Positions 1 to 64,000 of a DNA stretch of 64,000 nucleotides are shown piece after piece (positions within the stretch are counted from its first letter, which is position 1; every line of letters starts with the position of its first letter). The notes below the pieces were generated by a model. It did no database searches, was not told where the DNA came from, and was given only the letters and a program-made list of their open reading frames with translations. Where the stretch lies: NCBI RefSeq assembly GCF_030163795.1, contig NZ_JASJOF010000002.1, positions 186,001-250,000 of the forward strand, written 5' to 3'. The stretch comes from Roseicyclus marinus. GTDB lineage: Bacteria; Pseudomonadota; Alphaproteobacteria; Rhodobacterales; Rhodobacteraceae. The position numbers and the translations under genes are program-made.

Positions 1-295
1 TATCGGTCATGGAGGCGCGCTGCGCCTGCGCAAAGCGGCGGATCTGGTCCTGCGCGAAGCGGATATCCTCCATGTCGCGGGTCGACACGCGGTTCACCGC
101 TGCCTCGATCTCCGACGTGGTCAGGCGGAAGGCGGGCCGGGTGACGCCGTCGTATTTCTGGCTCAGCTCCGATATGGCGGCATCGCCGCGCGCCGCGATA
201 TCGGCCAAGATCCCTTCGACCGTGGCCCGAACGGCGGCGTCATCCTCGGCGCGTTCGGCTTCGGGTTTGCCGGATTTCAGATGCGTGATGGGCAT
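1..295 (-). CDS. Histidinol dehydrogenase-family oxidoreductase (N-terminal part, cut by window edge)
   Basis: The first 98 residues are present and the rest lies beyond base 1. The N-terminus (MPITHLKSGKPEAERAEDDA, later TRDMEDIRFAQDQIRRFA) is typical of the HisD-like NAD-dependent dehydrogenases, which include sulfopropanediol dehydrogenase (HpsN), rather than of biosynthetic HisD. It starts 26 bp after the ABC ATPase gene on the same strand, so it is probably the last or a late gene of the importer operon. I infer that it oxidises the imported substrate. The substrate cannot be read from this fragment, and dihydroxypropanesulfonate is only one possibility. The ATG at 295 is the natural start. 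Confidence 0.75.
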   Translation of the reverse strand, partial: MPITHLKSGKPEAERAEDDAAVRATVEGILADIAARGDAAISELSQKYDGVTRPAFRLTTSEIEAAVNRVSTRDMEDIRFAQDQIRRFAQAQRASMTD

Positions 296-320
296 GTCTG
301 TCTCTTCCTTGGCAGAACGA

Positions 321-1373
321 TCAGGGGCGTTCGATTCGCTGGCCTGTGGCCGCGTCGAACAGGTGGCAGATATCGGCCGGAACATGGGCGGCAATGGGCT
401 GTCCGATCTGGGCCATGAAATCCTTGGCGGCCTTGATGGCGACCAGCGCGCCGCCGGCCTGAACGGTGGCCATGGAGGCATCGCCCAGAAGTTCCATCGA
501 ATAGACGGGGGCAGCGATTTCACCGGTGTCGGCGATGCGCGCATCCTCGGCCCGGAAGCCCAAGGTGACGGGGCCATCGGCGATGCCGCCGAAACCGGGG
601 ATGCGGACGCGATCCGCCTCGAACACGCCGCCGGTCATCCGCCCCTCGATCAGGTTCATCGCCGGGCTGCCGATGAAGCCCGCGACGAAGGTGTTGGCGG
701 GCCGGTCGTAGATGTCGAGCGGTGTTCCCACCTGCTGGACCGCGCCCTTGTTCATCACCACGACCCGGTCGGCGAGCGTCATCGCCTCGATCTGGTCGTG
801 GGTGACGTAGATCGTCGTGGTCTTGAGTTCGTGGTGCAGGTTCTTGATCTGCGCCCGTGTCGAGACGCGGAGTTTCGCGTCGAGGTTCGACAGGGGTTCA
901 TCCATCAAGAAGACCTTGGGCTTTCTGACGATGGCGCGCGCAAGCGCCACACGCTGTCGCTGCCCGCCCGACAGGGCCGCCGGTTTGCGCTGCAAGAAAT
1001 CGTCGAGTTCCACCGTGGCCGATGCCCGCATGACACGTTCATGATGTTCGGCTTGCGGGATGCCGCGCACCTTGAGCGGGAAGCGGATGTTCTCGTAGAC
1101 CGTCATGGTCGGGTAAAGCCCGTAGGACTGGAACACCATGGCGATGTCGCGGTCTTTCGGTTCCAGATCGTTGACGCGCGCGCCGCCGATCAGGATGTCG
1201 CCCTCGGTCGTGTCCTCGAGCCCCGCGATCATGCGCATCGTCGTGGTCTTGCCGCAGCCCGATGGCCCGAGCAGCACGAGGAATTCCCCGTCCGCGATAT
1301 GCAGGTTCATGGTCTGCACACCGACAAAGGTGCCCCAGCGTTTGGACAGGTTCTGCAACTGGATATCGGCCAT
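321..1373 (-). CDS. ABC transporter ATP-binding protein, CUT1 (MalK/UgpC) type
   Basis: A 350-residue ATPase that would energise the two permeases encoded just upstream. Walker A GPSGCGKTT is at residues 36-44, the signature LSGGQ at 134-138, Walker B VFLMDE at 154-159 and the switch histidine at 192. A C-terminal OB/TOBE region from about residue 235 is characteristic of the carbohydrate/UgpC subfamily. It starts 5 bp after the preceding permease gene ends. The family name does not prove a sugar or glycerol phosphate substrate, because these ATPases are shared by importers for many polar organics. Confidence 0.93.
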   Translation of the reverse strand: MADIQLQNLSKRWGTFVGVQTMNLHIADGEFLVLLGPSGCGKTTTMRMIAGLEDTTEGDILIGGARVNDLEPKDRDIAMVFQSYGLYPTMTVYENIRFPLKVRGIPQAEHHERVMRASATVELDDFLQRKPAALSGGQRQRVALARAIVRKPKVFLMDEPLSNLDAKLRVSTRAQIKNLHHELKTTTIYVTHDQIEAMTLADRVVVMNKGAVQQVGTPLDIYDRPANTFVAGFIGSPAMNLIEGRMTGGVFEADRVRIPGFGGIADGPVTLGFRAEDARIADTGEIAAPVYSMELLGDASMATVQAGGALVAIKAAKDFMAQIGQPIAAHVPADICHLFDAATGQRIERP

Positions 1374-1378
1374 GTCTG

Positions 1379-2263
1379 TTATCCTTTCACGGCGCCGGCG
1401 GTCAGGCCGCTGACGATTTGGCGCTGGAAGAACATCACGAGGATGAAAAGCGGTGCGGTGACCGACACGACCGAGGCGACGGCGAACATCACGTTGCCCC
1501 GCGTCTGGGTGGTGCCAAGGAAGCTTTCGATCTTGGGCACCATGGTCAGGTTCTCGCGGCTGAGGAGCATCGAGGTGACGGCGAAGTCATTGTAGGCAAG
1601 CAGGAACGAAAACAGCCCCGTGGTGATGACGCCCGGCCACATCACCGGGATGATCACATGCCGGAACGCCTGGAACCGCGAACAGCCGTCGACCATGGCG
1701 CTTTCGTCCAGATCCTTGGGGATGTTGCGGAAGAAGCTGGTCAGCATCCACAGGGTAAAGGGCTGGTTGATCGCAACCAAAACGATGATCGTGGTCGGTA
1801 GATGCCCCCAGAGGTTCCATTCGAAGAAGGGCAACAGGTAGCCCGACACGAGCGTGATCGGCGGCATGGCGCGGAAGACCAGGGCGATGATCAGGAGCCA
1901 GAAAGCGTAGCGATAGGGCGAGCGCGACAGCGCGTAGCCCCCGAGCGTGCCGAAGGTCAGCGAGATGACTACGACCGACACGGTGACGATCACGGTATTG
2001 AGGCCCGCGCGCCAGAATTCTTCCTGCACCCAAGCCCCGTAATAGCCGTCGCCGGTGAAGGGCGCGCCGGTCTCGGCCTCGGTCAGGGTGCCGGAGACGG
2101 CATTCATCCAGTCAGCGCGGGAAAAGAAATCACCCTCGACCTTGAAGGAGCCCCAGAGCGTCCAGAGAAACGGAAAGGCCGCGAGGATCAGCCAGAAGAC
2201 GAGGAAGGCCCCAAGCGCAAGACGAAGGCTGGCGGGACGACGATCGGCGACGGTGGTGGACAT
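1379..2263 (-). CDS. Carbohydrate-type ABC permease, MalG-like
   Basis: A 294-residue inner-membrane permease. A first hydrophobic segment (about residues 13-38) is followed by a periplasmic stretch and five further hydrophobic segments. The EAA coupling loop (DESAMVDGCSRFQAFRHVIIP, residues about 187-206) identifies a binding-protein-dependent permease of the MalG half. It sits 15 bp after the MalF-like permease gene and 5 bp before the ATPase gene, as expected for a CUT1 operon. Confidence 0.92.
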   Translation of the reverse strand: MSTTVADRRPASLRLALGAFLVFWLILAAFPFLWTLWGSFKVEGDFFSRADWMNAVSGTLTEAETGAPFTGDGYYGAWVQEEFWRAGLNTVIVTVSVVVISLTFGTLGGYALSRSPYRYAFWLLIIALVFRAMPPITLVSGYLLPFFEWNLWGHLPTTIIVLVAINQPFTLWMLTSFFRNIPKDLDESAMVDGCSRFQAFRHVIIPVMWPGVITTGLFSFLLAYNDFAVTSMLLSRENLTMVPKIESFLGTTQTRGNVMFAVASVVSVTAPLFILVMFFQRQIVSGLTAGAVKG

Positions 2264-2278
2264 GTGCGTGTTCCCCTC

Positions 2279-3301
2279 TCAGGCCTTGCCGAAACTGCGC
2301 CAGGTGCGCACGAGGACCGGCGACAGCAAGATCACGATGCCGATGATCGTCAGCACCGAGGTCGCCGCCGCGGACGACAAAAGCCGCGTTTCCCCGCCAA
2401 GGTCGGAATAGATGAAATAGCTCAGCGATTGTGCATGGGCGCTGGCCTGAAAGCTGATGATCGGCTCGAAGACCCGGAAATTGTCCATGATCTTGATCAG
2501 CGCCATGAAGGTCGTCAGCGGCAGGAGATGGGGCAGCATCACGTAGCGGATGCGCTGCCAGCGCGTCGCCCCGTCAATCATGGCCGATTCCAGCGTGTCC
2601 TGCGGCACCGTCTGAAGCCCCGCGTAATAGACGACGAAGGCGAAGGGGGCGGATGACCAGATGCCGTAGACGATCAGCATCACCCACATCATCGGGGTGG
2701 AGGCCTTGACCGACAGGTCGGGATCGCCGCTGAGGTACTGGAAAAAGGCGCCCAGAACACCGCGGCTGTCGATCATCCAAAAGAGGATCAGACCCCCGAC
2801 GAGCGGCGTTACGATCATCGGCAGGAGCGAAAAGAAAATGGTCGGCCCGCGCAGGATGCGGGGCAGCGCATTGACCGACAGCGCGATGACAAAGCCCAGC
2901 ATCAGCGAAAAGGGCGTCACGAGGAAGGTATAGGTCAGCGTGAAGGACAGCGCGCCGTAGAACGGCAACCCCAGAAGCCGGGAGAAGAACGTGCCGAGAT
3001 CGGGTGCGGCAGTCCAGAGCGCGCCGATTTCCGACACGGCCAGATGGGCGCGGTTGAAATAGATGTCGAGCCCGACGAACCGGCCCATCGGCTGCGCCTC
3101 GCGCAGCGCGCGGGTCGCCTCCTGATCGACGGTCGTGGTGGCGGTGCAGCCAAAGGGGCCGCAATTCTCCACCTCGATGATCACCTGTTCATGCGGCGCG
3201 TAGACCGACTGGATCAGGACCGAGACGATGGGGAACGCGATGAACAGAAGCATCGCGGTCGCCGTCGGCAGGAAGAACCAGAAAAAGCTGCGATGTTTCA
3301 T
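2279..3301 (-). CDS. Carbohydrate-type ABC permease, MalF-like
   Basis: A 340-residue inner-membrane permease with an N-terminal hydrophobic segment (WFFLPTATAMLLFIAFPIVS), then a periplasmic loop of about 80 residues containing two cysteines in CGPFGCT, then the transport core. An EAA-type loop (LESAMIDGATRWQRIRYVMLP) lies in the C-terminal half. The long first periplasmic loop fits the MalF half. It is separated from the binding-protein gene by about 155 bp that contain a strong hairpin. Start ATG at 3301. Confidence 0.92.
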   Translation of the reverse strand: MKHRSFFWFFLPTATAMLLFIAFPIVSVLIQSVYAPHEQVIIEVENCGPFGCTATTTVDQEATRALREAQPMGRFVGLDIYFNRAHLAVSEIGALWTAAPDLGTFFSRLLGLPFYGALSFTLTYTFLVTPFSLMLGFVIALSVNALPRILRGPTIFFSLLPMIVTPLVGGLILFWMIDSRGVLGAFFQYLSGDPDLSVKASTPMMWVMLIVYGIWSSAPFAFVVYYAGLQTVPQDTLESAMIDGATRWQRIRYVMLPHLLPLTTFMALIKIMDNFRVFEPIISFQASAHAQSLSYFIYSDLGGETRLLSSAAATSVLTIIGIVILLSPVLVRTWRSFGKA

Positions 3302-3414
3302 GTCGGCTCCGGCTGTCTTCGGGGCAAGCGAAGCCCCTTGGCCTGCGCCCGCGATGGGGGCGGCGGCGGGAGTGCGGGCCAGTCACGGCCGCGGCGATCA
3401 AGTATCGGGAAGGC

Positions 3415-3444
3415 GCGTCGGCGGCAGGAACCCGCCGCCGACGC
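3415..3444 (-). promoter_or_regulatory. Stem-loop between binding-protein and permease genes
   Basis: A perfect 11-bp inverted repeat, GCGTCGGCGGC (3415-3425) and GCCGCCGACGC (3434-3444), with an 8-nt loop just downstream of the binding-protein stop codon. No U-run follows on the minus strand. In many ABC operons such a hairpin protects the binding-protein message or partially attenuates the permease genes, giving excess binding protein. That role is inferred here from position. Confidence 0.6.
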
Positions 3445-3455
3445 AAAGCCCAAGA

Positions 3456-4712
3456 TCAGTTCAGGAAACCGCGCTCGCGGGCAGCCGAAGTATAGGCGGC
3501 CTCGACGGCTTCCAGCACTTCGGTGGCGCTGGCACGACCCTGAAGGAAGGGCGCAAGGTTATCGCCGAGCGCCGTGTGCAGCAGGCCCATGTAGGGCAGC
3601 ATCGGATAGGGCTGCGCCTGCGCCGAGATGGTATCGAGAACACCAGAGGACACCGGCGTCGGCTCGTAGCCTTCGATCATCCAGACGGCCATCTGTTGCG
3701 TCTCGTCGTTCAGGAGATCGGGCTGGATCGCATGGGCGAGCGCGCGGAAGGTCGCCTCCGCATCGGCGTCGGAGGCGTTCTTGGCCACCGTCCAGCCATC
3801 CCACCACAGCGTCGTCGCGGGCACGCCGCTGTCACCGACCATCAGAGGGCCGCCGACGCGGGTGTTGGTGTGGACCTCGGGCGCGGAGCCTTCGGGCTCC
3901 ATCAGGACCTGCGTGCGCGACCCCCACATGTTCATCAGCGCCACGTTGCCCGCCATCCATTCGGTCGAGGTGGCGTTGCTGTCATGGGTCAGGAAATCGG
4001 GGTTCATGTATTCGGTCAGGGCCGCCATCATCTCGAGCGCGGCAACGCCGGCCTCGTTGTTGATGGTCACTTCGGCCGAACCGGGCGCGAAGAACTGCCC
4101 GCCATGGCCAAGATACATGTTCACGAATTCCTGCGCGAGGTTCCAGCCCGAGGCATAGGCCCCGCCCACCGGATACTGCATCACGCCTGCGGCGCGAATC
4201 TGTTCGGCGGCGGCCAGAACTTCCTCGTAGGAGGTCGGAACGGCGATACCCAGATCGTTCAACACATCCTCGCGGTACACGAGGTGCTGCGCGTTGGCCA
4301 TGAAGGCGACGGCCATGATGTCGCCGTTGATGGTGATCAGCTGGTGGGGCTGAAGTCCGTCGCCATAGGCCGCGACCAGATCGTTCAGCGGGCGGATCAC
4401 GTCGTCGTTGATCAGCGCCACGATGGACGAGTTCGCGATGATGGCGCTGGTGTATTCGGGCGGCGTCGTCGACATGCCGGCCACGTTCAGCGTCTGGTGC
4501 TGCGAGGTGAGGTTGGCGTTCACCTCGACGCCGCCTGCCGCGCATTCGGCGGCACGGTCGGCGACGGCGCGGATCGCCGGGAATTCATTGCCGATGATGG
4601 ACACGCGGCCTTCGGCGAAACCGCAATCGGCCAGCGCGGTCCCGGCCGTCATGGCCAGCGCGCTGCCCCCCAGAAGGGCCGAAAGCGTCAGCCCGCGAAG
4701 CGTCTTGTTCAT
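3456..4712 (-). CDS. Extracellular solute-binding protein of the CUT1 ABC importer
   Basis: A 418-residue periplasmic protein that begins with a Sec signal peptide (MNKTLRGLTLSALLGGSALA, cleavage probably near ALA-DC). The start at 4712 is preferred because it gives this clean signal; an in-frame upstream extension is basic and lacks one. The body resembles family 1 (maltose/glycerol phosphate type) binding proteins, with TSYEEVLAAAEQIRAAG and a WMAGNVALMNMWGS segment near the middle. First gene of the importer operon, transcribed away from the operator at 4808-4823. The ligand is unknown. Confidence 0.88.
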   Translation of the reverse strand: MNKTLRGLTLSALLGGSALAMTAGTALADCGFAEGRVSIIGNEFPAIRAVADRAAECAAGGVEVNANLTSQHQTLNVAGMSTTPPEYTSAIIANSSIVALINDDVIRPLNDLVAAYGDGLQPHQLITINGDIMAVAFMANAQHLVYREDVLNDLGIAVPTSYEEVLAAAEQIRAAGVMQYPVGGAYASGWNLAQEFVNMYLGHGGQFFAPGSAEVTINNEAGVAALEMMAALTEYMNPDFLTHDSNATSTEWMAGNVALMNMWGSRTQVLMEPEGSAPEVHTNTRVGGPLMVGDSGVPATTLWWDGWTVAKNASDADAEATFRALAHAIQPDLLNDETQQMAVWMIEGYEPTPVSSGVLDTISAQAQPYPMLPYMGLLHTALGDNLAPFLQGRASATEVLEAVEAAYTSAARERGFLN

Positions 4713-4807
4713 GTCTTTCTCCCTGTACTCGGCGCCCGTTCGGTCCACGGCGTTCCCGACGGGGGAATCGCTTGCGCGGCTGGCTCCATGAAGAAGGCTC
4801 GGTGTTT

Positions 4808-4823
4808 TTGCATGCGTATGCAA
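4808..4823. promoter_or_regulatory. Palindromic operator between divergent importer and ester cyclase genes
   Basis: TTGCAT-GCGT-ATGCAA, a perfect 6-bp inverted repeat with a 4-bp centre, flanked by a T-run on the left and an A-rich run on the right so that the symmetry extends outward. It lies 96 bp upstream of the binding-protein start and 76 bp upstream of the ester cyclase start. Size and symmetry fit a GntR or LacI family repressor controlling both directions. No such regulator gene lies in this part of the window, so the factor is unknown. Confidence 0.55.
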
Positions 4824-4898
4824 GAAAAAAGTTGCGCGCCCCGCGGGCCTCGGACAAGGCTGCGCCGACAGGAGTGGACAGCCAGAGGAACCGCACCC

Positions 4899-5978
4899 GT
4901 GTTGTCAGATGGATTCGATCCCCATGCCGCGCCCGACAGCGCGACGCGCACCGCCTTCAAGGCCCGGCTTGACGCGCTGGCCGAGGCCCCGCAGGCCGGG
5001 ATGGCCGCGGCGCTTGACCGGCTGGCGCGGCCCGATGCCCAGTGGCGCGCCGCCCACCCGATGAACGAGAGCGCGGGCAATGCGGCCGCCCTTCAGGCGA
5101 TCTGGGCCCCGCTCAAAACCGCCCTGCCCGACCTCGAACGCCGCGACCTGATCCTTGTCGGGGGCAGCTACCTTGGCCGAACCTACATCGCGGCCATGGG
5201 CCATTATTGCGGCACGATGCGGGGCGATTGGTTGGGCATCCCCGCCACCGGAAAGACCGTGACGCTGCGCTATGGCGAGGTCTGGCAGATCGACGCGGCC
5301 GGTCATGTGGTGCAGGCCAACCTGCTTTGGGATGTTCTGGACGTGATGCGGCAGGTGGGTCTCTGGCCGCTTGCCCCGTCGCTCGGCGTGGAGGAGCCTT
5401 GGCAGGGGCCGATCACGGCGGATGGGTTGCGCCTGGACCTGTCCGACCCGGAAGATGGCCGCGCGAGCCTCGAACAGACGCTGGCCATGCACAAGTCGCT
5501 GGCCGAATTCGACGACAGGGGCCGCCTGTCGCGCGAGGCGCTGATCGCCATGCCCCAGCGCGACCACTGGCATCTCAAGATGATGTGGTACGGCCCTGCG
5601 GGCATCGGCACGACGCGCGGGCTGGACGGCTTTGTCGACGGCCACCAGTTGCCGTTCCGCATCGCGTTTAACAGGCCGCAAGGGACATTCGAAGAGGTCA
5701 CCGCCGAACGCGCCCGCCATGGCGCGGGCCATTACATCCGGATCGGGGACGGCCACTATTCGGTCACGGGCGGCTGGCCCTCGGTCTATGCCATGCACAT
5801 GGGGGGCGGGTTCTGCGGGATGCCGCCCACGGGCAAGCCGGTCTTCATGCGGGTGATGGATTTCTACCTGCACCATGAAGGGTTGATCCGCGAGAACTGG
5901 GTGCCGCTCGACATGCTGGACCTGTTTTGCCAGATGGGTGTGGATATGCTGGGCCGGTCGCTGAACGCCATCCGATAA
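4899..5978 (+). CDS. SnoaL-like ester cyclase / polyketide cyclase family protein
   Basis: About 359 residues from a GTG at 4899, which has AGAGGAA 8 bp upstream; a TTG three bases later is possible. The sequence contains two NTF2-like (SnoaL) segments. In the first, LPDLERRDLILVGGSYLGR leads into the GDWLGIPATGKTVTLRYGEVWQID motif, and the second carries HYSVTGGWPSVYAMHMGGG with another GxPPTGKPV turn. SnoaL-type proteins catalyse aldol cyclisation or act as small-molecule hydrolases or isomerases, and most bacterial members are uncharacterised. Divergent from the ABC importer across a shared operator, so probably part of the same catabolic system. Confidence 0.75.
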   Translation: MLSDGFDPHAAPDSATRTAFKARLDALAEAPQAGMAAALDRLARPDAQWRAAHPMNESAGNAAALQAIWAPLKTALPDLERRDLILVGGSYLGRTYIAAMGHYCGTMRGDWLGIPATGKTVTLRYGEVWQIDAAGHVVQANLLWDVLDVMRQVGLWPLAPSLGVEEPWQGPITADGLRLDLSDPEDGRASLEQTLAMHKSLAEFDDRGRLSREALIAMPQRDHWHLKMMWYGPAGIGTTRGLDGFVDGHQLPFRIAFNRPQGTFEEVTAERARHGAGHYIRIGDGHYSVTGGWPSVYAMHMGGGFCGMPPTGKPVFMRVMDFYLHHEGLIRENWVPLDMLDLFCQMGVDMLGRSLNAIR

Positions 5979-6021
5979 GGGGCGTAATGCCGACACGCCC
6001 GGACGCCTGTCGCCTCATGGT

Positions 6022-6040
6022 CCCGGCGCTCAGCGCCGGG
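6022..6040 (-). terminator. Possible terminator hairpin at convergent gene ends
   Basis: CCCGGCGC (6022-6029) and GCGCCGGG (6033-6040) form an 8-bp stem whose 3-nt loop is most of the stop codon of the minus-strand regulator gene. There is no U-run, so termination is uncertain. It lies between convergent genes, where a bidirectional stop would be useful. Confidence 0.35.
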
Positions 6041-7346
6041 CCGCGCAATCCCGCCGGGGACACAGGTGGCAGCCCGGTCCGGCCGCGATGATCTCTGTCC
6101 CGGTGCCGGACGGTGCCGGTGTGACCAGCATCACCGCCTGCATCACCGGCACCGCCCCGAACCCCGCAGGCGCGACGGCCTGACTGACGGCCCAGACGCG
6201 AAACCGCGCGCCTTGCGGCATCTCGATCAGCCCCGCCTCGGGTTGGCCCGGTCGCGACAACGCCCGGTAGAGCGGCCAGAGCGGGCAACCCGCGCCGAAC
6301 CGGGGAATGGAAAAGGCGGTCAGGCGGCGGCGAAAGATCAACGCGCCCGAGGCATCGCAGACCGCAAGGCCGAAGGGCGGCGGCCCCTCGCCCGCAGCAC
6401 CCGTGCGCGGCAAGGTCGCAAGGCGGCGCAGGACAAGCGCCACATCGCCCTGCCCCAAGGCGAGCAGCGCGGCAGGGTCATGGCCCGCGGCCTGTGCGGC
6501 GGGCTGGATCACCGCAAGCGGCAGACGCGCGGCATCGGCGGCATAGGCGGCCAGCCACCGCTCGGCCAGCGCGCGCGTGGCGGGATCGTCCATCCCGGCC
6601 GCCCGGGCGAGCACCGCGGGAATGGCGGCGGCCCCCATCGCCTCGATCTGCGGGAAGTGATGGCCCGCGGCCTCGAACATCGCCTCAACCGTTTCGATCG
6701 GGGTCGAGGCAGCGCGGGGTCCGGTCTCTTCCTCGGCCTCGAAATGGCGCAACAGAGCCGTGGCGCGGACCGACAGACGCTCGGCCTCTTCGTGGAGGTT
6801 GCGGTGAAATCGGGCGCGCCACGCCGGGTCGATATCGGCTTCGCGCACGAGAATGTCGGCGGTCGACCGGATGGCGGCGACGGTCGACAGCACCTCGTGC
6901 ATCGCATCGGCCAGAACCGGATCATGTCCCAGGCGGTCGCGCAACCCTTCGACCAGCGCCTCCAGCCCGGCATTGCGGCGTTGCTGCGCCGCGATCAGGC
7001 TTGCCCAACCGGGGTAGCGGCCTGCGAATTCGTCGATCCGGTCGGTTTCGGGCCCGCTGCCCGGGGCAACGGGAAGGCTCGATGCGGCAGACTGCAGGGC
7101 GTCTTGCAGGCTTGCATCCGCACCTTCGGATAATTGTGCGGGTTCCACGTCGAGCGCGCGGGCGATGGCGACCAGAAGCTTGCCACCGATCCGGCGGCGG
7201 TTGTGTTCGATCAGGTTCAGGTAGGAGGGCGAGATCGCGACGCGAAGGGCCAGATCGGCCTGTTTGAGCCCCATGACCAGCCGCCGTTCCCGGATGCGCG
7301 ATCCGGTCAGCTGTGCGCGGCGCGGGGTGGAATGGGCCTGAACCAT
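6030..7346 (-). CDS. XRE-family regulator with short-chain acyl-CoA-responsive C-terminal domain (ScfR/RamB-like)
   Basis: 438 residues from the ATG at 7346. An N-terminal helix-turn-helix (GSRIRERRLVMGLKQADLAL, then SPSYLNLIEHNRRRIGGKLL) occupies about residues 12-60. The long C-terminal half ends in CHLCPRRDCAARR, the cysteine cluster that closes the family of short-chain fatty acyl-CoA regulators found in Rhodobacteraceae and in actinobacterial RamB. Family members control acetyl- or propionyl-CoA metabolism. No such enzyme is adjacent here, so the targets are unknown. An in-frame extension upstream of 7346 lacks family similarity. Confidence 0.8.
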   Translation of the reverse strand: MVQAHSTPRRAQLTGSRIRERRLVMGLKQADLALRVAISPSYLNLIEHNRRRIGGKLLVAIARALDVEPAQLSEGADASLQDALQSAASSLPVAPGSGPETDRIDEFAGRYPGWASLIAAQQRRNAGLEALVEGLRDRLGHDPVLADAMHEVLSTVAAIRSTADILVREADIDPAWRARFHRNLHEEAERLSVRATALLRHFEAEEETGPRAASTPIETVEAMFEAAGHHFPQIEAMGAAAIPAVLARAAGMDDPATRALAERWLAAYAADAARLPLAVIQPAAQAAGHDPAALLALGQGDVALVLRRLATLPRTGAAGEGPPPFGLAVCDASGALIFRRRLTAFSIPRFGAGCPLWPLYRALSRPGQPEAGLIEMPQGARFRVWAVSQAVAPAGFGAVPVMQAVMLVTPAPSGTGTEIIAAGPGCHLCPRRDCAARR

Positions 7347-7539
7347 CGGGTCGCCTTGCGGGATTTGGGGCCTGATTGACAGGAAAATCCATGGTTGGTC
7401 TGGGTTTGTCCAGAGATTTACAAGCTGGGGCAGGACAGGTGCCCTGAAATGCACAGCAATTTAGGGATCGCATTGGCCACTGCCTGCCGCGCTGGCATGA
7501 TGGCCGCAGGTGGGGGCGCGCCGGGACCGGAGGCCCCAG

Positions 7540-7815
7540 ATGGTGAATTTTACCCTTCCGCCGATGGGACAGATCCCCGCGATCCCCGCTGCGGGGGCGC
7601 AGGCGGCAACGACAAGCCCGCCCGACCTGGGGACGCGCGCGGTGACGGCACCCGCCAAGGGCAAGATGCTGCGACATGATCCGGGGGGATCGCCTGCGCA
7701 ACCCCTGCCCGCCAAACCCCCGCCCACACCGATCAAAGGCTTGGGGGTGGATCCACTCGACACCAGACAGGTGGGAGACCGGGACCGGCCACGCGCACTC
7801 GACCTCAGGCGCTGA
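7540..7815 (+). CDS. Small hypothetical protein
   Basis: A 91-residue frame starting MVNFTLPPMGQIPAIPAAGA with GGAGG 6 bp before the ATG. It is rich in proline and alanine, has no membrane segment, and ends in a charged tail (DPLDTRQVGDRDRPRALDLRR). The good ribosome binding site, a stop just before a bidirectional hairpin, and an otherwise empty space between two minus-strand genes support it being real. I recognise no family. It could still be a chance frame in GC-rich DNA. Confidence 0.45.
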   Translation: MVNFTLPPMGQIPAIPAAGAQAATTSPPDLGTRAVTAPAKGKMLRHDPGGSPAQPLPAKPPPTPIKGLGVDPLDTRQVGDRDRPRALDLRR

Positions 7816-7821
7816 AACGCA

Positions 7822-7849
7822 CACGGCCCCGGACTATACCGGGGCCGTG
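7822..7849. terminator. Bidirectional terminator hairpin
   Basis: An 11-bp perfect stem CACGGCCCCGG (7822-7832) / CCGGGGCCGTG (7839-7849) with a 6-nt AT-rich loop. It lies between the small plus-strand gene and the end of the minus-strand pyrimidine import operon. No long U-run on either side. Confidence 0.6.
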
Positions 7850-7876
7850 GCAAGGAGTGTTGGCGAAAATGTGGGC

Positions 7877-8860
7877 TCAGTTGCCCAGCGCAGCCTCGGT
7901 CACCGCATGGGTCCATGCGCCCATGGGTTCGGTGGTGATGACGGCATCGCCGCCTTCCAGAAGGGTGCGCACCGTGCGCTCGTAGCTTTCGACATCGAGC
8001 GTGCCATTGCCGCCTTCGACCAGAAGCGCAACCTCGCCCATCATGCGCAGTTGATGCTCTTCGGTCTGGGCGCCGGTCTCGTCATAGTCGAGCACGATCA
8101 TCGCAGCCTCGGTCGGGTTGGCTGCTGCCCATTCCCAGCCACGCATAGAGGCGCGGACAAAGCGGACCATCTTGTCGAAGAAGGCGGGATCCTCGAGGTT
8201 TTCCTCCAGCACCCAGATGCCGTCTTCCAGCGTGTCGACGCCGTAATCCGAATAGCGGAAGGTCACCAGTTCCTCGGGCGAGATGCCCGCATCGATGATC
8301 TGCCAGTATTCGTTGTAGGTCATGGTCGAGATGCAATCGGCCTGACGCTGCAGAAGCGGATCGACGTTGAAGCCCGCCTGCAACAGCGTGACGCCGCCTT
8401 CGGAGCCGTCGACCGGGATGCCCAGCTGGTTCATCCAGCCCATGAACGGGTATTCGTTGCCGAAGAACCAATGCGCGACCGTGTGGCCCGCAAGATCGGC
8501 GGGTTCCGCGATGCCCGCATCGGCCCAGCACGACAGCATCAGGCCCGACCGCACGAAGGGCTGGGCGATATTGACGACCGGCAGGCCGCGTTCACGTGCC
8601 GCCAGCGCCGAGGGCATCCAGTTCAGCATGGCATCCGCGCCGCCACCCGCCAGAACCTGCGGGGGTGCGATATCGGGGCCGCCCGGCAGGATCGTGACGT
8701 CGAGGTTCTCTTCCTCGTAATAGCCGTTCTCGAGCGCGACGTAGTAGCCCGCGAACTGCGATTGGGTCACCCATTGCAGTTGCAGCCGAACCTCGTCCTG
8801 TGCCTGCGCCGCGGTGGCCGCGAGGCCGAGGGCGATGGCCGGGATCAGTGTCTTTTTCAT
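7877..8860 (-). CDS. NMT1/THI5-like ABC substrate-binding protein, probably for a pyrimidine
   Basis: 327 residues with a Sec signal peptide (MKKTLIPAIALGLAATAAQA-QD). The mature protein begins EVRLQLQWVTQSQFAGYYVA, the hallmark of the THI5/NMT1 family, whose members bind hydroxymethylpyrimidine, thiamine precursors or other small heterocycles and sulfonates. Cysteines occur in LMLSCWADAG and RQADCISTMTYNEYW. It is the last gene of the long pyrimidine operon, after two permease genes, so uracil, thymine or dihydropyrimidines are the inferred ligands. The family alone would also allow a thiamine precursor. Confidence 0.82.
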   Translation of the reverse strand: MKKTLIPAIALGLAATAAQAQDEVRLQLQWVTQSQFAGYYVALENGYYEEENLDVTILPGGPDIAPPQVLAGGGADAMLNWMPSALAARERGLPVVNIAQPFVRSGLMLSCWADAGIAEPADLAGHTVAHWFFGNEYPFMGWMNQLGIPVDGSEGGVTLLQAGFNVDPLLQRQADCISTMTYNEYWQIIDAGISPEELVTFRYSDYGVDTLEDGIWVLEENLEDPAFFDKMVRFVRASMRGWEWAAANPTEAAMIVLDYDETGAQTEEHQLRMMGEVALLVEGGNGTLDVESYERTVRTLLEGGDAVITTEPMGAWTHAVTEAALGN

Positions 8861-8911
8861 GGTTTCAGTTCCTCCTGTTGGTCTTGCTGTTGGTTTTGGT
8901 CTTTGGTGCCG

Positions 8912-9829
8912 TCACCCTCGCCGTTGCGAGGGATGCCAGAATGTCAGCCGTTTCTCGATCAGGGCCACCAGCCCGTAAAAGCCCGAGCCCGCCAAGGCCG
9001 CTACTGCGATTTCCGCCCAGACCATGTCCATGGCAAGGCGTCCCATCTCGATCTTGATGCGGAAGCCCATCCCCACGGTGGGAGAGCCGAAAAATTCGGC
9101 AACGATGGCCCCGATCAGCGCAAGGGTCGTGCAGATCTTCAATCCGTTGAAGACGAAGGGCATGGCGGTCGGCAGGCGCAGTTTCACGAGCGTCTGGCCG
9201 TAGCTGGCCGCATAGGTCCGCATGAGATCGCGCTGCATGGCGTCGCTGGCCTTCAGCCCCTGCACGCAATTGACCAGCATCGGGAAGAAGACCATGGCGA
9301 CCACGACCGCCGATTTCGATTGCCAGCCGAAACCGAACCACATCACGAAAATGGGTGCTGTGCCGACGATGGGCAGGGCCGCGATGAAATTGCCGACCGG
9401 CAAAAGGCCCTTTTGCAAGAAGGGGGAGCGGTCGACGGCAAGTGCGGCAAGAAAGGCCGCGCCGCACCCCATGATATAGCCCGCCAGCGCGCCCTTGAGG
9501 ATCGTCTGCTGGAAATCGGCCCAGAGCGTCGGCGTCTCCGTCACCATGCGCGCCCAGATCGCCGATGGCGCGGGCAGGATGACGAAGGAAATGTCGTAAA
9601 GCTGCACCGCCATCTCCCAGAGCGCGAGCAGCGTCACCCCGAAGAGGAGCGGGACGAAAAAGCGCGCACCCCTGCCACGCGCCCGCTCTGCGAGGACCGC
9701 ATTGAGCGCCCACGCGCCGAACCAGACGGCCAGGATGAGTGCCAGCCTTGCGTCGGTCAGCGCCGCCAACGCGATCAACGCGGCACCGAGTGCAGGCAGA
9801 CCCCATTGGGGGATGGCGGAGGCTCTCAT
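8912..9829 (-). CDS. ABC transporter permease (SsuC/TauC type)
   Basis: 305 residues from the ATG at 9829, which overlaps the stop of the upstream permease gene as ATGA. About seven hydrophobic segments; the first is in ALGAALIALAALTDARLALI. The EAA-like coupling loop is DLMRTYAASYGQTLVKLRLP, followed by PFVFNGLKICTTLALIGAIV, typical of the nitrate/taurine/thiamine-precursor importer family. It pairs with the permease encoded just upstream to form a heterodimeric channel. Confidence 0.88.
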   Translation of the reverse strand: MRASAIPQWGLPALGAALIALAALTDARLALILAVWFGAWALNAVLAERARGRGARFFVPLLFGVTLLALWEMAVQLYDISFVILPAPSAIWARMVTETPTLWADFQQTILKGALAGYIMGCGAAFLAALAVDRSPFLQKGLLPVGNFIAALPIVGTAPIFVMWFGFGWQSKSAVVVAMVFFPMLVNCVQGLKASDAMQRDLMRTYAASYGQTLVKLRLPTAMPFVFNGLKICTTLALIGAIVAEFFGSPTVGMGFRIKIEMGRLAMDMVWAEIAVAALAGSGFYGLVALIEKRLTFWHPSQRRG

Positions 9830-10824
9830 GATCGCGCCCCCATCCGCTTGAGCACAATTTTTTCCAGCGCGCCGAGCAAGATCACAAGCGCCGCCGCACA
9901 GATGGCCGCCATGAAGAGCGCCGACCAGATCTGGATCGTCTGCCCGTAATAGCTGCCCGTCAAAAGCCGCGCACCAAGGCCGAACCGCGCCCCCGTGGGC
10001 AGTTCGGCGACAATCGTGCCGACCAGCGCGGCGGCGATCGACACCTTGAGCGAGGTGAAGAGGAAGGGCACCGAGGCCGGCAGCCGAAGTTTCCAGAAGG
10101 TCTGGCCCCGGCTTGCGGAATAGGTGCGCATCAGGTCGAGGTCGGTTGCCTGCGGGCTGCGCAGGCCAGCGACCATCCCGACGACGACGGGGAAAAAGCT
10201 GAGATAGGCCGAGATCAGCGCCTTGGGCACCAGAAGCTTGGTATCCTCGGATATCCAGCCTTGGGAGACGGCGTTGTTGAGGGCGGGAAGGTTCGACACC
10301 ACGACCACGATGATCGGCGCGATGGCGAGGATCGGGATGGTCTGGCTGGCGATGGCCCATGGCATGACGCTCATGTCCATGGCGCGCGAATGGGTGATGC
10401 CGATGGCCAGCAGGATGCCGAGAAAGCTGCCGATGCCAAAACCGAGGATCGTGGGCCAAAGCGTGTGATAGGCATGGAAGACGAGGTTGCGGGGGTTGCC
10501 CTGCATTTCACCGCGCCGTTCACGCATCACGGGCTCGCCCACGGTGGTGGACCATAACTCGTCGAACACCTGATGCGGCGTGGGCAGGACGGGCCGTTCC
10601 TGGTTCATCGCGTCGGACACGATCTCCATCACGGTCAACTGGACGCCGCGGCGCTCCGCCTCGTCCAGCGTCCAGGCGCGGTTCATCATCACGCTGGCGG
10701 CATACCAGATGGCGACGATGGCCAGAACGATGGTCAGGACAGGCAGGACGGTCGAAGACAGCGCCGCGATCCAGCCTGCCGCGCCCGACCTGTCATTGGC
10801 CCCATATGCGGTTGCGGCACTCAT
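9826..10824 (-). CDS. ABC transporter permease (SsuC/TauC type)
   Basis: 332 residues. A hydrophobic segment near residues 20-45 precedes a periplasmic stretch (TLDEAERRGVQLTVMEIVSD), then the core. The coupling loop DLMRTYSASRGQTFWKLRLP closely matches that of the downstream partner, indicating paralogous halves of one channel. It overlaps the next gene by 4 bp and follows the small DMT-like gene by 10 bp. Confidence 0.88.
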   Translation of the reverse strand: MSAATAYGANDRSGAAGWIAALSSTVLPVLTIVLAIVAIWYAASVMMNRAWTLDEAERRGVQLTVMEIVSDAMNQERPVLPTPHQVFDELWSTTVGEPVMRERRGEMQGNPRNLVFHAYHTLWPTILGFGIGSFLGILLAIGITHSRAMDMSVMPWAIASQTIPILAIAPIIVVVVSNLPALNNAVSQGWISEDTKLLVPKALISAYLSFFPVVVGMVAGLRSPQATDLDLMRTYSASRGQTFWKLRLPASVPFLFTSLKVSIAAALVGTIVAELPTGARFGLGARLLTGSYYGQTIQIWSALFMAAICAAALVILLGALEKIVLKRMGARS

Positions 10825-10834
10825 GCCGCCGCTC

Positions 10835-11167
10835 TCAGCCCGGGCGTGTCGGCCAGACGATCAGCGCCACCGCAACGACACCGAGGACAAGGCCCATGGA
10901 TTGCAGCATCCCCGGCCTTTCGCCGAACAGCACCATGCCGACACCCGCGGCCAGAACCAGTTGCAAGACCGCAGAGATCGAGATGGCTACTGCCATCCCC
11001 GTCTCGCGCATCAACCGGACCATGATGAGGTTGCCGATCGTGTAGAGCAGCAAGGCCCCGACCAGCAACGCAAGCTTGGGCGCGGCCACATAGCTCCGCA
11101 AGGCCGTGCTGCCGGTCAGGAAGACGACCATCGCCACGCCAAGCCAGGCGAAGAACCCTGCACTCAT
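10835..11167 (-). CDS. Small four-helix DMT/SMR-like membrane protein
   Basis: 110 residues with four predicted transmembrane helices: GFFAWLGVAMVVFLTGSTAL, LALLVGALLLYTIGNLIMV, MAVAISISAVLQLVLAAGVG and LQSMGLVLGVVAVALIVWP. The VLQLVLAAGVGMVLFGE(R) segment resembles the small multidrug resistance and EamA half-transporter fold. It lies inside the pyrimidine ABC operon between ATPase and permease genes. Possible roles are export of a pathway intermediate, a second uptake route, or an accessory subunit; none is established. Confidence 0.7.
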   Translation of the reverse strand: MSAGFFAWLGVAMVVFLTGSTALRSYVAAPKLALLVGALLLYTIGNLIMVRLMRETGMAVAISISAVLQLVLAAGVGMVLFGERPGMLQSMGLVLGVVAVALIVWPTRPG

Positions 11168-11253
11168 CCATCGCGCCTTTCGAAACGATCACGATGGCTT
11201 GTGCGCCGACACGACGGCCCGCGCGCGCCGGATTGCGACCTGCGGATGCGTCG

Positions 11254-12075
11254 TTAATCGTCATAGGCATGCCCCGCTCGCAGCCCTTCGCGGACACGAT
11301 GGGCGATTGCCAGGAATTCGGGAGTGTCGCGGATGTCGAGCGGCCGCTCGCGCGGCAGGTCGCTTTCGATCACATCGGTGATGCGCCCCGGACGCGGCGA
11401 CATGACGACGATCTTGGTCGACAAATAGACCGCCTCGGGGATCGAATGGGTGACGAAGCCGATGGTCTTTTCGGTGCGCGCCCAGAGCTTCAGAAGCTGT
11501 TCGTTCAGGTGATCGCGCACGATCTCGTCGAGCGCGCCGAAGGGTTCGTCCATCAGGAGGATATCGGCATCGAAGGCCAGCGCGCGGGCGATGGAGGCGC
11601 GCTGCTGCATGCCCCCCGAGAGCTGCCATGGAAATTTCTTGCCGAACCCTTCAAGATCAACAAGTCGCAGAACATTCCTCACGCGTTTTTCCTGCTCGGC
11701 GCGGTCAAAGCCCATGATCTCGAGCGGCAGGGCGACGTTCTTTTCGATGGTCCGCCACGGGTAAAGGCCCGCGGCCTGAAAGACATAGCCATAGGCGCGC
11801 TTGAGCCGCGCCTCTTCGGGCGTCATGCCGTTGACGGTGATGGTGCCGCCTGTGGGCTGTTCGAGCGCCGCGATCACGCGCAGAAAGGTGGTCTTGCCGC
11901 AGCCCGAGGGACCGATGAAGCTGACGAAATCCCCCTTGTCGATGGTGAGGGACACATCGCGCAGCGCCTGCACCGGCCCATCGGCAGTCTGGAACACAAG
12001 ATCGAGGTTTTTTGCCGCAATCACGGGGCTTTGCGGGGCGGTATTCATCTCGATCGCGCGGGCGGCTTCGGCCAT
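11254..12075 (-). CDS. ABC transporter ATP-binding protein (SsuB/TauB type)
   Basis: 273 residues from the ATG at 12075, which overlaps the upstream TGA by one base (TGATG); a GTG codon earlier is also possible. Walker A GPSGCGKTTF is at about 55-64, the signature is LSGGMQQRASIARAL, Walker B is ILLMDEPFGALDEI, and the switch histidine is in FVTHSIPEAVYL. These are typical of the ATPase partner of THI5/SsuA-type binding proteins. It is translationally coupled to the hydantoinase gene, which ties transport to pyrimidine degradation. Confidence 0.92.
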   Translation of the reverse strand: MAEAARAIEMNTAPQSPVIAAKNLDLVFQTADGPVQALRDVSLTIDKGDFVSFIGPSGCGKTTFLRVIAALEQPTGGTITVNGMTPEEARLKRAYGYVFQAAGLYPWRTIEKNVALPLEIMGFDRAEQEKRVRNVLRLVDLEGFGKKFPWQLSGGMQQRASIARALAFDADILLMDEPFGALDEIVRDHLNEQLLKLWARTEKTIGFVTHSIPEAVYLSTKIVVMSPRPGRITDVIESDLPRERPLDIRDTPEFLAIAHRVREGLRAGHAYDD

Positions 12076-13532
12076 CACACCCCCGTTGCCGGAATGCCCG
12101 ACCGCTCGACAGGCCGGGGTGCGGTCAGCTCTTTCCAGGTCGACAAGGCGCGGTTGACCGTGCCGTTGCCGGGACGCTTCACGAATTGCCCATGCCCTTC
12201 TTGTGTGCGGATTTCGCCGTCATGGACGGCAACATGTCCGCGCGTGAGGGTGAAGCGCGGCAGGCCCTTGACCTTGTGCCCTTCGAAGACGTTGTAATCG
12301 ATGGCAGATTGCTGGGCGCTGGCGGTGATGGTCTTTTCCTTGGTCGGGTCCCAGACCACGATATCGGCATCTGCCCCCACAAGGATCGCACCCTTTTTCG
12401 GATAGCAATTCAAGACCTTGGCGATGTTCGTTGATGTGACGGCGACGAATTCGTTGGGGGTAAGCCGCCCGGTCGCAACGCCATGGGTCCAAAGCATCGG
12501 CATCCGGTCCTCGAGCCCGCCGGTGCCATTGGGGATTTTCGAAAAATCGCCGATGCCATAACGCTTCTGCTCGGTGGTGAAGGCGCAATGATCGGTCGCC
12601 ACGACAGAGAGCGACCCCGACATGAGGCCCGCCCAGAGACTGTCTTGATGTTTCTTGTTGCGGAAGGGCGGCGACATGACGCGGCGGGCGGCATGGTCCC
12701 AATCGGGATGGAAATATTCGCTTTCATCCAGCGTCAGGTGCTGGATCAAGGGCTCGCCCCAGACACGTTTGCCCAAGGATCGCGCGCGCCGGATCGCCTC
12801 ATGCGCGTCCTCCGACGAGACATGGACGACGTAGAGCGGAACACCGGTCATGTCGGCGATCATGATGGCGCGGTTCGTCGCCTCCCCCTCGACCTGCGCG
12901 GGGCGGGAATAGGCGTGGGCCTCGGGGCCGCTGTTGCCCTCGGCCAGCAGCTTTGCGGTCAGTTCGGCCACCACGTCGCCATTCTCGGCATGGACCATAG
13001 CGATCCCGCCCAATTCCGCCAGACGGCTGAAGGAGGCGTACATCTCATCGTCATTGACCATGAGCGCGCCCTTGTAGGCCATGAAATGCTTGAACGTGTT
13101 GATGCCGCGATCCTCGATCACGGGCTTCATCTCGTTGAAGACCTGCTCGCCCCACCATGTCACGGCCATATGGTAGGAATAATCGCAATTGGCGCGGCCC
13201 GCCTTGTTGTCCCACATCTGGAGCGCGTCGAGCAGCCCCTGACCCGGCGAGGGCAGCGCGAAATCGACAACCATGGTGGTGCCGCCCGAAAGGGCCGCGC
13301 GCGTACCGCTTTCGAAATCATCGGCGGAATAGGTGCCCATGAAGGGCATTTCGAGATGGGTATGGGGGTCGATCCCGCCGGGCATCACATAGCAGCCGGT
13401 TGCATCGAGCACCGTGTCGCCCGAAAGGTTGGGGCCGATCTCGGTGATGCGGCCGCCCTCGACCCGGACATCGGCGGTATAGGTCAGATCGGCGGTAACG
13501 ATGGTGCCGCCCTTGATAACCGTGCTGCTCAT
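12075..13532 (-). CDS. hydA: Dihydropyrimidinase (hydantoinase)
   Basis: 485 residues. It opens the dihydropyrimidine ring: dihydrouracil to N-carbamoyl-beta-alanine, dihydrothymine to the methyl analogue. The binuclear zinc site is intact: H57 and H59 in DPHTH, carboxylated lysine K154 in FMAYKG, H181 in MVHAENGD, H237 in YVVHVSSED and D314 in ATDHC. Spacing matches D-hydantoinase/dihydropyrimidinase, not allantoinase. Start ATG at 13532. The gene neighbours (amidohydrolase, PreTA, aminotransferase) support the uracil pathway over a general hydantoin role. Confidence 0.93.
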   Translation of the reverse strand: MSSTVIKGGTIVTADLTYTADVRVEGGRITEIGPNLSGDTVLDATGCYVMPGGIDPHTHLEMPFMGTYSADDFESGTRAALSGGTTMVVDFALPSPGQGLLDALQMWDNKAGRANCDYSYHMAVTWWGEQVFNEMKPVIEDRGINTFKHFMAYKGALMVNDDEMYASFSRLAELGGIAMVHAENGDVVAELTAKLLAEGNSGPEAHAYSRPAQVEGEATNRAIMIADMTGVPLYVVHVSSEDAHEAIRRARSLGKRVWGEPLIQHLTLDESEYFHPDWDHAARRVMSPPFRNKKHQDSLWAGLMSGSLSVVATDHCAFTTEQKRYGIGDFSKIPNGTGGLEDRMPMLWTHGVATGRLTPNEFVAVTSTNIAKVLNCYPKKGAILVGADADIVVWDPTKEKTITASAQQSAIDYNVFEGHKVKGLPRFTLTRGHVAVHDGEIRTQEGHGQFVKRPGNGTVNRALSTWKELTAPRPVERSGIPATGV

Positions 13533-13558
13533 CCGTGGTTCCCCCGTGTTGCGTGGTC

Positions 13559-13816
13559 TCAGGTTGTGGGCGTCCGGACGCAGATCATCCGGTTGTCGCG
13601 CGTCATCAGCGGCAGGAAGGTCGTTTCGACCCGACCCTCGTAGCGATACCAATAGCAGCCGTCGCTTTCGATGCGGACCTGCGCAAGGTTCTGGCCCGGT
13701 GCTGCCAGCGCCCGTACCTCTTCGCTCAATTCCTCGGTCTGACCTTCGGGCGTGGTCGTGGCACAGGCCGACAAAACAAGAATTCCGGCCAGACCGGCAA
13801 GGCGCATCAGGGTCAT
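13559..13816 (-). CDS. Small lipoprotein inside the pyrimidine operon
   Basis: 85 residues with a lipoprotein signal (MRLAGLAGILVLSAC lipobox, lipidated cysteine about residue 18 from the ATG at 13816). The mature part is short and acidic at first (EGQTEELSEEVRALAA), then contains a paired aromatic region GCYWYRYEGRVETTFLPLM and ends with a second cysteine. It overlaps the amidohydrolase stop by 4 bp (ATGA). Its function is unknown. A start at 13807 would also give a lipoprotein. Confidence 0.7.
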   Translation of the reverse strand: MTLMRLAGLAGILVLSACATTTPEGQTEELSEEVRALAAPGQNLAQVRIESDGCYWYRYEGRVETTFLPLMTRDNRMICVRTPTT

Positions 13817-15063
13817 TCTACTATCTCCGCGGTGTCCACGACGGCGTGGAACAAGACGTTGCAGCCGGCGGCGGCCCATTCGGGGCTGATCTCCTCGGCC
13901 TCGTTATGGGACAGCCCGTCGACACAAGGGCACATGACCATCGCCGTGGGGGCCACGTCGTTGATCCAGCAGGCATCGTGCCCCGCGCCGGAAACGATGT
14001 CCATGTGGGAATATCCAAGCCGCACGGCCGCTTGGCGGATCGCGTTCACGCACCCCTCGTCAAAGGCGGGCGGATCGAATTGGCCCACGATCTGCGCCTC
14101 GAAACTGACGCCGATCCCCTCGCAAAGCGCGGGCGCACGTTCCATGAACTCCGCGACCATGGCGTTGAGCTTGGGCAGGATGTGGGTCCGCATGTCGACG
14201 GTGAAGACGACCTTGCCGGGGATGATGTTGCGGCTGTTGGGGTAGACGTCGATCTGCCCGATGGCGCCCACGGCATTGGGCTGGTTCTTCATTGCGATCT
14301 CGTGGACAAGCTCGGTCACCAGCGCGAGGCCCCTGCCCGCATTCTTGCGCATGTGCATCGGCGTGGAGCCCGTGTGGCTTTCCTTGCCCGTCACCGTGCA
14401 TTCGATCCAGCGCAGGCCCTGCCCATGGGTGACGACGCCGATATCCTTGCCCTCGGCCTCGAGGATCGGACCCTGTTCGATATGCAACTCGAACATGGCG
14501 TGCATCTTGCGGTCACCGACCTTTTCGTCGCCCTTCCAGCCGATCCGTTCCAGTTCGTCGCCGAAACGCTTGCCCTTGGCGTCCACCCGGTCATAGGCCC
14601 AGTCAAGGTTATGGCGGCCCGCAAAAACGCCCGAGGCGAGCATGGCCGGCGCGAACCGCGTGCCTTCCTCGTTCGTCCAGTTCACGACGACAATGGGATG
14701 TTTCGTCTTGATGTTCAGATCGTTGAGAGTGCGGATCACTTCGAGGCCGCCCAGAACGCCCAGCACCCCATCATACTTGCCGCCCGTGGGCTGCGTATCG
14801 AGGTGGGACCCGACATAGACCGGCAGCGCGTCGGGATCGGTGCCTTCACGGCGGGCGAACATGTTGCCCATCTCGTCAAGACCCATGGTGCAACCCGCCG
14901 CCTCGCACCAGGACTGGAACAGCGCGCGGCCGCGGGCATCCTCGTCGGTCAGGGTCTGGCGGTTGTTGCCGCCCGCCACACCCGGCCCGATCTTGGCCAT
15001 TTCCATCAACGAATCCCACAGCCGCTCGCCGTCGATCCTCATGTTCTCGGCTGGTGCCGGCAT
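13813..15063 (-). CDS. hyuC: N-carbamoyl-beta-alanine amidohydrolase (M20 family Zn hydrolase)
   Basis: 416 residues. It hydrolyses N-carbamoyl-beta-alanine to beta-alanine, ammonia and CO2 (third step of reductive pyrimidine catabolism). The metal ligands of the family are visible: SHLDTQPTGGKYDG (His and Asp), NEEGTRFAP (Glu), FELHIEQGP (His) and GLSHNEAEE (His near the C-terminus). GKESHTGSTPM marks the dimerisation and substrate region. By sequence alone it could be an allantoate or N-carbamoyl-amino-acid amidohydrolase; the neighbours favour the pyrimidine role. It follows the aminotransferase gene by 37 bp. Confidence 0.9.
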   Translation of the reverse strand: MPAPAENMRIDGERLWDSLMEMAKIGPGVAGGNNRQTLTDEDARGRALFQSWCEAAGCTMGLDEMGNMFARREGTDPDALPVYVGSHLDTQPTGGKYDGVLGVLGGLEVIRTLNDLNIKTKHPIVVVNWTNEEGTRFAPAMLASGVFAGRHNLDWAYDRVDAKGKRFGDELERIGWKGDEKVGDRKMHAMFELHIEQGPILEAEGKDIGVVTHGQGLRWIECTVTGKESHTGSTPMHMRKNAGRGLALVTELVHEIAMKNQPNAVGAIGQIDVYPNSRNIIPGKVVFTVDMRTHILPKLNAMVAEFMERAPALCEGIGVSFEAQIVGQFDPPAFDEGCVNAIRQAAVRLGYSHMDIVSGAGHDACWINDVAPTAMVMCPCVDGLSHNEAEEISPEWAAAGCNVLFHAVVDTAEIVE

Positions 15064-15100
15064 GACTTCACCTTCCCTATCAGCGTCTTGGCAGCCGTTC

Positions 15101-16432
15101 TCAATGCAGCCGCTGCAAGATGTCCCTCAGCGTCCCCACCAGCGTATCGATATGCGCCTTTTCGATGATCAACGGCGGCGACATGGCGATGATGTCGCCC
15201 GTGGTCCGGATCAGCACGCCCTTGTCATAGGCCTCCAGAAACGCGCTGAAGGCGCGCTTGGTCGGCTCTCCCGCGATGGGTTCCAGTTCGATCCCCGCAA
15301 TCAGGCCCATGTTGCGGATGTCGATGACATGCGGGCAATCGCGCAAGGAATGCACCGCCTCTTCCCAATAGGGCGCCATCTCGGCGGCGCGTTCGAACAG
15401 GCCTTCCTCCTTGTAGGTTTCCAGCGTCGCAAGGCCAGCGGCCGAGGCGATCGGATTGCCCGAATAGGTGTAGCCATGGAACAGCTCGATCAGATGCTCG
15501 GGCCCCTGCATGAAGGCGTCGTGGATCTCCTTGGTCGCCAGCACCGCGCCCATCGGGATGACGCCGTTGGTCAGGCCCTTGGCACAGGTGATCATGTCGG
15601 GCATCACCCCGAAATGATCGGCGGCAAAGGGGCTGCCCAGACGGCCGAACCCGGTGATGACCTCGTCAAAGATCAACAAGATGCCGTGCTTGGTGCAGAT
15701 GGAACGCAGCTTTTCCAGATAACCCTTGGGTGGCATCAGAACGCCGGTCGAGCCTGCCATGGGTTCCACGATCACGGCCGCAATGGTCTCTGGCCCGTGC
15801 AGCGCCACGATGCGCTCCAACTCATCGGCCAGATGCGCGCCATGTTCCGGCTGGCCGCGCGAAAACGCGTTCTGCGCTGGCAGGTGGGTGTGCGGCAGGT
15901 GGTCGACGCCGGTCATCAGCGTGCCGAAGAACTTGCGGTTGTTGACGATCCCGCCCACGGAAATACCGCCGAAGCCCACGCCGTGATAGCCGCGTTCGCG
16001 CCCGATCAGGCGCGTCCGCGTGCCTTGGCCGATAGCGCGCTGATAGGCGATGGCGATCTTCAGCGCGGTATCGACGGCCTCCGAGCCGGAATTGGTGAAG
16101 AACACATGTTCGAAGGGCTGGGGCGCCAGATCGCGCAGCCGGTTGGCGAGTTCGAACGCCTTGGGATGGCCCATCTGGAACGCGGGCGCGTAATCCAGTT
16201 CGCCGGCCTGCTGGCGGATCGCCTCGACGATCTTGGGGCGGTTGTGACCCGCGTTGCAGCACCAAAGGCCTGCGGTCCCGTCCAGCACCTCGCGCCCGTC
16301 GGCGGTCTTGTAGTGCATCCGGTCCGCGCTCACGAACATCCGCGGCGTCTTCTTGAACTGCCGGTTCGCGGTAAAGGGCATCCAGAATGCGGACAGATCG
16401 TTGGGCACCGGGTTGGAACGGTCGAGCGCCAT
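15101..16432 (-). CDS. Class III aminotransferase, probably beta-alanine:pyruvate (omega-amino acid) type
   Basis: 443 residues. PLP-dependent; the Schiff-base lysine is K285 in CAKGLTNGVIPMG, and LLIFDEVITGFGRLG carries the PLP-contacting Asp. The N-terminal FWMPFTANRQFKKTPRMF and the GLWCCNAGHN motif are typical of omega-amino acid:pyruvate transaminases. In context it would turn beta-alanine into malonate semialdehyde. First gene of the operon downstream of the RutR-type palindrome, with its start 83 bp from that site. Confidence 0.9.
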   Translation of the reverse strand: MALDRSNPVPNDLSAFWMPFTANRQFKKTPRMFVSADRMHYKTADGREVLDGTAGLWCCNAGHNRPKIVEAIRQQAGELDYAPAFQMGHPKAFELANRLRDLAPQPFEHVFFTNSGSEAVDTALKIAIAYQRAIGQGTRTRLIGRERGYHGVGFGGISVGGIVNNRKFFGTLMTGVDHLPHTHLPAQNAFSRGQPEHGAHLADELERIVALHGPETIAAVIVEPMAGSTGVLMPPKGYLEKLRSICTKHGILLIFDEVITGFGRLGSPFAADHFGVMPDMITCAKGLTNGVIPMGAVLATKEIHDAFMQGPEHLIELFHGYTYSGNPIASAAGLATLETYKEEGLFERAAEMAPYWEEAVHSLRDCPHVIDIRNMGLIAGIELEPIAGEPTKRAFSAFLEAYDKGVLIRTTGDIIAMSPPLIIEKAHIDTLVGTLRDILQRLH

Positions 16433-16489
16433 GGCGGCTTTCCCTGTCTTGCGCCCCCGGTCGCGCGCCGCCGGAGGCTTGGATTGGTA

Positions 16490-16505
16490 TCGACCAGAGG
16501 GTCAA
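16490..16505. promoter_or_regulatory. Second, imperfect RutR-like site
   Basis: TCGACCAGAGGGTCAA matches TTGACCA-nn-TGGTCAA at 12 of 14 fixed positions. It lies 25 bp (centre to centre) from the perfect site, on the aminotransferase side. The close pair could allow cooperative binding or control of the minus-strand promoter. Confidence 0.5.
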
Positions 16506-16514
16506 GGTCGTGTT

Positions 16515-16530
16515 TTGACCAAATGGTCAA
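16515..16530. promoter_or_regulatory. RutR-type operator (perfect palindrome)
   Basis: TTGACCA-AA-TGGTCAA is identical at all fixed positions to the published consensus bound by E. coli RutR, the uracil-sensing TetR-family regulator. It lies in the divergent gap between the aminotransferase operon (start 16432) and the rutR-like gene (start 16702), so it could control both. An extra TGGTCAA half-site lies at 16604-16610. Confidence 0.85.
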
Positions 16531-16701
16531 GGCCACGCTAGCAGAGGCGCTGTGCCAGTCAACGAATTGTCCGCGACGCCATGCGCAAAGACAAGGCAAA
16601 TGATGGTCAAATGATCGCTCTGCCCGTGTCGCTGCCCGATGGCTGGGCAGCGGGCGAAAGCGCCTCTTGTCTCCGCCCGCGCAGACGGGTCTGATGCAGC
16701 C

Positions 16702-17313
16702 ATGCCCAGCGCCCGCCCCCGCACCCGGATCCAGACCAAGAACCGCGAAACGATCCTCGACGCGGCGCTGGAGGTGTTTTCCCAACACGGATTCCGGGGC
16801 GCGACGCTCGACATGATCGCGGCCGAGGCCGGGCTGTCGAAACCCAACCTGCTTTACTATTTCCCGTCCAAGGAAGCGATCCACGTGACGCTCTTGAGCC
16901 AATTGATGAACACTTGGCTCGATCCGCTGCGCGCACTCGACCCCGACGGCGATCCGGTGGCCGAGATTCTCGCCTATGCGCGGCGCAAGCTGGAGATGAG
17001 CCGGGATTTCCCCCGCGAATCGCGGCTTTTCGCCAATGAGATCGTGCAGGGCGCGCCCCGGATGCAGGCGGCGCTGGCGGGTGATCTGAAAAACCTCGTG
17101 GACGAAAAAGCCAAGGTCATCCGAGCTTGGGCAGCCGAGGGGCGGATCGCCGATATCGACCCGCATCATCTCATCTTCTCGATCTGGTCGCTGACACAGC
17201 ACTATGCGGATTTCGACGTGCAGGTCCGCGCCGTTCTGGGCACCGGGCGCGATCCCATCGCCGAGGCGGACCTGTTTCTCGACAGGCTGTTCCGCCGGCT
17301 TCTGGCCCCCTGA
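16702..17313 (+). CDS. rutR: TetR-family pyrimidine regulator, RutR-like
   Basis: 203 residues from the ATG at 16702. The N-terminal helix-turn-helix (NRETILDAALEVFSQHGFRG, then LSKPNLLYYFPSKEAIHVTL) and the C-terminal ligand domain (ESRLFANEIVQGAPRMQAAL, IWSLTQHYADFDVQV) follow the RutR (YcdC-type TetR_C) pattern. E. coli RutR, 212 residues, releases DNA on binding uracil. The adjacent perfect RutR palindrome and the divergent pyrimidine operon support the same role here. The ribosome binding site is weak. Confidence 0.88.
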   Translation: MPSARPRTRIQTKNRETILDAALEVFSQHGFRGATLDMIAAEAGLSKPNLLYYFPSKEAIHVTLLSQLMNTWLDPLRALDPDGDPVAEILAYARRKLEMSRDFPRESRLFANEIVQGAPRMQAALAGDLKNLVDEKAKVIRAWAAEGRIADIDPHHLIFSIWSLTQHYADFDVQVRAVLGTGRDPIAEADLFLDRLFRRLLAP

Positions 17314-17315
17314 TC

Positions 17316-17345
17316 CCTTCATCTTTCCACAAATACGGTCGGGGG
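17316..17345 (-). repeat. Intergenic repeat copy B (GTATTT-nn-GGAAAGATGAAGG)
   Basis: Read on the minus strand the core is CCGACCGTATTTGTGGAAAG followed by ATGAAGGG. It lies between convergent rutR-like and preA genes, next to the hairpin at 17349-17373. Related copies are at 24731-24757, 55230-55258 and, weakly, 32758-32786. Confidence 0.6.
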
Positions 17346-17348
17346 AGC

Positions 17349-17373
17349 CCGAGGGGGCCGACAGCCCCCTCGG
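17349..17373. terminator. Bidirectional terminator hairpin between convergent genes
   Basis: CCGAGGGGGC (17349-17358) and GCCCCCTCGG (17364-17373) form a perfect 10-bp stem with a 5-nt loop, 8 bp before the preA stop codon and 36 bp after the regulator stop. It forms a unit with the adjacent repeat. Confidence 0.6.
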
Positions 17374-17380
17374 TTCCGTC

Positions 17381-18685
17381 CTATTCCGCCGCGCTGCGGG
17401 CCGCGGGGTTGTTGGGATGCGTCGTCCAGTTGGCGTAGTCATCGGACACGGTCACGCCCGTGCGCGGATCGACGGCGCCCGCCTCCATCTGCTCCATCGT
17501 GATGCAGCCCTCGACCGGGCAGACGTTCACGCAGAGATTGCAGGCGACGCATTCATCATCCTGCACCTCGAACACGCGGTCGGGCGACATGGTGATCGCT
17601 TGGTGGCTGGTATCCTCGCAGGCCGCGTAGCAGCGGCCGCACTTGATGCAGGCGTCCTGATCTATGCGGGCCTTGGTCACGTAATTGAGGTTCAGATACT
17701 GCCAATCGGTGACATTCGGGGTCGCGCGACCGATCAGGTCGGACAGTGCCATGTCCTTTTCATCAAGATATTGCGACAGGCCCGAGATCATCTCCTGCAC
17801 GATCTTGAACCCATAGGTCATGGCGGCGGTGCAGACCTGCACGTTGCCTGCACCCAAGGCCAGGAATTCGGCCGCATCGCGCCATGTGGTGACGCCGCCG
17901 ATGCCGGAAATCGGCAGGCCATGGGTTTCGGGGTCGCGCGCGATTTCGGCCACCATGTTGAGCGCGATGGGTTTGACCGCCGGGCCGCAATAGCCGCCGT
18001 GGCTGCCCTTGCCGTCGATCGACGGCTCCGGGCTGAAATTGTCGAGGTTCACGGAGGTGATGGACGACACGGTGTTGATGAGCGACACGGCATCCGCCCC
18101 ACCCTTTTTCGCCGCCCTTGCGGGGCCACGGATATCGGTGATGTTGGGCGTCAGCTTCACGATCACGGGCATCCGCGTGGTCTGCTTGCACCAGCGGGTG
18201 ATAGCCTCGATCAAATCGGGCGCCTGACCCACGGCGCTGCCCATGCCGCGCTCGCTCATTCCGTGCGGGCAGCCGCAGTTGAGTTCGATCCCGTCCGCGC
18301 CGGTTTCCTCGACCAGCGGCAGGATGGCTTTCCACGCCTGTTCCTCGCAGGGCACCATGAGCGAGACGATCATCGCGCGGTCGGGCCACTTGCGCTTGAC
18401 CTCCTTGATCTCGCGCAGATTCACCTCCAGCGGGCGGTCGGTGATCAATTCGATGTTGTTGAGACCCAGAAGGCGGCGGTCGGCGCCCCAGATCGCGCCG
18501 TAGCGCGGGCCGTTGACGTTCACGACCGGCGGCCCGGCCTCGCCCAGCGTCTTCCAGACTACGCCGCCCCAACCCGCCTGAAAGGCACGCTCGACGTTAT
18601 AGGCCTTGTCGGTCGGCGGGGCCGAGGCCAGCCAGAACGGGTTGGGCGACTTGATGCCCAGGAAGGTGGAGGTAAGATCTGCCAT
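17381..18685 (-). CDS. preA: NAD-dependent dihydropyrimidine dehydrogenase, catalytic subunit PreA
   Basis: 434 residues from the ATG at 18685 (GGGAG upstream). With PreT it reduces uracil or thymine to the 5,6-dihydro form. The N-terminal part is a dihydroorotate-dehydrogenase-like FMN barrel (FWLASAPPTDKAYNVERAFQ at the start; GIELNCGCPHGMSERGMGSA is the active-site loop region). The C-terminus has two ferredoxin-type 4Fe-4S motifs, CIKCGRCYAAC and CVACNLCVNVCPVEGC. Reading of the gene starts 78 bp after preT ends. Confidence 0.93.
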   Translation of the reverse strand: MADLTSTFLGIKSPNPFWLASAPPTDKAYNVERAFQAGWGGVVWKTLGEAGPPVVNVNGPRYGAIWGADRRLLGLNNIELITDRPLEVNLREIKEVKRKWPDRAMIVSLMVPCEEQAWKAILPLVEETGADGIELNCGCPHGMSERGMGSAVGQAPDLIEAITRWCKQTTRMPVIVKLTPNITDIRGPARAAKKGGADAVSLINTVSSITSVNLDNFSPEPSIDGKGSHGGYCGPAVKPIALNMVAEIARDPETHGLPISGIGGVTTWRDAAEFLALGAGNVQVCTAAMTYGFKIVQEMISGLSQYLDEKDMALSDLIGRATPNVTDWQYLNLNYVTKARIDQDACIKCGRCYAACEDTSHQAITMSPDRVFEVQDDECVACNLCVNVCPVEGCITMEQMEAGAVDPRTGVTVSDDYANWTTHPNNPAARSAAE

Positions 18686-18712
18686 GGTCCCGGTCTCCCT
18701 TTTGCCTGTCAG

Positions 18713-18730
18713 AATTTTCGCTGGAAAATT
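18713..18730 (-). promoter_or_regulatory. AT-rich inverted repeat in the preT-preA gap
   Basis: AATTTTC-GCTG-GAAAATT, a perfect 7-bp inverted repeat with a 4-nt centre. It is strikingly AT-rich compared with its surroundings and sits 28 bp upstream of the preA start. It could be an mRNA hairpin adjusting subunit ratios or a protein-binding site. Confidence 0.4.
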
Positions 18731-18763
18731 CATGAGTTGCGGATAATCGACTGAATGGTCCCA

Positions 18764-20098
18764 TCAGCCCATGAGGCTGGAGTGGATATCTTCGGCAGCG
18801 TCGCGGCCTTCGGCGACGGCGGTGACGGTCAAATCTTCGCCGCCACTGGCGCAATCGCCGCCCGCCCAGATGCCCTTCAGGGTTGTGCGGCCCGGACCGT
18901 TGACCGCGATCTTGCCGCCGGTGATGTCCAGCCCGTCCGGTGCGCCGTCGAGCGTCTGGCCGATGGCCTTGAGAACCTGGTCGGCGGGAATGTCGAAGGT
19001 TTCGCCCGTGCCGACGAGGGACCGACCCTCGGACCTTGTGTATTCGACCCGGACGCCGGTGACCGCGCCATTGCCGAGGATTGCGACGGGCATGGCGTTG
19101 AAGACGAAGCGCACGCCCTTGGATGCTGCAAGGTCCTGTTCGTAGCGGCTGGCAGGCATCGCGTCGCGTCCGCGCCGGTAGAGAACCGTCACGCTTTCCG
19201 CGCCCAGAAGCTTGGATTGCACAGCCGCGTCGATGGCGGTCATGCCACCACCGATGACGACGACATTGCGCCCGACAGGCAGCGCGGCAAGATCGGACGA
19301 TTGACGCAGGTCCGCAATGAAATCGACGGCATCGCGAACACCAGACCGATCTTCGCCTGTGGCGCGCAGCGCGTTCACCCCGCCAAGACCCATGCCGAGG
19401 AACACCGCGTCGAACTCGGCGCGGAGCCCGTCGAGCGTGATGTCGCGGCCCAGCGCCTTGCCGGTTTCCATCGTGATGCCGCCGATCTCGAGCAGCCAAT
19501 CGACCTCGGCCTTGGCGAAATTTCCAACGGATTTGTAGTAGGCGATGCCGTATTCGTTCAGCCCGCCGCCCTTGGGTTTGGCGTCGTAGATCGTCACGTC
19601 ATGCCCGTGCAGGGCAAGGCGATGGGCACATGCTAGACCCGCAGGCCCCGCGCCCACGACCGCCACGCGCTTGCCGGTGGCAGCGGCGCGGGTGAAGGGG
19701 TGGATGCCCTGCTCCATCAGCGTGTCGGTGGCGAAGCGTTGCAGGCGGCCGATCTCGACCGGTTTGCCCTCGGCGGCCTCGCGCACGCAGGCTTCTTCGC
19801 ACAAGGTCTCGGTCGGGCAGACGCGGGCGCACATGCCGCCAAGAATGTTTTGATCGAAAATGGTTTTGGCCGCTGCCTCGGGCGTACCCGTGGCGATCTG
19901 GCGGATGAACAGCGGGATGTCGATCGAGGTGGGGCAGGCCGTGATGCAGGGCGCGTCATGGCAGAAATAACAGCGGTCGGCGGCCACCAGCGCCTCGTGC
20001 GCATCGAGCGGCGCGTGCAGATCGGAAAAGTTTTCGGCCAGCGTCGCCGGGTCGAGACGGGCGGGCGCGATGCCGGGGGTGAAAGGGCTGTTCGTCAT
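18764..20098 (-). CDS. preT: NAD-dependent dihydropyrimidine dehydrogenase, subunit PreT
   Basis: 444 residues from the ATG at 20098, which has GGGAG 9 bp upstream; an ATG 9 bases earlier abuts that site and is less likely. Electron-input subunit of PreTA, related to the glutamate synthase small subunit. N-terminal iron-sulfur cysteines are at 43, 46, 51 and 55 and at 90, 94, 100 and 104. An FAD-binding GAGPAGLACAHRLALHG and an NAD(P)-binding VIGGGMTAIDAAVQSKLLGA follow, and a C-terminal GIWAGGDCASGGEDLTVTAV motif closes the FAD fold. The preA neighbour separates it from GltD. Confidence 0.92.
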   Translation of the reverse strand: MTNSPFTPGIAPARLDPATLAENFSDLHAPLDAHEALVAADRCYFCHDAPCITACPTSIDIPLFIRQIATGTPEAAAKTIFDQNILGGMCARVCPTETLCEEACVREAAEGKPVEIGRLQRFATDTLMEQGIHPFTRAAATGKRVAVVGAGPAGLACAHRLALHGHDVTIYDAKPKGGGLNEYGIAYYKSVGNFAKAEVDWLLEIGGITMETGKALGRDITLDGLRAEFDAVFLGMGLGGVNALRATGEDRSGVRDAVDFIADLRQSSDLAALPVGRNVVVIGGGMTAIDAAVQSKLLGAESVTVLYRRGRDAMPASRYEQDLAASKGVRFVFNAMPVAILGNGAVTGVRVEYTRSEGRSLVGTGETFDIPADQVLKAIGQTLDGAPDGLDITGGKIAVNGPGRTTLKGIWAGGDCASGGEDLTVTAVAEGRDAAEDIHSSLMG

Positions 20099-20161
20099 CG
20101 GGTGCATCTCCCTGCAGGCGAATGGCTGTGATCTGATCGGAGGCTGGCACGGGTCCCAAAT

Positions 20162-20177
20162 TTTATCAAATGGTAAA
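20162..20177. promoter_or_regulatory. Degenerate RutR-like site upstream of preT
   Basis: TTTATCA-AA-TGGTAAA differs from TTGACCA-nn-TGGTCAA at three of 14 fixed positions and keeps near-perfect dyad symmetry, extended by flanking A and T bases. It is 64 bp upstream of preT. It may place preTA under the same regulator as the aminotransferase operon, but could also serve the divergent accB promoter. Confidence 0.4.
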
Positions 20178-20383
20178 TTTCTGCGGGGAGGTGTTTCGCA
20201 AAGGTTAACGCCACAAGCCGATCGTCGTGCCGAAAAAACGGGCAGCTCCGGGATGGGTCGGGATGCACGGGGCGGGTTTTCCCCGCACGACGCCTGCGCT
20301 ATACGCGTCAGCCAGACGGACCCGACGAGAGGGTGGAGCGCGGCCAAGGTCTTTTGACCCGCCGCCGAGCTGCGAGGACAAAG

Positions 20384-20881
20384 ATGAGCGACAAGAACGA
20401 TGCAACCCGCGCCAGCGACGTGGCCTTCATCAAGGCGCTTGCCGAGCTGCTGGACACGAGTGACCTGACCGAGATTCAGGTCAAGCGCGAATACGGCGAG
20501 AATGACTGGCTAAACGTGCGCGTGGCGCGCGGCGGCGCGGTCATGATGCAGGCCCCGATGGCGATGGCGCAGGCGCCGATGGCCGCGGCCCCCGTCGTTG
20601 GAGCGGCGGCCCCTGCCCCGGCCGCGGTGAGCGATCCCGCGCAAGCGCCCGGCGCCGTGACCTCGCCCATGGTCGGCACCGTCTATCTTCAGGCCGAACC
20701 CGGCTCGAAACCCTTTGTCGCGGTCGGCGACCAGGTGGCCGAAGGGCAGACGCTGCTGATCGTCGAGGCGATGAAGACGATGAACCAGATCCCCGCGCCG
20801 CGCGCGGGCATTGTCAAGCGGATCCTCGTCGAGGATGGGGCGCCCGTCGAATACGGCGCGCCGCTCATGATCATCGAGTGA
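20384..20881 (+). CDS. accB: Biotin carboxyl carrier protein of acetyl-CoA carboxylase
   Basis: 165 residues. Carries the biotin that shuttles carboxyl groups for malonyl-CoA synthesis. The biotinylated lysine is K131 in EAMKTMNQI. The N-terminal domain (FIKALAELLDTSDLTEIQVK) is followed by an Ala/Pro/Met-rich linker (residues about 52-90) and the biotinyl fold. Start ATG at 20384 with GAGG upstream. It is followed after 15 bp by accC, so the two form an operon. The gap of 285 bp upstream is shared with preT. Confidence 0.95.
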   Translation: MSDKNDATRASDVAFIKALAELLDTSDLTEIQVKREYGENDWLNVRVARGGAVMMQAPMAMAQAPMAAAPVVGAAAPAPAAVSDPAQAPGAVTSPMVGTVYLQAEPGSKPFVAVGDQVAEGQTLLIVEAMKTMNQIPAPRAGIVKRILVEDGAPVEYGAPLMIIE

Positions 20882-20896
20882 GCGGGGCGTAGCGCA

Positions 20897-22243
20897 ATGT
20901 TCAACAAGATCCTCATCGCCAACCGCGGCGAGATCGCGCTGCGCGTCATCCGGGCCGCGCGCGAGATGGGGGTGGCCACCGTCGCCGTGCATTCCACCGC
21001 CGACAGCGACGCGATGCATGTGCGCATGGCCGACGAGGCGATCTGCATCGGGCCGCCGCCCTCCGGGCAATCCTACCTGTCGATGCCCGCGCTGATTTCG
21101 GCCTGCGAGATCACCGGCGCGGAAGCGATCCACCCCGGCTACGGCTTCCTGTCGGAGAACGCCAATTTCGTTCAGGCGGTCGAGGATCATGGCATCAAGT
21201 TCATCGGCCCCTCGGCGGAACACATCCGCCTGATGGGCGACAAGATCACCGCCAAGGACACGATGAAGAAGCTTGGTGTGCCTTGCGTTCCGGGATCGGA
21301 AGGCGGCGTCCATCATCTCGACACCGCCTATGCGGTCGCCAAGGAGGCGGGCTATCCGGTCATCGTGAAGGCCACGGCAGGCGGCGGCGGGCGCGGCATG
21401 AAGCTCGCGCGGACCGAAGCGGAGCTGGAAACGGCCTTTCGCACCGCGCGGAGCGAGGCCAAGGCCGCCTTCGGCAATGACGAGGTCTATATCGAGAAAT
21501 ACCTCGGGCGGCCCCGCCATATCGAGGTGCAGGTCTTTGGCGACGGCAAGGGCCGCGCCGTGCATCTGGGCGAACGGGATTGTTCGCTGCAGCGCCGCCA
21601 CCAGAAGGTGTTCGAGGAGGCCCCCGGCCCCGCCATCGACCGCGAGACGCGCGACCGGATCGGGGCGACTTGCGCGAAGGCCGTGGCCGATCTGGGCTAC
21701 GAAGGTGCGGGCACGATCGAGTTTCTGTACGAGGACGGCGAGTTCTTCTTCATCGAGATGAACACGCGGCTTCAGGTCGAACATCCGGTGACGGAGGCGA
21801 TTTTCGGCGTCGACCTTGTGCGCGAGCAGATCCGCGTGGCGGCGGGCCTGCCCATGTCCTTCGAACAGGGCGATCTGGAAGTGAACGGGCATGCGATCGA
21901 AGTGCGCATCAACGCCGAGAAGCTGCCGAATTTCTCGCCTTCGCCGGGACGGATCACCCAGTATCACGCGCCGGGGGGATTGGGCGTTCGGATGGACAGT
22001 GCCATTTACGACGGCTACCGCATCCCGCCCTATTACGACAGCCTGATCGGCAAGCTGATCGTGCATGGCCGTGACCGGCCCGAGGCGCTGGCGCGTCTGA
22101 AGCGCGCCTTGGGCGAGCTGATCGTGGATGGTGTCGACACGACCGTGCCGCTGTTCCACGCGTTGCTGGAAGAACCGGCGATACTATCGGGCGATTACAC
22201 GATCCACTGGCTGGAAGGCTGGCTTGCCGAGAACCTCGGCTGA
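20897..22243 (+). CDS. accC: Biotin carboxylase subunit of acetyl-CoA carboxylase
   Basis: 448 residues, the usual length. ATP-dependent carboxylation of biotin on AccB. It starts [20 protein letters not shown]; the glycine-rich ATP-grasp loop [14 protein letters not shown], the active-site segment [20 protein letters not shown] and [11 protein letters not shown] are all intact. Confidence 0.97.
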
Positions 22244-22394
22244 GGATTGGCCCGTCTCGGGGCGGTATCCGCCCGAGCGCATCCCGGCCCTGCCCGAGGG
22301 CGGGCCGGTGGTGGACTTGGGCCATGGCCTGCCGCCTGCAAGACTTTTGCGTTTCCCCCATGACTTTCCGGGCGGGCATCCCATATCACGGGGC

Positions 22395-23057
22395 ATGGCA
22401 CATGACATGTTCGCGTCGGCCAGACCGACGCTGACGCCGGAGCTGATGATACGGGCCTACGCGGCCGGCATCTTCCCGATGTCGGACGGCGCGGATGACG
22501 ACAGCATTTTCTGGGTCGATCCGCAGCGGCGGGGCGTGTTCCCGCTGGACCGGTTCCACGTCTCGCGCAGTCTGTCACGCCGGATCCGCCAAGGCGGCTT
22601 CGAGATCGCGATCAATCGCGATTTCGGGGGTGTGGTGGAGGCCTGCGCCGACCGGCCCGAGACATGGATCAATGCCGATATCTTTCGCACCTACACGGCG
22701 CTTCAAGCGATGGGACAGGCCCATTCCGTCGAGGTCTGGATCGATGGCGCGCTGGCGGGGGGTGTGTTCGGCGTGACGCTGGGGGCGGCGTTTTTCGGCG
22801 AATCCATGTTCTCGCGCCAGAGGGACGGATCGAAGCTGGCGCTGGTGCATCTGATCGAGCGGCTGCGCGCGGGCGGCTTTCAATTGTTCGACACGCAATT
22901 CACGACGACGCATCTGGAAAGCCTCGGCGCGGTGGAAATTCCCCGTGCGGAATATCGGCGGCAGTTGCAATTGGCACTGGCGAGCGAGGCGGATTTCTTT
23001 GCGATGGATCGCCAGCGCGTTCAACCGTCCGAGCAGCGCAGCGCCCAGACATCGTAG
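22395..23057 (+). CDS. aat: Leucyl/phenylalanyl-tRNA--protein transferase
   Basis: 220 residues from the ATG at 22395 (an ATG at 22407 is possible). It attaches Leu or Phe to N-terminal Arg or Lys, marking proteins for ClpS/ClpAP in the N-end rule pathway. Family motifs: LMIRAYAAGIFPMSD, FWVDPQRRGVFPLDRFHVSR, GALAGGVFGVTLGAAFFGES(M) and QLFDTQFTTTHLESLGAVEI. It follows accC after 151 bp. Its 3' end overlaps the convergent DUF2155 gene by 37 bp, giving a basic, glutamine-rich tail. Confidence 0.93.
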   Translation: MAHDMFASARPTLTPELMIRAYAAGIFPMSDGADDDSIFWVDPQRRGVFPLDRFHVSRSLSRRIRQGGFEIAINRDFGGVVEACADRPETWINADIFRTYTALQAMGQAHSVEVWIDGALAGGVFGVTLGAAFFGESMFSRQRDGSKLALVHLIERLRAGGFQLFDTQFTTTHLESLGAVEIPRAEYRRQLQLALASEADFFAMDRQRVQPSEQRSAQTS

Positions 23058-23599
23058 CGGGGGTGTTCGAGGGCCACGAGCGCGGGGGATGAGGCGACCA
23101 TCCAGCCGTCGAAGACCGGGGCCCCCGCATCGGTCAGCACCTCGAGATGAACGAAGGCATCCGATGACGGATCCTCGACCGGGTAGCGGCATTCGATGGC
23201 CCGGATCGCCAGCCGCCCGAACATGATTGTCTCGCCCATGGCGAGGTCGATGTCGATGGGCCGTCCCAGCATCTTGTCGAGGGCGCGCAGGACCACCCGC
23301 GGCGCTTGCGCGGTTTCGGGCTGGAACACGGAGGTGATGGGCGAGCCGGTTCCGGGAAAGCTGCGCAGGGTGACATCGGGTTGGCCTTCGGTGATCTGCA
23401 ACTGGATCTCGGGGCCGGTGGTGGGCAGGCCGTCATCGGTGCCGAGCGAGGGCGCATCGGGGTCGATCGCCGCGTCGGGGTTGAGTGCAAAACCTTCGAG
23501 CGTGCCCCCGCCGAGGCTGTCGAATTGCTGGGCCGGGACAGGATGCCCCGCCACGGCCAAGAGCAGCGCGAAGGCCGAGACCGCGCCGCGCCCGATCAT
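23021..23599 (-). CDS. DUF2155 family secreted protein
   Basis: 192 residues with a signal peptide (MIGRGAVSAFALLLAVAGHPVPA-QQ). The C-terminal two-thirds is the DUF2155 domain: VVLRALDKMLGRPIDIDLAMG, ETIMFGRLAIRAIECRYPVE and FDGWMVASSPALVALEHPRYDVWALRC. The family is common in Alphaproteobacteria next to mlaD and NDUFA12 genes. Its function is unknown. It overlaps the mlaD stop by 4 bp, implying coupled translation. Confidence 0.85.
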   Translation of the reverse strand: MIGRGAVSAFALLLAVAGHPVPAQQFDSLGGGTLEGFALNPDAAIDPDAPSLGTDDGLPTTGPEIQLQITEGQPDVTLRSFPGTGSPITSVFQPETAQAPRVVLRALDKMLGRPIDIDLAMGETIMFGRLAIRAIECRYPVEDPSSDAFVHLEVLTDAGAPVFDGWMVASSPALVALEHPRYDVWALRCSDG

Positions 23600-24054
23600 T
23601 CGGCGTCGCTGCCCGAAACGAAGCGCATCAGGAGCGTCACGAGGCTGACCGAGCCTTGGGTGTCCATGATCTGGTCGCCGGGGGCATAGGTAAAGGGCGA
23701 GCCACCCGGCAGGATCTCGACGAAATTGCCGCCCAGAAGGCCTTCGGACGAGATGGCGATGGCGCTGTCGTCGGGCAATTCGATGTCGTCTCGGAGCGTG
23801 AAGGTGGTTTCGGCCCGGAAGGTTTCGGGGTTGAGCGCCATGTCCGTGACGGTGCCGACCCGAACGCCCGCCATCCGCACCTCGGTGCCGACCGAGATGC
23901 CGTCGGCAGAGCGGAAGGAGGCGGTGAGCGGGTAGGACCCCCCCGCGGGGCCCGAACCGGTGCTGTTCGCGGCATAGAGAAAGAAGCCCACGGCGACCGC
24001 CATGACGGCGGCACCCACCAGAACCTCGGTGATCGTGTTGTCCTGCGTGGCCAT
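23596..24054 (-). CDS. mlaD: MlaD-like MCE domain protein (outer-membrane lipid asymmetry)
   Basis: 152 residues. A single N-terminal transmembrane anchor (VLVGAAVMAVAVGFFLYAA) is followed by one MCE domain (LTASFRSADGISVGTEVRMAGVRVGTVTDM, AISSEGLLGGNFVEILPGG). MlaD forms a hexameric ring on the inner-membrane MlaFEDB complex that moves phospholipids between membranes. No other mla gene lies beside it here, a common arrangement in this group. Confidence 0.9.
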   Translation of the reverse strand: MATQDNTITEVLVGAAVMAVAVGFFLYAANSTGSGPAGGSYPLTASFRSADGISVGTEVRMAGVRVGTVTDMALNPETFRAETTFTLRDDIELPDDSAIAISSEGLLGGNFVEILPGGSPFTYAPGDQIMDTQGSVSLVTLLMRFVSGSDAE

Positions 24055-24155
24055 GCTTTGTGCCCCCTCGTCAGCCTTCGGTCACCCGGCGCTTATCGCA
24101 ACTGGGCGCGGACGATCCAAGGGGTCTTGGGCCTGCGCGGCCGCGAAAGTGCCGC

Positions 24156-24533
24156 TCACTCGGGCGTCCAGGCCTCGTAATCGCGACGCTCGACCGGGTC
24201 GGCGCGGCGAATCGAGCCCGCGGGCAGATGCGCGAGCGGCGTGCCGGTCGGGTTGGCGAGATGGGGTTTTTCCCACGCTTTGTGCGGCAACGGGCGTTCA
24301 TCGGGCGTTTCCGCCCAGGTGTGATGCAGCCAGCCGTGCCAATCGGGGCTGATGCGGCTTGCCTCGGCCTCGCCGTTGAAGATGACCCAGCGGCGTTTGC
24401 CGTCGCGTGTGCGATAGAAAACGTTGCCCTGGTCGTCCTGCCCGACCTTGACGCCGTTGCGCGCGGTCCAGAGCTGGGTTCCGACCGTCTGGCCGTTCCA
24501 CCAGGTCACGAGGCGGTTGAGAAAGCTGAGCAT
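24156..24533 (-). CDS. NDUFA12-like accessory subunit of NADH:ubiquinone oxidoreductase
   Basis: 125 residues from the ATG at 24533. Homologue of mitochondrial complex I subunit B17.2/NDUFA12, a supernumerary subunit present in Alphaproteobacteria. Motifs: [48 protein letters not shown] and [15 protein letters not shown]. It is first in a run with mlaD and DUF2155 and away from the main nuo operon. Confidence 0.9.
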
Positions 24534-24911
24534 GGGCGGCACCGTCGGGGCGTTGAGGTCAGTTGCGGGTCGTTCTGCCCCATGTGGCGCGGGGCGTCCA
24601 GTGCCATGGGGTCGCGCTTCGGGGGCTTGGGCCCCCTCATTGCGGCGGGGGCTGTCGGCGGGGGGCTGTCTGCCCCTCGTTCCGGAGGAATGGCTCAAGC
24701 CGGGGGGGGGCTGTCTGCCCCCCGCACCCCCCGAGAGTATTTGCAAAGCAAAGACGGAAAGAACGCGGGGTGGATGCGCGGGGGCGGAGCTGGAACATCT
24801 GTCGGGGGTGGTGGGGGGTGCGCGGACGGGCGGCCTTTCCTTGTGCGGGGCGATTGAAGGCGGGGCGCGCTTTGCCTAATGCTGCGCGGGAAGGCCTTGA
24901 GGGAGAGACAC
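24534..24911 (+). other. 378-bp intergenic region with G-rich hairpins and repeat
   Basis: Divergent gap between the NDUFA12 homologue and the MetY-like gene. It holds two direct copies of the hairpin GGGGC-TGTCT-GCCCC (24662-24676 and 24707-24721), the second extended by a run of nine G, followed by the repeat at 24731-24757. I see no convincing gene and no match to the SAM riboswitch classes that I know. The extreme G strand bias in 24640-24860 is unusual for a promoter region. Confidence 0.6.
24731..24757 (+). repeat. Intergenic repeat copy A
   Basis: CCGAGAGTATTTGCAAAGCA followed by AAGACGG. Preceded by a GGGGGGC/GCCCCCC hairpin (24705-24723), the same layout as copy B, where the hairpin is at 17349-17373. 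Confidence 0.55.
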
Positions 24912-26204
24912 ATGACCGACGCACCAACCTACGGGTTCGACACGCTGCAGATCCACGCGGGCGCGCGGCCCGACCCGGCGACGGGGGCACGGCAGACGCC
25001 CATCTACCAGACCACGGCCTATGTGTTCCGCGATGCCGAACATGCCGCGGCTCTCTTCAACCTGCAGGAAGTGGGCTACATCTATTCGCGGCTGACGAAC
25101 CCCACTGTCGCCGTGTTGCAGGAGCGGATCGCGACGCTGGAAGGCGGCGTGGGCGCGGTCTGCTGTTCCTCGGGCCATGCGGCGCAGATCATGGCGCTGT
25201 TCCCGCTGATGGCGCCGGGGCGCAACATCGTCGCCTCGACACGGCTTTACGGCGGCACGGTCACGCAGTTCAGCCAGACGATCAAGCGCTTCGGCTGGTC
25301 GGCGAAATTCGTCGATTTCGATGATCTGGAGGCGGTGAAGGCGGCCATCGACGGCGACACGCGGGCGGTGTTTTGCGAGGCGATCGCCAATCCGGGCGGC
25401 TATATCACCGATCTGCGGGCCATTGCGGATGTGGCCGATGCGGCGGGCCTGCCGCTGATCGTCGACAACACGACGGCCACGCCCTACCTGTGCCGCCCGA
25501 TCGAGCATGGCGCGACGCTGGTCGTGCATTCGACGACCAAGTACCTGACCGGCAACGGCACGGTCACGGGCGGGGCCATCGTCGATTCGGGGAAATTCGA
25601 CTGGTCGGCGAGCGACAAGTTCCCCTCGCTGTCGGCGCCCGAGCCCGCCTATCACGGGTTGAAGTTCCACGAGACCTTCGGCCCCTTGGCCTACACGTTC
25701 CACGGGATCGCCATCGGGTTGCGCGACCTTGGCATGACGATGAACCCGCAGGCCGCGCATTACACGCTGATGGGGATCGAGACGCTGTCGCTCAGGATGC
25801 AGCGCCATGTCGAGAATGCGGTGACGATCGCGAAATGGCTGGAGGCAGATCCGCGGGTCGATTTCGTGACCTATGCCGGGCTGCCGTCCTCGCCCTATTT
25901 CGAGCGGGCCAAGAGCGTTTGCCCCAAGGGGGCGGGGGCGCTGTTCACCTTCGGGCTGAAGGGCGGCTATGAGGCCTGCGTGAAGCTGGTCGATTCGCTC
26001 CAGATCTTCAGCCATGTCGCCAACCTTGGCGATACGCGCAGCCTGATCATTCATTCGGCCTCGACCACGCACCGGCAGCTGACGCCGGAGCAGCAGGTTG
26101 CGGCAGGCGCTGCGCCCAACGTGGTGCGCCTGTCGATCGGGATCGAGGATCCGGCAGACCTGATTGCCGATCTGGATCAGGCGCTGGCCAAGGCCGTCGG
26201 CTGA
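24912..26204 (+). CDS. O-acetylhomoserine sulfhydrylase family protein (MetY-like)
   Basis: 430 residues from the ATG at 24912 (GAGGGAGAG upstream). PLP-dependent Cys/Met metabolism enzyme that would make homocysteine from O-acetylhomoserine and sulfide. The PLP lysine is K210 in VVHSTTKYLTGNGT. YGFDTLQIHAGARPDPATGA, YIYSRLTNPTVAVLQERIA and IFSHVANLGDTRSLIIHSAS are family hallmarks. The length fits MetY rather than the shorter MetB/MetC. A MetX-like gene lies 26 kb away, not adjacent. Confidence 0.9.
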   Translation: MTDAPTYGFDTLQIHAGARPDPATGARQTPIYQTTAYVFRDAEHAAALFNLQEVGYIYSRLTNPTVAVLQERIATLEGGVGAVCCSSGHAAQIMALFPLMAPGRNIVASTRLYGGTVTQFSQTIKRFGWSAKFVDFDDLEAVKAAIDGDTRAVFCEAIANPGGYITDLRAIADVADAAGLPLIVDNTTATPYLCRPIEHGATLVVHSTTKYLTGNGTVTGGAIVDSGKFDWSASDKFPSLSAPEPAYHGLKFHETFGPLAYTFHGIAIGLRDLGMTMNPQAAHYTLMGIETLSLRMQRHVENAVTIAKWLEADPRVDFVTYAGLPSSPYFERAKSVCPKGAGALFTFGLKGGYEACVKLVDSLQIFSHVANLGDTRSLIIHSASTTHRQLTPEQQVAAGAAPNVVRLSIGIEDPADLIADLDQALAKAVG

Positions 26205-26225
26205 CGAGGGCGTGCCGGAGGCAGG

Positions 26226-26253
26226 GGGGCGCGGCTTTTCGCGCCCCTTTTTT
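26226..26253 (+). terminator. Intrinsic terminator after the MetY-like gene
   Basis: GGGGCGCG (26226-26233) and CGCGCCCC (26240-26247) with a GCTTTT loop, followed by six T. A classical rho-independent terminator 22 bp after the stop codon. Confidence 0.88.
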
Positions 26254-26404
26254 CTGGCGCCGTTTGGACATAGACTGATTTCCGCCGATACCGGACGCAC
26301 CCTGCGGGCAAGTGTTTTCCCCGCGCGTCTTGTCATGTAGACCGGCGTGACGAAAAGGGGCGACGCGCACGGCGCGCCCCGATGGCTAGGACCCGAGGTC
26401 GGAT

Positions 26405-29400
26405 GTGACAGTCGAATTCGCGCTTTTCCTGTCGCCGGAAGGCATCGCGCTGGCGCATCGCCAGCAGGCCGGCCATTGGGCACTGGTGGCGGAGGCCCGC
26501 CCCGAGGGCGATGACCTTGGCGCGGCCATGGCCGAATTGCGCGGGGCGGCGGAGGCACGGGGCGGCGGCGATGCGCCTGTCGTGCTGGTTCTGCCCGATG
26601 ACCAAGTTCTTTACACCTCGTTCATGGCCCCGACCCATGACGCCGAGCTTGTGGCGGCGCGGATCACCGAAGCGCTGGACGGTCTGACGCCCTATGCGGT
26701 CGAGGATCTGGTCCATGACTGGCGCGCGGTCGAGGAGGACCGGGTGAAGGTCGCCGTCGTGGCGCGCGAAACACTGGACGAAGCCCGAGATTTCGCGCTG
26801 TCGCATGGCTTTACCACGGCGGGCTTTGCCGCGATGCCGCCGGCCGAGCGTTTCCCCGCGATGCCCGTCTTTGGAGACAGCGCGGCGGCACTAGGGATGG
26901 ATCCGGGCGGGATGGCCTTTGGATCGGACGATTGGACGCCACCCGAATCGTCGCCCGAGGTGGAGGCGGAGACACCCGAGGCGGAAGCCCGCGATGACGC
27001 GGAGGCAGAGGGTGAGGCCGAGGCGGCGTCGACATCCGGTCCGGAGACCGCGCCCGAGGCGGGTGCTGGCCCGGATGCGGAAGCAGACGCGGATGCCGGG
27101 GCCAAGGCGGCCGATAGCACGCCGGATGATGCGGCGGCGGATGCTGGAGAGGCGGCGGCCAAGGCCAAAGCCGAAGTCGCGCCCGAGGTCCCCGCCGAAG
27201 ATGCGGCGCTGGGTGAGACGGGGCCGCGCGATGCCGAGGGTCGTGATGCGCCCGACGCAGCCGATCTGGCGGAAGCGGCGAAAGAGGCCGGCGAACCCGA
27301 GGCGGGAGCGGACGCAGCCGCAGAGCAGGACGCGCGCCCCGTGGCGCAGGCGGCCGAACCCGAAGCCGATGTGGCCGCAGAGGCCAAACCCGATGCCGCA
27401 CCCCTGGCGGAAGAGGTGGCGGCGGAACCTGCCCCGGAGGTGAAGGCCGCCGATCCCACACCGACCGACGAGGGTGTGGAGGAGACGCCCGATCCGATCG
27501 TGGATCCGACACTGAACCAGCCGATCACGCCCCTTGCGGCGGAGCCTGACCTGCCCCTGCCCGATGCTGCGGATGAACCAACCCCGGAGTCGGAGCGGGA
27601 CGCCGCGCCGGAACAAGATCCCGAGCCCCTGCCGCAGCCCAAGGCCGCGAAAGAAACCGCCCCGGCCGATAGCCCAGAGGGTAAGGCCGCGCGCGGCAAG
27701 GGCGAGGGCCGGATGCAGCGCCCGTTGAGCGCCGAGCGCCCCGATGGGGCCGCCGCCCGGCCCGCAGCAGGCCCCAGCCTGTCCACCGCGCCTGAAGGCG
27801 CTGCTGAGACGGGCGAGGACGGGTCGGAGGGCGGCAGCGGTCCCGTGCTGGGCTTTGCGGCCCGTCGGGGCAAGGTGCCAAAGCCCGATGCGGGCGCTGG
27901 CGATCTGTTGTCCGGGCGACCCTCGCGGCTTGGTTTTGGCAGCGCGGGCACTGGCACGGGCACGGGCACGACCCCGCCTGTCCTGCATCCCGATGCGACG
28001 GTAGGCCCTGCGACGCCTGCCCCGGTGCGGCCCGGTCACCGTCTGGCCGCGCAACTGGCGCGGGTGAGGGACGCAAGCAAGCTGTCGGGCCAATCCGGCG
28101 CGGTGCAGGCGTCAGATGCGGCCTTTACCCCTGCCCCTGCATCGCGCGCGACCGCTGCACCGGCTGCACCGGTCGACGCGGCGGCGCCTGCCGCGGCCCC
28201 GGCGAAACGGGGCACCCCGATCTCGGCGCGGCTGGGCCTGTCCCGTCGCCGTCAGGCCGAGACCGACACGACACAGACGCCGACGCACACGCCGACACCC
28301 GGAGGCGACAGCGCCGCAGCCTTTTCCAGCGGGCTTTTGGCGCGCAAGCCGGTGGACAGCGCCGGACCGTCCTTCAAGACCGGCCTGATCCTGACGGTGA
28401 TCTTGCTGGTGCTTCTGGCGTTGATTGCGATCTGGTCGGCCTTGTTCCTGCCTGACAGCCCAATTGCCCGGCTATTGGGCGGCGGGAACGAGCGCGAGGA
28501 TGTCGTGCTGGTGGACCCGCCGCGCGACACCCTTGCACCGCCGATGGCAATCACCGCGCCCCCGGCGATGGGTGCGCTGGATACGGGCACAGCCCTCCCC
28601 GAAGACGCGGCGGAGACCTTGGCGCAGGCAGCAGAGGTTTTGCCCGAAGCGGTCCCCGCCGACACGGAAACCGGCACCTTGGAGACTGCCGCGCTGGAGG
28701 CCCCCTTGGCCGAGGGTGTCGTCGATGCGGGGCCGGACGCGCCATCGGTGCCAGTCCTGCCCGATATCGACGCCGATCTGGACCTGCCCCCCCTGCCGCC
28801 CCTGCCCGAGGATATGCTGCCTTCGGTCGAGGAAACGGAGCGGATCTATGCCGAGGACGGGATCTGGCCCCGGACGCCCGACCGCCCCACGCTTGGCAGT
28901 CTGAGTACGTCGAACGAGATCTACGTCGCCTCGATCGACCCGGAAGTGCCGGTGACCGATGCGATCGCGTTGGCGGATCCGGCGCTGGATCCGGGGGAAA
29001 TCCTGCGCCGTGTGCCGCCACCGCCGCCTTTCGGCGTCACGCCGGATCGAGATGCCAGCGGCCTTGTCACACCAACGCCCGAAGGCGTTCTGACCCCCGA
29101 GGGGGCTTTTGTCATTCTGGGCCGCCCCGCGGTCGATGCCATCCCGCGCCCGCGCGAGATCGTATTCGAGACCGTGCCGGACCTGCCGCAGATCGACGTA
29201 CAGGATGCGATCCTCGGAACGGTTCAGCCCACCCCGCGCCCCTCGGATCTGGACGAGACGCGGGAACGTCAGATCCTCGGTGGGTTCTCGGCCAGCGAAC
29301 TGGCGGCATTGCGCCCCGAGGCACGCCCGGTCTCGGCACAGGAAGCGGCGGCGCAGGCTTCGCTTTTCCCGCAAGGGGCGGACGGTGCGGCGGAGGTCGC

Positions 29401-29815
29401 GGAAACGACGCCAGAGGCAGCGCCTGCGGTCGTGGACGCAACAGCATTGGCGGTGGCAAGCTCGCGCCTGCCACGGGCGCGACCGGGCAATATCGAAGAG
29501 ATGGTGGCGGCTGCCGTCGTCGCCGCCCCTGCGGTGCCGCAAGAGGCCATCGCGCGGGCGCCCTCGATCCCGTCGAATGCCGATGTGACCCGCGCCGCGA
29601 CAGAGCGCAACGCGATCCGGCTGCGCGACATCAACCTGATCGGTGTGACCGGCACGCCCAACGACCGGCGCGCGCTGGTGCGCCTGCCCTCGGGACGGTT
29701 CGTTCGGGTGGCCGTGGGCGACCGGCTGGATGGCGGACGGGTGGCGGCGATCGGAGAAACCTCGCTGCAATATGTCCGCAACGGTCGGAACGTGACGCTG
29801 GAGATCCCGGGGTAA
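26405..29815 (+). CDS. Very large GspL/PilM-like and PilP-like envelope protein with acidic low-complexity linkers
   Basis: 1136 residues from a GTG at 26405 (a nearby ATG runs into a stop at once). Residues 1 to about 150 look like an actin-like GspL/PilM fold (VVLVLPDDQVLYTSF, VARETLDEARDFALSHGFT). About residues 175-430 are Ala/Glu/Asp/Pro-rich, then a Gly/Pro/Arg-rich stretch. A single transmembrane segment lies at about 660-683 (LILTVILLVLLALIAIWSAL). A periplasmic Pro/Asp-rich region follows, and the last 70 residues (DINLIGVTGTPNDRRALVRL, VGDRLDGGRVAAIGETSLQY) resemble PilP/GspC. No other secretion or pilus genes are nearby. Function unknown. Confidence 0.7.
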   Translation: MTVEFALFLSPEGIALAHRQQAGHWALVAEARPEGDDLGAAMAELRGAAEARGGGDAPVVLVLPDDQVLYTSFMAPTHDAELVAARITEALDGLTPYAVEDLVHDWRAVEEDRVKVAVVARETLDEARDFALSHGFTTAGFAAMPPAERFPAMPVFGDSAAALGMDPGGMAFGSDDWTPPESSPEVEAETPEAEARDDAEAEGEAEAASTSGPETAPEAGAGPDAEADADAGAKAADSTPDDAAADAGEAAAKAKAEVAPEVPAEDAALGETGPRDAEGRDAPDAADLAEAAKEAGEPEAGADAAAEQDARPVAQAAEPEADVAAEAKPDAAPLAEEVAAEPAPEVKAADPTPTDEGVEETPDPIVDPTLNQPITPLAAEPDLPLPDAADEPTPESERDAAPEQDPEPLPQPKAAKETAPADSPEGKAARGKGEGRMQRPLSAERPDGAAARPAAGPSLSTAPEGAAETGEDGSEGGSGPVLGFAARRGKVPKPDAGAGDLLSGRPSRLGFGSAGTGTGTGTTPPVLHPDATVGPATPAPVRPGHRLAAQLARVRDASKLSGQSGAVQASDAAFTPAPASRATAAPAAPVDAAAPAAAPAKRGTPISARLGLSRRRQAETDTTQTPTHTPTPGGDSAAAFSSGLLARKPVDSAGPSFKTGLILTVILLVLLALIAIWSALFLPDSPIARLLGGGNEREDVVLVDPPRDTLAPPMAITAPPAMGALDTGTALPEDAAETLAQAAEVLPEAVPADTETGTLETAALEAPLAEGVVDAGPDAPSVPVLPDIDADLDLPPLPPLPEDMLPSVEETERIYAEDGIWPRTPDRPTLGSLSTSNEIYVASIDPEVPVTDAIALADPALDPGEILRRVPPPPPFGVTPDRDASGLVTPTPEGVLTPEGAFVILGRPAVDAIPRPREIVFETVPDLPQIDVQDAILGTVQPTPRPSDLDETRERQILGGFSASELAALRPEARPVSAQEAAAQASLFPQGADGAAEVAETTPEAAPAVVDATALAVASSRLPRARPGNIEEMVAAAVVAAPAVPQEAIARAPSIPSNADVTRAATERNAIRLRDINLIGVTGTPNDRRALVRLPSGRFVRVAVGDRLDGGRVAAIGETSLQYVRNGRNVTLEIPG

Positions 29816-29949
29816 GGCCAACTGCGTCGGCGAGTCTTGTGTCGCTCCGCGCAGCCTGACGATCCGGGCCGCGCAGGCGGCCGCGAAGAGCGGTGGCGCG
29901 TCTGAAGGCGCAGGCTAGAGAGCCGTCAGCGGCACTCGGCAGGCCAAGA

Positions 29950-31356
29950 TCACAGCAGGAGCACGACCGCCAACCCGAGGAAGGCGAAAAAGCCCACCAC
30001 ATCCGTTACGGTCGTAACGAAGGCCCCGGACGCCAGCGCCGGATCGATGTTGAGCCGGTCGAGCGCCACGGGGATCAAGATGCCCGCAAGCCCCGCCACC
30101 AGCAGGTTGATGACCATCGCACTGGCGATCACCACGCCCAACATCGGGCTGCCGAACCAAAACAGTCCGATCACCCCCATGACCACGGCGAAGACTGCGC
30201 CGTTGATCAGGCCCACGGCCGCCTCGCGCATAACCACGCGCATCAGGTTGGACCGTGTTAGGTCGCGCGTCGCGATGGCGCGCACCGCGACGGTCAGGGA
30301 TTGCGTCCCCGCATTGCCGCCCATGGAGGCGACGATGGGCATCAGAACCGCCAGCGCCACGATCTGGGTGATCGCCGCCTCGAATTGCGAAATCACGAGA
30401 GAGGCGAGGATCGCCGTGATCAGGTTCACGAAGAGCCACGGAAAGCGCTGCCGCGTCGTTTCGATCACGCGATCCGAGAGGCTCGATTCCTCGCCCACGC
30501 CCGCGAGTTTCAGAAGATCCTCCTCGGCCGCTTCATCCAGCACGATCATCGCGTCGTCGATGGTGATGACACCGACCAGCCGCCCATCCTCGTCCACCAC
30601 GGGGGCGGAAATCAGGTGGTACTGGTTGAAGGCATAGGCCACGTCATCCTCGTGCTGGGTCGCGGGGATGGCGCGGAAACTGTCCTCCGTGATCTCGCGC
30701 AGTTCCGTCTTGCGCCCGGAGGACAGGAGCCGCCCGAGCGTGACATAGCCCGTGGGCTTCATGCGCGGATCGGTCAGGATCACGTGGTAGAATTGTTCGG
30801 GCAGGTCGCGCTTGTGGGCGCGCAGGTGGTCGATCATCTCGCCCACGGTCCAATGCTCGGGCGCATGGACCACCTCGCGCTGCATCAGGCGGCCGGCGGT
30901 TTCCTCGGGGTAGGCGAGCGCGCGTTCGACGGCGACCCGGTCGGCGGGTTCGAGCGCGTCGAGGATCTGCTCGATCTGGTCATCCTCGAGATCTTCGACG
31001 AGGTCGACCACATCATCCGAATCAAGCTCGCGCACGGCATCGGCCAGAACCTGTTCCGGCAGCAGGCCGATGACCTCTTCGCGCAGACCCCAATCAAGCT
31101 CGGACAGGACCTCGCCGTCGATCCCCTTGGACCAGAGCGCGAGCCAGGCCGCGCGTTCCCCGTCCGAGACCTGTTCCAGAAGGTCGGCGATATCGGCGGC
31201 ATGGAGCGGTTCCATCAGCGCATCGATGGCCGCGACATCGCCGGTAGCCACCAGCGCCTTCAGCTGTCCGCGCAGTCCTTCGTCGAGCGCATAGGCATCG
31301 CGGCCCTCGTCGGCCTCCCGATCGCGCAGGATCGTCTCGTCGTCCTGGTCCGCCAT
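29950..31356 (-). CDS. mgtE: Magnesium transporter MgtE
   Basis: 468 residues. The N-terminal helical domain (LLEQVSDGERAAWLALWSKG, DDVVDLVEDLEDDQIEQILD) and two CBS domains (YVTLGRLLSSG, ISAPVVDEDGRLVGVITIDD) are followed by five transmembrane helices with PIVASMGGNAGTQSLTVAVR, the conserved ion-pore motif. Cytoplasmic Mg2+ closes the channel through the N/CBS domains in characterised MgtE. Start ATG at 31356; divergent from the guanine deaminase gene. The 134-bp gap after the large envelope protein gene holds nothing I recognise. Confidence 0.95.
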   Translation of the reverse strand: MADQDDETILRDREADEGRDAYALDEGLRGQLKALVATGDVAAIDALMEPLHAADIADLLEQVSDGERAAWLALWSKGIDGEVLSELDWGLREEVIGLLPEQVLADAVRELDSDDVVDLVEDLEDDQIEQILDALEPADRVAVERALAYPEETAGRLMQREVVHAPEHWTVGEMIDHLRAHKRDLPEQFYHVILTDPRMKPTGYVTLGRLLSSGRKTELREITEDSFRAIPATQHEDDVAYAFNQYHLISAPVVDEDGRLVGVITIDDAMIVLDEAAEEDLLKLAGVGEESSLSDRVIETTRQRFPWLFVNLITAILASLVISQFEAAITQIVALAVLMPIVASMGGNAGTQSLTVAVRAIATRDLTRSNLMRVVMREAAVGLINGAVFAVVMGVIGLFWFGSPMLGVVIASAMVINLLVAGLAGILIPVALDRLNIDPALASGAFVTTVTDVVGFFAFLGLAVVLLL

Positions 31357-31465
31357 GCCTGCCCCCAATTCACTCGTGCCGCGTCGTCGGTTTGCCCCTA
31401 ACATAGGACGCGGGGGGCGGCTATCACCGGGGCGGGAATATCGACGTGAAAGAGGCAGGTGCGCC

Positions 31466-32752
31466 ATGCATGACAGGCTGATCCTGGGCCAGACGCTGGC
31501 CTTTGCGGGCGATCCGTTCCTGCTGGGCCCCGAGGCCGCGGACCACGAGCGGCGGGGCGCCATCCTGATCCGCGATGGCAAGATCGCGGCCATGGGCGAT
31601 GGCGCAGCGCTGCGCGCGGCGCATCCCGGGGCCGATGTCACAGATCATGGCGCGGGACTGATCCTGCCCGGTTTCGTCGATGCCCATGCCCATTACCCCC
31701 AGACCGCGATCATCGCGAGTTGGGGCAAGCGGCTGATCGATTGGCTGAACAGCTATACCTTTCCCGAAGAGGCGCGGTTTTCCGATCCGGCCTATGCGGC
31801 GGAGGTGGCGGGCCGATACCTGGACCTGATCCTTGCCCATGGCACGACGACGGTCGCCAGCTACGGCACGATCCATCCCCAAAGCGTGGAGGCTTTTTTC
31901 GAAGCTTCGCAAGCGCGGGGAATGCGGGCGCTGGCGGGCAAGACCTGCATGGATCGCGACACGGCCCCCGCCTATCTGCGCGACACGGCGCAATCGGCCT
32001 ATGACGATACGGCGGCTTTGATCGCACGCTGGCACGGGGTGGACCGGCTGTCCTACATCATCACGCCGCGGTTTTCGCCCACCTCGACACCCGAACAGCT
32101 GGAGGCGCTGGGGGCGCTTTGGGCGGCGCATCCCGATTGCCTGATGCAGACGCATTTGAGCGAACAGACCGACGAGATCGCCTGGGTGAAATCGCTTTAC
32201 CCGCAGGCGCGCGATTACCTCGACACCTACGAGGCGCATGGGCTTTTGCGGCCGAACGGACTTTACGGCCATGCGATCCATCTGGAGCCGCGCGAGATCG
32301 ACCGGCTGGCCGAGGTGGGCGCGGCGGTGGTGCATTGTCCGACCTCCAACACCTTCATCGGATCGGGGCTCTTCGACATGGGGCTGCGCGCGCGGATGCG
32401 GGTGGGGCTGGCCACGGATACGGGCGGTGGATCCTCCTTTTCCATGCTGCGCACGATGGCCGCAGCCTACGAGATCGCGCAGTTGCGCGGGCAGGCGCTG
32501 CACCCGTCCGAATTGTTATGGCTGGCGACCGGCGGCTCGGCGGAAGCCTTGCGGCTGGGGGACCGGATCGGGCGGCTGGCCTTGGGGCGCGAGGCGGATC
32601 TGGTGGTGCTCGACCTTGGCTCCACCCCCGGCATCGCGCAGGCCGCGGCGCGGGCGGAGGATATCTGGCAGGCGGTCTTTCCCACGATCATGATGGGCGA
32701 TGACCGCGCAATCGCGCAGGTTTATGTCGCGGGACGGGCGGTCAAGGGCTGA
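31466..32752 (+). CDS. guaD: Guanine deaminase
   Basis: 428 residues. Amidohydrolase that deaminates guanine to xanthine. Metal and active-site motifs: FVDAHAHYPQ (two His), QTHLSEQTDEI (His), YGHAIHLE (His) and ATDTGGGSSFSMLRTM (Asp). The NSYTFPEEARF segment after the first motif is characteristic of GuaD rather than of chlorohydrolases. Start ATG at 31466 with AGAGGCAGG upstream. Purine catabolism genes are not adjacent; the pyrimidine locus is 11 kb away. Confidence 0.92.
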   Translation: MHDRLILGQTLAFAGDPFLLGPEAADHERRGAILIRDGKIAAMGDGAALRAAHPGADVTDHGAGLILPGFVDAHAHYPQTAIIASWGKRLIDWLNSYTFPEEARFSDPAYAAEVAGRYLDLILAHGTTTVASYGTIHPQSVEAFFEASQARGMRALAGKTCMDRDTAPAYLRDTAQSAYDDTAALIARWHGVDRLSYIITPRFSPTSTPEQLEALGALWAAHPDCLMQTHLSEQTDEIAWVKSLYPQARDYLDTYEAHGLLRPNGLYGHAIHLEPREIDRLAEVGAAVVHCPTSNTFIGSGLFDMGLRARMRVGLATDTGGGSSFSMLRTMAAAYEIAQLRGQALHPSELLWLATGGSAEALRLGDRIGRLALGREADLVVLDLGSTPGIAQAAARAEDIWQAVFPTIMMGDDRAIAQVYVAGRAVKG

Positions 32753-32757
32753 AGCCC

Positions 32758-32786
32758 GCTTCTCTGCTTCCCGAATATCCCGAGCG
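32758..32786 (-). repeat. Possible intergenic repeat copy D (weak)
   Basis: On the minus strand GCTCGGGATATTCGGGAAGC followed by AGAGAAGC. It matches the common core as GATATT-CGGGAAG-nAGAAG and sits between the convergent guaD and glmM genes, like copy B. It lacks an obvious adjoining hairpin. Confidence 0.35.
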
Positions 32787-32804
32787 CTCCCGTTGGGTCG
32801 GCGT

Positions 32805-34148
32805 TCAGACAGCCGCCTCGACCGCGCCGACGATCTCTTCGACCACGGCGACCATCAGGGCCTCGTCCTCGGCCTCGGCCATGACGCGGATGAGCGGCTC
32901 GGTCCCCGATTTGCGGATCAGGAGACGCCCCTGCCCGTTCAACCTCGCCTCGCCCGCGGCGATGGCGGCCTGCACGGTGGGTGCGTCGAGCGGGGTCTGA
33001 CCGGCGGCGAAGCGCACGTTGCGCAGAAGCTGCGGCACGGTTTCGAAACTGCGCGACAGCGCGCTGGCGGGCTGGCCCGTGCGCACCATCTCGGCCAGGA
33101 ACTGGAGGCCCGCGATCAGCCCGTCGCCCGTGGTCGCGTAATCGGTCATCACGATATGGCCCGATTGCTCACCGCCGAGGTTCAGGCCATGGGCGCGCAT
33201 CGCCTCGACCACGTAGCGGTCGCCCACGGGGGTGCGATGAAGGCGCAAGCCGCGCGCATCGAGGAACCGTTCGAGGCCGAGGTTCGACATGACGGTGGCG
33301 GCCAGCGTCTGCCCCTTGAGGCGCCCCTCCGCCGCCCAGCGCTGCGCGAAAAGCGCCATGATCTGGTCGCCATCGGCAACCTTCCCCGTCTCGTCGAGCA
33401 AGATCACGCGGTCGGCGTCGCCATCAAGGCAGATGCCCACATCGGCCCCGGTCTCGCGGATCTTGGCCGCCGCCGCTTCGGGCGCGGTCGAACCGACGCC
33501 TGCGTTGATGTTGCGCCCGTCAGGGGTGACGCCGATGGCGATCACCTCGGCCCCCAATTCCCACAAAACCTCGGGGGCGGCGCGATAGGCCGCGCCATTG
33601 GCGCAATCGATCACGACCTTGAGCCCGTCGAGCGTGAGGCCCTGCGGAAAGGTCCCCTTGACGCGTTCGACATAGCGGAAGCGGCCATCGTCGATCCGCT
33701 TGGCGCGGCCGATGTTCTGGGCTTGAGCGGGCTGGATTTCGGCTTCGACCAGCGCCTCGATCTCCATCTCGGCCTCGTCCGAGAGCTTGAAGCCGTCGGG
33801 GCCGAAGAACTTGATCCCGTTGTCTTCGGCCGGGTTGTGGCTGGCCGAGATCATCACGCCCACATCGGCGCGCATCGAGGGCGTCAGAAGCCCCACGGCG
33901 GGCGTCGGCACCGGGCCGAGCAAGAGCACGTTCATGCCCGTCGAGGTGAAGCCCGCGGTCAGTGCGTTTTCGAGCATGTAGCCCGACAGGCGCGTGTCCT
34001 TGCCGATCACGACGCGATGGGCCCGGCTTCCGTCGCGGCGGAAATAGCGCCCGGCGGCCGCGCCGAGGCGCAGCGCCATCTCGGCGGTCATCGGATAGGA
34101 ATTGGCGCGCCCGCGGACGCCGTCTGTGCCGAACAGCTTGCGTGTCAT
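32805..34148 (-). CDS. glmM: Phosphoglucosamine mutase
   Basis: 447 residues, the usual size. Converts glucosamine-6-phosphate to glucosamine-1-phosphate for peptidoglycan and lipopolysaccharide precursors. N-terminus [14 protein letters not shown]; phosphoserine S103 in [12 protein letters not shown]; metal loop DGDADR; C-terminal [15 protein letters not shown] phosphate-binding motif. It starts 18 bp after folP ends, so the two are probably cotranscribed, as often in Proteobacteria. Confidence 0.97.
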
Positions 34149-34166
34149 TTCTGCCCTCGTCCTTTT

Positions 34167-35198
34167 TTATGGCCCCGTGGGGCCTGCCGCGGCGAGCGCC
34201 TGCCAGAGCGCCAGCGCCTGCCGGTGCTGTTCCATATCATGAACGCGCAGCATCTGCATGCCCTGCGCGATCCCCCACAGGCCGATTGCCGCCGATCCGG
34301 GCGCGCGGGCGGCGGCCTCGGGCACGCCCGCGATGGTGCCGATCATGCCCTTGCGCGACACGCCCAGCAAAACGCCGCAGCCCAGCCCGTGAAACAGGCT
34401 GAGCCGGCGCAGGAGGGCAAGGTTCTGGTCCAGCGTCTTGCCGAAGCCGATGCCGGGGTCGACCATGATGCGCGCACGCGGCAGGCCCGCCGCTTCGGCC
34501 TGCGCGACGCATTGGGCCAGCGCGTCATAGACATCAAGGAGCACGTCGCCATAGGCCTCGGCGGCAAGCCCCTGCATGGTTTCGGGCGTGCCGATGGAAT
34601 GCATCACGATCAGCCCCGCGCCCGCAGCGGCGGTCACACCGGCCAGATCGGGATCGTGGCGCAGGCCCGAGACATCGTTGACGATGCCCACCCCCGCCGC
34701 GAGCCCTGCGCGGGCGACGGCCGATTTGCGGGTGTCGAGGCTGAGGGGCAAAGGGAAAGCGCGCGCGGCCAAGGCTTCGATCACCGGGGCGACGCGGGCG
34801 ATTTCCTCGGCCACGGGCAGGTCGGGCGCGCCCGGGCGCGTGGATTCGCCGCCGATGTCGATCAGGTCCGCGCCTTGGGCGCGCATCGCCTCGGCCCTGG
34901 CCAAGGCATCTTCGGTCGCGGCGTGGCGGCCGCCGTCCGAGAAACTGTCGGGCGTGACATTGAGGATGCCCATCAGGCGCGGGCGGTCCAGCGTCAGCCC
35001 GCCAAAGGGCGCGCGAGGCGCGAGGAACGGGGCCAGCGCCTCGGGCGCGACATCGGCGGCGGGCACGATGCGGGGCGCGGCGTGGCGCGACAGCACCTCG
35101 ACATGGGTGAATCTCACCCAGCCCCCGGCAAGGGTCAGGGCGGCATCCGTCCGGGCCGGGTCGGTCAGGGGGATCGGGCGCAGGTATTCCGTGGTCAT
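34167..35198 (-). CDS. folP: Dihydropteroate synthase
   Basis: 343 residues, about 60 longer at the N-terminus than the E. coli enzyme. Condenses p-aminobenzoate with the pterin pyrophosphate in folate synthesis; target of sulfonamides. Motifs: LMGILNVTPDSFSDGG, DLIDIGGESTRPGA, DTRKSAVARAGLAAGVGIVN, MVDPGIGFGKTLDQNLALLR and LLGVSRKGMIG. The N-terminal extension has no domain I recognise. Operon with glmM. Confidence 0.95.
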   Translation of the reverse strand: MTTEYLRPIPLTDPARTDAALTLAGGWVRFTHVEVLSRHAAPRIVPAADVAPEALAPFLAPRAPFGGLTLDRPRLMGILNVTPDSFSDGGRHAATEDALARAEAMRAQGADLIDIGGESTRPGAPDLPVAEEIARVAPVIEALAARAFPLPLSLDTRKSAVARAGLAAGVGIVNDVSGLRHDPDLAGVTAAAGAGLIVMHSIGTPETMQGLAAEAYGDVLLDVYDALAQCVAQAEAAGLPRARIMVDPGIGFGKTLDQNLALLRRLSLFHGLGCGVLLGVSRKGMIGTIAGVPEAAARAPGSAAIGLWGIAQGMQMLRVHDMEQHRQALALWQALAAAGPTGP

Positions 35199-35311
35199 GG
35201 CGCGCGCCTAGCGGGCAGGATGCGCGGTGACAAGAGCGAGAATGGCCCGCACGCGCCCTTGGCGAAGACTGCTTATTGACGCAACGTCACTTTCCCCTTC
35301 AGATGCAGGCC

Positions 35312-35806
35312 ATGGACGCGCCCATTCTATTCCGAACCGCCCGCCTGTCAGGGTGCGCGCCAAGGGGCGCGGCGGCCCCGCTATACGCGGCGCTGTTCGG
35401 GCCCGAGGGCGGGGCGAACCGATTGGCGGCGGACATGCTGGACTGGTCTCGGCACGGGGTTGCGCCATGGACCTTGTCCCATGCCGGACACGCGGTCGGC
35501 GTCGCGGGCTTTCGCATCGGGTTCGGCGGAAAGGGGTTGGACCTGTCGTTTCATTTCCTGCCCGATGTGGCGGGACAGGGGCTGGCCAGCGAATTCGTGC
35601 AGGCCGCGCTGGACCACGGCACGATGACGCTCCGCGAGGATCGGTTCTTTGCCCGTGTCGGCGCGGACAACGCGGTCTCGATCCGCATCCTTGAAAAGGC
35701 CGGGTTCCGCCGCGAGGCGGATGAGGGTGGGGGCCTGGTGATGCGCCTGTCGATCAGGATGCCGACGTCGGCACCGGAGCTAAGGCATCCAGCCGCGTCA
35801 GCCTGA
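35312..35806 (+). CDS. GNAT-family N-acetyltransferase
   Basis: 164 residues from the ATG at 35312 (an ATG at 35303 is nearly as good). The opening ILFRTARLSGCAP and the LSFHFLPDVAGQGLASEFVQ acetyl-CoA-binding loop followed by VSIRILEKAGFRRE resemble RimJ/RimL-like acetyltransferases, although the loop is weaker than the usual Q/R-x-x-G-x-G/A. Substrate unknown. The last 53 bp overlap the convergent folB gene. Divergent from folP. Confidence 0.75.
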   Translation: MDAPILFRTARLSGCAPRGAAAPLYAALFGPEGGANRLAADMLDWSRHGVAPWTLSHAGHAVGVAGFRIGFGGKGLDLSFHFLPDVAGQGLASEFVQAALDHGTMTLREDRFFARVGADNAVSIRILEKAGFRREADEGGGLVMRLSIRMPTSAPELRHPAASA

Positions 35807-36698
35807 GACCTGCGGGCGGGTCCAAGCCCGCGGGCGCGCCGAAGGCCACGACCTCGACCGCGACGAAAGCCTGCGCGAGCCAGAGCGCGAGGGCAAAGGG
35901 ATCGCGGACCGCCGCCCCCGGCCCGTCATGGGCATCCAGCACCAGTTTCGAAGGGGCCCAGACGCTGATCTGGCCATGGCGCATGGCCCAATCCAGTTCC
36001 GTGCGGCTGTCCACGACCACGCAGCGCGGATCGCGCGCGGCAAGGACCCAAGCCGATTGTTCGATGGCCAGAAGGTCGATGCGCCGTTGCGGCATGGCAT
36101 GGGCCGCCTGTGGCGCAGGCAGATCGGGGCGACCGACACAGAGGATCACGGGCGCGCCGCCTTCCTCCAGCCGGTCGAGGAGCTGGGAGAGATCGGGGCG
36201 CGCGATGGCCTCGGACGACAGGTAGACGACGCGGGGATGGGGCGCATCATCGGGCAAGAGGCGCAGGCGACGCCGCGTGGGCGGCGCGTTGCGCAAGATC
36301 TCCACGCCCAGCACATAGGGGCCGCGGTCGAGCTTGCCGATGCGGACGAAACAGCGCGCGGCAAGAGGATGGGCAAGGATGTGGTCGGCGATGCGAGCGG
36401 CCAGCGTTTCCAGCAGGTTGACCCGTTCGGCGGCCAGTGCCGCATCGATCGCCTCGACGATCGTGTCGTAGCTGAGGATGCGGTCGACATCGTCCACGGC
36501 CTGTTCGGCGCGGGTCTCGACCTCGACCACCACGTCGAATTGCACGGTCTGGGTGATGCCGCGTTCGGCCTGAAAGGCTCCGATCTCGACCTCACGGCGG
36601 TGGTCGGTCATCGAAATGCGGTCGCGCGGCGGATCGCCTGCCAGCGCCTTTGCGCGTTCGGACGGGTGGCGGAAGGCCTGGGCAATCTCGTCGGTCAT
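35754..36698 (-). CDS. folB: Dihydroneopterin aldolase (FolB) with a long C-terminal extension
   Basis: 314 residues from the ATG at 36698. Residues about 25-150 form the FolB tunnelling fold: EVEIGAFQAERGITQTVQFD, DRILSYDTIVEAIDAALAAE and NLLETLAARIADHILA. The remaining 165 residues (PRVVYLSSEAIARPDLSQLL, SAWVLAARDPRCVVVDSRTE, GQISVWAPSKLVLDAHDGPG) are not part of the usual 120-residue enzyme and I do not recognise them. Folate context: folP is 0.5 kb away, interrupted by an opposed acetyltransferase gene. Confidence 0.85.
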   Translation of the reverse strand: MTDEIAQAFRHPSERAKALAGDPPRDRISMTDHRREVEIGAFQAERGITQTVQFDVVVEVETRAEQAVDDVDRILSYDTIVEAIDAALAAERVNLLETLAARIADHILAHPLAARCFVRIGKLDRGPYVLGVEILRNAPPTRRRLRLLPDDAPHPRVVYLSSEAIARPDLSQLLDRLEEGGAPVILCVGRPDLPAPQAAHAMPQRRIDLLAIEQSAWVLAARDPRCVVVDSRTELDWAMRHGQISVWAPSKLVLDAHDGPGAAVRDPFALALWLAQAFVAVEVVAFGAPAGLDPPAGLRLTRLDALAPVPTSAS

Positions 36699-36772
36699 GA
36701 CCCTCGGCCTAGCATGGGGCAGGCGCCCGCGCCAAGGCTGCCGGCGGCGCATCGGGGGCGATCCGCGACGCC

Positions 36773-37495
36773 TCAGTATTGCTGGCGGTAGAAGATGTGG
36801 CTGCCGTAGCGGGCCGTACGCGGATAGACCCGGGCCCAATGCGGGCTGACGTAATGGGCATGGTAATGTGTGGCCCCGGCGGTCAGGTCGCGCGGCGCGT
36901 CATCGAGCATGATGCGCGCGATATTGCCCGCACGGTTCCATGCCCGTTGGTCGGTCACGATCTCGGGGATGCCGTCGCAGGTATAGGTAAACTGGCAGGC
37001 GTAGCGCCGCCCGGTGCCCTGATTGACCACGCCACAGACGCTGTCGGGGTAATTGGCGCTGTCGACGCGGTTCAAGATGACCTCGGCCACGGCATACTGA
37101 CCTTCGATGGTTTCGCCGCGGGCCTCGAAATAGATCGCTTCGGTCATGCAGCGCCATTGCGCGTTGCCCCGCGGACGCGGCAGCGCATCGAGCCGTTGCA
37201 CAGACATGACGCGGTTGTCGCGTCCGGATCGGGTCGCGCCGGTGAAAGGCGCGCCGATCTGGCGGACCCTGTCGCCCGAGAGCCCCGAGAGCGAGGCGGT
37301 TTCGATGCCCATAAGCGCGCCGAGCCTGCTGCCGATCTCGCTGTCGATCTCGGTATCGAGACCGGTCGCAAAGCCGCTGTCGATCTCGATCGCGATGCCC
37401 GGGGTCGAGGAACTGGCCGTGACATCGGCCCGTGCGCCCGCACCCAGCAATAGCATGGCAGCGCAAAGTGCTGCGCCTGTCCGACGGTTTGCCAT
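36773..37495 (-). CDS. SleB-type cell wall hydrolase
   Basis: 240 residues with a signal peptide ([25 protein letters not shown]). The C-terminal half is the Hydrolase_2/SleB domain: [20 protein letters not shown] (catalytic Glu), [30 protein letters not shown] and [17 protein letters not shown]. These enzymes cleave peptidoglycan glycan strands. The N-terminal linker is Asp/Ser/Ile-rich. Stands alone between folB and the PPDK-like gene; the 170-bp upstream gap shows no clear operator. Confidence 0.88.
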
Positions 37496-37665
37496 CTCGT
37501 CACCCTTTCCGGGGTCTTTTGCCCCGCTTCGGTCTGCTCAGCCTCTGACCGCGAATCGGGTTTTACCCGCGCTTGGCAAAAGCGCAAAACCGACACCGGG
37601 TCTTGCGGGTGGCGCCATCGAGATGACTAGAAATTGATGTGATGACTTGGAGTTCGGCGTCGATC

Positions 37666-40209
37666 TTAACGCGATGCCTTAGGATCGGCGGGCAAATCCC
37701 TGTCCTGAATGGACAACTGCGCGGCCGCCAATTTCGCCACCGGAACCCGGAAGGGGGAACACGATACGTAGTCGAAGCCAGCCTTGCGGCTGAAGGCGAT
37801 GGCGGAGGGCTGGCCCGCATGTTCGCCGCAGATCGAGATGATCAGATCGGGACGGGCGGCGCGCCCTCTTGCAGCGCCAAGATGCATCAATTCGCCCACA
37901 CCGTCGACATCGAGCTGGGTGAACGGGTCCTCTGGAAAGACACCCTGTTGCACATAAGCCGACATGAACCGCCCCGCATCGTCGCGCGACAGGCCATAGG
38001 TCATCTGCGTCAGGTCGTTGGTGCCGAAGGACAGGAAGGCGGAATGTTCCGCGATCTCGCCCGCCCGAAGCGCCGCGCGGGGCGTTTCCACCATGACGCC
38101 GAGGCGATAGGTGAAATCCTGCCCGGTCTTGAAGCGCACCTCGGCGGCGATGGCATCGACGCGGCCCTTGACCAGCTCCACTTCGCGCCGGGCCGAGACC
38201 AGCGGGATCATGATCTCGGGCACCACGGGAGCGCCTTTGCGCGAGGCCTTGATGGTGGCCTCGAAAATGGCGCGCGCTTGCATTTCGTAAATCTCGGGCA
38301 CGGTCACGCCCAGTCTGACGCCCCGCATCCCGAGCATCGGGTTGAATTCCTGCAAGCTCTCGATCCGGGATTGGACGCGCGACACGGGCAGATCCAACGC
38401 CTCGGCCAGCGCGCGGATGCCGTCGCGGTCGCCGGGCAGGAATTCGTGGAGCGGCGGATCGAACAGGCGGATCGTGACCGGCTGGCCCTGCATCATCTGG
38501 AACAATTCGATGAAATCGGCGCGCTGCATCGGCAGGAGACGGTCAAGCGCGGCGGCGCGATCGGCCGGGTTCTCGGCAAAGATCATCTCGCGCATCACGG
38601 TGAGGCGCGCAGCGTCGAAGAACATGTGTTCGGTCCGGCACAGCCCGATCCCGTCGACGCCGAACCGCTGCGCCATGGCCGCATCCTCGGGTGTGTCGGC
38701 ATTGGCGCGAATGCCGATGTCGCGGGCGGCATCGGCCCAATCCATCAGCGTGGCAAAGGCCCCGCCAAGCGCGGGTTCGACCATCGCGGCCGCCCCCGCC
38801 AGCACATCGCCGGTGGACCCGTCGACGGTGATCACGTCGCCCTCGTGGAAGATCTTGCGACCCGGGACGGTCAGCGTCTTCTTGCGGCTGTCGAGCATGA
38901 GGCGCGTGGCCCCGGTGACGCAAGGCAGGCCAAGGCCGCGCGCGATCACGGCGGCGTGGCTGGTCATGCCGCCGCGTTCGGTCAGGACGGCCTGCGCCGC
39001 GTGCATTCCGCGAATATCCTCGGGCGAGGTTTCGCGGCGGACAAGGATGCAGGGCTCACCCTGCGCGGCCATGGCCTGTGCGGCGCTGGCGGAAAAGACG
39101 ATCTTGCCGGTCGCGGCCCCGGGCGAGGCGGCGATGCCCCGGGTCAGCACGTCGCGCGCGGCGGTCGGGCTGACCTGCCGGTGCAGGAGCTGGTTGAGCG
39201 TGAAGGGTGGGATGCGCAACAGCGCCTCGTCGCTGGTGATGATGCCATCCTCGGCCAGCGCCACGGCAATGGCGACCTCGGCCCGGCCCGAGCGGGGACA
39301 TTTCACCGCGTCGAGGATCGAGAGATGCCCGTTCATCAAGGTGAACTCGATCTGCATTTCCTCGCGCAGGCGTTGGCGCATCTGGGCACCTGCGGATTTC
39401 AGCGCGGCGACCTGTTCGGGGGCCACATCCTGAAGCGATTTGCCGCGTTTGTCCGAGACGATGAATTGCGCATCGCTTTCCGACAGCGCGGCACGGCCCT
39501 GCGCCTGCGGCAGCCAGCGGCCCGTCACCTGCGCCTCGCCGGTTTCGGGGGAGGCGAATTGCACCACGCCCGATCCCGACAGCCCCTGCCCGATGCCAAG
39601 CGCCATTTCCTGCACGACAAGGCCAAGGCCCGCATCGACAGGTGCGCCCTGCGCCTGCCGAAGGAGGCGGGCGGTCGTGCCTTCCCAGGCGCGGGCCATG
39701 GATTTCAGCACCTCGGCCAGCTGTTCGCAGGGATCTTGGGGAAAGGGTTCGTCCATCTCCGCCTCGAAGGCGGATTTGGCGAGGCGGGGGGTGATCGGCC
39801 CTTCGAAGGCGTCGGCATCGAGGCGCAGAACATCGACCGCATAGGCGCGGATGAAGCTGACATAAAGCGCATCGGCGGCCGAGGGGCCGTGTGTCTTGGC
39901 CAGTTCGGCGGCCTTGTCGTCGTTCATCCCGATGTTGAGGATCGTGCCCGGCCCGCCCCAATCGGGCATCTGCGAGGACGACCGCACCGACAAAAGCGCG
40001 CCCGGCCCGAAAACATCGAGAAGCGCGCGGATATCGGGCATCCGCCCACCCGCGATGGCGCGCACGGTGTCGAAGCGAAGCGCGACGGTTTTCGGCACGG
40101 GCAAGTCGAGCCGCACCAGCCGCTGCAGGCATTTCGCACGGTTCCCATGGGTCGAGGTGCGAATCTCGGCCGTGGGCGTGATCGTGGTGAAGTCGGGCGT
40201 ACTCAACAT
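37666..40209 (-). CDS. Pyruvate phosphate dikinase-like protein with altered ATP-grasp domain
   Basis: 847 residues, somewhat shorter than typical PPDK. The phosphohistidine domain (LTERGGMTSHAAVIARGLGL, H418) and the PEP/pyruvate barrel (GMRGVRLGVTVPEIYEMQAR, CGEHAGQPSAIAFSRKAGFD, then YVSCSPFRVPVAKLAAAQ) look intact. The N-terminal ATP-grasp half is divergent. The Glu of IEFT is present (E288), but the following canonical LQTR is LDAV (residues 299-302), replacing the ATP-contacting Gln and Arg. The usual RSGARxSMPGMMDT is changed to RSSSQMPDWGGPGT. It may not use ATP normally. It lies 101 bp downstream of glyS, possibly in its operon. Confidence 0.8.
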   Translation of the reverse strand: MLSTPDFTTITPTAEIRTSTHGNRAKCLQRLVRLDLPVPKTVALRFDTVRAIAGGRMPDIRALLDVFGPGALLSVRSSSQMPDWGGPGTILNIGMNDDKAAELAKTHGPSAADALYVSFIRAYAVDVLRLDADAFEGPITPRLAKSAFEAEMDEPFPQDPCEQLAEVLKSMARAWEGTTARLLRQAQGAPVDAGLGLVVQEMALGIGQGLSGSGVVQFASPETGEAQVTGRWLPQAQGRAALSESDAQFIVSDKRGKSLQDVAPEQVAALKSAGAQMRQRLREEMQIEFTLMNGHLSILDAVKCPRSGRAEVAIAVALAEDGIITSDEALLRIPPFTLNQLLHRQVSPTAARDVLTRGIAASPGAATGKIVFSASAAQAMAAQGEPCILVRRETSPEDIRGMHAAQAVLTERGGMTSHAAVIARGLGLPCVTGATRLMLDSRKKTLTVPGRKIFHEGDVITVDGSTGDVLAGAAAMVEPALGGAFATLMDWADAARDIGIRANADTPEDAAMAQRFGVDGIGLCRTEHMFFDAARLTVMREMIFAENPADRAAALDRLLPMQRADFIELFQMMQGQPVTIRLFDPPLHEFLPGDRDGIRALAEALDLPVSRVQSRIESLQEFNPMLGMRGVRLGVTVPEIYEMQARAIFEATIKASRKGAPVVPEIMIPLVSARREVELVKGRVDAIAAEVRFKTGQDFTYRLGVMVETPRAALRAGEIAEHSAFLSFGTNDLTQMTYGLSRDDAGRFMSAYVQQGVFPEDPFTQLDVDGVGELMHLGAARGRAARPDLIISICGEHAGQPSAIAFSRKAGFDYVSCSPFRVPVAKLAAAQLSIQDRDLPADPKASR

Positions 40210-40310
40210 GCGGGAACCTTGTGCATCCGCAGCAATAGATACAACCGATGCGCGAACTGTCCAGAGAAATGGACAGATCGACCGTCACGTCGCCCGATTT
40301 GTCGCCCGTC

Positions 40311-42524
40311 TCAGCCCTCGATCCGCGACAGGTCTGCCACCGCGCCGCAGGTATCCACGATCCGGTAGAGCAGGTTGAGGCGGTTGCGCCGCACGACCTG
40401 ATTGTCGGCATTGACCTGCACGGCGGTGAAGAAGGCGTCGATGGGGGCGCGAAGGCTGGCCATATGGGTCATGGCAGCGGCGAAATCCTCGGCCTCGAGG
40501 GCGGGTTTGATCGCAGCCTGTGCGGTGGCGAGCGCGTCGAACAGCGCGCGTTCCTCGTCCGTTTCGGCGAATTTCGGATCGGCCCCGTAGCGGTATTCGA
40601 CGCCGTCCTTTTCCTCGGCCTGCGTCAGGATATTGGCCGCGCGGCGGTAGCCCTGGACAAGGTTTTCGCCATCGGGCGTGGCGAGGAAAGCGGCCAAGGC
40701 GCGGGCGCGGGCGACGACGAGGAAAAGGTCGTCGGCGGGCGGTTTGGCGAGCGCCGCATCGATGATGTCGTGGCGGATGCCCTCGTCGCGGAGATGGACC
40801 TTGAGGCGGTCATGGAAGAAGGCGAGGAGGTCATCCGACTTATTCATTGTCTCGCTAAAGTAGTGCCCCAGGGATTCCTTAAATTTCTCAAGATTCTCTG
40901 ATTTATATGCTTCGAGGAGATTTTCCGCACGCTGATCACGAAGCGACTCGAGAGCTTCCATTTCTCGCCCGAGTGGCTGGCCGGCGTTAATGGCAATTCT
41001 GCGGATGATCGGATTGCCAAAGCGCCCTTTTAGGTCGATCCGAACCCCATTCTCCAGCACCATCCGCACCACGCCCAAGGCCGCCCGGCGCAGCGCATAG
41101 GGGTCCTTCGACCCTGTGGGCTTCTCGTCAATCGCCCAGAACCCTGTCAGCGTGTCGATCTTGTCGGCCAGCGCCACGGCGAGCGCGACGGGGGCTGTCG
41201 GCACCTCATCCCCCTGCCCCATCGGTTTCCAGTGGTCTCGGGCTGCATCCGCGACCTCTGCCGCGCGGCCTGCGGCCAGCGCGTAATAGCGGCCCATCAC
41301 GCCCTGCAATTCCGGGAATTCGCCCACCATTTCCGAGCGCAGATCGGCCTTGGCGATCCGCGCGGCTTCCTCGGCCAGATCGGCATCCGCGCCCACCATC
41401 GGCGCGATTTCGCGCGCCAAGGCGGCGATGCGGTCGATCCGCGCGGCCTGCGAGCCGAGTTTCGCGTGGAAGGTCACCGATGCCAGACCGTCGAGCCAGT
41501 CGCCCATCCCCGCCTTGGCCACGCGCAGGTCGTTTTCCCAGAAAAACGCCGCATCCGACAGCCGGGCCGAGAGAACCTTTTGATTGCCCGCAAGGATCGT
41601 CGCGCCCTGATCGGCGGTTTCGCGGTTGGCGACGGTGATGAAGCGCTCGATCCGGCCCGTTTTCGGATTGCGGACGGAAAAGAATTTCTGATGCTCGCGC
41701 ATGGAGGTTTGCAGCACCTCGGGCGGCAGGTCGAGGAAGCGATCCTCGATCCGTCCCATCAGCACCACGGGCCATTCGACCAGCCCCGCAACCTCGGCCA
41801 GAAGGCCGGCGTCAGCCACCAATTCAAGACCGGCGGCGAAAGCCATCTGTTCGGCCTCGTGCTGGATATGTTCGGCGCGCTCGGCGGCCGACAGGATCAC
41901 ATGGGCGCGTTTGAGCTTGGCCTCGTAATCGGCGAAGCCTGCGACGGTGAAACGGGCCGGCGCCATGAAGCGATGCCCCTCGGTCGTGTTGCCCGAGACG
42001 ATGCCATCGACCTCGAAGGGCACGATGTCCGATCCGGTTTCCGAGCTCAGCAGGCACAGAATGGATTGCAGCGGCCGCACCCAGCGCAAGGAGCCCGCGC
42101 CCCAGCGCATGGATTTGGGCCATGGGAAATCGCGGATCACGCGGGTGACCACATCGGCGATGATCTCGGGCGCGGGGCGGCCCGGTTTCTCGATCACGGC
42201 GACATAGACCTCGCCCTTTTTCTCGGACCGGGTCTGCAACTGGTCGCGGGTCAGGCCCGCGCCGCGCAAGAACCCCTCGATCGCCTGATCGGACGCGTCG
42301 GTGCGGGGGCCGCGCCGTTCCTCGCGCGTGGTGGGGCTATGGGCGGTCAGCCCCTCGATGGTCAGGGCCAGACGGCGGGGCGTGGCGAAGGCCCCTGCAC
42401 TGGCATAGGTCAGCCCCGCCTCGACAAGACCATCGGTCACGAGCCGTTTGAGGTCATCCGCGGCACGGGCCTGCATGCGGGCGGGAATTTCCTCGGAAAA
42501 GAGTTCGAGGAGAAGATCGGGCAT
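40311..42524 (-). CDS. glyS: Glycyl-tRNA synthetase beta subunit
   Basis: 737 residues from the ATG at 42524. Binds tRNA(Gly) as part of the alpha2beta2 enzyme. N-terminus PDLLLELFSEEIPARMQARA; LPMAMRWGAG-like motif read as FPWPKSMRWGAG; FLDLPPEVLQTSMREHQKFF; KIDTLTGFWAIDEKPTGSKD then PYALRRAALGVVRM. Residues about 494-560 (DNA 40845-41045) have markedly lower GC and a Lys/Glu/Asn-rich sequence, then normal composition resumes at DDLLAFFHDRLKVHLRDEG. The reading frame is unbroken, so the enzyme should be functional. Confidence 0.95.
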   Translation of the reverse strand: MPDLLLELFSEEIPARMQARAADDLKRLVTDGLVEAGLTYASAGAFATPRRLALTIEGLTAHSPTTREERRGPRTDASDQAIEGFLRGAGLTRDQLQTRSEKKGEVYVAVIEKPGRPAPEIIADVVTRVIRDFPWPKSMRWGAGSLRWVRPLQSILCLLSSETGSDIVPFEVDGIVSGNTTEGHRFMAPARFTVAGFADYEAKLKRAHVILSAAERAEHIQHEAEQMAFAAGLELVADAGLLAEVAGLVEWPVVLMGRIEDRFLDLPPEVLQTSMREHQKFFSVRNPKTGRIERFITVANRETADQGATILAGNQKVLSARLSDAAFFWENDLRVAKAGMGDWLDGLASVTFHAKLGSQAARIDRIAALAREIAPMVGADADLAEEAARIAKADLRSEMVGEFPELQGVMGRYYALAAGRAAEVADAARDHWKPMGQGDEVPTAPVALAVALADKIDTLTGFWAIDEKPTGSKDPYALRRAALGVVRMVLENGVRIDLKGRFGNPIIRRIAINAGQPLGREMEALESLRDQRAENLLEAYKSENLEKFKESLGHYFSETMNKSDDLLAFFHDRLKVHLRDEGIRHDIIDAALAKPPADDLFLVVARARALAAFLATPDGENLVQGYRRAANILTQAEEKDGVEYRYGADPKFAETDEERALFDALATAQAAIKPALEAEDFAAAMTHMASLRAPIDAFFTAVQVNADNQVVRRNRLNLLYRIVDTCGAVADLSRIEG

Positions 42525-42528
42525 GGTT

Positions 42529-43221
42529 TCAGATCCAGTCGAGGTTGACGCGGGTGACGGGGTATTCTGCGGCGATGGTCTCGCGCAGGGCGGCAAAGCG
42601 GGGGCGCAAGTCGCGGAATTTCATCTCGTGGGTTTCGGCCACGGTCAGACCGACGAGGTCAAAGAGGCGATGGGCCTGCATGTGTTCCAAGAGGTCAAGC
42701 TCCGCCCCCTCGATATCCATCTTGAGGAAGGCGATGCGACCCGATTTGGCAGCCAGATCGCGGATCATGTCGGGCAGTGCGATCATCGCGACCTCGATGG
42801 TCGCGCCCTCGGCTTCGTCGATGTTGCGCCCGCCGGAGATGACGGTCGATTTCACCGAACCGCTCATCGGGTTGTCGTCGAAATTGGCGGCGCGCATCAG
42901 GCGAACGGTCCCGGCTGTGACACCCACGGCCGCATTGTGAAGCGTCACGTTGGGCTTGTCCGCGACGCGGGCTGACAATTGACCGAAGGCGAACGGGTCG
43001 GGCTCGAAGGCATGAACGGTCGCGCCCGTCTCGGCCAAGGGGCCGGTGACGGCACCCACATTCGCGCCGCAATCCAGAACCACGTCGCCGGGTTGCAGCA
43101 TCGACAAGATACCCTGCAACAGACCGCGGGCGAATTGCGCGCGCTCGTTGCGCTGCGCGCGGCGCTTGAGCTTGTCGTGGGCGGCTTTGAGCGCCTCGAA
43201 CTCGGCCTGAAGGTCTGCCAT
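42529..43221 (-). CDS. FkbM-family SAM methyltransferase
   Basis: 230 residues. An N-terminal coiled segment (LQAEFEALKAAHDKLKRRAQ) precedes a Rossmann methyltransferase with PGDVVLDCGANVGAVTGPLA (SAM loop), VHAFEPDPFAFGQL (acidic ribose contact), LHNAAVG and FLKMDIEGAELDLLEHMQ, the FkbM signature. The family O-methylates sugars, lipids or antibiotics. It sits 4 bp upstream of glyS and 3 bp after the small membrane protein gene, inside the glyQ-glyS operon. Substrate unknown. Confidence 0.85.
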   Translation of the reverse strand: MADLQAEFEALKAAHDKLKRRAQRNERAQFARGLLQGILSMLQPGDVVLDCGANVGAVTGPLAETGATVHAFEPDPFAFGQLSARVADKPNVTLHNAAVGVTAGTVRLMRAANFDDNPMSGSVKSTVISGGRNIDEAEGATIEVAMIALPDMIRDLAAKSGRIAFLKMDIEGAELDLLEHMQAHRLFDLVGLTVAETHEMKFRDLRPRFAALRETIAAEYPVTRVNLDWI

Positions 43222-43224
43222 GCC

Positions 43225-43692
43225 CTACCCCTCCAACCGTCCGTTCCACTGGTGCCAGACATAGGCGCGGCCATCGGGATAGACGGCGATGACACGGTCG
43301 GCACCGGGGCGCACCTCGGTCTGCGCGAGGATTGCCTGTGCCGCGCCGCTTTCGAGATCAGCGCCGATGACCTCGGCATCGAAACAGCCGAACCAATCGG
43401 GCGCGATGAGCGGTACGGCCTCGGCCACGGGCGCGGCCCCTGCCACAAGGCGCGCGGCGACATCGGGGGCGATGGTCAGGCAAGCGCGGAAGCGCAGCGG
43501 CGAGGTGTCGGCGTCGATCGCCTCGGCGCTCAGGGGGCGGAGGGTTTCCAAAGTGCCGTCGGCAAAGGTGATGTCGAGCGTCTGGAGTGCAACGGGTGCG
43601 TAATAGGCGCGCGTCTGGAAATACCATTGCGCCGCCCCGAAGACGGCGGTGATGCCGAGGATGGCCAAGACGATCCAGCGCCCTGAGGTCAT
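43225..43692 (-). CDS. Small membrane-anchored protein of the glyQ-glyS operon (DUF6446-like)
   Basis: 155 residues from the ATG at 43692, which overlaps the glyQ stop as ATGA. One N-terminal transmembrane helix ([20 protein letters not shown]) and a periplasmic domain with two cysteines ([25 protein letters not shown]) and a C-terminal [19 protein letters not shown] believe this corresponds to a conserved Rhodobacterales family of unknown function found beside glyQ. Coupling to glyQ suggests co-expression with the synthetase. Confidence 0.75.
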
Positions 43693-44624
43693 GCCCCCGC
43701 CGCCTCCGGCACCCAGCCGCCCGCGCGGGTCTGGACGAAGGCGTCGGCGCAGAGTTTGGCAAGCGTGCGGACGCGGCCGATGTAGGCCTGACGCTCGGTC
43801 ACCGAGATGACGCCGCGCGCGTCGAGCAGGTTGAAAAGATGGCTCGCCTTGATGCACTGGTCATAGGCCGGGTGGACCATCAAGATGCGCTTGCCGGTCT
43901 TGGGGTCATCGGCGCCAGCCTCGAGCAGGCGGCGGCATTCGGCCTCGGCATCCTCGAAATGGCGGAGCAGCTTTTCGGTGCTGGCGGCATCGAAGTTGTG
44001 GCGGGAATATTCCTCCTCGGTCTGGCGGAAGACATCGCCGTAGCTGAGCGGGATCGGCGCGGCAGGGTCGTTGAAGGGCATGTCCATGACGTGGTCGATG
44101 CCCAGCACATACATCGCCAGACGTTCCAGCCCGTAGGTCAATTCGCCCGATACCGGGTGACAATCATGCCCGCCGACCTGCTGGAAATAGGTGAATTGCG
44201 ACACTTCCATACCGTCGCACCAGACCTCCCAGCCGAGGCCCCAAGCCCCCAGCGTCGGGCTTTCCCAATCGTCCTCGACAAAGCGGATGTCGTGCAGCGC
44301 CATGTCGATCCCGATGGCCTGAAGCGAGCCGAGATAGAGCTCCTGCAGGTTCGGGGGCGAGGGTTTGATGATGACCTGATACTGATAATAATGCTGGAGC
44401 CGGTTGGGGTTTTCGCCGTAGCGCCCGTCCGTCGGGCGGCGCGAGGGCTGGATATAGGCGGCCGCCCAGGCCTGCGTGCCCAAGGATCGCAGCGTGGTGG
44501 CGGGGTGAAAGGTACCTGCCCCCACCTCCATGTCGTAGGGTTGCAGGATCGCGCATCCCTGCGCGGCCCAATACGCCTGCAGGCGCAAGATGATCTCCTG
44601 GAAACTCCGGGGGGTGTCGGACAT
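43689..44624 (-). CDS. glyQ: Glycyl-tRNA synthetase alpha subunit
   Basis: 311 residues from the ATG at 44624. Catalytic subunit that forms glycyl-adenylate. It is a nearly textbook sequence: [99 protein letters not shown] and [20 protein letters not shown]. First gene of a run with the small membrane protein, FkbM methyltransferase and glyS. Confidence 0.98.
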
Positions 44625-44850
44625 GGGCTGCACCGGTCTTTCTGGCTGCGTCGGGATCTGGTTGGCGATCTGGGGCCGGGTCTCTCTAGTGTCACAGGTG
44701 GGCACGGTCAACGCGCAGCCTGCGCCAAGTGGCTTGCGGTGTCCGGTTTTTATGGTGCATTCGGACCTTGCTTTGATAACGTCCGACGCGGCGGCGCCCG
44801 GCGCCTCTGGCGCGGTCCCAGAAACGTAAGACGCAGGGAATTTGAGCGAG

Positions 44851-46647
44851 ATGCAAGTGAACGGATTTCGGCGGCTGCTGGCAATCATGCTGGCGGCGAT
44901 GGTTTATGTAACGCTCGTCCTGCCGGGTCCCGCCCATGCGCAACAGGGCGTCTTCATCCAGATCGAAAGCCACGCCGCCCTGACCGAAGCCGAAAGTCGG
45001 GCGCGCGCCTATGCCCAGATCGTGCCCGATGTGAACGCGTTCCGCGCCAATACCGGGCTTTATGCCGTAGCGCTTGGCCCCTACGCGCCCAATGATGCGC
45101 AGGGGCTGTTGCGGCAGCTGCTGGCCCAAGGGCTGGTGCCGCGCGACAGTTTCGTGGTGACGGGGGAACCCTACGTCACGCAGGTCTATCCGGTGGGGGC
45201 CAATGTCTTGGCCAATCCGGCGCAGACCCTGACGGAACCCGACGCCACACCGCCCAGCATCGAGCAGAGCATCCTGCCGCAGCCCGGCACGCCCGTGGCC
45301 GAAACCGTGATCGAGGAACCTGAGGAAACGCTGCAGCAGGCCCGCCAGAGCGAGGCGCAACTGGACCGCGCGGGGCGCGATGCCCTTCAGATCGCGCTGC
45401 AATGGTTCGGCTTCTACAATTCGACGATCGACGGTGCCTTCGGCCCCGGTACGCGTAATGCCATGTCGTCTTGGCAGGCGGATCGCGGCTTCGAAGCGAC
45501 CGGCGTTCTGACCACGCGCCAACGCGCGCAATTGCTGGAGGAATACAGCTCCGAACTGGCCGCCCTCGGGATGGAAAACGTCACCGAGGAACGGGCCGGG
45601 ATCCGGATCGACCTGCCGCTCGCGATGGTGCGCTTTGCCGATTACAACTTCCCCTTCGTCCAGTACGAGAGCGTCGGTGACAGCGGGGTGCAGGTGCTGC
45701 TGATCAGCCAGCCGGGCGACCGCAACACATTGTTCGGGCTTTACGAGATCATGCAGACGCTCGAGATCGTGCCGCTGGACGGTCAGCGCGAACGGCAGGG
45801 CGACCGGTTCCTTCTGACCGGGCAATCCGACAATTTGCGCAGCCATACCGAGGCGCGGCTGACGGGCGGCGCGGTGAAGGGTTTCACGCTGGTCTGGCCG
45901 CCGGAGCGTGACGCGGAAATCGCCCGCGTCCTGCCGATGATGCGCGACAGCTTTGCCGCGCTTGACGGCGTGCTGGATCCCGGCGCGATCCCCGAGGGCG
46001 TGGAGAACGACATCGACACGATTTCGGGCCTCGACGTGCGGCGGCCCGCACGGGTGCGCTCGGGCTTTTACGTCGATGCTCAGGGCAGTGTCCTGACCAC
46101 GACCGAGGCCGTCGAGGGACAATGCGCGCAGGTGCTGATCGACGAGGCCTACGAGGCCGATATCGCCTATCGCGACGATGCGCTGGGTCTTGCCGTGCTG
46201 CGCCCGCGCCAGCGGCTCGCGCCCATCGCCTTTGCCCAGATGGCCCCCGCCCCCGGGCGGCTGCGCGCCGATGTGGCGGTTGCGGGCTTCCCCTTTGACG
46301 GGGCGCTCGGCACGGCCTCGATGGTCTTCGGCACGCTGGCCGAGTTGCAGGGCATCGACGGCGAACAGACGCTGCAGCGTCTTGCGCTGCCCACCGCCGA
46401 CAGCGAGGCGGGCGGGCCCGTCTTCGACCTGACGGGATCGGTTCTGGGGATGGTGCTGCCGGGCGTCAGCGGGGCGCGCGCCCTGCCCGAGGATGTGACC
46501 CTTGCGCTGCGGGCGGATCAGTTGGGCGATGTCTTCGCCGCGGCGGGGCTGAACCCCACGCTGTCGACACGGACCGAAACCCTCAGCCGTGACAGGCTGG
46601 CGCGGCTTGGGGCCGACATGACCGTGACCGTCACCTGCTGGAACTGA
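44851..46647 (+). CDS. Secreted trypsin-like (probably inactive) protein with peptidoglycan-binding domain
   Basis: 598 residues from the ATG at 44851 (a TTG at 44842 is possible). Signal peptide: [22 protein letters not shown]. Residues about 30-100 look SPOR-like ([20 protein letters not shown]). Residues about 180-235 form a PG_binding_1 domain ([38 protein letters not shown]). The C-terminal part is trypsin-like: [14 protein letters not shown] (about 412-425) stands where the His would be, an Asp pair follows at 442-443, and S518 lies in [12 protein letters not shown]. The catalytic His appears absent. Probably periplasmic; function unknown. Confidence 0.75.
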
Positions 46648-46657
46648 CCGGACCAAG

Positions 46658-46836
46658 AAAAAGGGGGCCGCAGCGATCGCGCGGCCCCCGGACTGGTTCC
46701 GGACAGGGAAGGTGCAAGACTTACGCAACAGTACCTGGGGTTGCACCACATGATCCGCGTTGGGACATACGCGCGGATCACGCCCCGTCCGGAAGGGGTC
46801 GGCCAGCCTCCGGGTTTGGCACATGAGAGGCCGACC
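46658..46836 (-). ncRNA. Candidate structured RNA with three-way junction and intrinsic terminator
   Basis: Read on the minus strand: stem GGTCGGCC/GGCCGACC (46829-46836 with 46797-46804). Next comes a closing stem of 8 bp, 46787-46794 with 46697-46704 (TTCCGGAC/GTCCGGAA), which encloses a 9-bp hairpin (46772-46780 with 46751-46759) and a 7-bp hairpin (46741-46747 with 46711-46717). Last is a 9-bp terminator stem (46681-46689 with 46663-46671) followed by five U (46662-46658). All pairs are perfect and properly nested, with only 2-7 nt between units. It matches no RNA class I know. It may be independent or processed from the fasciclin mRNA 3' end. Confidence 0.55.
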
Positions 46837-46838
46837 TG

Positions 46839-46868
46839 ACACCGCGAGCGATGGCTGGCGCGCGGTGT
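46839..46868 (-). terminator. Hairpin just after the fasciclin gene
   Basis: ACACCGCG (46839-46846) and CGCGGTGT (46861-46868), 8 bp perfect with a 14-nt loop, beginning 10 bp past the fasciclin stop. No U-run follows. It may stabilise the mRNA 3' end or be a processing site between the gene and the candidate RNA. Confidence 0.45.
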
Positions 46869-46877
46869 TTCGAAAGA

Positions 46878-47432
46878 TCAGTTCGCGTCGGGCAGAAGCA
46901 CCGTGTCGATGACGTGGATCACGCCGTTCGACTGGTCGACATCGGCCTGAGTGACCGTGGCCATCCGGCCCTGTTCGTCCTCGATCATGACGCGACCGTT
47001 GACCATGCGCGCGGTGAAGGTGCAGCCGCCGACGGTCTCGATCGGATGCGCGCCACCCGAGTCGCGGATCATGCCCACGATATCGGTCGAAAAGGCCTCG
47101 GCCGCGACGACGTGGCAGGTCAGGATCTCGACCAGACGGTTGCGGTTGCGCGGCTCCAGAAGGGCGGCGACCTGATCTTGCGGCAGGGCGGCGAAAGCGT
47201 CGTTGACGGGCGCAAAGACGGTGAAGGGACCAGCACTCTGAAGCGTCTCGACAAGGCCCGCGGCCTGAACGGCGGCGACAAGCGTGGTGTGGTCGGCCGA
47301 ATTGACCGCATTCTCAACGATGTTGCGCTCGGGGAACATCGGCGCACCGCCGACCATCGGAACATTCTGTGCGACGGCTGCGCCGGCGATCAGCGTGGCG
47401 GTCAGGGCCGCCGTTAAGGTCGTCTTTTTCAT
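46878..47432 (-). CDS. Secreted fasciclin (FAS1) domain protein
   Basis: 184 residues with a signal peptide (MKKTTLTAALTATLIAGAAVA-QN). One FAS1 domain: HTTLVAAVQAAGLVETLQSA, GPFTVFAPVNDAFAALPQDQ, EILTCHVVAAEAFS, VNGRVMIEDEQGRMATVTQA and SNGVIHVIDTVLLP. FAS1 proteins mediate adhesion and often accompany RskA/SigK-type anti-sigma and sigma genes, as they do here (132 bp upstream). Likely a target of that sigma factor. Confidence 0.92.
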   Translation of the reverse strand: MKKTTLTAALTATLIAGAAVAQNVPMVGGAPMFPERNIVENAVNSADHTTLVAAVQAAGLVETLQSAGPFTVFAPVNDAFAALPQDQVAALLEPRNRNRLVEILTCHVVAAEAFSTDIVGMIRDSGGAHPIETVGGCTFTARMVNGRVMIEDEQGRMATVTQADVDQSNGVIHVIDTVLLPDAN

Positions 47433-47492
47433 GTCGTCTCTCCATCTGTTGGTCTACGACCACCGCCCAAGGTCGGGGGTGGCGATGTCCAA

Positions 47493-47521
47493 ACCACGAA
47501 GAGACGGACCGGAGGGTTTCA
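47493..47521 (-). promoter_or_regulatory. Candidate ECF-type promoter for the fasciclin gene
   Basis: On the minus strand TGAAACC (47521-47515), a 16-bp spacer, then CGTGGT (47498-47493), about 60 bp upstream of the fasciclin start. AAC-containing -35 and CGT-containing -10 elements are typical of ECF sigma factors. Assignment to the adjacent sigma factor is inferred. Confidence 0.35.
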
Positions 47522-47564
47522 GAAAGATCGCAGCGACATGTTCACGCTTGCGTGAGTGCCGCGG

Positions 47565-48329
47565 TCAGAGCGCGACAAGACGGCCCAGCGCAAGGATCGC
47601 ACCGGTGGGCTGGCCGGTGGGGGAACCGCCGACGGGTTCGTCGGAAATGGCGATGGCGGCACCGGCCCCGAACCTTTGCGAGACTTCGGGCGGGGGGGTC
47701 AGCGTGGTCAGAGGCTCTTCCCCCAAGAGGCCGAGCGAGATGGGCGGCGTGCCCTTGTCGAGCACCAGCCAGACCTCTTGCGCGCGGCCGTCGGTCGGGC
47801 CGCCCGCGACACGACGAATTTGCAGGGCGCCGCCCGGTTCGCGGGTCACGGCGAGACCCAGACCCGATCCCTCGAGCGGCAGAATATGCGTCATCAGGAT
47901 CGTGCCGGGCGGGATGCCCCCGATCTCGGTCGCGCCCGCGTCCACGGGCGGCGCATCGGGCCGGTCGAGCACGGGCAGGACGGCCACGCCGACGGCCAAG
48001 GCCGCAACCGCGCCGCTGAGCGCGGTCAGGCCGCGCCAGAAAGCCACCCGATCCCACAGCGAGACGGCCGCCGATGCGGAAGGCGTCCCGGGCGCAATCA
48101 GGGCCATCACCGCGGCCTCGAGCCGCTGCGGCGGGGCAACCGGAGCGACCTCGGCTTCGGCCATGGTGGCGAAACGCGCCTGCCAATCGACCACGGCGCG
48201 CGACAGCACCGGATCGCGCCGCAGGCGCGCCTCGAACGCCGCGCGTTCGGTCCCATCGAGAAGCCCAAGCGCGTATTCCGCGGCAAGAACCTCGTCTTCG
48301 GGCATCTGGTCGTCGGGCCGCCCGGTCAT
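47565..48329 (-). CDS. Anti-sigma factor (RskA-like)
   Basis: 254 residues from the ATG at 48329, overlapping the sigma gene stop by 4 bp. The N-terminal cytoplasmic part (DEVLAAEYALGLLDGTERAA, FEARLRRDPVLSRAVVDWQA) is the anti-sigma K type without a zinc motif. A transmembrane helix (LTALSGAVAALAVGVAVLPVL) leads to a periplasmic RskA domain (VWLVLDKGTPPISLGLLGEE, AIAISDEPVGGSPTGQPTGA). It would hold the ECF sigma factor at the membrane until an outside signal. Confidence 0.9.
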   Translation of the reverse strand: MTGRPDDQMPEDEVLAAEYALGLLDGTERAAFEARLRRDPVLSRAVVDWQARFATMAEAEVAPVAPPQRLEAAVMALIAPGTPSASAAVSLWDRVAFWRGLTALSGAVAALAVGVAVLPVLDRPDAPPVDAGATEIGGIPPGTILMTHILPLEGSGLGLAVTREPGGALQIRRVAGGPTDGRAQEVWLVLDKGTPPISLGLLGEEPLTTLTPPPEVSQRFGAGAAIAISDEPVGGSPTGQPTGAILALGRLVAL

Positions 48330-48868
48330 CGCGACAGGCACTCCTTCAGGCTCAAAAGGCTGCGGCGCAGCCATGTCTTCATTGTATTGAGCGGCACATC
48401 GTGCAACTCGGCCAGTTCCTTGTAGGACTGGCCTTCCAGATAGGCCCCGCGCACCGCGTCGGCGCGATCGGGGGGCAATTCGTCAAGGCAGCCGGAGATC
48501 CGGCGCGCCTCTCCCGCAGCGATGGCGCTGGCCTCGGGCGTGGGCCCGGGTGCGGCCATCGGGGCCACGGCATCCAGATCGGCGGTCGGCGGCCCTTCGG
48601 CACGCAGGCGGTCGATGGCGTGGTTGCGCGCCACCGTGATCAACCATGTCATCGGGCTGTGGCCTGTGACCCGGTACCGGTCGGCGCGGTTCCATATCTT
48701 GACGTAGACCTCTTGCAACACCTCTTCGGCTCTCGACCGATTGACCAACACACGCAGGCAGATGCCGAAAAGTTTCGCCGAGGTTGCGCGATAAAGTTCG
48801 GAAAACGCCTCTTGGTCGCGCAAGGCGACGCGGGACAGGAGGTATTCGAGATGATCGCGGTCAGACAT
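48326..48868 (-). CDS. ECF RNA polymerase sigma factor
   Basis: 180 residues. Region 2: FSELYRATSAKLFGICLRVL, EEVLQEVYVKIWNRADRYRV and MTWLITVARNHAIDRLR. Region 4: LDELPPDRADAVRGAYLEGQ, SYKELAELHDVPLNTMKTWL and RRSLLSLKECL. Group IV sigma factor paired with the coupled RskA-like anti-sigma gene. No copy of the candidate TGAAACC promoter at a usable distance upstream, so autoregulation is not evident. Confidence 0.93.
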   Translation of the reverse strand: MSDRDHLEYLLSRVALRDQEAFSELYRATSAKLFGICLRVLVNRSRAEEVLQEVYVKIWNRADRYRVTGHSPMTWLITVARNHAIDRLRAEGPPTADLDAVAPMAAPGPTPEASAIAAGEARRISGCLDELPPDRADAVRGAYLEGQSYKELAELHDVPLNTMKTWLRRSLLSLKECLSR

Positions 48869-49017
48869 GGCCGCAAGATGCGCGTTTCATGCCTTGCTGA
48901 TAGCGCGGGGCCCCCCGCCTTGACCAGCCCGGTTTTTGTCCCTTCCCCTTGCGGCCCCGGGCGATATGTTGCATCCCCGAGACCACGCCCAAAACCCCAG
49001 CAACACCCGAGGACTTC

Positions 49018-50004
49018 ATGGCAGACGGCAGCTTGAGCATGGACGCGAAACCGACCGAGGAGATCTCGGTCCGCGAGGTGTTCGGCATCGACACCGACAT
49101 GAAGGTCAAGGGGTTCGCCGACCGCAGCGACCGCGTGCCGGAATTGGACAGCACTTACAAGTTCGATCCCGACACGACGATGGCGATCCTGGCGGGCTTT
49201 GGCTACAACCGCCGCGTCATGATCCAGGGCTATCACGGCACCGGCAAGTCGACCCATATCGAACAGGTCGCCGCCCGCCTGAACTGGCCCGCCGTGCGCG
49301 TGAACCTCGACAGCCACATCAGCCGGATCGACCTGATCGGCAAGGATGCGATCAAGCTGCGCGACGGCAAGCAGGTGACCGAATTCCACGAGGGCATCCT
49401 GCCCTGGGCGCTGCGCAATCCCGTCGCCATCGTCTTTGACGAATACGACGCGGGCCGCGCCGACGTGATGTTCGTGATCCAGCGGGTTCTGGAACATGAC
49501 GGCAAGCTGACGCTGCTCGACCAGAACGAGATCATCACGCCGCACAAATATTTCCGTTTGTTTGCAACGGCGAACACCGTGGGGCTTGGTGATACGACCG
49601 GCCTGTACCACGGGGTGCAGCAGATCAACCAGGCGCAGATGGACCGTTGGTCGCTTGTCGCCACGCTGAACTACCTGCGCCACGACGCGGAGGCCGCGAT
49701 CGTTCTGGCCAAGAACCCGCATTACAACACTGAAAAAGGGCGCAAGACCGTGGGCCAGATGGTGACGGTCGCCGATCTGACGCGGACCGCCTTCATGAAT
49801 GGCGAATTGTCGACCGTCATGTCGCCGCGTACGGTCATCACTTGGGCGCAGAATGCCGAAATCTTCCGCGATGTCGGCTATGCGTTCCGCCTGTCCTTCC
49901 TCAACAAATGCGACGAGTTGGAGCGGCAGACGGTCGCCGAATTCTACCAGCGCTGCTTTGATGAGGAATTGCCGGAAAGCGCGGCCTCGATGAGCCTCGG
50001 ATGA
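49018..50004 (+). CDS. cobS: Cobaltochelatase subunit CobS
   Basis: 328 residues from the ATG at 49018. AAA+ ATPase of the CobNST complex that inserts cobalt into hydrogenobyrinate diamide in aerobic cobalamin synthesis. Walker [10 protein letters not shown] (71-79); Walker [18 protein letters not shown]; sensor-type [20 protein letters not shown]. Its partner CobT is encoded 3.3 kb downstream on the same strand; CobN is not in the window. Confidence 0.95.
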
Positions 50005-50411
50005 CGCTGCGGGGTCTTGTTGGGGCGATCTGTTTGGCCGCCCTGCCCGCCCTTGCCCAAGCGCAGGAAACGCCAACTCTGCGCGATGCCGTCGCGGCGG
50101 GCGAGCCACCTGCCTATATCGGGATGCGCTGCGCGGGGTTTTTTGCCGGTGGATTGGCGGTCTTCGGCCCGGATCTGCCCGAGGATCTGCGCGAGCGCAC
50201 CGCGACCTTCATGGGGCTTTTGGTGGTCACGACCGTGCGGACGCTGGAAGAGGGCGGGATCGATCGCACCACGGCCGAGGCGCAGGTGGGCGAGGGCCTG
50301 ATGCAATGGTCGGCCTTTTACGAGACACTGATGCGCGAGACGCCGGATCTCGATGCCGAGCCGCTTTACGTCGCCGACAGCGCCGACTGCCTGTCTGTCG
50401 TGAGCGGCTGA
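50001..50411 (+). CDS. Small secreted hypothetical protein
   Basis: 136 residues, start overlapping the cobS stop as ATGA. Signal peptide [23 protein letters not shown]. The mature part has [20 protein letters not shown] and a final cysteine ([13 protein letters not shown]), so one disulfide is possible. I recognise no family. Translational coupling to cobS implies co-expression but does not show a role in cobalamin synthesis. Confidence 0.75.
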
Positions 50412-50450
50412 CGCGCACTGTTCGCAGGGCTTTACGCGACCGGCAAAGTG

Positions 50451-50465
50451 TTAACAAAAGGTTAA
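50451..50465. promoter_or_regulatory. CtrA-type box TTAA-N7-TTAA
   Basis: TTAACAAAAGGTTAA fits the alphaproteobacterial CtrA consensus TTAA-N7-TTAA exactly. A third TTAA lies 16 bp further (50482-50485). The site is 45 bp upstream of the nuclease gene start. CtrA is the master cell-cycle, motility and gene-transfer-agent regulator in this group. AT-rich promoter sequence by chance is the alternative. Confidence 0.45.
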
Positions 50466-50509
50466 TTTTTCGCTCGACAGGTTAAGGTTTGGTGCCCATC
50501 TATCCGGGC

Positions 50510-50947
50510 ATGCAGCACATCCTTAACCTTGCTTTTGCGCTGATCGTCCTTGGCGGTGCAGTCACCCTGACCACCCCCGCCACAGCCAGTACGGACACCC
50601 CGCCCTGCGTCGTCATCCGGGTGGTCGACGGCGATACTGTCGATCTGGACTGCCTCGGCGAAGGCCGGTTTCGCGCGCGGCTGACGGGCTATGACACGCC
50701 CGAAACCCACAACCCGCGCTGTTCGGCCGAAGCTGTCCACGGGCAGGCGGCGACATGGCGTCTGCGGGCGCTGGTCGCGGAGGCCCGCCGGATCGAAGCG
50801 CGGCTGGGAAGATGGGACCGCTACGAGCGGCGGTTGGTGCAATTGTCGGTCGATGGGCGCGACGTCGGCCAACGGCTGATCGCCGAGGGGCTGGCGCTTC
50901 CCTATGATGGCGGGCGCAGGCCCGATTGGTGCGCGCGCCTACGCTGA
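50510..50947 (+). CDS. Secreted thermonuclease-family (SNase-like) protein
   Basis: 145 residues from the ATG at 50510; GTG/TTG codons upstream are possible. Signal peptide in MQHILNLAFALIVLGGAVTL. SNase fold markers: VIRVVDGDTVDLDCLGEGRF, ARLTGYDTPET (calcium Asp and catalytic Arg region), RYERRLVQLSVDGRDVGQRL and IAEGLALPYDGGRRPDWC. The canonical Glu of the DKYGRxLA motif is replaced by the WDRYERRLVQL version; Arg and Asp are kept. Probable periplasmic nuclease, with a CtrA-type box upstream. Confidence 0.85.
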   Translation: MQHILNLAFALIVLGGAVTLTTPATASTDTPPCVVIRVVDGDTVDLDCLGEGRFRARLTGYDTPETHNPRCSAEAVHGQAATWRLRALVAEARRIEARLGRWDRYERRLVQLSVDGRDVGQRLIAEGLALPYDGGRRPDWCARLR

Positions 50948-51021
50948 GGCGCGGTTGGTCTGTGCGCCTGTACAGAGGCGCGGTTGACCCGGCAGCAGGG
51001 CCGGTCCATCGTCGCGTCACC

Positions 51022-51975
51022 ATGACATATCCCACACCCGACGACATCACCGCCGCCGCCGCCCGGATCGCGGGCCGCGTGCGCCGCACCCCCATCTTGC
51101 AGGTGGAGGGCGCGGCGCTGGACCTGCCCTGCCCTGTCACGCTGAAACTGGAACACACGCAGGTCACCGGATCCTTCAAGGTCCGGGGCGCGTTCAACAC
51201 GATGCTGGCGGCGGGCGTGCCGCCTGCGGGCGTCGTCGCGGCCTCGGGCGGGAACCATGGCGCGGCGGTCGCCTATGCGGCGACGGAGTTGGGCCACCGA
51301 TCCGTCATCTTTGTCCCCAAGGCCATCGCCAAGGAGGAAAAGCTGCGCCGGATGCGGATGTTCGGGGCCGAGGTGATCCTGACGGAGGGGTCCGTCGCCG
51401 ATTGCATGGCGGCCTATGCCGCCCATGCGGAGGATACCGGCGCGCTGTCGGTCCATCCCTATGACACCTTCCCGACGCTGGCGGGCCAAGGCACCGTGGC
51501 GCGCGAGATCGAAGCGCAGATGACCGAGGGCGAGGCTGGCGGGATCGACACGATCCTTGTCTCGACCGGCGGCGGCGGGCTGATCGGGGGCGTGGCCGCG
51601 TGGTTCCGGGACCGGGTGAAAGTGGTGTCGGTCGAGACGCATGACACCAACACGCTCGAACGCTCGCTGCGCGAGGGGCCGGAGTTCAGCGCCAGCCCCT
51701 CGGGCGTGGCCGCCAGTTCGTTGGGCGGGCCGAGGTTGGGCGTGATGTCCTATGACGTGATCCGCGATTTCGTCGATCAGGCGATCCTTGTGGACGATGC
51801 CGCCGTATATGACGCGGCCAAGCGCCTTTGGGAGGCCACGCGGCTGATCGGGGAACCGGGTGCGGCCGTGGCGCTGGCGGCGCTGACCTCGGGCGCCTAT
51901 GTGCCGGAGCCGGGCGAGCGGGTCTGTGTGCTGCTGTGTGGGGGGAATGCGGAACCCGGTTGGTTCGGGGGGTAA
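51022..51975 (+). CDS. Threonine/serine dehydratase-like PLP enzyme
   Basis: 317 residues from the ATG at 51022. Fold type II PLP enzyme: lysine in GSFKVRGAFN, ASGGNHGAAVAYAATELG (PLP phosphate loop) and STGGGGLIGGVAAWF. Motifs fit threonine ammonia-lyase, serine dehydratase or serine racemase of the catabolic type, with no ACT regulatory domain. It ends at CVLLCGGNAEPGWFG, close to the family end. Substrate cannot be fixed from sequence alone. Confidence 0.88.
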   Translation: MTYPTPDDITAAAARIAGRVRRTPILQVEGAALDLPCPVTLKLEHTQVTGSFKVRGAFNTMLAAGVPPAGVVAASGGNHGAAVAYAATELGHRSVIFVPKAIAKEEKLRRMRMFGAEVILTEGSVADCMAAYAAHAEDTGALSVHPYDTFPTLAGQGTVAREIEAQMTEGEAGGIDTILVSTGGGGLIGGVAAWFRDRVKVVSVETHDTNTLERSLREGPEFSASPSGVAASSLGGPRLGVMSYDVIRDFVDQAILVDDAAVYDAAKRLWEATRLIGEPGAAVALAALTSGAYVPEPGERVCVLLCGGNAEPGWFGG

Positions 51976-52086
51976 GGGGCCCCGTATGTGATGGTCGGGA
52001 CGCCCTTGTCGCGGTGAGACCACGACCATTCCGGCCAGAGAACCACCGCGCGGTCGCAGCGGCCCGGAAGGCCCTGTATCCACCGC

Positions 52087-53100
52087 TCAATCCGCGAGCA
52101 ATTGGTCCACCGCCTTGCGGATCGCGATCAGATCCTCGTGCGAATTCTGCGGGTTACCGGCACGGTGTCCCCAATTCGAGCGGATGGGCCGAAGCTCTGC
52201 ATTCGGCATCATGGCGGTTTCGATCCGGCTGTCCTCGACCGTGAAATAGAGGTCTGTTGTCGAGGGCATGATGATGGACGGCGCTGTGATCGCGCCGAGG
52301 GCAGCCTCGAGGTTGCCGCCGAAGACGGCATTGTCGGAAATATCGGAGTCGATCCAAGTCTGGATCATCGACAACAGATCCATCGGATCGCGGCGCAGGA
52401 AATTCCCCTCCCAGGCGCGGGTCACGTAATCCTCGCGCGAGGTGAAGCCCGCGTCGGCCCACAGTTCTTCGCGGTAAAACGCTTGGCTCAACGCCCATCC
52501 CGCATAGACGCGCGCGAATGCCCGCAGACCGCGGATCGGACGTTGGGTGAACCATTCGCCGTTCCAGCCGGGATCGGCCGTCAGCGCGGCGCGCAAACCC
52601 TCGAGAAAGAGCTTGTTGTGCGGGCTGGTGCGGGCGGAGGTACAGGTTGCGCAAATGCGCGCGACCCGGTCCGGATGGAGCGCGCCCCAGTGCAGCGCCT
52701 GCTGACCGCCCATCGACCAGCCATAAATCAGGGCGATACGCTCGACCCCGAGCACCTCTCGCAACAGGCGGTCTTGCGCCGCGATGTTGTCGAGGTGTGA
52801 AAATGTGGGCGCGCGACCATGCGTGAATGGATCGGCAAATGTGCTTGGGCTGCTCGACAGCCCATTCCCCAACTGGTTGGGGATCACGATGCAGTAGCGT
52901 TCCGGATCGAGGATGCCTTTCGGACCGATCAGCCAGTCGATGTCGGAATGCTGCGCCCCGTAGGACGTGGGGTAGAGGATCAGGTTCGACCTCTGCGCGT
53001 TCAACTGTCCGTAGGTTTTGTAGGCAAGGTGAAGAGAGGGGACGACCACACCACAGGCAAGCCTGGTGGGACCAAGATTGAAGGTCTCGTGATCGGTCAT
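52087..53100 (-). CDS. MetX/MekB-like alpha/beta hydrolase (homoserine O-acetyltransferase family)
   Basis: 337 residues from the ATG at 53100. MetX-type alpha/beta hydrolase: nucleophile S129 in IYGWSMGGQQALHWGALHPD, TTDLYFTVED (Asp) and RSNWGHRAGNP (His). Opening FNLGPTRLACGVVVPSLHLA, YKTYGQLNAQRSNLILYPTS and NQLGNGLSSSPST follow the family. It is 40 or so residues shorter than classical MetX, and the nucleophile and histidine motifs resemble the MekB-type esterases, so either homoserine acetylation or ester hydrolysis is possible. Opposite strand between the dehydratase and cobT genes. Confidence 0.75.
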   Translation of the reverse strand: MTDHETFNLGPTRLACGVVVPSLHLAYKTYGQLNAQRSNLILYPTSYGAQHSDIDWLIGPKGILDPERYCIVIPNQLGNGLSSSPSTFADPFTHGRAPTFSHLDNIAAQDRLLREVLGVERIALIYGWSMGGQQALHWGALHPDRVARICATCTSARTSPHNKLFLEGLRAALTADPGWNGEWFTQRPIRGLRAFARVYAGWALSQAFYREELWADAGFTSREDYVTRAWEGNFLRRDPMDLLSMIQTWIDSDISDNAVFGGNLEAALGAITAPSIIMPSTTDLYFTVEDSRIETAMMPNAELRPIRSNWGHRAGNPQNSHEDLIAIRKAVDQLLAD

Positions 53101-53271
53101 ACCGGTGCCTTTCGGTGAACTGAAGGGAAACGGTAGAGAGCGGGAAGAACCCTGTCCACAGGTCAGCTTGGGCAAGCCTGCCAGGACGGGAGATTGTCTT
53201 GACCACCGGGGGCGGCCGGACCTGCGCGACGGCCCTTGCCCTCCCCCCGCCTTCGCGCCACATTCCCGGCC

Positions 53272-55146
53272 ATGGCAAAGCACCCCACCGACAACCCGGC
53301 AGACCCGTTCAAGAAGGCGCTCGCGGAAGCGACCCGCGTTCTGGCGGATGATCCCGAACTCGCCGTCACCTATTCGGTCGATCCGCCGGGTATTTCGGGC
53401 GACAGCGTCCGCCTGCCGCAGGTGAGCCGCCGGATGACGCGCGAGGAAGTGCTGCTTGCGCGCGGCACCGCCGATGCGCTGGCGTTGCGCCACCGCTACC
53501 ACGATGCGGGCACGGCGGCGCGCTATGCCCCGCAGGGCGCCATGGCGCGCGACCTGATGGAGGCGATGGAGATCGCCCGTTGCGAGGCCGTGGGCGCGCG
53601 CACCATGCCGGGCACGGCCGGCAATATCGACGCCAAGATCGGGCACGAGGCGCGGCGCAAGGGCTATGGAGATATCCGCGACCCGGCCGATGCGCCGCTG
53701 GCCACCGCCGCGGGCTACCTGATCCGGCATCTGGCCACGGGCCGCGCGCTGCCGCCCGAGGCCGCGAACGTGATGGAGCTGTGGCGCGGCTTCATCGAGG
53801 ATCGCTGCGACGGCACGCTGGAGGATCTGGACAAGGTTCTGGGCGATCAGGCAGCCTTTGCCCGGTTCGCGCGGCGCATGATCGACGACCTTGGCTATGG
53901 CGACCAACTGGGCGACGACCCCGACGAGATGGATGACGAGGGAGAGGACGAGGCCTCGGACGAGCAGGACGACCAGCCCGACTCGACCGGCGAGGACGAC
54001 AGCCAGGAAGAGGATGCCGAGGCCAATCCCGAGCGCAGCCAGGAGCAGCAGCAAGACCAATCGCAGGCCCAGGTCCAGATGGACGACCAGGGCGATATGG
54101 ACGAGGCCGACGAGCAGGAACTGCCCGATGGCGAGGCCCCGCAAGAGCCGCCGCCTGTCCCGCCCCATTCGGATGCGGATCCGACCTATGCGGTCTTTAC
54201 CACCGCGCATGACGAGGAAATCGCCGCCGAGGATCTGGCCGAGGCGCAGGAACTGGAACGGTTGCGCGCCTATCTCGACCAGCAGCTGGAGCCCCTGAAG
54301 GGGGCGGTGTCGCGGCTGGCCAACAAGCTGCAGCGGCGGTTGCAGGCCCAGCAGAACCGCAGCTGGGAATTCGATCTGGAGGAAGGCACGCTGGATGCGG
54401 GTCGGTTGGCGCGCGTGGTGGCCAACCCGACGACGCCGCTCTCGTTCAAGATCGAGAAGGATACCGAGTTCCGCGACACGGTGGTGACGCTGCTGTTGGA
54501 CAATTCGGGGTCGATGCGCGGCCGGCCGATTTCGATCGCGGCAATCTGTGCCGATGTTCTGGCGCGCACGTTGGAGCGCTGCGGCGTGAAGGTCGAGATC
54601 CTGGGCTTCACCACGCGGGCCTGGAAAGGCGGCAAGGCGCGCGAGGAATGGCTGGCGCAGGGGCGCCCGCAGCAACCGGGCCGCCTGAACGATTTGCGCC
54701 ACATCGTCTACAAGAGTGCGGATGCGCCGTGGCGGCGGGTGCGCGACAACCTCGGGCTGATGATGAAAGAGGGGCTCTTGAAGGAAAACATCGACGGCGA
54801 GGCGCTGGAATGGGCGCATCGCCGGATGGCGGGCCGCCCCGAGGCGCGCAAGATCTTGATGGTGATTTCCGATGGCGCGCCGGTCGATGACAGCACCTTG
54901 AGCGTGAACCCGGCCAATTACCTTGAAAAGCATCTGCGCGATGTGATCGCGATGGTGGAAAAGCGGCGCGCGGTCGAATTGCTGGCGATCGGGATCGGCC
55001 ATGACGTGACGCGCTATTACCAGCGCGCGGTCACGATCACCGATGCCGAGCAATTGGCGGGCGCGATCACCGAGCAGCTGGCCAGCCTGTTCGACAGCGA
55101 CCCGCGCGCACGGGCCCGCGTCATGGGCATGAAGCGCGCAGGCTGA
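53272..55146 (+). CDS. cobT: Cobaltochelatase subunit CobT
   Basis: 624 residues from the ATG at 53272. Partner of CobS in the cobalt-inserting chelatase. The N-terminal domain (residues 1-220) is followed by a very acidic Asp/Glu/Gln-rich linker (about 222-300), then a C-terminal von Willebrand A domain with the MIDAS motif DNSGSMRGR (about 410-418) and [13 protein letters not shown]. Full length and normal architecture. Confidence 0.95.
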
Positions 55147-55229
55147 GCGGGGCGGAAAACGCCGCGTTTTCCGGGCGCGCGGCGGCGGCTGCGCGTACGG
55201 GCAGCGTGGGAGATGTGGCTGCCGCGGGG

Positions 55230-55258
55230 CTGTCCGTATTTTCGGGAAGATGAAGGGG
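55230..55258 (+). repeat. Intergenic repeat copy C
   Basis: CTGTCCGTATTTTCGGGAAG followed by ATGAAGGGG. Preceded by GGGG, like the GGGGCTGTC of the hairpin copies A and B, but without the closing CCCC. Its 3' end supplies the AAGGGGA ribosome binding site of the aminopeptidase gene. Confidence 0.6.
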
Positions 55259-55264
55259 AAAGCG

Positions 55265-57073
55265 GTGTTCCAGGATTTCGAGGTCAGGAGCCGGCCCGAG
55301 GATGGTGTGCCGCGGGTGGCGGCGCTCAGGGCGGCGATGGCGGAGGCGGGGCTCGACGGGTTCCTCGTGCCGCGCGCGGACCGGTTTCAGGGCGAATATG
55401 TTGCGCCTTGCGATGACCGGCTGGCCTGGCTGACCGGGTTTACCGGATCGGCGGGATTTGCCGCCGTGCTGGCGGATCGGGCGTGCGTTTTCGTCGACGG
55501 GCGCTACCGGGTGCAGGTGAAGGCGCAGGTGGCGCTGGCGGTTTATACACCTGTCGATTGGCCGGAGGTGAAGCTGGCCGATTGGCTGCGCGACGCCCTG
55601 CCCGCAGGCGGCAGGGTCGGGTTCGATCCCTGGCTCCACACGATCGAGGAGATGGCCACGCTGCGCGCGGCGCTGGCAGGATCGGGGGTGGAGCTGGTTG
55701 GGACGGCAAACCTCGTCGATGCGATCTGGAGCGATCGGCCCGGTCCGCCAGCAGGCGCAATCGAGGTGTTTCCGGACGATCTGGCCGGGAGAAGCGCGGC
55801 AGAGAAGCGCGCGGATTGCGCTGCGGCGCTGATCAAGGCGGGGGAAGCCGCGGCGGTTCTGACATTGCCCGACGGGATCAACTGGCTTTTGAACATTCGC
55901 GGGCGCGATATCCCCCGCAACCCGGTGGTTCAGGCCATGGCAATCCTGCATGCCGACGGCGGTGTGGACCTGTTTCTTGATCCGGGGCGGGTGGATGCGG
56001 CCTTGGCGGGTCATCTTGGGCCGGAGGTGCGGGTGCGCGCGCCCGAGGAGATGGAGACCGCACTGACGGGTCTGGGCGGGCCGGTGCGGCTGGACAGGTC
56101 GAGCGCGCCACAGGCGCTTGCCGATCTGCTGGAGGCGGCGGGGATCGCCGTGAGCCATGAGCGCGACCCGACGGTCCTGCCCAAGGCGCGCAAGACCGCG
56201 GCCGAGATCGCGGCGACGCGGGCCGCGCATCTGCGCGACGGGGCGGCGATGGTGCGGTTCCTCAGCTGGCTCGATGCCGAGGCCCCCAAGGGCGGGCTGA
56301 CCGAGATCGACGTGGTGCGGCGGCTGGAAGGGGTCCGGCGCGACACCAATGCGCTGCGCGATATCTCCTTTGACACGATCTGCGGCGCGGGCCCGAACGG
56401 GGCCATCGTGCATTACCGCGTGAGCGAGGAAACGAACCGCCCCGTGCGGGCGGGCGAGGTGCTGCTGGTCGACAGCGGCGGGCAATATGCCGACGGGACG
56501 ACCGACATCACCCGCACCATCGCGGTGGGCGATGTGCCGCAAGAGGCGCGCGAGGCCTTTACGCAGGTGTTGCAGGGCATGATCGCGATCCACCGGGCGC
56601 GGTTCCCCAAGGGGGTTTCGGGCGCGCATCTCGATGCGCTGGCGCGGGCGCCGCTTTGGGCGGCGGGGCGGGATTTCGACCATGGCACGGGTCATGGCGT
56701 GGGCGTCTACCTGTCGGTCCATGAGGGGCCGCAGCGCCTGAGCCGGGTGTCGACCGTGCCGCTGGACCCCGGCATGATCCTGTCGAACGAGCCGGGCTAT
56801 TACCGCGAAGGGGCATTCGGCATCCGGATCGAGAACCTGATCGTGGTGGTCGAGGCCCCGCCCCTGCCCGGCGGCGACGCACATCGCGCGCAATTGGCCT
56901 TCGAGACGCTGACATGGGTGCCGATCGACCGGAGGATGGTGGTGGCCGAGCGCCTGTCGCCCGCCGAGCGTAACTGGCTGAACGGCTATCACGCGGAGGT
57001 TCTGGCGCGGATCGGACCCTTGGTTGAGGGCGAGGTGCTGGCGTGGCTGGAGCGGGCCTGCGCGGCGATCTGA
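55265..57073 (+). CDS. Xaa-Pro aminopeptidase (aminopeptidase P, M24B)
   Basis: 602 residues from a GTG at 55265. An ATG 15 bases upstream lies inside the intergenic repeat, whereas the GTG has AAGGGGA in front and gives the family start FQDFEVRSRP. Two creatinase-like N-terminal domains (DGFLVPRADRFQGEYVAPCD) and a pita-bread catalytic domain follow. Metal ligands are in LLVDSGGQYADGTTDITRTI (two Asp), FDHGTGHGVG (His), LSNEPGYYREGAFGIRIENL (Glu) and a Glu near the C-terminus. Cleaves X-Pro N-termini. Confidence 0.92.
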   Translation: MFQDFEVRSRPEDGVPRVAALRAAMAEAGLDGFLVPRADRFQGEYVAPCDDRLAWLTGFTGSAGFAAVLADRACVFVDGRYRVQVKAQVALAVYTPVDWPEVKLADWLRDALPAGGRVGFDPWLHTIEEMATLRAALAGSGVELVGTANLVDAIWSDRPGPPAGAIEVFPDDLAGRSAAEKRADCAAALIKAGEAAAVLTLPDGINWLLNIRGRDIPRNPVVQAMAILHADGGVDLFLDPGRVDAALAGHLGPEVRVRAPEEMETALTGLGGPVRLDRSSAPQALADLLEAAGIAVSHERDPTVLPKARKTAAEIAATRAAHLRDGAAMVRFLSWLDAEAPKGGLTEIDVVRRLEGVRRDTNALRDISFDTICGAGPNGAIVHYRVSEETNRPVRAGEVLLVDSGGQYADGTTDITRTIAVGDVPQEAREAFTQVLQGMIAIHRARFPKGVSGAHLDALARAPLWAAGRDFDHGTGHGVGVYLSVHEGPQRLSRVSTVPLDPGMILSNEPGYYREGAFGIRIENLIVVVEAPPLPGGDAHRAQLAFETLTWVPIDRRMVVAERLSPAERNWLNGYHAEVLARIGPLVEGEVLAWLERACAAI

Positions 57074-57164
57074 CATCACCCTGTCACGCGGAAGGGGCAA
57101 CCCGGCCCTTGGCAACCGGGACAGCGCCGCCGTAGAAGGGGCGCAACCAAGAGGAGGAGCGTGC

Positions 57165-57506
57165 ATGGCCGACCATATCAGGATCCGCAAGGCGACCGGC
57201 AAATGGGTCGTGCGCGCAGGCGGCGCGGTTCTGGGCGAAAGCGACCGGGCGCTGGAACTGACCGAGGGCGATTATCCCCCGGTCATCTATTTCCCGCGCG
57301 AAGACATCGGCATGGCGTTTCTGGAGAAGACCGCCAGTTCGACGACCTGCCCGTGGAAGGGTGTCGCGAGCTATTTCACCGTCTCGAGTGCGGCGGGCGA
57401 TATTCCGGATGCGGCCTGGTCCTATGAGGATCCGTCCGAATCCGTGGCGGCGATCAAGGATCACATCGCCTTTTACATCGACCGTGTGACGGTCGAGCAG
57501 CTCTGA
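57165..57506 (+). CDS. DUF427 domain protein
   Basis: 113 residues from the ATG at 57165, with an excellent AGAGGAGG ribosome binding site. DUF427 markers: IRIRKATGKWVVRAGGAVLG, YPPVIYFPREDIGMAFLEKT, STTCPWKGVASYFTV and AWSYEDPSESVAAIKDHIAF. The family is small, cytosolic and of unknown function. Its stop codon abuts the convergent ClC gene stop with no gap. Confidence 0.92.
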   Translation: MADHIRIRKATGKWVVRAGGAVLGESDRALELTEGDYPPVIYFPREDIGMAFLEKTASSTTCPWKGVASYFTVSSAAGDIPDAAWSYEDPSESVAAIKDHIAFYIDRVTVEQL

Positions 57507-59195
57507 TCAGCTGTGTTCCTCGGCCGCTGTGGCGGCAAGCGCCCGGTTATAGGCCTTGAGCGCATCGACATGGAACAAGGCCCCTTCGAGCGCGGGGGGG
57601 CCATCGCCCGGGGCAAGCTGCACCACTGGCACGTAATCGAGGCCCGTCCGTTCGAAGATCGGCAGGGCGCGTTCGAGCGTCGCATTGGTGTCGGTGTAGA
57701 TGCCCTGTTCGACCAAGGTCAGCAGCCTGTCATGCGGGGCCGCGTTCTCGTGATCCATGGGGCGCATCACCTTGCCGACGCGGAACATGGCCAGAAGATA
57801 GGCCTGCGGCCCGGCGGCGAGGTGGATGTTGCGCCGTTCCAGTTGCGTCAGGAAGAAGGATCGGTCGACCAGCCGTGACGACAGGGCGGTCGACATCGAG
57901 ACAGCCACCATCACGGCCAGACCCGTCTGCCAGTCGCCGGTCAGTTCGAAAACGATCAGCGTGGTGGAGATCGGCGCGCCGAGGACGGCGGCGGCAACGG
58001 CCCCCATGCCCGCCAGCGCGTAAAGCGTGCCTTCGCCCGATTGGTCGGGAAAGATCGCGGTCGCCACGATCCCGAAGGCAAGACCCGTCATCGCCCCGAT
58101 CATCAGCGAGGGCGAGAAGATGCCGCCGCCCATCCGGCCGCCGATGGTGATGGCCGCCGCCGTGACCTTGAGGATGGTGAAGACCACCGCCTCCCACAGG
58201 AGCAATTCGCCGGTCAGCGCGGCCGAGGTCGTCTCGTATCCGACCCCGATGATATGGGGAAACCAGATCGCGAGCGCGCCGAGCAGGAGCCCGGCGAGGG
58301 CGGGCCGGAGCCAGCGCGGCATTCCCGACAGGCGCTGGATCATGTTGCCCATATCCTCGGCCCAGAAGGTCGCGCGCATGAAGACGACGGCGACAAGCCC
58401 GCACAGGAGGCCGAGGATCAGGAAGGCGGGCAATTCGGTGTAGAATTGCAAAACGCCGTCGCCGCCCAAGGTGTATTCTGTGACCCCCCCGAATTCGAGG
58501 CGGTTGATCACCGTGCCCGCAGCGCTGGCGATGACGATGGGGGCAAAGGCATGGACCGCGAAATGGCGCAGCACCACTTCGAGCGCGAAAAGCGCGCCGG
58601 CTATGGGCGCGTTGAAACTGGCCGAGACGGCGGCGGCCACGGCACAGCCCAGAAGGTCGCGGCCGGTGATGCCATCGGCCTTGATCCTGTCACTGACCCA
58701 GCTGGAGATCACGGCGGCCAGATGCACGACCGGCCCTTCACGACCCGAGGAGCCGCCCGAGCCGAGCGTGATGAGCGAGGCGAGCGCGGAGGCAAGGCCC
58801 GCGCGGATTTCCACACGGCCATTGGCGAGCGCCGCGCCCTCGATCACGTCGGCGACCGAGCGCACCCGGCCGTCGGGCGTGAACCAATGCAGGATCAGGC
58901 CCACGACAAGCCCGCCCAGAACCGGGATCAGGAGGATCAATTGCCATGGCAGACCTTCGGCGAAGGAATGCAGGAGGCGGACGTCCTCCACGCCGTAGAG
59001 CGTTTCCTGAAGCAGGCTGATGCCCTTGCGGAACAAAAGCGCGGCAAAGCCTGCCGCCACCCCGATCAGAAGCGCGATGACCCAGAACTGGATCTGGGTC
59101 GGCCCCTTTTGCCGCAACAGGTGCCAGCCGCGACGCACCGCATCGACGGCCTCGGTTGCCACCTGCCCCGGAATGCCGCGCCCGAACCCTGCCAC
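57507..59195 (-). CDS. ClC-family chloride channel/transporter with C-terminal CBS region
   Basis: 562 residues from a GTG at 59195 (AAGGGAAGGA upstream). About ten or more membrane helices; the pore motif is ITLGSGGSSGREGPVVHLAA with the gating Glu in GREGP, and GGRMGGGIFSPSLMIGAMTG and VLGAPISTTLIVFELTG are the other conserved regions. A CBS-like tail follows about residue 450 (HDRLLTLVEQGIYTDTNATL, YVPVVQLAPGDGPPALEGAL). Channel or proton antiport cannot be told from this alone. Confidence 0.92.
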   Translation of the reverse strand: MAGFGRGIPGQVATEAVDAVRRGWHLLRQKGPTQIQFWVIALLIGVAAGFAALLFRKGISLLQETLYGVEDVRLLHSFAEGLPWQLILLIPVLGGLVVGLILHWFTPDGRVRSVADVIEGAALANGRVEIRAGLASALASLITLGSGGSSGREGPVVHLAAVISSWVSDRIKADGITGRDLLGCAVAAAVSASFNAPIAGALFALEVVLRHFAVHAFAPIVIASAAGTVINRLEFGGVTEYTLGGDGVLQFYTELPAFLILGLLCGLVAVVFMRATFWAEDMGNMIQRLSGMPRWLRPALAGLLLGALAIWFPHIIGVGYETTSAALTGELLLWEAVVFTILKVTAAAITIGGRMGGGIFSPSLMIGAMTGLAFGIVATAIFPDQSGEGTLYALAGMGAVAAAVLGAPISTTLIVFELTGDWQTGLAVMVAVSMSTALSSRLVDRSFFLTQLERRNIHLAAGPQAYLLAMFRVGKVMRPMDHENAAPHDRLLTLVEQGIYTDTNATLERALPIFERTGLDYVPVVQLAPGDGPPALEGALFHVDALKAYNRALAATAAEEHS

Positions 59196-59339
59196 GCCCG
59201 TTCCTTCCCTTGCGCAACCGCCCGGTCGCGCTGATCCAGCTTTAGGCGAGTGGGTGGCGGGTGAAAAGACCGGCGTTGGTCACGATGTGGGGGCCAAGCG
59301 TCGGGATATGCAGGATTTCGTGAGGGCGCCGGGCGCGCG

Positions 59340-60989
59340 TCACCCTTCCAGCAGGGCGCGGGCCGCCGCGCGCGCGGCCTCGGTGACGGTATCGCCCGAG
59401 AGCATCCGGGCCACCTCGTCGATCCGGGCGGGCGGATCGAGCGGCATCACGCAGCTCAGCGTCACCTCGCCCTCGACCTGCTTGGCCACGCGCCAGTGAT
59501 GTGCCCCGAGGGCCGCCACCTGTGGCGAATGGGTGACGACCAGAACCTGACCGTTCGCGGCCAGCGCCTTGAGCCTGCGGCCCACGGCATCGGCGGTCGC
59601 CCCGCCCACGCCGCGGTCGATCTCGTCGAAGATCATGGTCAGCCCGCTGTCATCGCCCGTCAGGCAGACCTTGAGCGCCAGAAGGAAGCGCGACAATTCC
59701 CCGCCCGAGGCGATCTTGTTCAAGGGGCCAGCCGGTGCGCCGGGATTGGTGGCGACGGTGAAGGTGACAAGGTCCACCCCGTCGGGACCGGGCGGCGCGG
59801 GGTCGATCACAGTGGTGAAGACCGCGCGCTCCATCTTGAGCGGGGCCAGTTCCTCGGCCATGGCGGTGTCGAGCCGTGCGGCGGCTGCGCGCCGTGCGGC
59901 ACCAAGCGCCTCGGCGGCGGCGTCATAGGCGGCCCCTGCCCTGTCGGCGGCGGCTTTCAGCCCCGCGATTTCGCCCGCGCCACCGTCCAACCGGGCCAGA
60001 CGTTCGCGCAGCGTGTCGGCAAGGCCCGCGAGGTCATCGGGGGCGACGGAATGTTTCCGGGCCAGCGCGCGGAGCGCGAAGAGCCGTTCCTCGGTCTCTT
60101 CCAGTTCGGAGGGGTTGAAGCTGAGGGCGTCGGCAAAGCGTTCGACGCCCGATTGCGCCTCGGTCAATTCGACAAGGGCGCGGTCGAGCGCGGCAAGCGC
60201 CTCGTCCAGCCCGCCCTCGGCGCGGTCGGCCACGCCGTCGAGCCAGCGCCGCGCATCGCCCATCGCGCCCTCGGCCCCGTCGGTTCCGAGGGCTGCGGCG
60301 GCGCGGGCGACATCGGCACGCATCCGTTCGGCGGCCTGCATCAGGCGGCGGCGGGCGTCGAGCGTTTCTTCCTCGCCGGGTTGGGGATCGAGTTTGTCGA
60401 GTTCAGCCACGGCATGGCGCAGGAAATCCTCCTCGGCACGCATGGTGGCGAGCCGTGCCTCGGCGGCCTCGAGGGCTGCGAGCGCGCGGCGGCGGTCGGT
60501 CCATGCGGCGCGTGTGGCGGCGAGCCGGTCGTCGAGCGCCCCGAAGCGGTCCAGAAGCGCCCGGTGCTGGCGCGGGTCCAGAAGGCCGCGATCATCTTGC
60601 TGGCCGTGCAATTCCACCAGCGTGTCGGAAAGGGCGCGCAAAAGCTCGCCGGTGGCGCGGCGGTCGTTGACCCAAGCCGTCTTGCGCCCCTCGGGCGTGT
60701 TCACGCGGCGCAGGATCAGCGTCTCGTCCGGCTCGAAGCCCGCTTCCTCCAGCACGGCAAGGGCGGGATGGCCCGGCGCAAGCTCGAATTCCGCGACCAC
60801 CTCGCCCTGTTCGGCGCCGCTGCGGACCAGATCGGCGCGTCCACGCCAGCCGAGGACAAAGCCGAGACTGTCCAGAAGGATCGATTTGCCCGCGCCGGTT
60901 TCACCGGTCAGCACGTTGAGACCCGGCTGGAAGGCAAGCTCCAGCCGGTCGATGATCAGCATGTCGCGGATGTCGAGGTGTCGCAGCAT
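59340..60989 (-). CDS. recN: DNA repair protein RecN
   Basis: 549 residues. SMC-like ATPase of double-strand break repair. Walker A TGETGAGKSILLDSLG (about 28-43); central coiled coil with Ala/Glu/Arg-rich helices; signature-type IASGGELSRFLLALKVCLTG, Walker B LTMIFDEIDRGVGG and VLVVTHSPQVAALGAHHWRV. It lies 51 bp downstream of bamD, the common order bamD-recN. Confidence 0.96.
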   Translation of the reverse strand: MLRHLDIRDMLIIDRLELAFQPGLNVLTGETGAGKSILLDSLGFVLGWRGRADLVRSGAEQGEVVAEFELAPGHPALAVLEEAGFEPDETLILRRVNTPEGRKTAWVNDRRATGELLRALSDTLVELHGQQDDRGLLDPRQHRALLDRFGALDDRLAATRAAWTDRRRALAALEAAEARLATMRAEEDFLRHAVAELDKLDPQPGEEETLDARRRLMQAAERMRADVARAAAALGTDGAEGAMGDARRWLDGVADRAEGGLDEALAALDRALVELTEAQSGVERFADALSFNPSELEETEERLFALRALARKHSVAPDDLAGLADTLRERLARLDGGAGEIAGLKAAADRAGAAYDAAAEALGAARRAAAARLDTAMAEELAPLKMERAVFTTVIDPAPPGPDGVDLVTFTVATNPGAPAGPLNKIASGGELSRFLLALKVCLTGDDSGLTMIFDEIDRGVGGATADAVGRRLKALAANGQVLVVTHSPQVAALGAHHWRVAKQVEGEVTLSCVMPLDPPARIDEVARMLSGDTVTEAARAAARALLEG

Positions 60990-61040
60990 CGCCGCCCGGT
61001 TTCCCCTAGCGTCCGCGCCCCGTCAAGGGCGCGCGCCGCA

Positions 61041-61913
61041 TCACAACCAGGCGCCCCGGACGGTTTGCTGCCAGATCTCGCTCAACCAGCCTTCGCCCTG
61101 CGCCTCGGGGGCGAGGTTTTGCCCCGTGAGCTGCCGGAAGGCATCGTCGTAGAAGGGCGAGGACTGGAAATTGTAGCCAAGGATCGCGCCCGCGGTCTGC
61201 GCCTCGTCCGTCAGGCCGAGCGCAAGATAGGCCTCCACCAGACGCATCAGAGCCTCGGGCGTGTGGCTGGTGGTCTCGAACTGTTCGACCACGACGCGGA
61301 AGCGGTTGATCGCGGCAGCATGGTGACCCCGGCGCAGGTAATAGCGCCCGATCTCCATCTCCTTGCCGGCGAGATGGTCGAAGGCCACCTCGAACCGCAA
61401 GATCGCATCCTGCGTGTATTCGCTATCGGGGTAGCGTTCGATCACTTCGCGGAGCGCCTGCAAGGCCTGGAACGTTACGCCCTGATCGCGGCCGACCTCG
61501 TCGATCTGGTCGTAATAGCTGAGCGCCAGAAGGTATTGGGCATAGGCGGCATCTTCTTCACCGGGGTAGAAGTCGAGGTAACGCTGCGCCGCGATGCGCG
61601 CATTCTCGTAATCCTCGTCCTCGTGATAGGCGAAGGCGGCCATGATCAAGCCGCGGCTGGCCCATTCCGAATAGGGATGCAGCCGTTCGACCTCGATGAA
61701 GAGGGCGGCGGCGCGGTCGGGGCGGCCGTTTTCCAGCTCGGCCTCGCCCTGCTGGTAGATCGTGAGCGCGTCCTGCTCTTCCAACGGCACGGTCGCGTTG
61801 CGGCTGGCGAAGAAACCGCCACCTCCGCCGCCACCGAACAATCCGCCGCCACCGCAGGCCGAAAGCGCCATCACCATCGCGAGACCGGTGAAAAGGCCCG
61901 TCTTCCGGATCAT
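61041..61913 (-). CDS. bamD: Outer-membrane assembly lipoprotein BamD
   Basis: 290 residues from the ATG at 61913; an ATG at 61934 would add seven residues. Lipoprotein signal MIRKTGLFTGLAMVMALSAC (lipidated C20), then a Gly-rich tether and TPR repeats: DALTIYQQGEAELENGRPDR, FIEVERLHPYSEWASRGLIM and QRYLDFYPGEEDAAYAQYLL. Part of the BAM complex folding outer-membrane proteins. Upstream of recN and downstream of lpxC. Confidence 0.93.
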   Translation of the reverse strand: MIRKTGLFTGLAMVMALSACGGGGLFGGGGGGGFFASRNATVPLEEQDALTIYQQGEAELENGRPDRAAALFIEVERLHPYSEWASRGLIMAAFAYHEDEDYENARIAAQRYLDFYPGEEDAAYAQYLLALSYYDQIDEVGRDQGVTFQALQALREVIERYPDSEYTQDAILRFEVAFDHLAGKEMEIGRYYLRRGHHAAAINRFRVVVEQFETTSHTPEALMRLVEAYLALGLTDEAQTAGAILGYNFQSSPFYDDAFRQLTGQNLAPEAQGEGWLSEIWQQTVRGAWL

Positions 61914-62068
61914 GGCGCTGCCACGGCTGTGCATGCTCGAAACCCCAAGTTTTTCAGGAACGTCCCGCCTGAGCCGGTCCATCTGGGACTGGTCCTAGCA
62001 TATTCTTTCTGAGGGCAAAACGCCTGAAATCCGCTTTTCGACGCAGCAGCGCGATAGGCGTGCAGCGC

Positions 62069-62986
62069 TCAGGCCACATCGGCAAGGTCCGCGACCTTGA
62101 CGCCCATGCCGGGCAGGCGCGCGGCCTGTTCCGGGGTGCATTCCACGAAACGCCACGCATCGGGCCGCGAGAAGAGTGCGCGGAGCAATTGATTGGTCAT
62201 CATGTGGCCCGCCCGAACACCGGTGTAGCGCCCGAGGATGGGCGCACCCGCCAGCGCGAGATCGCCAAGCGCATCGAGCATCTTGTGGCGCACAGCCTCG
62301 TCGGCGTGACGCAGACCACCCGGGCTGAGCACGACGCCGCCATCGACCACGACCGCATTTTCATAGGTGCCGCCCAGGGCAAGGCCCGCAGCCCACATCG
62401 CATCCACATCGGCCTGACGGCAGAAGGTGCGGCTGTCGCAGAGTTCGCGCACGAAACGCCCGTTGGCGAGGCTGGCGACACGGCGCTGACGGCCGATGGC
62501 CGCATCCTCGAAATCGATGGTGAAATCCATCTCGAGCCCCGGCGCAGGCGACAGGCTGGCCCATGCGTCCCCTTCGGACACGGCGACTTCGCGCAGGATT
62601 TCGATCGCGTGGATCGGGGCGGATTGGCGCACGATACCGGCATCGAGAAACGCGCGGACGAAGGGCGCGGCGGATCCGTCGAGGATCGGTGCCTCGGGCC
62701 CGTCCAGTTCGACATGCGCGTTGTGAATGCCGCACCCGGCAAGGGCCGCCATCACATGTTCGACGGTCGACACCTCGGCCCCGTCCTCGCCCTGCAGCTT
62801 GGTGCAGAGGCGGCTCATCGGGACGACGTCATAGCGGGCGGGGATCGGCGCGCTGCCCTCAAGGTCGGTACGCTGGAACCACAGGCCCATATGCGCCGCC
62901 TTCGGGCGCACAATCATGCGCACGGGTCCACCGGTGTGAAGACCCACACCCGTGAAAGCGACCGGTTGCCGAAGCGTTGCCTGCAT
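62069..62986 (-). CDS. lpxC: UDP-3-O-acyl-N-acetylglucosamine deacetylase
   Basis: 305 residues from the ATG at 62986. Committed, zinc-dependent step of lipid A synthesis. Zinc ligands: H77 in STVEHVMAAL, H234 and D238 in RHKMLDALGD. Start RQPVAFTGVGLHTGGPVRM is the family opening; an earlier in-frame ATG at 63022 is less likely. Downstream of ftsZ, the standard ftsZ-lpxC order. Confidence 0.97.
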   Translation of the reverse strand: MQATLRQPVAFTGVGLHTGGPVRMIVRPKAAHMGLWFQRTDLEGSAPIPARYDVVPMSRLCTKLQGEDGAEVSTVEHVMAALAGCGIHNAHVELDGPEAPILDGSAAPFVRAFLDAGIVRQSAPIHAIEILREVAVSEGDAWASLSPAPGLEMDFTIDFEDAAIGRQRRVASLANGRFVRELCDSRTFCRQADVDAMWAAGLALGGTYENAVVVDGGVVLSPGGLRHADEAVRHKMLDALGDLALAGAPILGRYTGVRAGHMMTNQLLRALFSRPDAWRFVECTPEQAARLPGMGVKVADLADVA

Positions 62987-63213
62987 GAACGTTCTTATCT
63001 CCGCTCCGTCCGCGTGTGCCATGCGGATCGTGCCCTGCGCGCTTGTGCGTCGTGTCGACGCAATGCCCGCTTTTGCCATGGAGATCGGATACAGGGGCGG
63101 CGGGAAAGGAACAATTCAACCTTTATGACTCCCTGCAACAATGCCGAAACCTATCGGCAAGGTTTCGCCGATTGCCCGCCGACACCCGGCCAAACCGCTG
63201 TTTACAAAACGAA

Positions 63214-63238
63214 AAAGGCCGACACGCGGTCGGCCTTT
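63214..63238 (-). terminator. Intrinsic terminator after ftsZ
   Basis: AAAGGCCGAC (63214-63223) and GTCGGCCTTT (63229-63238), a perfect 10-bp stem with a 5-nt loop, followed on the minus strand by a T-rich run (complement of AAAACGAA). It separates ftsZ from lpxC transcription. Confidence 0.85.
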
Positions 63239-63259
63239 CGAGATGTGTTGTGATGGGTG

Positions 63260-64000
63260 TCAGTTCGCCTGACGCCGCAGGAAGGCCGGGATCTCGATCC
63301 GTTCCTGATCGGGGTCGACAATCCCGTCATCCACCGCGTGATGCGGCGGCGGGGCCGAGGCGCGACCGACCGACATCGGGGGCTGGCGACGCTCGGTGGC
63401 GGGGGCCGCATCTTCGGCGTGGCCCGTCATGCGGTTGATCAGGGACCCGATCCCGAGGCGGGCGCGCTGCGGCGCTTCGGCCTGCGGTTCGGCGGCGGGT
63501 GCGTTGCGTGGCGCATCTTTCTGGATTGCGGCGCGCAGCCGGGCGAGCGCCTCGGGCGTCGGTTTGCCGGCGGCGGGCGGACGGGGCGCGACGAATTCGG
63601 GCTGCGACGTGGCGGTCATGCGCGGATCAGGGCGCGAAGCGGCGGTTTGGGCTGCCGGGCGATAGGCCGGCGGCGGCACCATGTCGTCATCGGCCAGATC
63701 ATCCTCGAGATCGTCGCCCATCATGCTGGTGAAGAGCGACGGCTCTTCGCCGGTCATCATCTCTTCTTCCTCGACGTAGTCCTGAACCGGCTCGGGGCGC
63801 GGGGCCGGAGCCTCGGCGGCCGGTGCGGGCGCGGGGGCCGCGCGGCTTGCCACGGCGGCGGCGGCAAAGCTGCGCGCCGGTGCCATCTGGACCTGCGCCT
63901 CGCCCACGTCGATGCCGGTGGCCACGACGCTGACGCGCATCTTGCCTTCCATGTCGGGATCGAGCGTCGAGCCGACGATGATGTTGGCGTCCGGGTCCAC
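63260..64000 (-). CDS. ftsZ: Cell division protein FtsZ (C-terminal part, cut by window edge)
   Basis: The last 246 residues are present. They begin in the GTPase/tubulin C-terminal domain (DPDANIIVGSTLDPDMEGKM, RVSVVATGIDV), continue through an Ala/Pro-rich disordered linker of about 170 residues, and end with the conserved tail RIEIPAFLRRQAN that binds FtsA and ZipA-type partners. The linker is long, as in Alphaproteobacteria. The N-terminal GTP-binding part lies beyond base 64000. Confidence 0.96.
   Translation of the reverse strand: MDPDANIIVGSTLDPDMEGKMRVSVVATGIDVGEAQVQMAPARSFAAAAVASRAAPAPAPAAEAPAPRPEPVQDYVEEEEMMTGEEPSLFTSMMGDDLEDDLADDDMVPPPAYRPAAQTAASRPDPRMTATSQPEFVAPRPPAAGKPTPEALARLRAAIQKDAPRNAPAAEPQAEAPQRARLGIGSLINRMTGHAEDAAPATERRQPPMSVGRASAPPPHHAVDDGIVDPDQERIEIPAFLRRQAN

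Follow-up and report, generated by a model that had tools for sequence, protein, structure and literature searches.

A stem-loop array behind a fasciclin gene of Roseicyclus marinus, probably derived from a fas-msrB intercistronic element

The window analyzed here, a stretch of 64,000 nucleotides from Roseicyclus marinus, carries on its minus strand, in the order of reading, genes for an ECF sigma factor (48326-48868; NCBIfam NF009167, 274 bits with a cut-off of 265), an RskA-like anti-sigma factor (47565-48374; Pfam PF10099, E = 9.1e-14) and a fasciclin (FAS1) protein of 184 amino acids (fas, 46878-47432; Pfam PF02469, E = 2.1e-33), followed by an array of stem-loops. The array occupies a gap of 230 nt (46648-46877) between fas and a convergent gene on the plus strand (44842-46647), which encodes peptidoglycan-binding and trypsin-like domains. 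As called, the anti-sigma gene shares 49 bases with the sigma gene (47565-48868, minus strand).

Upstream of fas we found the ECF-type promoter motif TGAAAC-N17-CGT (47496-47521, minus strand); in this stricter form, with TGAAAC, it has two occurrences in the window, counted over both strands. A set of 116 fas entries in 108 loci was examined, some of the entries representing the same genome from two collections. The form GAAAC-N15..18-CGT was present upstream of fas in 97 of the 116 entries and in all eight syntenic Roseicyclus genomes (a motif count made without a shuffle control). As GAAAC-N-CGT was also found within the sigma-factor gene in 7 of 8 Roseicyclus stretches, the motif is not specific to promoters. 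Its occurrence upstream of fas points to a putative SigK/RskA-like regulon of fasciclin genes. A study on photooxidative stress (PMC7074977) tabulates fold changes (log2, stressed relative to unstressed) of 2.8 and 4.5 for RSP_1409 of Rhodobacter sphaeroides, which is related to fas of the window at least as a fasciclin gene.

An earlier note on this DNA had described six inverted repeats in the gap; all six were found where it placed them. HP1 (46839-46868, minus strand), which starts 9 nt past the fas stop codon, has arms at 46839-46849 and 46858-46868 (11 nt, 91% complementary). HP2 (46797-46836, minus strand) can form in two registers, i.e., the perfect 8-nt stem already noted (46797-46804/46829-46836) and a longer one with 11 pairs (46826-46836/46801-46811), which is the register common to the window and to G003, the closest relative by fas identity. 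Both stem-loops are defined by complementarity, fold and covariation. A third element, P3, is closed by an outer stem of 12 nt (92% complementary; 5' arm 46783-46794, 3' arm 46697-46708, minus strand) rather than the 8 nt described before; it is defined by complementarity, fold and alignment to the P3 of relatives. Two inner hairpins on the same strand, P3a (46751-46780; 46751-46759/46772-46780, 9 nt, perfect) and P3b (46711-46747; 46711-46717/46741-46747, 7 nt, perfect), were seen in the window genome only. The pseudoknot suggested between GGGG at 46783-46786 and CCCC at 46737-46740 would break P3 pairs and would thus compete with P3, as in the minimum-energy fold the GGGG lies inside the 12-bp outer stem.

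The last stem (46689-46663; arms 46663-46671/46681-46689, 9 nt, perfect) is followed on the minus strand by TTTTT, so that the terminator stem with UUUUU described previously is present as a predicted intrinsic terminator (46658-46689, minus strand; 10 pairs, 9 of them G-C). It is the sole terminator-like site in 46500-47600; shuffled sequences give 0.7 such sites, and the count alone is therefore not above chance. Only 46689-46658 combined a GC-rich stem with a U tract directly behind it, while HP1, HP2 and P3 of the window showed no U tail.

Folding of the minus strand (246 nt) yielded -127.4 kcal/mol with a z of -6.84, and none of 200 dinucleotide shuffles was as good; unpaired stretches in the minimum-energy fold were short. 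The plus strand, which the earlier note had proposed to fold as well, gave a z of -6.18. These values and the gene assignments bear out the description of a structured minus-strand RNA behind the fasciclin gene of an ECF sigma group. In a comparison with 60 shuffles per sequence, covering 464 kb of the same genome, the array (z = -5.2) showed the lowest value among 92 intergenic gaps (next lowest -4.29) and was also below all 43 coding stretches. The gaps were 150-700 nt long, those > 260 nt being represented by their best window, and genes were called by our own script. Convergent gaps of this genome are themselves structured (mean z -1.58, n = 20 including the array gap). The position of the array below all controls indicates that its structure exceeds what would follow from base composition or be found in an ordinary convergent gap. 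The array sequence has a single match in its own genome, which is not the many-copy pattern of REP/BIME elements.

Of 13 Roseicyclus genomes, counting that of the window, eight carry a close fas ortholog (83-100% identity) beside the convergent gene. In six of the eight syntenic genomes, the convergent gene is separated from the array by msrB, which is on the same strand as fas, and the array remains beside fas; relatives with msrB at this place include L058-L062 and G006. As the array stays with fas where msrB intervenes, it is best assigned to the fas transcript. The window genome and G003 have no msrB at this place; each has one SelR match, located elsewhere. Similarly, in one further relative (L064) no msrB was found within 1.5 kb, yet stem-loops follow fas. 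Together with 41 distinct fas-msrB spacers (see below), this gene order suggests that the array lies, now or in an ancestor, between two cistrons of one putative transcription unit.

As the stems have diverged, plain sequence alignment fails. With plain MAFFT alignments, RNAalifold predicted no pairs for a set of 11 sequences (A2), and the covariation term for a set of 5 (A4) was +5.72. For a close trio (A3; G006, L061 and L062), RNAalifold recovered the full structure, with 55 pairs and 3 double changes. A covariance model of HP1 and HP2 (R1) was built from this trio, and six sequences were aligned, in a way fitted to the structure, with three of the six rows being those that trained R1. In this alignment 97.8% of the HP1/HP2 cells were paired, and double changes were found at 14 of the 24 pairs (9 of 11 in HP1, 5 of 13 in HP2). 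Slid structures gave only 1-4, and none of these measures was attained by any shuffle. When the arms were set by hand and the window was compared to G003 only, HP1 showed 2 double changes and one broken pair among 8 pairs, and HP2 showed 2 double and 2 one-sided changes and no broken pair among 11. Overall, these sequence comparisons support the conclusion that the HP1 and HP2 pairings have been kept in relatives through compensatory changes.

In a search of 67 sources (763 kb), R1 found the window with 33.0 bits (E = 3.4e-4) and, also at the orthologous place, G003 (30.5 bits) and R. mahoneyensis (G002, also L058; 26.1 bits); the next score was 24.7 bits (L068), and other places reached at most 20.2 bits. 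G011 and G004 were not reported at this place in these sources, and R1 thus recognizes 6 of the 8 syntenic genomes, three of these being its own training rows. Without base pairs, the model scored 14.9 bits for the window and 13.1 for G003, and missed R. mahoneyensis. A search of whole genomes of the genus, in which 150 of 781 candidates received a score, ranked the sites of the window and of G003 first in their own genomes; among the sites listed for G002, the one behind fas was absent and weaker ones were present. Across 290 genomes of the family, matches with E ≤ 0.1 occurred in 9 genomes (best score 33.2 bits). One of these nine is a second site in the window genome; of the other 8 genomes, 4 have the R1 match on a contig different from that of the fas matches, and for the remaining 4 no fas match is listed at E ≤ 1e-40. 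As chance matches thus reach 33.2 bits, syntenic position matters in reading R1 scores. The 290-genome search, run with stricter filters, did not recover the fas site of the window itself, and its outcome does not imply absence outside the genus. Directly behind fas outside Roseicyclus, R1 matched only L068 (24.7 bits) and L075 (14.8 bits), both within the chance range. These weak HP1-HP2 matches behind fas are in a Devosia MAG (L068:6520-6608) and a Rhodobacteraceae MAG (L075:2853-2939), respectively.

The HP2 apical loop carries the motif ATGTGCCAAAC (46814-46824, minus strand), which in the form ATGYGCCAAAC occurs in 5 of the 8 syntenic Roseicyclus genomes and is missing in 3. Across the five genomes it is unchanged save for one Y, while stem pairs changed between those genomes. 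Two further candidate roles for this loop were rejected. As a genome-wide element, the motif has 3 copies vs. 1 for a reversed control, and the other two copies are outside such a hairpin. A kissing contact of the loop (CCAAACC) with GGTTTGG in the fas 5' UTR can be drawn in the window genome (G000) and in G003 and is not kept in G001, G009 and G006.

With the search filters disabled, the P3 outer stem of the window could be aligned to its counterpart in relatives (14.1 bits), the interior being replaced. With hand-set arms, this stem showed 1-3 double changes relative to five relatives, with one broken pair in one of them. A covariance model of P3 (R3) found L067 (80% fas identity) among the 67 sources at E = 0.019, matched L059/L008 weakly and did not report the window's P3 there. 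A DNA search with the window sequence in the 13 genomes of the genus gave just two matches other than the window, namely G003 (query 1-102) and a weak one to G011, on another contig, that corresponds to the terminator side (query 213-254); the junction interior had no match in the 12 other genomes. Neither this search nor the filter-off P3 alignment placed a counterpart of P3a or P3b in relatives, and the window terminator was not found in relatives either. In G003, HP1 and HP2 are kept, and in place of P3 and the terminator there is one shorter third stem-loop without a U tail. The three-way junction that had been likened to a riboswitch is therefore not supported, as its interior is unmatched in these searches, only its outer stem aligns, G003 has just the shorter stem-loop in its place, and the pseudoknot competes with P3; similarly, the compensatory changes expected from relatives were found for HP1/HP2 and not for the junction interior and the terminator, for which no counterparts were found there.

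From the 108 loci we folded 41 distinct spacers with msrB located ≤ 420 nt from fas; identical spacers were used once, near-identical pairs (e.g., L141/L143 and L061/L062) were kept, and msrB starts were inferred. All 41 spacers contained a helix of at least 9 bp, and 30 contained at least two. The median z was -2.84, with z < 0 in 40 spacers and < -2 in 31. In pairwise comparisons the spacer had the lower z in 38 of 41 cases against fas coding stretches (P = 8e-11) and in 29 of 41 against equal-length upstream stretches of fas (P = 0.001); the upstream stretches are also somewhat structured (median z -1.47). Since every spacer has strong helices, strong stem-loops behind fas are general in these loci, and within Roseicyclus the covariation of HP1/HP2 indicates that stem-loops at this place are kept by selection.

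No match to the window was found in Rfam at the gathering threshold, in line with the earlier remark that the array resembled no familiar class, and the titles and abstract openings retrieved from an open-licence library with selected terms contained no description of this array. The best sub-threshold match was BjrC68 (RF02353), an sRNA of Bradyrhizobiaceae, over 46740-46655; the aligned helix is mainly the terminator hairpin of the window, whereas the score (21.7 bits) is far below the gathering score of 39 and HP1, HP2 and most of P3 are not covered. The closest precedent is the intercistronic stem-loop of Rhodobacter capsulatus pufBALMX, an mRNA decay terminator (the pufBALMX hairpin of Rhodobacter is treated in PMC6238624 and PMC5927463). 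In both cases strong stem-loops lie between an upstream and one or more downstream genes in the same bacterial family, and by analogy unequal mRNA stability would be expected. The array differs from puf in its genes and sequence, in consisting of two or three separate elements, one of them branched, and in that the downstream gene is missing in the window genome; any effect of the array on mRNA is, moreover, a prediction.

The array is real, is partly kept by selection and is of a known kind. We consider it probable (approx. 0.6) that it represents ancestral intercistronic stem-loops of the puf type, with a stabilizing or attenuating function, that now form the 3' UTR of fas and are ended by an intrinsic terminator. 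The earlier proposal of an undescribed structured RNA thus holds for the structure and for the missing Rfam match, whereas the placement of the array in relatives, with fas before it and msrB behind, speaks for a role in mRNA stability or attenuation and not for a free-standing new RNA class.

Several other explanations were weighed. A stable small regulatory RNA, cut or terminated from the 3' UTR and acting through the HP2 apical loop by binding RNA or protein elsewhere, would account for a loop motif that persists while the surrounding stem pairs change, as well as for the predicted terminator at the end of the region. There is also a precedent in SorX, a 3'-UTR-derived sRNA of Rhodobacter sphaeroides (PMC6238624), as such sRNAs likewise combine a structured region and a terminator behind a coding gene; the present array differs in that a discrete RNA, its seed and its target are hypothetical. 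We regard this explanation as unlikely, given the three genomes without the loop motif, the shortness of the unpaired stretches, R1 matches behind fas outside Roseicyclus that do not exceed chance, and the lack of a sigma-70-like promoter in 46500-47600, which is a weak point as only 0.1 would be expected. A more specific and somewhat less probable version is that, upon ECF sigma activation, the fas transcript would release a stable 3'-UTR RNA in which HP2 offers its loop, CAUGYGCCAAAC, for contact with a protein or another RNA, and that this RNA outlived the loss of msrB; if true, the fasciclin mRNA of Roseicyclus would also serve as a stress regulator acting in trans. The array could also consist of nothing but transcription terminators, or back-ups of them, closing an operon that faces a convergent gene, an explanation about as doubtful as a small RNA, if slightly more so. 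U-rich tails were seen behind P3 in four relatives (L059, L060, L061 and L062; the tails of L063 and L067 were not clear U tracts), the window has a predicted intrinsic terminator, which looks regular, and a tendency to structure is seen in the convergent gaps of this genome. HP1, HP2 and P3 of the window, however, have no U tail and P3 is branched, which sets them apart from Rho-independent terminators, and in 6 of the 8 syntenic genomes full termination within the array would silence msrB unless this gene had its own promoter; the ECF motif, the one promoter type checked there, was present in only 1 of the 41 spacers.

A ligand- or stress-sensing attenuator of msrB, comparable to a riboswitch and decayed in the window genome, appears very improbable. 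While a branched P3 followed by a U tail precedes msrB in several relatives, R3 detects L067 at a fas identity of 80%, and a methionine sulfoxide reductase would be a plausible target for sensing, the predicted inner P3 helices differ among L058, L059, L060, L061 and L067, and L058, L060, L061 and L067 gave no Rfam match at threshold. Least probable of all is that the array arose by chance in GC-rich intergenic DNA or is a repeat element at the level of DNA. GC-rich genomes readily give strong hairpins, and chance matches to R1 were as high as 33.2 bits in the 290 genomes; however, the array's z was the lowest of 92 gaps against dinucleotide shuffles, double changes were far more frequent than in slid structures, and a repeat would not be expected to match its own genome once only.

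Under the preferred reading, i.e., that of former puf-type intercistronic stem-loops, the array would descend from intercistronic stem-loops such as those that lie between fas and msrB in relatives. The ECF sigma factor would start transcription just upstream of fas, where the motif is seen, and the transcript behind the stop codon is computed to fold into HP1, HP2 and the P3 stem. These stems would block 3'-to-5' decay, so that the fas part would accumulate, and in some relatives the U-rich tail behind P3 may stop part of the polymerases before msrB, so that more fas than msrB would be made. In the window genome, where msrB is no longer present at this place, the ordinary intrinsic terminator at 46689-46658 is predicted to end the transcript. 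The array would thus be of use for comparison, as intercistronic RNA that has outlasted its downstream gene and turned into a 3' UTR. It also suggests that fasciclin and MsrB may be expressed unequally in an ECF stress operon of the SigK/RskA-like type, an operon that was found in many of the alphaproteobacterial loci examined. In one Roseicyclus genome (L017/L026; G011:C61:142312-143400), a single open frame of 368 codons contains two fasciclin matches in tandem.
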